Source of the DNA: an uncultured Lachnospiraceae bacterium
GTDB taxonomy: Bacteria > Bacillota > Clostridia > Lachnospirales > Lachnospiraceae
Direction of reading: 5' to 3'
Assembly: GCA_945836565.1 (NCBI GenBank)
Contig: CAMALN010000008.1
Span: 1 to 18,700, forward strand
Length of the DNA: 18,700 nt
Shown: piece by piece, positions 1-18,700 of the stretch
Layout of the letters: each line of letters opens with the position of its first letter
Position numbering within the stretch: position 1 is the first letter of the stretch
Notes under the pieces: model-generated
What the model saw: only the letters and a program-made list of their open reading frames with translations
The model's database searches: none
What the model was told of the DNA's origin: nothing
Made by a program: the position numbers and the translations under genes

Positions 1-13
1 AAAGGGGAAGGTT

Positions 14-781
14 ATGGCAATATTAGACAATAAGGAGAGATTGTGGATTGAATACAATCACTCTAAGACCAGCGCTGTAAGAGAACAGCTTATTGTAGAA
101 TATGTCCCATTGGTAAAGCTTGTTGCGGGCAGATTAAGCATATACTTAGGTTCAAATGTTGATTATGATGACTTGGTCAGCTATGGTGCCTTTGGACTTA
201 TTGATGCTATAGACAAGTTTGACTATAATAAGGGGATAAAATTTGAAACCTATGCAAGTCTTAGAATAAGAGGGGCCATTCTTGACCAAATCAGAAAAAT
301 GGATTGGATTCCGAGGTCTGTGAGACAAAAGCAAAAGGCTATAGATGCTGCTGTAACGGCACTTGAGCAAAGAGTGGGTCAGGACTATGATGATGACGAT
401 ATAGCAAGAGAGTTAGAAATATCTCCTGATGAATACGCAAACTGGCTTTCCATGACTAATGTATCAAATATTTCTTCTTTGGATGAGTATATGGAACAGG
501 GAAGTGAACCGTCAAATACATTGTCGGGTACGGCTTCGAAAAATGATCCGGAGAAGCTTATGGTTGAAAAGGAACAAAAGGAGGCTCTGCTCGAAGCACT
601 TGAGCTTTTGACCGATAAGGAAAAAACCGTAGTGATGCTGTATTATTATGAGGAGCTGACATTGAAAGAAATTTCTCAGGCAATGGAGGTTTCGGAGTCA
701 AGAGTATCTCAGCTGCATTCTAAGGCGTTGCGAAAGCTAAAGACAAAGCTGGAAGATAAATTTGTGTATTTTATGGGATAA
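14..781 (+). CDS. fliA: RNA polymerase sigma factor for flagellar genes (sigma-28, FliA/SigD/WhiG family)
   Basis: A 255-aa sigma-70 family protein of the size usual for sigma-28. Such factors direct RNA polymerase to late flagellar, chemotaxis and motility promoters. Region 2 is clear at about residues 25-106, with the stretch DYDDLVSYGAFGLIDAI followed by FDYNKGIKFETYASLRIRGA and the DQIRKMDWIPRSVR block, all characteristic of FliA/SigD. Region 3 follows (about 107-160). Region 4 with its helix-turn-helix is at about 192-250 (LTLKEISQAMEVSESRVSQL). There is no region 1.1, as expected. The start ATG follows GGGGAAGG. It is the first gene of the window; its upstream partners, probably the che/fla operon, are cut off. 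The next gene begins 29 bases after the stop. FliA is normally held inactive by the anti-sigma factor FlgM, which is not in the window. Family assignment is firm. Confidence 0.95.
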   Translation: MAILDNKERLWIEYNHSKTSAVREQLIVEYVPLVKLVAGRLSIYLGSNVDYDDLVSYGAFGLIDAIDKFDYNKGIKFETYASLRIRGAILDQIRKMDWIPRSVRQKQKAIDAAVTALEQRVGQDYDDDDIARELEISPDEYANWLSMTNVSNISSLDEYMEQGSEPSNTLSGTASKNDPEKLMVEKEQKEALLEALELLTDKEKTVVMLYYYEELTLKEISQAMEVSESRVSQLHSKALRKLKTKLEDKFVYFMG

Positions 782-810
782 TTGGCATTTTATTCAAGGA
801 GGTGTAGGAA

Positions 811-2412
811 ATGAAGTATAAGCATTCTTTTTTTCGGATAGAAATTAAAGAAGACGGGACATATCTTAACATATTTCCTGCATTGGCTGACGGAAAAAAA
901 CTTGAGCTAAAAGAGGTTATGGACTTTCTTGACATAAAGAAGATAGATTACAACATTAAGGTTGTTGAAAAAGCACTTACACTTGTTACACAAAAACCGG
1001 CAAGAATAAAGATATCAGACATACCGGCAGAGCCATTTGGCGAGAGTGCTGTAGTAAATGTTACTCCGGACAGGATGATTGCATACATAAGATTTTATCC
1101 GCCATCAACAGATGGCAAGCTTATGGATAAAAAGGAGATAATGTCTGAGCTCGAGCTCAAAAAAATAACATTTGGAATATCAGAGAAAGTAATAGATTTA
1201 TATATGAGCAATCGTCAATATTGTGCCAATATTCCTATTGCAAAAGGGGAAAAGCCTGTGCTGGCAAAGGATACTATTATAGAATATCTGTTTGATACAA
1301 AACCTTTGTCAAAGCCTGAAATGCTTGAGGATGGCAGTGTTGACTATCATAAGCTGAACCTTTTTACAAGAGTGGAAAAGGGCCAGAAGCTTGCAAAGCT
1401 AACGAAGCATGAGGATGGTATCAATGGAACAGATGTATATGGTAATGTTATAAGCACCACAAAGCCTAAAATATTGAAATTCAAGTACGGAAGAAATATT
1501 ACCGTGTCTGAGGACGGAACTGATCTTATAAGTGAGGTCGACGGTGATGTGACACTTACCAAGGATACCGTGTTTGTATCAGATACGTATAAGGTAGCGG
1601 CTGATGTTGATGCTTCAACAGGTGATATAGAATATGACGGCAGTATATTTATACAAGGAAATGTACGTACGGGCTTTACGGTAAAAGCAAAGGGAGATAT
1701 CCAGATAAACGGTGTAGTTGAAGGTGCAACAATCATTGCAGATGGAAATATTGTGATAAAACGTGGTGTCCAGGGAATGTCAAAGGGCAAGCTTGTTGCA
1801 GGTGGTGATTTAAGTGCGCAGTTTATAGAAAGTGCGAATCTGGATGTAGACGGCGATATAAATGCAGGCTCTATTCTACATAGCAAAATTATGTCACGCG
1901 GTAAGGTTGTGGTAAGCGGGAAAAAAGGCTTTATAGTAGGCGGAGAGATTATATGTGAAAATCTTGTTGAAGTGAATACGATTGGAAACAAGATGGAAAC
2001 CCAGACTGCTATTAAGGTAGGAGTGAAGCCTGAATTGATTGATGAGCTTAAAAACCTTGTTGCAGAGACTACTGAGATGAACAAAATTATTGAAGAAACA
2101 TCTTCATACCTGAATGTTTACAGAAGCAAGGTAAAAAAAGGTGTTAAGCTCACTCCTCAAAATATGAAGCAAATTAAAGAATATACAGGAAGGCTTTCGG
2201 AACTGGAAGAAGAAAAAAGTGCAAAGACAGCTCGAATGATGGAATTAAAGCATGAAATAGACGCCGGAAAAGCCGGCAGGATAAAGGTTTCAGGAGAGGT
2301 GTTTGTAGGAGTTTCTGTCTTTATTGCAAGTAAGATATACAATGTAAAGCAGCATATGTCACATTGTATGTTCAAAATATCTGAGGGTGAGATAGAAGCG
2401 GTATCTTTCTAG
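811..2412 (+). CDS. FapA/DUF342 family flagellar assembly protein A-like protein
   Basis: A 533-aa soluble protein with no signal peptide. The N-terminal part (about 1-235) is the mixed domain found in the FapA (formerly DUF342) family. Residues about 235-400 hold a series of short beta-helix-like repeats of the type GDIQINGVVEGATIIADGNI and KRGVQGMSKGKLVAGGDL, ending in a GKKGFIVGG turn. Residues about 410-490 are charged and predicted to form a coiled coil. In Vibrio, FapA influences polar flagellum assembly; in Clostridia members commonly lie next to fliA. The beta-helix resembles bactofilin and MinC polymer cores, so a scaffolding role is plausible but inferred. The start is supported by the Shine-Dalgarno AAGGAGGTG about 6 bases upstream of the ATG. 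It lies 29 bases after fliA and 36 bases before the next gene, consistent with one operon. Family is confident; exact role is not. Confidence 0.85.
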   Translation: MKYKHSFFRIEIKEDGTYLNIFPALADGKKLELKEVMDFLDIKKIDYNIKVVEKALTLVTQKPARIKISDIPAEPFGESAVVNVTPDRMIAYIRFYPPSTDGKLMDKKEIMSELELKKITFGISEKVIDLYMSNRQYCANIPIAKGEKPVLAKDTIIEYLFDTKPLSKPEMLEDGSVDYHKLNLFTRVEKGQKLAKLTKHEDGINGTDVYGNVISTTKPKILKFKYGRNITVSEDGTDLISEVDGDVTLTKDTVFVSDTYKVAADVDASTGDIEYDGSIFIQGNVRTGFTVKAKGDIQINGVVEGATIIADGNIVIKRGVQGMSKGKLVAGGDLSAQFIESANLDVDGDINAGSILHSKIMSRGKVVVSGKKGFIVGGEIICENLVEVNTIGNKMETQTAIKVGVKPELIDELKNLVAETTEMNKIIEETSSYLNVYRSKVKKGVKLTPQNMKQIKEYTGRLSELEEEKSAKTARMMELKHEIDAGKAGRIKVSGEVFVGVSVFIASKIYNVKQHMSHCMFKISEGEIEAVSF

Positions 2413-2448
2413 ATAGAAATTTTAGAAGGAAGATGTGAGGTGAGAAAT

Positions 2449-2748
2449 ATGATTACACCTATAGTTGCACAAAGCTCGGTTCCAATGGCTGCCATACAGC
2501 AAAACACAGATGCTCAGAGTACAATTAATACAAGCATTGCTGTGCAGAAGGTGCAGGAAAAGGAAAGGGAACAGAAGGAAACTGTTATTAAAAAGGATGA
2601 GGCTGTATTCTATGAACAGCATCATGATGCAAAAGAAGAAGGCAGGAATAAATACCGGAATCTTTACAATAATAAAAAGAAAAAAACAAAGACCGAAAAT
2701 CAAAATACACCTGAGGTAAACAGAGTGAATTTTGATATTAAGCTTTAG
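2449..2748 (+). CDS. Small basic protein of unknown function in the flagellar operon
   Basis: I do not recognise this as a named family. It encodes 99 aa if the ATG preceded by GAGGTGA (2437-2443, 5-base spacing) is the start; an in-frame GTG three codons earlier (2440) is an alternative. There is no signal peptide or membrane segment. The N-terminus is uncharged and rich in Ala, Gln, Thr and Ser. The middle is helical and highly charged (KVQEKEREQKETVIKK). The C-terminal third is strongly basic with KNLYNN-like turns and a KKKKTK run, and the protein ends in a short hydrophobic FDIKL motif. It lies between the FapA-like gene and the SwrB-like gene, so a link to flagellar assembly is guilt by association. 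Its stop codon falls inside a perfect 14-bp tandem duplication. The low-complexity central region suggests intrinsic disorder. Confidence 0.7.
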   Translation: MITPIVAQSSVPMAAIQQNTDAQSTINTSIAVQKVQEKEREQKETVIKKDEAVFYEQHHDAKEEGRNKYRNLYNNKKKKTKTENQNTPEVNRVNFDIKL

Positions 2749-2770
2749 TAAATCAACTTTAGTAAATCAA
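2743..2770 (+). repeat. Perfect 14-bp tandem duplication spanning a stop codon
   Basis: The unit CTTTAGTAAATCAA occurs at 2743-2756 and again, without gap or mismatch, at 2757-2770. The first copy contains the last codon and TAG stop of the small basic protein gene. The second copy fills most of the spacer before the Shine-Dalgarno of the next gene. It looks like a slippage duplication that lengthened the intergenic spacer without changing the protein. Confidence 0.95.
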
Positions 2771-2784
2771 CAAGGAGAAGAAAA

Positions 2785-3423
2785 ATGTCACCAGTAGTAA
2801 TAACACTTATAATTATAGGACTTGCTTTGATTATTGTAAGCTATGTATTTGCAGCAAAGCTTGAAGGAAAAAAAGAAGATGAAACAATTATACGTATACC
2901 TGAGGAGCTTTCTGAGGAGCAAAAGAACAGGATACAGAAAATGATTGATGATTATATGAATGAAAAGATTGATGCAAGACTTGCGGATATCGAGTCTGAT
3001 TTTTCCAAGATAGTGAATGAGAAAACCTTGGCACTGGGAGATTATGCAGTTACCGTAAATGAAGAAATAGACAAGAATCATAAGGAAGTAATGTTCCTGT
3101 ATAATATGCTTGCTGACAAGCAGAAGGAAATAATGACTACTGCAACCATGGTTGATGATTACAGAAAGGACATTGAAAAATTTGTAGAGGCTAATCATTT
3201 GGTTGTAAAGAGAAATGATGAGGACGAGGAGCTTGAAGAAGTAATAAGAGAGATTGAGGATGATACAGAGGCTGAGCAGTCAACAGTAAGTGACTGCAAT
3301 AACGATATTATCCTGGAGCTTCACAAGCAGGGACTCAGTATACTGGAAATTGCTAAACAGCTTGGTCTCGGAGTAGGAGAGGTTAAGTTGGTTGTAGACT
3401 TATATCAAGGAGAACAAAGGTAA
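2785..3423 (+). CDS. SwrB-like membrane-anchored coiled-coil protein (DUF6115-type)
   Basis: A 212-aa protein. Residues about 4-24 form one hydrophobic membrane segment (VVITLIIIGLALIIVSYVF). Residues about 40-140 are long, charged and helical, probably coiled coil. Residues about 145-165 are very acidic. The C-terminal 35 residues (ILELHKQGLSILEIAKQLGL, then a GVGEVKLVVDLY segment) form a helix-turn-helix-like motif. This layout and its position between sigD and rpsB match SwrB (YlxL) of Bacillus subtilis, which promotes flagellar export apparatus assembly and swarming. The assignment rests on architecture and synteny, not on alignment. The ATG follows AAGGAG with good spacing. The stop overlaps the start of the next gene (TAATG), so the two are probably translationally coupled. 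Alternative: a generic HTH-tail membrane protein unrelated to SwrB. Confidence 0.7.
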   Translation: MSPVVITLIIIGLALIIVSYVFAAKLEGKKEDETIIRIPEELSEEQKNRIQKMIDDYMNEKIDARLADIESDFSKIVNEKTLALGDYAVTVNEEIDKNHKEVMFLYNMLADKQKEIMTTATMVDDYRKDIEKFVEANHLVVKRNDEDEELEEVIREIEDDTEAEQSTVSDCNNDIILELHKQGLSILEIAKQLGLGVGEVKLVVDLYQGEQR

Positions 3424-4013
3424 TGAATATGAAGGATTTTTTAAGAGGACTTGGAGCCGGTATTATTTTTTCGGCATTGATAATGCTCGTCGCATATATG
3501 ACATCCGGAAGCTATAGGATATCTGATGCTGAGATAATAAAAAGAGCTGAGAAGCTTGGTATGGTTATGCAGGATAAGCCGATTGTTGCTGAGGATGATG
3601 ATACTGCGGATGTAGCACTGTCTACAGCAGAAGGAGCTACCGAGGCAACGACAGAAGCAACAACAGAAGCAAGCACAGAAGGAACTACTGAGGCAACAAC
3701 AGAAGCAACAGAAGGAACTACTGAGGCAACAACAGAAGCAACAGAAGGAACTACTGAGGTAACAACCGAGGTAAATTCTACAGACATAGCTACGGATTAT
3801 ATAACAGCAGAGATTACTGTATCAAAGGGTATGAATTCTGAGCAGATAGCTAAGCTTGTTCAGGATGCCGGCATAATAGATGATTATATGGAATTTGACA
3901 GATATCTTAATGAAAATGGATATTCAAATATGTTGAGTGTTAATACATTTAAGCTGAATAGCAATATGAGCTATGAAGAGATTGCAAAAGAGCTTACAAA
4001 GGGTGATAGATAA
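3423..4013 (+). CDS. Single-pass membrane protein with Thr/Glu repeat stalk and MltG-like (YceG N-terminal) domain
   Basis: A 196-aa protein. Residues about 8-26 form a membrane segment (LGAGIIFSALIMLVAYM). Residues about 70-117 are an almost pure Thr/Glu/Ala stalk built from an 11-residue unit EGTTEATTEAT. Residues about 130-196 resemble the LysM-like subdomain at the start of endolytic transglycosylase MltG: ITVSKGMNSEQIAKLVQDAG, then a F-x-x-YL-x-x-NGY segment and MSYEEIAKELTKG. The catalytic domain of MltG is absent, so the protein is probably not a lytic enzyme; it may bind peptidoglycan or localise something at the wall through a long flexible stalk. The start overlaps the preceding stop, and AAGGAG lies about 9 bases upstream. 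It is the last gene before the rpsB promoter, with no obvious terminator in between, so some read-through into rpsB is possible. Domain call is moderate. Confidence 0.7.
   Translation: MNMKDFLRGLGAGIIFSALIMLVAYMTSGSYRISDAEIIKRAEKLGMVMQDKPIVAEDDDTADVALSTAEGATEATTEATTEASTEGTTEATTEATEGTTEATTEATEGTTEVTTEVNSTDIATDYITAEITVSKGMNSEQIAKLVQDAGIIDDYMEFDRYLNENGYSNMLSVNTFKLNSNMSYEEIAKELTKGDR
3678..3776 (+). repeat. 33-bp in-frame tandem repeat coding for the Thr/Glu stalk
   Basis: A 33-bp unit coding EGTTEATTEAT is present as two identical copies (3678-3710 and 3711-3743) followed by a diverged partial third copy from 3744. Degenerate versions of the shorter GCAACAACAGAA motif extend upstream to about 3640. 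The unit is a multiple of three, so copy-number change would lengthen or shorten the stalk without a frameshift. Confidence 0.9.
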
Positions 4014-4021
4014 AAAAGTGC

Positions 4022-4050
4022 TTGTCAAGTGCTGAAAATTATGTTAATAT
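4022..4050 (+). promoter_or_regulatory. Extended -10 sigma-A promoter for rpsB-tsf
   Basis: TTGTCA at 4022-4027 matches the -35 consensus at 5 of 6 positions. After 17 bases comes TAATAT at 4045-4050, with the TG of an extended -10 at 4042-4043. The expected transcription start is near 4057, just upstream of the folded leader. It starts 9 bases after the stop of the preceding gene, so rpsB has its own promoter. Confidence 0.7.
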
Positions 4051-4056
4051 CGCCTT

Positions 4057-4202
4057 TGTGTGATTTGAGTGAAATATGTATCACTCTGCCCTGTGAGTAT
4101 TTTCCACAGGAGTAAATCATGTGAGTGGATTGGCAGGGGGTGCCATAGACGCGATGGTCCTTGCCCGTGTATTATTACAATAAGCTCACAGAAGAAAGAA
4201 CC
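4057..4202 (+). ncRNA. Candidate structured rpsB leader RNA (three-way junction plus bulged hairpin domain)
   Basis: The sequence between the promoter and the rpsB ribosome binding site can fold into two adjacent domains. Domain A: helix P1 4061-4066/4114-4119 (UGAUUU with AAAUCA) encloses P2 4067-4072/4081-4086 (GAGUGA with UCACUC) and P3 4090-4095/4105-4110 (CCUGUG with CACAGG), giving a three-way junction. Domain B: helix P5 4121-4126/4184-4189 (GUGAGU with GCUCAC, one GU) encloses P4 4132-4138/4159-4165 (GGCAGGG with CCUUGCC, one GU), a 3-base bulge at 4139-4141, and a terminal helix 4142-4146/4154-4158 with loop AGACGCG. One base separates the domains. Autogenous control by S2 through such a leader is known for rpsB in gamma-proteobacteria; that this leader does the same is inference. 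I do not recognise it as a named RNA family. Confidence 0.65.
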
Positions 4203-4214
4203 AGGAGGTATATT

Positions 4215-4940
4215 ATGAGCGTTATTTCAATGAAGCAGTTACTCGAGGCAGGTGTTCATTTTGGACATCAGACAAGAAGATGGAATCCTAAGATGGCTGA
4301 GTATATCTATACTGAGCGTAACGGAATCTACATCATTGACCTTCAGAAGTCAGTAGGAAAGGTTGATGAGGCATATGAGGCTATCAAGAATTGTGTAGCT
4401 GATGGCGGCAAGATTCTTTTTGTTGGTACTAAAAAGCAGGCACAGGATTCAATCAAGTCAGAGGCATTAAGATGTGGTATGTACTACGTTAACGAGAGAT
4501 GGTTAGGTGGTATGCTCACAAACTTTAAGACCATTCAGACAAGAATCGAGAAGCTTAAGAAGTATGAGCAGATGGAGGCAGAAGGCACATTTGCACAGTA
4601 CACAAAGAAGGAAGTTATAGAGTTCAAGAAGGAGTGGGAGAAGCTTGAGGCTAATCTCGGCGGTATCAAGGATATGAAGTCCATTCCTGATATGATATTT
4701 ATCGTAGATCCTCGCAAGGAGAGAAACTGCGTACAGGAGGCACATTCACTTGGTATTCCTCTTGTTGGTATAGCTGATACAAACTGTGATCCTGAGGAGC
4801 TTGATTATGTTATCCCGGGTAACGATGATGCAATCAGAGCCGTAAAGCTTATCGTAGCAAAGATGGCAGATGCTGTTATCGAGGCAAACCAGGGAGCAGA
4901 CGCAGTTGTAGAGGAAGAGGAAGAGGCTACTGAGGAGTAG
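4215..4940 (+). CDS. rpsB: Small ribosomal subunit protein S2
   Basis: Encodes 241 aa, typical for bacterial S2, a late-binding 30S protein needed for S1 binding and mRNA docking. Diagnostic stretches are [20 protein letters not shown] near the N-terminus, [23 protein letters not shown], the coiled-coil region around residues 105-150, and [19 protein letters not shown] followed by [15 protein letters not shown]. The tail is very acidic (about residues 226-241), a common but variable feature. The start chosen is the ATG at 4215, with AGGAGG at 4203-4208 and normal spacing. An in-frame TTG at 4161 would add 18 residues that are not part of the S2 family, and it lies inside a predicted leader helix, so it was rejected. 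It is followed 32 bases later by tsf, the standard bacterial pairing. Confidence 0.98.
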
Positions 4941-4972
4941 TTTTGTATTTGGATTTATAGGAGGATATATAC

Positions 4973-6058
4973 ATGGCAGCTATTTCAGCTAGTATGGTTA
5001 AGGAGTTGAGAGAGCTCACAGGTGCCGGAATGATGGATTGTAAGAAGGCACTTGCAGAGACTGATGGAAATATGGAAGCAGCAGTAGAGGTACTTCGTAA
5101 GAGTGGTGCAGCTAAGGCTGAGAAGAAGGCAAGCAGAATCGCTGCAGAGGGTATCTGCCGTTCAGCAGTTAATGGTACAACAGGTGTTGTTGTAGAGGTT
5201 AACTCGGAGACAGACTTCGTTGCAAAGAACGAGGTATTCCAGACATTTGTTCAGTCTATAGCTGATCAGGCACTTACATCATCACTTGTTGGTGGTAAGG
5301 ATGGCGAGGATGTTGAGGCACTTCTTGGTGAGAACGGACTTAAGGATGCTCTCGTAGAGAAGACTGCAACAATTGGTGAGAAGTTATCTTTCCGTAGATT
5401 TGAGAAGATTTCCGGTGATGCAGTTGTAGACTACCTGCATGGTAATGGCAGAATCGGCGTTCTTGTTGCAGGTATGGGTGCAAATGATGATGCTGCTAAG
5501 GAAGCACTTAAGAATGTAGCTATGCAGATTGCAGCTATGAATCCGGAGTATATCAGCAGAGCAGATATTTCAGCGGATGCTATGGCTAAGATAAAGGAAA
5601 TCACTGTTGATAGTGCATTAAATGCACCTGATACACTTCCTAAGCCAATCTTAATGAAGTTAATTGACAAGGCTTGTGCAGGAGTATGGAGTGCTGAGGA
5701 TGTAGCAATCTACGAAGAGAAGAAGAGCAATATGAACTTCTTGTTCAACTTCCTTTCATCAGAGGCTAAGTCTCAGTTAGCTGAGCTTGCTATGGCTGAC
5801 AAGGAAACAATTGTTGCTGATAAGATATTCAATGGTCTTGTTGAGGGACGTATTTCTAAGCAGGTTAAGGAAATCAGTCTTCTGGATCAGGTTTATGTTA
5901 AGGCTGAGGATGGAAAGCAGACAGTGGCCAAGTATCTTGAGTCAGTTAATAAGAACCTTTCAATCGCTAAGTTTGTTCGTTTCGAAGTTGGTGAGGGTAT
6001 GGAGAAGAAGAATGAAGACTTTGCAGCTGAGGTTGCAGCTCAGATGGCCGGAAAGTAA
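4973..6058 (+). CDS. tsf: Elongation factor Ts, with a long insertion in the coiled-coil region
   Basis: The 361-aa nucleotide exchange factor for EF-Tu. The N-terminal UBA-like domain ([20 protein letters not shown]) and the EF-Tu-contacting TDFVAKN motif (residues 80-86) are intact. [11 protein letters not shown] and the C-terminal [22 protein letters not shown] module are also conserved. Escherichia coli EF-Ts is 283 aa. Most of the excess here lies between PEYISR (191-196) and VEGR (290-293): about 103 residues against about 42 in E. coli, roughly 60 extra, in the coiled-coil subdomain. The reading frame is open and the flanking motifs align, so this is an insertion, not a frameshift. Shine-Dalgarno AGGAGG sits at 4959-4964. 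It is co-transcribed with rpsB and ends at a strong terminator. Confidence 0.97.
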
Positions 6059-6080
6059 TTTGATACTTTGAAGAATCAGT

Positions 6081-6107
6081 GGGATGCCGTTTTGGCATCC
6101 CTTTTTT
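6081..6107 (+). terminator. Intrinsic terminator after tsf
   Basis: A perfect 8-bp stem, GGGATGCC (6081-6088) with GGCATCCC (6094-6101), has a GTTTT loop and is followed directly by six T residues (6102-6107). It closes the rpsB-tsf transcript 22 bases after the tsf stop. Confidence 0.95.
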
Positions 6108-6131
6108 GTACATATATTGCTAAAAGTTTCC

Positions 6132-6160
6132 TTGTTTATATACCTGTAATGTGCTAGAAT
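6132..6160 (+). promoter_or_regulatory. Probable promoter for the ldhA operon
   Basis: TTGTTT (6132-6137), a 17-base spacer, and TAGAAT (6155-6160) preceded by TG at 6152-6153 form an extended -10 promoter. A perfect TATAAT also occurs at 6189-6194 but lacks a recognisable -35, so it may be a second, weaker or regulated start. No full Rex-type operator (TTGTTAA-N4-TTAACAA) is visible. Confidence 0.55.
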
Positions 6161-6227
6161 GATATATGTATAAAATATGTAAAATTGGTATAATAATATG
6201 TATTATCAAAGTGGGAGGATACTGATT

Positions 6228-7226
6228 TTGGATAAGCTTCGTATATTGTTTTATGATACAAAAAAATATGATAGGGATTCTTTTGAAAAAGCTATAAAAG
6301 AATATGATGATATACACATTGACTATCTGGATGCGGATTTGTCATTACAGACAACAAGCCTGGCAAAGGGCTATGATGCGGTATGCGCATTTGTAAGCTC
6401 AGATGTAAGCGGGGATATACTTGAAGGTCTTGCACAAAACGATATTAAGCTTGTGCTTATGAGGTGTGCGGGCTTTAATAATGTTGATGTGGACAAGGCT
6501 AAGGAATTGGGTATAACAGTACTTCGCGTTCCGGGATATTCGCCTGAGGCAGTGGCTGAACACGCTATGGCACTTGCTCTTGCGGTTAACCGTCATATTC
6601 ATAAGGGCTATATTAAGGTGAGAGAGAATAATTTCAGTCTCATCGGACTTACAGGCATAAACTTTTTTGGAAAGACTGCCGGTATAGTAGGAACCGGAAA
6701 AATAGGTGCTGCTATGTGTAGGATATGCAAGGGCTTCGGAATGAAGGTTATAGCATATGATATGTATCCAAACAAGGATTTGGATTTCGTAGAATATGTT
6801 GACTTTGATACACTTCTTGCACAAAGCGATTTGATATCGTTACATTGTCCTCTGACTCCGGAGACAAAGCATCTTATCTGTGACAAAACGATACAGAAGA
6901 TGAAGGATAACGTTATACTTGTAAATACCTCGAGAGGAGCCTTGATAAAGACAGAGGATTTGATAAGCGGAATAAGGGCGAAAAAGTTCTTTGGTGTAGG
7001 ACTTGATGTATATGAAGAAGAGACAAACAATGTATTTGAGAACAGAGAGGATGACATATTAGAGACTTCAATAACCTCGAGACTTCTTTCGTTTCCAAAT
7101 GTAATAGTGACATCGCATCAGGGATTTCTGACAGAGGAAGCATTGCTTTCCATAAGTCACACTACACTTAAGAATGCACGTGATTATGCAAATGGTACAG
7201 TTGAGCAGTCTAACAGGGTATGTTAG
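6228..7226 (+). CDS. ldhA: D-lactate dehydrogenase, LdhA type (D-isomer 2-hydroxyacid dehydrogenase)
   Basis: Encodes 332 aa from a TTG start. The TTG is chosen because GGGAGGA (6213-6219) is correctly spaced from it and the product then begins MDKLRILFYDTKKYD, aligning with the N-terminus of Escherichia coli LdhA; an upstream in-frame ATG (6198) precedes the Shine-Dalgarno. It reduces pyruvate to D-lactate with NADH in fermentation. Visible features: RCAGFNNVDVDKAKELG and YSPEAVAEHAM in the catalytic domain, the Rossmann motif GTGKIG (155-160), LISLHCPLTPETKHL, catalytic Arg236 in NTSRGALI, the Glu of VYEEE (263-265), and catalytic His297 in TSHQGFLTEEAL. The whole length matches LdhA more closely than PGDH or VanH relatives. 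It leads a probable five-gene operon; the next start is 20 bases after its stop. Confidence 0.93.
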   Translation: MDKLRILFYDTKKYDRDSFEKAIKEYDDIHIDYLDADLSLQTTSLAKGYDAVCAFVSSDVSGDILEGLAQNDIKLVLMRCAGFNNVDVDKAKELGITVLRVPGYSPEAVAEHAMALALAVNRHIHKGYIKVRENNFSLIGLTGINFFGKTAGIVGTGKIGAAMCRICKGFGMKVIAYDMYPNKDLDFVEYVDFDTLLAQSDLISLHCPLTPETKHLICDKTIQKMKDNVILVNTSRGALIKTEDLISGIRAKKFFGVGLDVYEEETNNVFENREDDILETSITSRLLSFPNVIVTSHQGFLTEEALLSISHTTLKNARDYANGTVEQSNRVC

Positions 7227-7246
7227 ATACTTATGAGGAGAGAGCA

Positions 7247-7726
7247 ATGGAATTAAACAGTTTAGCAGATGCCAGATATCTGTTGGAGCATAGACAGCTG
7301 GTGAATTATCTGTACAAGACAAAGAAGGATTCTATAAAGGGGTTATTACCTCTTATAGAGAATCTTGCTTATAGTACCTTCAAGACAAATTGTGAAGAAA
7401 ATAATATTGAATTTCCATACAGTGAAGATGATTTCAAGGTAAAGCAGCTTGAGCTTTCTGATAAAATCAAAGCAGTAAAGCTGGAGCTGCCTGAGCCACA
7501 GGATGAATCACAGTGCTATGCAGTTTATTTTGTGTACGCTACTGATTTTAGCAGGATGTATTACTTTACCATAGAGAAGGAGTTGCATGGGAAAGAACAG
7601 AAATTGGGTGGCTGGATGAAAAAAGCACATTTTAATCATGGCTTGGTAGAGCTGGATGAGGAATCCCAGAAGCAGAAGATGCTCAAGATATTTGAAGAGT
7701 CACCGATTATCAATAGGGAAAAGTAG
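7247..7726 (+). CDS. Uncharacterised 159-aa protein
   Basis: I do not recognise the family. The start ATG at 7247 has GAGGAGAG (7235-7242) at good spacing; an in-frame ATG at 7220 overlaps the end of ldhA and has no such signal. The product is soluble, with no signal peptide or membrane segment, and mixed alpha/beta in appearance: a helical N-terminal half (ARYLLEHRQLVNYLYKTKKD, then IKGLLPLIENLAYSTFKTN) and a central strand-rich part with aromatic residues (CYAVYFVYATDFSRMYYFTI), followed by a GGWMKKAHFNHG loop. It has one Cys in the helical part and one in the strand part and no obvious catalytic motif. It lies 20 bases after ldhA and 19 bases before the PocR gene, so is probably in the same operon. 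Its 3' end may contain a sigma-28-like promoter. Confidence 0.75.
   Translation: MELNSLADARYLLEHRQLVNYLYKTKKDSIKGLLPLIENLAYSTFKTNCEENNIEFPYSEDDFKVKQLELSDKIKAVKLELPEPQDESQCYAVYFVYATDFSRMYYFTIEKELHGKEQKLGGWMKKAHFNHGLVELDEESQKQKMLKIFEESPIINREK
7683..7709 (+). promoter_or_regulatory. Candidate sigma-28 (FliA/SigD) promoter before the PocR gene
   Basis: TCAAGATA (7683-7690), an 11-base spacer and ACCGATTA (7702-7709) fit the FliA consensus TAAAGTTT-N11-GCCGATAA, with the CCGAT core intact and exact spacing; in the Bacillus form it reads TCAA-N15-ACCGATTA. It lies inside the 3' end of the preceding gene, with a predicted start about 30 bases before the PocR ATG. A chance match in coding sequence is possible. 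Confidence 0.35.
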
Positions 7727-7745
7727 TGTATTTTGGGGGAATTAT

Positions 7746-8999
7746 ATGGTCAAGACAAGATTGACTGATTTTATAAATGTTGAGCTGCTTCAAAGCATGC
7801 AGGATATGTTTGTAAAATCTACAGGACTTATAGCACATATATTGGATCAGGATGGTAATCCAATTACATATAACAGCGTTAGGGATGAGTTCTATGAAAA
7901 GGTTATAAAATCATCACCTCTGGCTGTTGAAGAGCATCAACAGCAGAGAAGGCTTGGAGCTATGAAGGCTCTGATAGAAGAAAAACCGTACATACATGAT
8001 TGCTTTGGGTGTGTAAAAAGATTCGCTGTACCTATCATCATAAGAGGACAATATCTGGGATGCTTTATGGGTGGTAGGGCTATTATTGAAGAGCCCGTCA
8101 GAAAAAGCTGTGATGTGTGGGCGGATAGTTTTAAGCTTGATAAGGACAGCTTTTTTGAAGAGATAGGTAAAATGAAGAGATTTACCAGCATTGAGTTAAA
8201 CAATTGTATTGAGCTGGCGGCATATTTTATGACACTTGTAGAAAAGATTGCAAGGGAAAATTTCTATAACAGACAGCAGGTCGAGGAGGTTAAGATTAAG
8301 TCTGAATCTCAGATGAATTATATAAGCGAGATTAGTACTATTGTAGAAAAAGCTGCCGGTAATATTTCACGAGAGGCATATGCCATAGCGGAAGAGATTA
8401 CGGGAGAGTCTAAGGATAAATTTATAAAGCTTGCGGAAGAAGTGAAGAAATTCACGGATGAGGTACAAGGTACTATTGAGTATGCAAAGTTCTCTGAATG
8501 GCAGCTTACATATAATGATTATAATTATAGCATAGAACAGATGATGGATATAGTGTGTGGGACTGCCAACAGAAAGCTTTCTGAACAGCAAAAAGAGGTT
8601 TCATACAGAATTGGATGTCAGGAAGATGCTATGCTTATGGGAGATGCAGGCTGCATAAGTCAGGTTATAAATAAGCTTATTAATTTCTGTGCACACGAGC
8701 TTGGCGCTGACAGGATAAGAGTTTATGCTGATTCCAGCAAGAAGGGGTATGCTACATTTCTTGAGATAAACATTCAGACTACAATAGGAAAAAGTGGACA
8801 GGAAATATTTGATATATTGGATAACAACTTTGATTTTAGAACACTTGCGGCTTATATGGCGGTGAATACCGAGGATAATCCATTTGCTCAGGTTGGAAAT
8901 CTTGTAAGACATATGAATGGAATGATACGTCTTGATACTTACGGTGGAGGATTAATTGAATTCGTGATGTCGGTTCCTCAGCTCGAGGTAGTTGAATAA
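7746..8999 (+). CDS. PocR-type sensor domain fused to a degenerate histidine-kinase-like core
   Basis: Encodes 417 aa, cytoplasmic. The ATG at 7746 follows GGGGGA (7735-7740); an in-frame upstream ATG lies inside the preceding gene and was rejected. Residues about 5-165 are a PocR ligand-binding domain: FVKSTGLIAHILDQDGNPIT, the Cys motif HDCFGCVKRFAVPIIIRGQY (Cys86, Cys89) and LGCFMGGRAI. PocR domains bind small hydrocarbon derivatives. Residues about 180-250 are helical where a kinase would have its H-box, but no SHE-x-R-x-P motif is present. Residues about 250-415 keep the outline of a kinase ATPase domain (MGDAGCISQVINKLINF, and at the end LVRHMNGMIRLDTYGGG then FVMSVP), but the N-box asparagine pattern and the DxGxG box are missing. 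It is probably a non-catalytic sensor. The c-di-GMP gene that follows starts 16 bases later, a likely partner. Confidence 0.75.
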   Translation: MVKTRLTDFINVELLQSMQDMFVKSTGLIAHILDQDGNPITYNSVRDEFYEKVIKSSPLAVEEHQQQRRLGAMKALIEEKPYIHDCFGCVKRFAVPIIIRGQYLGCFMGGRAIIEEPVRKSCDVWADSFKLDKDSFFEEIGKMKRFTSIELNNCIELAAYFMTLVEKIARENFYNRQQVEEVKIKSESQMNYISEISTIVEKAAGNISREAYAIAEEITGESKDKFIKLAEEVKKFTDEVQGTIEYAKFSEWQLTYNDYNYSIEQMMDIVCGTANRKLSEQQKEVSYRIGCQEDAMLMGDAGCISQVINKLINFCAHELGADRIRVYADSSKKGYATFLEINIQTTIGKSGQEIFDILDNNFDFRTLAAYMAVNTEDNPFAQVGNLVRHMNGMIRLDTYGGGLIEFVMSVPQLEVVE

Positions 9000-9015
9000 C
9001 AGGAGAGTGTAAGAT

Positions 9016-10692
9016 ATGGGGTGTTTTGATTTTGAAAAGTACATAAAATGTATAGAAGACTTCGTATACGATATGAAAAACAATGATACTTATTTAGGGG
9101 AAGAGATGGCGAACAGGCTAAAACCTCTATGCGAGCTTTTGAGGGTATCATTGGTTACTACCAGATTTTATGAGAGTCAAAAGGACGTACTGGAGAACAA
9201 TTTCAAATATGATGAGCTGAAGGTGAATGACAAGAATCCGCAGTATGATGAGTGTTGCTATGTAGCTCAGGATGAGACGACTACAGCAGGATATGAGGTA
9301 CATTATAAGGCATATAAGTCCTTGGATGATGAGCCGTGGACAGAGCAGGAAAAGGATGCTGTAAAATTTGTTTTGAATCTTATGTTCGTTTTCAGTGGAA
9401 GGATAAGGCTTATCGCGAAATGTGAGGAGCTTACCTTCTATGATGTGGAGACAAAGCTTCCGAATTCTGCTTATTTCAGAATGGAATGTCAGAAGAAGAT
9501 AAATATGGGAAGTGCAAAGGAATACTGCGTTTTGTTTTATAATATCAGGGGTTTTGCAAGACTCAATGCAACCTTCGGAAGAAATATGTGTTTGAAGGTT
9601 ATGACCTTATATGCGCAAGGTCTCAAGAGTGTTATGGCAGAAAGTGGTTTTGTGTGCAGACTGGGCGGTGACAATTTTGCATGTCTTGTGAGAAATGATA
9701 AGCTTGATTCTGTAAAATCATATCTTGCAGGAACGCTCGTCGAGGTTGATGATGAGGTGGTTGATAAGGTTACGATGAGCGCCAGTGTGGGTATATATGA
9801 GATGCATGAGGATATCAGGGATGCGAGTGAAGCGCTCGAGAATGCCAGTAAGGCATGTAACATAGCAAAGAATGTATTGAAGGAGCCATACGTATACTAT
9901 AACGAAGATGTTATGGAGCATCTGTCTGAAAATCGTATATATGAGGATCTTTTTCCTGATGCAATTGAAAATGAGGAATTCAAGGTCTACTATCAGCCTA
10001 AGGTTAATCTTAAGGATTATAAGCTTTGTGGTGCAGAGGCACTATGCAGGTGGGTTCATGACGGAGAAATATTGATGCCTTACAAATTTATTCCTTTGTT
10101 TGAACAGTCTAATCTTATATGTGAGCTTGACTTTTATATGCTTGAGCATGTGTGTAAGGATTTGAGAAGCTGGTTGGATTCAGGCAGACAGATAGTAACT
10201 GTTTCCGTCAACCTCTCTAGAAAACACTTTGGTGCACCGGATTTACTTACAAAAATTATAGAAATAATAGACAGCTACAATGTTCCTCATGAGTACATAG
10301 AGATTGAGCTTACGGAAACTACAACGGACGTTGACTATGACTATCTGAAGAGCATAGTGTATGGATTAAAGTCGGTGGGAATAAGGACATCGGTTGATGA
10401 TTTTGGTGTCGGATATTCGTCACTTAATCTTATTAGGGATTTACCTTGGGATGTAATTAAGCTTGACAAGAGCTTTCTATATATGTGCGATGATGATAGT
10501 CGCGGCAATACGATGCTTAAGCATGTAATAGCCCTGACTCAAAGTCTTGGTATGGAATGTATAGTAGAAGGCGTGGAGTCTATAAAGCACGTTAAGCTTC
10601 TAAAGGAGAATAACTGCTTTAACGCACAAGGCTTTTATTTTGACAAACCTATACAAAAAAGTGAATTTGAAGATAGATTATCATATTTATGA
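9016..10692 (+). CDS. GGDEF-EAL protein with dead GGDEF and intact EAL; predicted c-di-GMP phosphodiesterase
   Basis: Encodes 558 aa with no membrane segment. Residues 1-135 form an N-terminal domain I cannot name, perhaps GAF-like. Residues about 136-295 are a GGDEF domain whose signature reads GGDNF (217-221), so the catalytic acid is Asn; the metal-binding position in VLFYNIRGF is also not Asp. Diguanylate cyclase activity is unlikely. Residues about 305-555 are an EAL domain with the key residues: EAL (341-343), Asn399 in SVNLSRKHF, the ELTE glutamates (431, 434), DDFG (461-464), Lys482 in IKLDKSF, the IVEGVES glutamates and Gln538 in AQGFYFDKPI. It should hydrolyse c-di-GMP to pGpG, lowering c-di-GMP and favouring motility over attachment. 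The Shine-Dalgarno is AGGAGAG (9001-9007). The PocR protein just upstream may control it. Confidence 0.9.
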   Translation: MGCFDFEKYIKCIEDFVYDMKNNDTYLGEEMANRLKPLCELLRVSLVTTRFYESQKDVLENNFKYDELKVNDKNPQYDECCYVAQDETTTAGYEVHYKAYKSLDDEPWTEQEKDAVKFVLNLMFVFSGRIRLIAKCEELTFYDVETKLPNSAYFRMECQKKINMGSAKEYCVLFYNIRGFARLNATFGRNMCLKVMTLYAQGLKSVMAESGFVCRLGGDNFACLVRNDKLDSVKSYLAGTLVEVDDEVVDKVTMSASVGIYEMHEDIRDASEALENASKACNIAKNVLKEPYVYYNEDVMEHLSENRIYEDLFPDAIENEEFKVYYQPKVNLKDYKLCGAEALCRWVHDGEILMPYKFIPLFEQSNLICELDFYMLEHVCKDLRSWLDSGRQIVTVSVNLSRKHFGAPDLLTKIIEIIDSYNVPHEYIEIELTETTTDVDYDYLKSIVYGLKSVGIRTSVDDFGVGYSSLNLIRDLPWDVIKLDKSFLYMCDDDSRGNTMLKHVIALTQSLGMECIVEGVESIKHVKLLKENNCFNAQGFYFDKPIQKSEFEDRLSYL

Positions 10693-10716
10693 TATTTCTA
10701 TAGTTAAGAGGTATAT

Positions 10717-11337
10717 ATGGCAAAAAAATATTATGCTGTAAGGGTTGGAAGAGTTCCGGGTATATATATTAGCTGGGCAGATTGCAGGAAGCAGGTGGAT
10801 GGCTTCTCAGGACCGGTGTATATGGGCTTTGATGATATCCAAAGCGCAGAAGAATTTCTAAAATGCAGTGATAATCATAGTAAAAGTGGCAAGGCGAATG
10901 AGTATATTACTCAGGAGGAGTTCGATAACTATGCTTTTGTCGATGGTTCGTATAACGCGACAACCAGGGTATACGGCTATGGTGGTTTTCTTGTAGAAAA
11001 TGGTAACAGACATATAATACAGGGACATGGCGATGATGTGGAAATGGCATCGATGAGGAATGTAGCAGGAGAGGTTTTAGGAAGCATGGCTGCGATAAAG
11101 CTTGCTCTCGAGCTTGGACTTACTGAGCTTGCAGTATATTATGATTATATGGGCATAGAGCAGTGGGCAAATGGCGGATGGAAGAGAAATAAAAAAGGAA
11201 CCATAGTTTATTATGATTATGTTCAAAGTATCAAAGATAAGATAAACCTTAAGTTTATTAAGGTAAAGGGACATTCCGGAGTTGAGGGAAATGAAGAAGC
11301 CGACCGTCTGGCAAAGCAGGCAGTCGGCATAGAATGA
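10717..11337 (+). CDS. rnhA: Ribonuclease HI with N-terminal RNA/DNA hybrid-binding domain
   Basis: Encodes 206 aa. Residues about 1-50 are the hybrid-binding domain also found in eukaryotic RNase H1 and caulimovirus VI (KYYAVRVGRVPGIYISWADC, then the GFSGPVYMGFDDIQSAEEFL segment). Residues about 70-205 are the RNase H1 fold with all catalytic acids: Asp76 in FVDGSYN, Glu119 in NVAGEVLG, Asp143 in YYDYMGIEQW and Asp196 in NEEADRLAK, plus His186 in KGHSGVEGN. It degrades the RNA strand of RNA-DNA hybrids, limiting R-loops and removing primers. It lies 24 bases after the EAL gene and is probably the last gene of the ldhA operon. Its final codons contain a strong hairpin that may serve the opposing gene. 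A convergent gene ends only 5 bases beyond its stop. Confidence 0.93.
   Translation: MAKKYYAVRVGRVPGIYISWADCRKQVDGFSGPVYMGFDDIQSAEEFLKCSDNHSKSGKANEYITQEEFDNYAFVDGSYNATTRVYGYGGFLVENGNRHIIQGHGDDVEMASMRNVAGEVLGSMAAIKLALELGLTELAVYYDYMGIEQWANGGWKRNKKGTIVYYDYVQSIKDKINLKFIKVKGHSGVEGNEEADRLAKQAVGIE
11299..11328 (-). terminator. Candidate terminator hairpin for the minus-strand gene, inside the rnhA 3' end
   Basis: GCCGAC (11299-11304) pairs with GTCGGC (11323-11328); after one C-A mismatch five more pairs follow (11306-11310 with 11317-11321), closing a 6-base loop. Read on the minus strand it lies just after the stop of the small membrane gene and is followed by TTCTTCATTTC, a moderately T-rich tail. 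On the plus strand there is no T-run after it. Strength as a terminator is uncertain. Confidence 0.45.
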
Positions 11338-11342
11338 TATAT

Positions 11343-11582
11343 CTAATATTTACTTAATTCCATAAGGAATTTGATGAGACCACATATTATTATGAATATA
11401 AAGAGGCTTATGTACCAGAAGCCTTTAAGTAAGGCCACTAGCGCTGTGATAAAAAGTAGGACAAGCATGCCTACAGTCATGGCAGTTAGTGGTTTTATCA
11501 TGTTTGCATCCTGATGTGCCAGAACGTAAACCACAAGATATATTAAGCTGTAAACAATGATAAGTATACCTAAAATTATCAC
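11343..11582 (-). CDS. Small hydrophobic membrane protein of unknown function
   Basis: Encodes 79 aa from a GTG start on the minus strand, the only convincing gene on that strand. Support is AGGAGG at 11591-11596 (minus-strand sense) 8 bases before the GTG, and an extended -10 promoter further upstream. The product has two or three membrane segments: about residues 1-22 (ILGILIIVYSLIYLVVYVLA), about 33-52 (MTVGMLVLLFITALVALL) and about 53-73 (GFWYISLFIFIIICGLIKFL), joined by short loops with few charges, ending LMELSKY. No family is recognised. It converges on rnhA with a 5-base gap and is divergent from accD, separated by about 210 bases. No functional link to either neighbour can be claimed. 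Confidence 0.75.
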   Translation of the reverse strand: MIILGILIIVYSLIYLVVYVLAHQDANMIKPLTAMTVGMLVLLFITALVALLKGFWYISLFIFIIICGLIKFLMELSKY

Positions 11583-11609
11583 GTGTAAATCCTCCTAAGT
11601 ATTATAAAA

Positions 11610-11638
11610 AGATTATCATAAACACCGGCTTTTATCAA
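11610..11638 (-). promoter_or_regulatory. Promoter of the small membrane protein gene
   Basis: On the minus strand, TTGATA (11633-11638) and TAATCT (11610-11615) are separated by 17 bases, with the TG of an extended -10 just before the second box. The ribosome binding site lies 13 bases downstream, implying a very short leader. Confidence 0.55.
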
Positions 11639-11794
11639 GAAACAAATGAGTAAGGTGTGATTATTGAATATATACCGGCATATGTGATTTTGAATACTAC
11701 GTTACGAGGTTTGACATATATTTATACAATATGATACAAATGTATAGATAATGTGCAAAGGTAAGCACTGTATAAAGAGGAGTATTGATACAAA
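11639..11794 (+). promoter_or_regulatory. Promoter and leader region of the acc-fab cluster
   Basis: TTGACA at 11711-11716 is a perfect -35 box. The best -10 is TACAAA at 11735-11740 with TG at 11732-11733 (18-base spacing); exact boundaries are uncertain. Between the boxes lies CATAT (11715-11719) facing ATATG (11729-11733), a short dyad that could be an operator. I do not recognise a FapR or FabT consensus. The start codon of accD is about 50 bases downstream of the predicted start. Bases 11639-11700 show nothing I can name. Confidence 0.5.
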
Positions 11795-12688
11795 ATGGAA
11801 AAGAAATTAAGTATTTTCAAGAAAAAGCTTACAAGGCTTAGTAACTCAGAGAATACAATGGTGACCGAAAAGAAGGAAGCTGTTGAAAAAGAGGATGCAG
11901 TGGCAAAGGCTGAGGCTATGACTGAGTGTCCAAAATGTAAGCAGACATTTAAGAAAATTGTAATTAAGGAAAATATGAATGTCTGTATAGCCTGTGGATA
12001 TCATTTTGTGATTTCAGCAGAGAGAAGAGTCAGATTACTCACAGATCAGGGTTCATACAAACCTTTAAAATGCAAGGTTGATTTTGCAAATCCACTTGAA
12101 TATCCTGATTATGAGGATAAGATACATGCACTTCAAGCGAAAACGGGTATGGATGAAGCAGTATATACCTGCGTTGGAAAAATAGAAGGATATGAAGCAG
12201 TTATTGCAGTAATGAGTAGTAAATTCCTTATGGGTAGTATGGGTATAGCAGTTGGTGAAAAGGTTACTTATGCTATAGAATATGCAGACAGAAAGAAATT
12301 ACCGCTCATAATTTTTACAGCAAGTGGCGGAGCAAGAATGCAGGAGGGAATATTATCTCTTATGCAGATGGCTAAAACAAGTGCAGCCATAGAAAAATTC
12401 AATCTAAACGGCGGATTATATATATCGGTATTGACTCATCCTACTACAGGTGGTGTAAGCGCAAGCTTTGCTACGCTTGGAGATATTACACTGGCTGAGC
12501 CGGATGCCCTTATCGGCTTTGCAGGCCCCAGAGTAATAGAGCAGACTATAGGACAGAAGCTTCCGGAAGGCTTTCAGCGTTCGGAGTTCCAGATGGAACA
12601 TGGCTTTGTGGATCAAATAGTTCCAAGAAACAAGATGCGTGAGACTTTGGCGCTTATATTAAAGCTTCACTGTAAAAAGAGCAAATAA
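11795..12688 (+). CDS. accD: Acetyl-CoA carboxylase carboxyltransferase subunit beta
   Basis: Encodes 297 aa. AccD and AccA form the carboxyltransferase that moves CO2 from biotin on AccB to acetyl-CoA, making malonyl-CoA. The N-terminal zinc ribbon is intact (Cys45, Cys48, Cys64, Cys67 in ECPKCKQTF and VCIACGYHF). The crotonase-like core shows KFLMGSMGIAVGEKVTYAIE, ASGGARMQEGILSLMQMAK, HPTTGGVSASFATLGD and IGFAGPRVIEQTI. Before the ribbon there is a 44-residue Lys/Glu-rich extension (1-44), probably disordered. The ATG at 11795 lies 12 bases after AGAGGAG (11776-11782), a long spacing, so the true start is slightly uncertain; other in-frame ATGs follow at codons 22 and 42. The next gene starts 12 bases after its stop. 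Confidence 0.95.
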   Translation: MEKKLSIFKKKLTRLSNSENTMVTEKKEAVEKEDAVAKAEAMTECPKCKQTFKKIVIKENMNVCIACGYHFVISAERRVRLLTDQGSYKPLKCKVDFANPLEYPDYEDKIHALQAKTGMDEAVYTCVGKIEGYEAVIAVMSSKFLMGSMGIAVGEKVTYAIEYADRKKLPLIIFTASGGARMQEGILSLMQMAKTSAAIEKFNLNGGLYISVLTHPTTGGVSASFATLGDITLAEPDALIGFAGPRVIEQTIGQKLPEGFQRSEFQMEHGFVDQIVPRNKMRETLALILKLHCKKSK

Positions 12689-12700
12689 GGAGATGTTGAT

Positions 12701-13642
12701 ATGATAAAAGAGATAGATGCTAAAATATCCGAGATAGAGGCCTCTATAGAGCAGCTCCAGAAGGAAGAATGCGTTGACGAGGCACAGATATATGTACTTA
12801 GAAGACAGAGACATGATCTTATAAGGATGTGCAAGAATCTTGATGCACATGATAAGGTTTTTCTTGCAAGACATAAGAAGAGACCTAAGATAACAGAATA
12901 TATTGATAATATATTTGAGGATTTCTTTGAACAAAAGGGTGATGCACTTGGCAAGGATGATGGAAGTATATTTGGAGGAATTGCAACCTATCATGGTATG
13001 CCTGTGACTGTACTTGGACATAGAAAGGGCAATGACTTAAATGAGAATTTGAAGTGTAATTTTGGTATGCCGGGTCCTGAAGGATATCGTAAGGCGCTTA
13101 GAATGATGAAGCAGGCAGAGAAGTTTGGCAGACCTATTATTACATTTATAGATACCCCGGGAGCATATCCGGGGCTTGAGGCCGAGACAAATGGTCAGAG
13201 TATAGCAATTGCAAGCAACTTAGCAAAGATGAGTGCACTTAAGGTTCCGGTAATAGCAGTTGTAACCGGAGAAGGAAGCAGTGGAGGAGCCCTTGCAATA
13301 GGTGTTGCGAATAGTGTTCTTATGCTTGAAAATGCAGTATATTCAATTCTTTCACCGGAAGGCTATGCAACTATACTTTGGAAGGATTCAACAAGAGCTG
13401 ATGAAGCTTGTAATATGATGAAGCTTACAGCTCAGGATTTGAAGGGCTTTAATGTTGTAGACGATATAATTCCGGAGCCTGTAGGAGGAGCACATATCAA
13501 TCCTAAGGTGGTATATAAGTCAGTTGATAAATATATTAAGAAGGAATTGGATAAGCTTGTTAAGATGGGTCCGGATGAGCTTGCAAAGCATAGATATAAG
13601 AAGTTTAGAAGTATAGATTCGGATTATATGAAAATGATATAG
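12701..13642 (+). CDS. accA: Acetyl-CoA carboxylase carboxyltransferase subunit alpha
   Basis: Encodes 313 aa, the usual length for AccA. The N-terminal helical part (about 1-60) is followed by RPKITEYIDNIFEDFFEQKG, then the core: HRKGNDLNENLKCNFGMPGP, EGYRKALRMMKQAEKFGRPI, FIDTPGAYPGLEAETNGQS, GEGSSGGALAIGVANSVLML and SPEGYATILWKD. It pairs with AccD to form the A2B2 carboxyltransferase that commits acetyl-CoA to fatty-acid synthesis. The Shine-Dalgarno AAGGAG lies before the ATG at normal spacing. It follows accD by 12 bases, an arrangement that favours equal synthesis of the two subunits. The biotin carboxylase half (AccB, AccC) is not in this window. Confidence 0.97.
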   Translation: MIKEIDAKISEIEASIEQLQKEECVDEAQIYVLRRQRHDLIRMCKNLDAHDKVFLARHKKRPKITEYIDNIFEDFFEQKGDALGKDDGSIFGGIATYHGMPVTVLGHRKGNDLNENLKCNFGMPGPEGYRKALRMMKQAEKFGRPIITFIDTPGAYPGLEAETNGQSIAIASNLAKMSALKVPVIAVVTGEGSSGGALAIGVANSVLMLENAVYSILSPEGYATILWKDSTRADEACNMMKLTAQDLKGFNVVDDIIPEPVGGAHINPKVVYKSVDKYIKKELDKLVKMGPDELAKHRYKKFRSIDSDYMKMI

Positions 13643-13667
13643 ATAAAATATACAAAAGGGAGAGACC

Positions 13668-14615
13668 ATGTTAGTTAAGGACGGATTAAAAATTGTTGCC
13701 GTAGGACATTGTGTTCCTAAAAAGATTGTTACAAATGATGATTTAAGTAAGATAGTTGACACAAACGATGAGTGGATTACAACCAGAACCGGAATTAAGA
13801 AAAGACATTTTGTCGAAGATGAAACCGGATGCAGTCTTGCAATCGGAGCAGCGAGAATGGCTATAGAAAAATCAGGCATAAATGTAGAGGATATCGGAGC
13901 CTGTGTAGTTGCAACGGTCAAGGCTGATTATCTTACACCATCGAATGCATGTATAGTACAGAAGGAATTGGGACTTCCACAGGATATACCTTGCTTTGAT
14001 ATAAATGCTGCCTGCTCCGGCTTTATGTATGGTATGCAGATAGCAAGGGGACTTTTGATGCAGAGTAGCAGAAGATATGCTCTTGTAATAGGAACAGAGA
14101 CTCTTTCAAAGATTCTTGATATGACAGACAGGGGTTCATGTATCCTCTTCGGAGATGGTTCCGGAGCAGCCATAATAGAGCTTTCAGACGAGCATAGATT
14201 CTTCGGAGATTTGGGCGCAAAGGGTGATAATGAGGTTTTAGTGTGCCCGAATAACAGTCACGAGGACAGATATGTTGCTATGAAGGGACAGGATGTATTC
14301 AAATTTGCAGTGTCCACTGTGCCGGCATCCATAAACCGTTTGCTTGAGAAGGCCGGTGTAACTGCTGATGATATAGATTATTTTGTGTGTCATCAGGCAA
14401 ATATACGTATCATAGAGTCTGTAGCAAAGAAGTGTAAGCAGCCGATGGAGAAATTCTATGTGAATCTCGATGAGTATGGAAATACTTCCTCAGCCAGTGT
14501 AGGAATTGCTCTTTCTGAGATGGATGAAAAGGGACTATTGAAGCCGGGAATGAAGATTATCTGTGTAGGTTTTGGAGCCGGACTTACCTGGGGCGGCGCA
14601 TACATAGAGTGGTAA
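13668..14615 (+). CDS. fabH: Beta-ketoacyl-ACP synthase III
   Basis: Encodes 315 aa. FabH condenses acetyl-CoA (or branched acyl-CoA) with malonyl-ACP to start each fatty-acid chain. The Cys-His-Asn triad is present: Cys116 in INAACSGFMYG, His242 in VCHQANIRIIE and Asn272 in EYGNTSSASVG. Other family marks are TNDEWITTRTGIKKRHF and the C-terminal GFGAGLTWGGAYIEW. Full length, no anomaly. GGGAGAG lies just before the ATG. It begins 25 bases after accA and is followed closely by fabK. In many Firmicutes acpP sits between fabH and fabK; here it does not. Confidence 0.97.
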   Translation: MLVKDGLKIVAVGHCVPKKIVTNDDLSKIVDTNDEWITTRTGIKKRHFVEDETGCSLAIGAARMAIEKSGINVEDIGACVVATVKADYLTPSNACIVQKELGLPQDIPCFDINAACSGFMYGMQIARGLLMQSSRRYALVIGTETLSKILDMTDRGSCILFGDGSGAAIIELSDEHRFFGDLGAKGDNEVLVCPNNSHEDRYVAMKGQDVFKFAVSTVPASINRLLEKAGVTADDIDYFVCHQANIRIIESVAKKCKQPMEKFYVNLDEYGNTSSASVGIALSEMDEKGLLKPGMKIICVGFGAGLTWGGAYIEW

Positions 14616-14642
14616 ATTTTGTGGGATGAAAGAGGTGTGATG

Positions 14643-15569
14643 ATGAAATTAAATGAATTTTTAGGGATAAAGTATCCTATTATACAGGGTGGTATGGCAA
14701 ATATTGCAACCGGAGAATTTGCAGCAGCTGTTTCTAATGCCGGTGGACTCGGACTTATCGCTTCAGGTGGAATGAATGCAGAGCAGATAAGAGAAGAGAT
14801 AAAGATATGCAGAGAGAAGACAGACAAGCCTTTTGGTGTCAATCTTATGCTTATGAATCCGGATGTGGACAATATAGCCCAGATGCTTAAGGAGGAGGCA
14901 CCGGAGGTTATAACCACGGGTGCGGGAAGCCCTGAAAAGTACATAGCAATGTGGAAGGAAGCAGGCTGTAAGGTAATCCCTGTAGTATCAGGAGCTATTC
15001 TTGCAAAGCGTATGGAGAAGATGGGTGTCGATGCTGTCATCGCAGAAGGCGGTGAGAGTGGTGGACACGTAGGTGAGATGACTACTATGGCGTTGGTGCC
15101 TTCGGTAGTTGACTCTGTATCCATTCCTGTTATCGCAGCAGGTGGTATAGCAGACGGAAGACAGATGGTAGCAGCACTCGCGCTTGGTGCAATCGGTGTA
15201 CAGGTTGGAACCTGTTTGCTTGTCAGTGAGGAGTGTCCTATACATCAAAACTACAAGGAAGCAATAATTAAGTCTAAGGATAATGGAACTGTCGTTACAG
15301 GTCGTTCTGCAGGAGCACCTGTTAGAGTTTTGAAGAATCAGATGGCAAGAGAATATATCAAGCTTGAGTCTCAGAATGTTGACAGGGATGAGCTTGAGAA
15401 GCTTACTCTTGGTTCACTCAGAAAGGCTGTATTTGACGGAGACACAAAGATGGGTTCACTTATGGCAGGTCAGGTAAGCGGACAGCTTAAGGAAATCAAA
15501 CCTGTGGCTGTAATCTTAGAAGAGCTTTACGAGGGGGCTAAGGCTGAGCTTGCTAAATTAAGTATATAA
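14643..15569 (+). CDS. fabK: Enoyl-ACP reductase II, FMN-dependent
   Basis: Encodes 308 aa from ATG 14643, chosen because AGAGGTG (14631-14637) is best spaced from it; an ATG directly before it (14640) is a near-equal alternative, and a TTG at 14619 is unlikely. FabK is a TIM-barrel flavoprotein related to nitronate monooxygenase that reduces the enoyl-ACP double bond, replacing FabI. Visible motifs are YPIIQGGMANIATGEFAAAV, NAGGLGLIASGG, FGVNLMLMNP, the phosphate-binding AEGGESGGHVGEM with its His, PVIAAGGIADGRQMVAALAL and GAIGVQVGTCLL. Placement among fab genes makes FabK much more likely than a nitronate monooxygenase. FabK enzymes are generally insensitive to triclosan, unlike FabI. Confidence 0.95.
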   Translation: MKLNEFLGIKYPIIQGGMANIATGEFAAAVSNAGGLGLIASGGMNAEQIREEIKICREKTDKPFGVNLMLMNPDVDNIAQMLKEEAPEVITTGAGSPEKYIAMWKEAGCKVIPVVSGAILAKRMEKMGVDAVIAEGGESGGHVGEMTTMALVPSVVDSVSIPVIAAGGIADGRQMVAALALGAIGVQVGTCLLVSEECPIHQNYKEAIIKSKDNGTVVTGRSAGAPVRVLKNQMAREYIKLESQNVDRDELEKLTLGSLRKAVFDGDTKMGSLMAGQVSGQLKEIKPVAVILEELYEGAKAELAKLSI

Positions 15570-15613
15570 TGCATTTTGATATGATTTACATATATTAATA
15601 CGGAGGAATTATA

Positions 15614-16558
15614 ATGAAGATAGGATTTTTATATGCAGGACAGGGTAGCCAGCATGTTGGTATGGGAAAGGATTTGTATGAGAATTACAACGAATTTGCT
15701 GAGGTTTTTGACAATGCAAAGCTTGATTTTGATTTGAAGAGCTGTTGCTTCGAGGGACCTATAGAGATTCTTGGGCAGACCAGATATACACAGCCATGTA
15801 TGGTTGCATTTGCTGTAGGTGTTACAAAGATTCTTGCAAACAAGGGTATTAAGCCTGAGATAGCAGCCGGTCTATCACTTGGTGAGTATTCAGCATTATA
15901 TGCAGCAGGAGTATTTGATGAGCAGCAGGTTATCGACCTTGTAGCATACAGAGGTAAGTCTATGGAGGAGGCTGTCACAGGAAGAGATACAGGTATGATT
16001 GCCGTAATGAGTCTTGACAGGGAGATAATAAAAGAGTGCTGTAGGCTTGCTGAGGAGGAATTCAAGGATAGTGAATACCATATAGCTGAGGTTGCTAACT
16101 ACAATACACCGGTACAGGTAACAGTATCAGGTGACACTCCTGTAATAAAAAGAGCAGGTGAGCTCATGACTGAGCGCGGCGCCAAGAGAATAGTTCCTGT
16201 AGCTGTAAGCGGACCATTCCATACTTCTCTTATGAAGCCGGCAGGAGATAAGCTTGCTGAGAGATTTAAGTCAGAGCATTTCGGTGATATGAGCTTCCCG
16301 GTACTCTTTAATGCAACCGGTAAGGAGCTTGAGGAAGGAGTTACTATTTCTGAGATGCTGGAGAAGCAGGTACAGAGTTCGGTTTATTTTGAGGATTCTA
16401 TCAGATATATGATAGAGCAGGGTGTAGATACCTTTGTGGAAATCGGACCGGGAAAGACTCTTTCCGGTTTTGTTAAGAAGATTGACAGAAACCTTGTCAC
16501 ATATGCTGTTGAGGATGTGGAAAGCTTGAATGCTTTTGTAGAGGCATTAGGTAAGTAG
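15614..16558 (+). CDS. fabD: Malonyl-CoA:ACP transacylase
   Basis: Encodes 314 aa, normal for FabD. It transfers malonyl from CoA to acyl carrier protein, supplying the extender for FabH and FabF. It begins with the family pattern FLYAGQGSQHVGMGKDLYEN. The nucleophile is Ser88 in AGLSLGEYSALYAAG and the catalytic His is His203 in SGPFHTSLMKPA; Gln10 of AGQGSQ and Arg113 of YRGKSMEEA complete the active site. The C-terminal FVEIGPGKTLSGFVKKI is typical. CGGAGG precedes the ATG. It is 44 bases from fabK, and a 98-base gap, unusually long for this cluster, follows it. Confidence 0.96.
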   Translation: MKIGFLYAGQGSQHVGMGKDLYENYNEFAEVFDNAKLDFDLKSCCFEGPIEILGQTRYTQPCMVAFAVGVTKILANKGIKPEIAAGLSLGEYSALYAAGVFDEQQVIDLVAYRGKSMEEAVTGRDTGMIAVMSLDREIIKECCRLAEEEFKDSEYHIAEVANYNTPVQVTVSGDTPVIKRAGELMTERGAKRIVPVAVSGPFHTSLMKPAGDKLAERFKSEHFGDMSFPVLFNATGKELEEGVTISEMLEKQVQSSVYFEDSIRYMIEQGVDTFVEIGPGKTLSGFVKKIDRNLVTYAVEDVESLNAFVEALGK

Positions 16559-16575
16559 TATTTTTGAGGGATAAT

Positions 16576-16635
16576 ATGAGCTTATTATTTTTAATTATAT
16601 TTATCTTAAAGTACTTAGTTTTTATATATAGGTGA
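16576..16635 (+). CDS. Candidate 19-aa hydrophobic micro-ORF between fabD and fabG
   Basis: ATG at 16576, preceded by GAGGG (16566-16570) at 5-base spacing, opens a 19-codon frame ending in TGA at 16633-16635. The peptide MSLLFLIIFILKYLVFIYR is one membrane-spanning stretch with a positive end. It ends just before the fabG Shine-Dalgarno. AT-rich spacers readily give Leu/Ile/Phe frames by chance, so this may be meaningless; only the ribosome binding site argues for it. Confidence 0.3.
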   Translation: MSLLFLIIFILKYLVFIYR

Positions 16636-16656
16636 ACTTAAAATAAGGAGATTGGT

Positions 16657-17400
16657 ATGAAGTTAGAAGGAAAAACAGCCATAGTAACAGGTGGCAGCAG
16701 AGGTATAGGACGTGCGATATGCGTGGCTCTTGCAAAAGAGGGCGCAAATATAGTTACCTGTTATGCACATGGCGCCCAAAGCACTATGGAGACTGTTAAG
16801 CTTTGTGAGGAATATGGTGTTAAAGCTATAGCTCTAAAGGCGGATGTTGCAGTGGCAGCAGATGTTGAGGCGATGGTTGCCAGGGCGAAGGAGGAATTTG
16901 GCAGTATTGATATACTTGTAAATAATGCAGGTATAACTAAGGATAATCTTATGCTCAAGATGACAGAAGAGGATTTTTGTCAGGTTATAGATACGAATCT
17001 AAAGGGTGCATTTTTATGTGTTAAGCACGTATCGAAGCTTATGATAAAGCAGCGTTCCGGAAAGATTATAAACATTAGCAGTGTAGTTGGCGTTAGCGGT
17101 AATGCCGGTCAGGTAAATTATGCGGCAAGTAAGGCAGGCCTTATCGGAATGACTAAGTCAGTTGCAAAGGAGCTTGCATCAAGAGGTATTACCTCAAATG
17201 CAGTTGCACCGGGCTTTATTGAGACAGATATGACTGCAAAGCTTCCGGAGGCTGTAGTCGACGAGATGAAGAAAGCAATTCCTATGAAGGATTCCGGAAA
17301 ACCCGAGGATGTGGCGAAGTTGGTGGCATTCTTAGCTTCAGATGATGCGAGATATATTACAGGACAGGTTATCTGTGTGGATGGCGGAATGGCAATGTAA
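16657..17400 (+). CDS. fabG: 3-oxoacyl-ACP reductase
   Basis: Encodes 247 aa, a classical short-chain dehydrogenase. It reduces beta-ketoacyl-ACP with NADPH, the first reduction of the elongation cycle. The nucleotide motif TGGSRGIG is at 11-18, NNAG at 89-92, and the catalytic set Asn114, Ser141/142, Tyr155 and Lys159 is present (ISSVVGVSGNAGQVNYAASK). The end YITGQVICVDGGMAM is the family signature. AAGGAG precedes the ATG. It follows a 98-base gap after fabD and is followed 28 bases later by fabF. Context makes FabG much more likely than another SDR. Confidence 0.97.
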   Translation: MKLEGKTAIVTGGSRGIGRAICVALAKEGANIVTCYAHGAQSTMETVKLCEEYGVKAIALKADVAVAADVEAMVARAKEEFGSIDILVNNAGITKDNLMLKMTEEDFCQVIDTNLKGAFLCVKHVSKLMIKQRSGKIINISSVVGVSGNAGQVNYAASKAGLIGMTKSVAKELASRGITSNAVAPGFIETDMTAKLPEAVVDEMKKAIPMKDSGKPEDVAKLVAFLASDDARYITGQVICVDGGMAM

Positions 17401-17428
17401 TAATAAATACAAAAAGGAGAATTCTATT

Positions 17429-18667
17429 ATGAGAAGAAGAGTTGTAATTACAGGTCTTGGTACCGTAAATCCTGTTGGAAATAACATTAAGGATAGTTGG
17501 GAAAATATAAAAAATGGAGTATGTGGTATAGATTATATTACACAGATAGATGTGACAGACCATGCAGTAAAGGTAGCCGGCGAGGTCAAGAATTTCTCTA
17601 CAGAGGGTGTTATCGATAAGAAGGAAGCAAGACGTATGGACAGATATTCTCAGCTTTCTATGGTAGCCGCTGTTGAGGCATTTGAAGATAGTGGACTTGA
17701 TATGTCTAAGGAGGATGCTTCACGCTGTGGTATCATATTCTCAAGTGGTATCGGTGGACTTAAGACCACTGAGGATAACTATGTGACAGGTACAAGAAGA
17801 GGCTTTGATAAGGTTTCGCCTTTCTACATACCTATGACTATCTCAAATATGGCAGCAGGAAATATTGCCATAAAGCTTGGCTTTAAGGGTATGTGTACTT
17901 GTGTTGTAACTGCTTGTGCAAGTAGTAACAATGCTATCGGAGACAGCTTCCACAGAATCAGAGACGGTTATGCAGAGGTTATGCTTTGCGGTGGTGCTGA
18001 GTCAAGTATCTGTGATTTGGCTATCGGCGGCTTTACAGCTATGCAGGCTCTTAATACTACTGATGACCCAAGCAGAGCTTCTATACCATTTGATAAGGAA
18101 AGAGCAGGCTTTGTAATGGGAGAGGGAGCAGGAGTTCTTATACTTGAAGAGTATGAGCATGCAAAGGCAAGAGGTGCTAATATATACGCTGAGGTTGTGG
18201 GTTACGGCTCTACCTGTGATGCATATCATATCACTGCACCGGATCCTGAAGGGGCAGGCGGAGCAGCATGTATGGTACAGGCTGTTGAGGATGCCGGTAT
18301 CGAGCTTACTGATATAGGATATATCAATGCTCATGGTACATCTACTCATCTTAATGAGCTTTGCGAGACAAAGGCTATTAAGGCTGCATTTGGTGAGCAT
18401 GCATATAAGCTTATGGTTAGCTCTACTAAGTCTATGACAGGACATCTTCTTGGTGGTAGTGGTGCTATCGAGGGTATATTTACAGCTCTTGCACTTAAGG
18501 ATGGTTTCATACCTGCTACTATTAATTACAAGGTTCCTGATGAGGAGTGTGACCTTGATATTGTTCCAAATGAAGGAAGAAATGTACAGGTTGAATATGC
18601 GATTTCAAACTCCCTTGGATTCGGCGGTCACAATGCCAGCGTAGTATTTAAGCATTTTGCAGAGTAA
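17429..18667 (+). CDS. fabF: Beta-ketoacyl-ACP synthase II
   Basis: Encodes 412 aa, complete. FabF condenses malonyl-ACP with the growing acyl-ACP in elongation. The start is the ATG at 17429 with AAGGAGA (17414-17420) 8 bases before it and the normal N-terminus MRRRVVITGLGTVNPVG; an open frame reaches back to 17342 but overlaps fabG. The Cys-His-His triad is Cys163 in VTACASSNNAIG, His302 in NAHGTSTHLNE and His339 in MTGHLLGGSGAIEG, with Lys334 in SSTKSMTG. The gate region NSLGFGGHNASVVF is at the C-terminus. The remaining 33 bases of the window hold no feature I can name; acpP, accB, fabZ or accC could follow beyond the edge. Confidence 0.97.
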   Translation: MRRRVVITGLGTVNPVGNNIKDSWENIKNGVCGIDYITQIDVTDHAVKVAGEVKNFSTEGVIDKKEARRMDRYSQLSMVAAVEAFEDSGLDMSKEDASRCGIIFSSGIGGLKTTEDNYVTGTRRGFDKVSPFYIPMTISNMAAGNIAIKLGFKGMCTCVVTACASSNNAIGDSFHRIRDGYAEVMLCGGAESSICDLAIGGFTAMQALNTTDDPSRASIPFDKERAGFVMGEGAGVLILEEYEHAKARGANIYAEVVGYGSTCDAYHITAPDPEGAGGAACMVQAVEDAGIELTDIGYINAHGTSTHLNELCETKAIKAAFGEHAYKLMVSSTKSMTGHLLGGSGAIEGIFTALALKDGFIPATINYKVPDEECDLDIVPNEGRNVQVEYAISNSLGFGGHNASVVFKHFAE

Positions 18668-18700
18668 TATTGTATATATGAGCTTGTGTTTTTGATGATT

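Follow-up and report, generated by a model that had tools for sequence, protein, structure and literature searches.

We identify with good confidence positions 4120-4202 of the window (the whole stretch of 18,700 nucleotides analysed here, from an uncultured Lachnospiraceae bacterium) as an instance, in the Bacillota, of the published rpsB motif, or S2 leader. Sequence comparison carries the structural part of this assignment and analogy the functional part, namely S2 as the ligand and a block of translation initiation as the mechanism, both of which we infer. Through this leader S2 very probably represses its own synthesis. An earlier note on this DNA, made from the sequence alone, had proposed a conserved leader structure between the rpsB promoter and the Shine-Dalgarno; a covarying RNA was found there, for which S2 autoregulation is the best explanation. 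On comparative grounds its downstream part, called domain 2 below, is a real, deeply conserved RNA structure.

The rpsB locus and the computed fold of its leader

The leader lies in front of rpsB and tsf (Table 1), and in the named collection the nearest relatives of this rpsB mostly bear the titles Lachnospiraceae, Coprococcus, Roseburia and the like, along with a few unexpected ones such as Bacteroides. The extended -10 promoter described earlier is present ahead of the gene, with 17 nt between TTGTCA and a TG-extended TAATAT, and the transcript would start near 4057. By itself this pattern is weak evidence, occurring at three sites in 3900-4300 versus 1.5 expected from shuffles; a promoter match was also found 5' of P1 in 105 measured loci. 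No terminator-like site was detected in 3900-4300 and a tRNA search found none. In several genus relatives (e.g. L002, L003, L012) the -35 box of rpsB sits within an inverted repeat with a T run, which by eye resembles a terminator for the gene upstream; the equivalent inverted repeat at window positions 4010-4050 is degenerate. The open reading frame ahead of rpsB (3423-4013) has a weak YceG-like C-terminus, below the Pfam cut-off, and contains a Thr/Glu/Ala-rich repeat at window positions 3640-3780. A D-isomer-specific 2-hydroxyacid dehydrogenase is encoded 3' of tsf at 6198-7226, where E. coli has pyrH.

Table 1. Features of the rpsB leader and its two genes, in window positions.
Feature	Position	Strand	Basis or remark
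Predicted promoter, -35 TTGTCA 4022-4027, extended -10 TAATAT 4045-4050	4022..4050	+	pattern match
5' three-way-junction domain, domain 1 (4061-4066/4114-4119, 4067-4072/4081-4086, 4090-4095/4105-4110)	4057..4119	+	fold z -3.13
P1 5' strand	4120..4126	+	comparison, covariation
P1-P2 joint 5' side GGAUU, G4128 and A4129 at kink-turn position	4127..4131	+	alignment
P2 5' strand	4132..4138	+	comparison, covariation
Conserved GGU bulge, 5' half of pseudoknot	4139..4141	+	comparison
P3 5' strand	4142..4146	+	comparison, covariation
P3 loop AGACGCG	4147..4153	+	read in sequence
P3 3' strand	4154..4158	+	comparison, covariation
P2 3' strand	4159..4165	+	comparison, covariation
P2-P1 joint 3' side, expanded; possible 3-bp hairpin 4169-4171/4176-4178 in computed fold	4166..4183	+	
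P1 3' strand	4184..4190	+	comparison, covariation
Conserved GAAG following P1	4191..4194	+	upstream-region comparison
ACC, 3' half of pseudoknot, adjoining Shine-Dalgarno	4200..4202	+	comparison
Shine-Dalgarno AGGAGG of rpsB	4203..4208	+	read in sequence
rpsB, ribosomal protein S2	4215..4940	+	Pfam Ribosomal_S2, E 2e-101
tsf, elongation factor Ts	4973..6058	+	Pfam EF_TS, E 8.3e-57; co-transcription with rpsB presumed

The six helices first drawn between promoter and Shine-Dalgarno can all be read in the sequence where they had been placed. Five of them recur unchanged in the minimum-energy fold of 4057-4202 (-44 kcal/mol, z -2.36, with 3 of 200 shuffles equally good), while the sixth, which closes domain 1, was computed one base pair off at 4060-4065/4115-4120, sharing five of its six pairs. 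By comparison, the helix closing domain 2 is one pair longer than first described (4120-4126/4184-4190), adding U4120-A4190; the computed fold pairs U4120 with G4060 instead. Folded alone, domain 1 (4057-4119) was matched in energy by 2 of 300 shuffles, and domain 2 (4115-4203) gave z -1.75, with 18 of 300 shuffles equally good. Folding energy alone would have chosen the wrong domain, the better z-score belonging to the unconserved domain 1. The claim of a fold beyond chance holds for domain 2 by comparison, which supports it strongly, with modest energy, and for domain 1 by energy, with no comparative support. The GGU/ACC pseudoknot, a conserved CA before P1 and the GAAG after P1 were absent from the first description.

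Comparative support for domain 2, its pseudoknot and its spread

Upstream regions of 110 rpsB genes (L001-L110) were compared. A first model, R1, was run on 108 of them and matched 105 (29/30 in the first set and 76/78 beyond L030), missing L007, L042 and L048; L037 and L053 were outside the search, and the upstream sequence of L007, L037 and L053 is too short. The elements follow one another in the order CA, P1, a purine-rich joint, P2, GGUGCC, the P3 hairpin, GGU, the second strand of P2, a joint, the second strand of P1, GAAG, an A-rich stretch with AACC, and the Shine-Dalgarno. The seed alignment comprised 37 of 40 previewed sequences (L056, L040 and L099 were left out). Among these seeds, 97.3% of the P1 cells were paired and all seven P1 pairs had changed on both sides; for the three helices together the paired fraction was 87.8%, against 34.3-42.2% when partners were slid. 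The corresponding values were 90.8% against 31.9-41.9% for 87 loci and, with the pseudoknot included, 95.6% against 34.6-44.3% for 100 rows, 53 of which were loci added through genome scans. The chance second match in L045 (E 0.18) is within these 100 rows and was excluded from the 99-row set and from the pseudoknot, joint and kink-turn counts below. A few genomes are repeated among the loci: L001 and L140 are both the window's own, and L005 and L031 share a leader.

With a tree-based null applied to 99 rows, 16 of the 20 pairs covaried at E<0.05 (P1 7/7, P2 6/6, P3 2/4, pseudoknot 1/3), these E-values being rough, as they come from our own script that simulates columns along the tree, with 20 simulated alignments and an extrapolated tail. 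The four pairs that fail barely vary, each side having changed 0 to 4 times. E<0.05 was also reached by five pairs that are not part of the drawn structure (columns 2-156, 27-105, 20-114, 2-148 and 16-146); four lie near the ends of P1 or P2, and 2-148 is without explanation. At columns 2/156 (window positions 4116/4193) the 99 rows hold A/A in 47, C/G in 35 and U/A in 9, a pattern which suggests that P1 continues via a non-canonical step. Covariation had been named as the check on the six helices; domain 2 passed it, and domain 1 had nothing to align.

Within the P3 loop region, ACGC occurs in 19 and GCUC in 17 out of 220 elements, and both look like lineage-specific loop motifs. A presumed likeness of GGUGCC and the ACGC loop to helix 26 of 16S rRNA was dropped, ACGC occurring in just those 19 of 220 loops.

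In the window the pseudoknot would consist of G4139-C4202, G4140-C4201 and U4141-A4200. Across 220 elements the triple ahead of P3 is GGU in 194, UGU in 10, AGU in 9 and GUU in 7, and the tail before the Shine-Dalgarno holds the triple's own complement in 184/194, 9/10, 6/9 and 7/7, respectively. ACA stands opposite UGU in 9/10 rows and ACU opposite AGU in 6/9, with ACC in none of these 19. Judged by the family codes used in the class and phylum scans, the UGU/ACA rows are spread over five families and the AGU/ACU rows over four. Overall, 206 of 220 tails contain the complement of their own triple versus a permuted mean of 174 and a maximum of 183 (2000 permutations), figures not to be taken as probabilities because the rows share ancestry. 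For the 26 rows without GGU the count is 22, against a mean of 15.5 and a maximum of 23 in 2000 permutations; that 22 falls within this maximum is partly due to AAC, the complement of GUU, being present in nearly every tail, and the GUU rows therefore say little on the pseudoknot. An exact complement is missing in 14 of 220 elements, four of which have GGU facing ACU, where a G-U pair could close it. Two of the three pairs are nearly invariant and fail the covariation test. The pseudoknot is part of neither R1 nor the second model, R2. Taken together, the compensatory changes argue for a real three-pair pseudoknot beside the Shine-Dalgarno. The distance could be measured in 208 of the 220 elements, and in 195 of them the 3' partner ends 0-5 nt ahead of the Shine-Dalgarno core.

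The rpsB start was found within 60 nt 3' of the element in 139 of 141 rows (a tally that also includes the window itself, untested) and then in 80 of 80 further rows; the two exceptions are the chance match in L045 and L126, whose rpsB alignment began at residue 13 and was filtered out. The window's own element ends 7 nt ahead of the start codon region of rpsB. Scanning whole genomes, R1 found the element in 63 of 99 relatives, and R2 in 101/197 genomes at the level of the order, 91/393 of the class and 140/299 of the phylum, with overlap among these samples. Each positive genome in the three R2 scans had one match, as did the 63 relatives found with R1 apart from G018, which had two, each 5' of one of its two rpsB copies. 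Among the 140 positives of the phylum scan, rpsB was directly downstream in all 100 that were checked (20 + 80 loci). Some of the rows counted here had gone into building both models; the 80-row set (A4) had not, although it was found and aligned with R2, and represents 80 of the 118 phylum-scan places that were not yet loci and lie outside the window's family. No match was obtained in 302 of 393 class genomes and 159 of 299 phylum genomes. The counts are lower bounds, as the scans miss some elements, G029 being unmatched by R1 genome-wide although its locus L030 scores 40.6 bits; the element is nevertheless likely to be truly absent from many of the genomes without a match. About 10 to 44 candidates were scored per genome, so weaker extra matches could be hidden. 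These results support an S2 leader in a large part of the phylum (at least 140 of 299 sampled genomes).

Proposed mechanism, ligand and the upstream domain

In the mechanism that we propose, P1 and P2 would form a long stem capped by P3, and the unpaired GGU between P2 and P3 would fold back onto the ACC immediately ahead of the Shine-Dalgarno. Any S2 made beyond what the 30S subunits take up would bind the P2-GGU-P3 region and lock the GGU/ACC pseudoknot, hiding the AGGAGG from the 30S subunit; 30S loading would be blocked and less S2 and EF-Ts would be made. The choice of S2 follows the work on E. coli as summarised in the uS2 passages of a 2024 review (PMC10931766), according to which excess uS2 represses rpsB-tsf translation, a small deletion that removes a conserved bulge may abolish this repression, and bS1 helps.

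Gene order is of little use in naming the ligand. Among 158 loci that extend far enough, leaving aside 85 that are too short, tsf is found no more than 700 nt from rpsB in 156. Of the other two, L082 has tsf about 0.9 kb downstream, and L155 stops shortly beyond a lengthened rpsB, an antisense frame there resembling by eye the start of tsf. Since tsf nearly always follows rpsB, its separation from rpsB fails as a means to tell S2 from EF-Ts. This leaves some room for a ligand other than S2 alone, be it EF-Ts, S1 together with S2, or an L7Ae-family kink-turn protein: besides the downstream tsf, uS2 in E. coli is described as needing bS1 as a helper (PMC10931766), and most phylum-wide members carry a signature of the kink-turn, a motif bound by L7Ae-family proteins. 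However, the element stands directly before rpsB, and not before tsf alone, in the rows checked, and the homologous E. coli leader is reported to respond to S2 (PMC10931766). We consider such a ligand improbable and retain S2.

A role in transcript stability or processing, through RNase entry or protection of the 5' end, in place of S2-controlled initiation, appears more improbable still. It would fit the private structured 5' domain, which begins near the predicted transcript start, and the different single hairpin that other genus loci have there. But the conserved part is the Shine-Dalgarno-proximal domain, and the close spacing of the pseudoknot to the Shine-Dalgarno core in nearly all measured elements fits control of initiation.

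The private 5' domain was itself searched for in the genus. A 68-base query covering domain 1 matched, among 37 genus genomes, only the window's own (G002 and G011, among the other 36, had yielded no rpsB). The distance from the -10 box to P1 is 20-23 nt in 18 of 27 genus loci, 30-48 nt in seven and 69 nt in the window; in the remaining one, L025, the spacer was measured to the wrong -10 box. Six of the seven loci with 30-48 nt (L006, L015, L019, L023, L024, L026) have one unrelated hairpin in this place. These comparisons point to domain 1 as a lineage-specific extension, private to this genome's leader, where it is perhaps a 5'-end stabiliser. That the two domains form a single six-helix regulatory unit, as the earlier note had treated them, is scarcely credible: they co-fold with little conflict in the minimum-energy structure, but the three-way junction is without a sequence match in the 36 other genus genomes and the 69 nt between -10 and P1 exceed the 22-nt median of the 105 loci measured, on which grounds domain 1 was ruled out as part of the conserved unit and domain 2 alone is taken as conserved.

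Relation to known S2 leaders and the joint between P1 and P2

The shape of the leader had been considered unfamiliar for clostridia; in fact, Meyer et al. 2009 (PMC2704228), in their section on rpsB, already place the rpsB motif, which includes the gamma-proteobacterial S2 operator, in 'some Firmicutes'. As described in that section, the motif has a long P1, a three-stem junction and P3, its P2 being very short or lacking altogether in Firmicutes; J2-3 forms a pseudoknot with the 3' extension that follows P1, and in Firmicutes this has only three pairs. The window element has in common with it the location 5' of rpsB, the long P1, P3, the lacking or very short P2 (in the numbering of the motif) and the three-pair pseudoknot. 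Since its anatomy is that of the rpsB motif, domain 2 is a known kind of S2 leader that Rfam does not recognise here. Table 1 of Eckert and Weinberg 2020 has no S2 leader among its 20 new leaders.

Rfam 15 gave no family at the gathering threshold in the window, and its t44 family (RF00127) had no match in 4000-4260 with E up to 5; two snoRNA matches in the same region and range were taken as chance. None of 41 related genomes exceeded the t44 cut-off of 44, and one had a match below it (34.4 bits at G126:C6:72110-72209, the same place as its R1 and R2 matches), so that Rfam t44 leaves the S2 leader unannotated in the 41 relatives tried. Thermotoga maritima, a control, also gives a t44 match below the cut-off, and t44-like leaders may extend beyond current annotation. 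The E. coli leader, annotated as tff/T44, is matched by t44 at 83.5 bits. It was also found by R2, a Firmicutes-only model, with a weak score of 17.9 bits (E 1.8e-4 in 271 bases, filters off), the next best match in the same search having 3.1 bits. Both t44 and the Bacillota element belong to rpsB and share the order CAC, helix, GGUGCC, hairpin, helix, AACC. These likenesses are weak evidence for homology, in sequence and structure, of the Bacillota element to the E. coli S2 leader.

What sets the Bacillota element apart is its P1-P2 joint. P1 is one long paired helix in the rpsB section of PMC2704228, whereas here two helices, P1 and P2 in our numbering, are separated by a joint that in most phylum-wide members has the signature of a kink-turn, i.e. 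a contiguous stem and a 3-nt bulge followed by G-A and A-G pairs. Among the 80 phylum rows that were not used in the models, 70 have the tandem, 61 a bulge of exactly three and 57 both; bulges of three would number 9.5 on average, and 17 at most, if the 3' strands were shuffled among rows. From the class and phylum scans came 49 further rows, four belonging to the window's family, and 40 of these have both features, against only 23 of 87 Lachnospiraceae-level rows. L166 and L111 are examples that carry the full signature. Next to the tandem, 52 of 129 cases (five being G-U) have a non-Watson-Crick pair whose G is on the non-bulged strand, and 23 have a Watson-Crick pair; according to PMC4382518, metal ions alone suffice for folding in the former case, and the latter forbids it. 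From the alignments, the kink-turn signature appears to be a feature of the family. The window's own joint departs from it: G4128 lies opposite A4182, but A4129 lies opposite U4181, and the bulge is replaced by about 15 nt. Expanded joints occur in other genus members too. A three-way form of the kink-turn, the k-junction, has been described, and the expanded joint may be a k-junction-like elaboration.

The kink-turn signature between P1 and P2 in most phylum-wide members is what this comparison would add to the known motif. The rpsB section of Meyer et al. (PMC2704228) makes no mention of a kink-turn, none of the papers listed in a non-exhaustive search joins the kink-turn with the S2 leader, and the only one among them that contains both rpsB and the kink-turn, PMC10931766, ties the kink-turn to uL10 in the passage concerned. 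The joint, a candidate hinge of the leader, is in our opinion the part most worth following. Tentatively, and with somewhat less than even confidence, we propose that the S2 operator of the Bacillota forms a separate structural class, centred on a kink-turn that the E. coli operator does not have; the kink would bend the P2-P3 arm back and so bring its GGU to the ACC next to the Shine-Dalgarno, the joint would have grown into a k-junction-like three-way form in this genus, and a bacterial L7Ae-family protein, bound at the kink-turn, might replace S1 as the partner of S2. Unlike most phylum-wide Bacillota members, the E. coli leader has no tandem G-A pair visible by eye in its joint, which opens the comparison of whether the same S2 contacts are presented on two different scaffolds in E. 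coli and in Clostridia.
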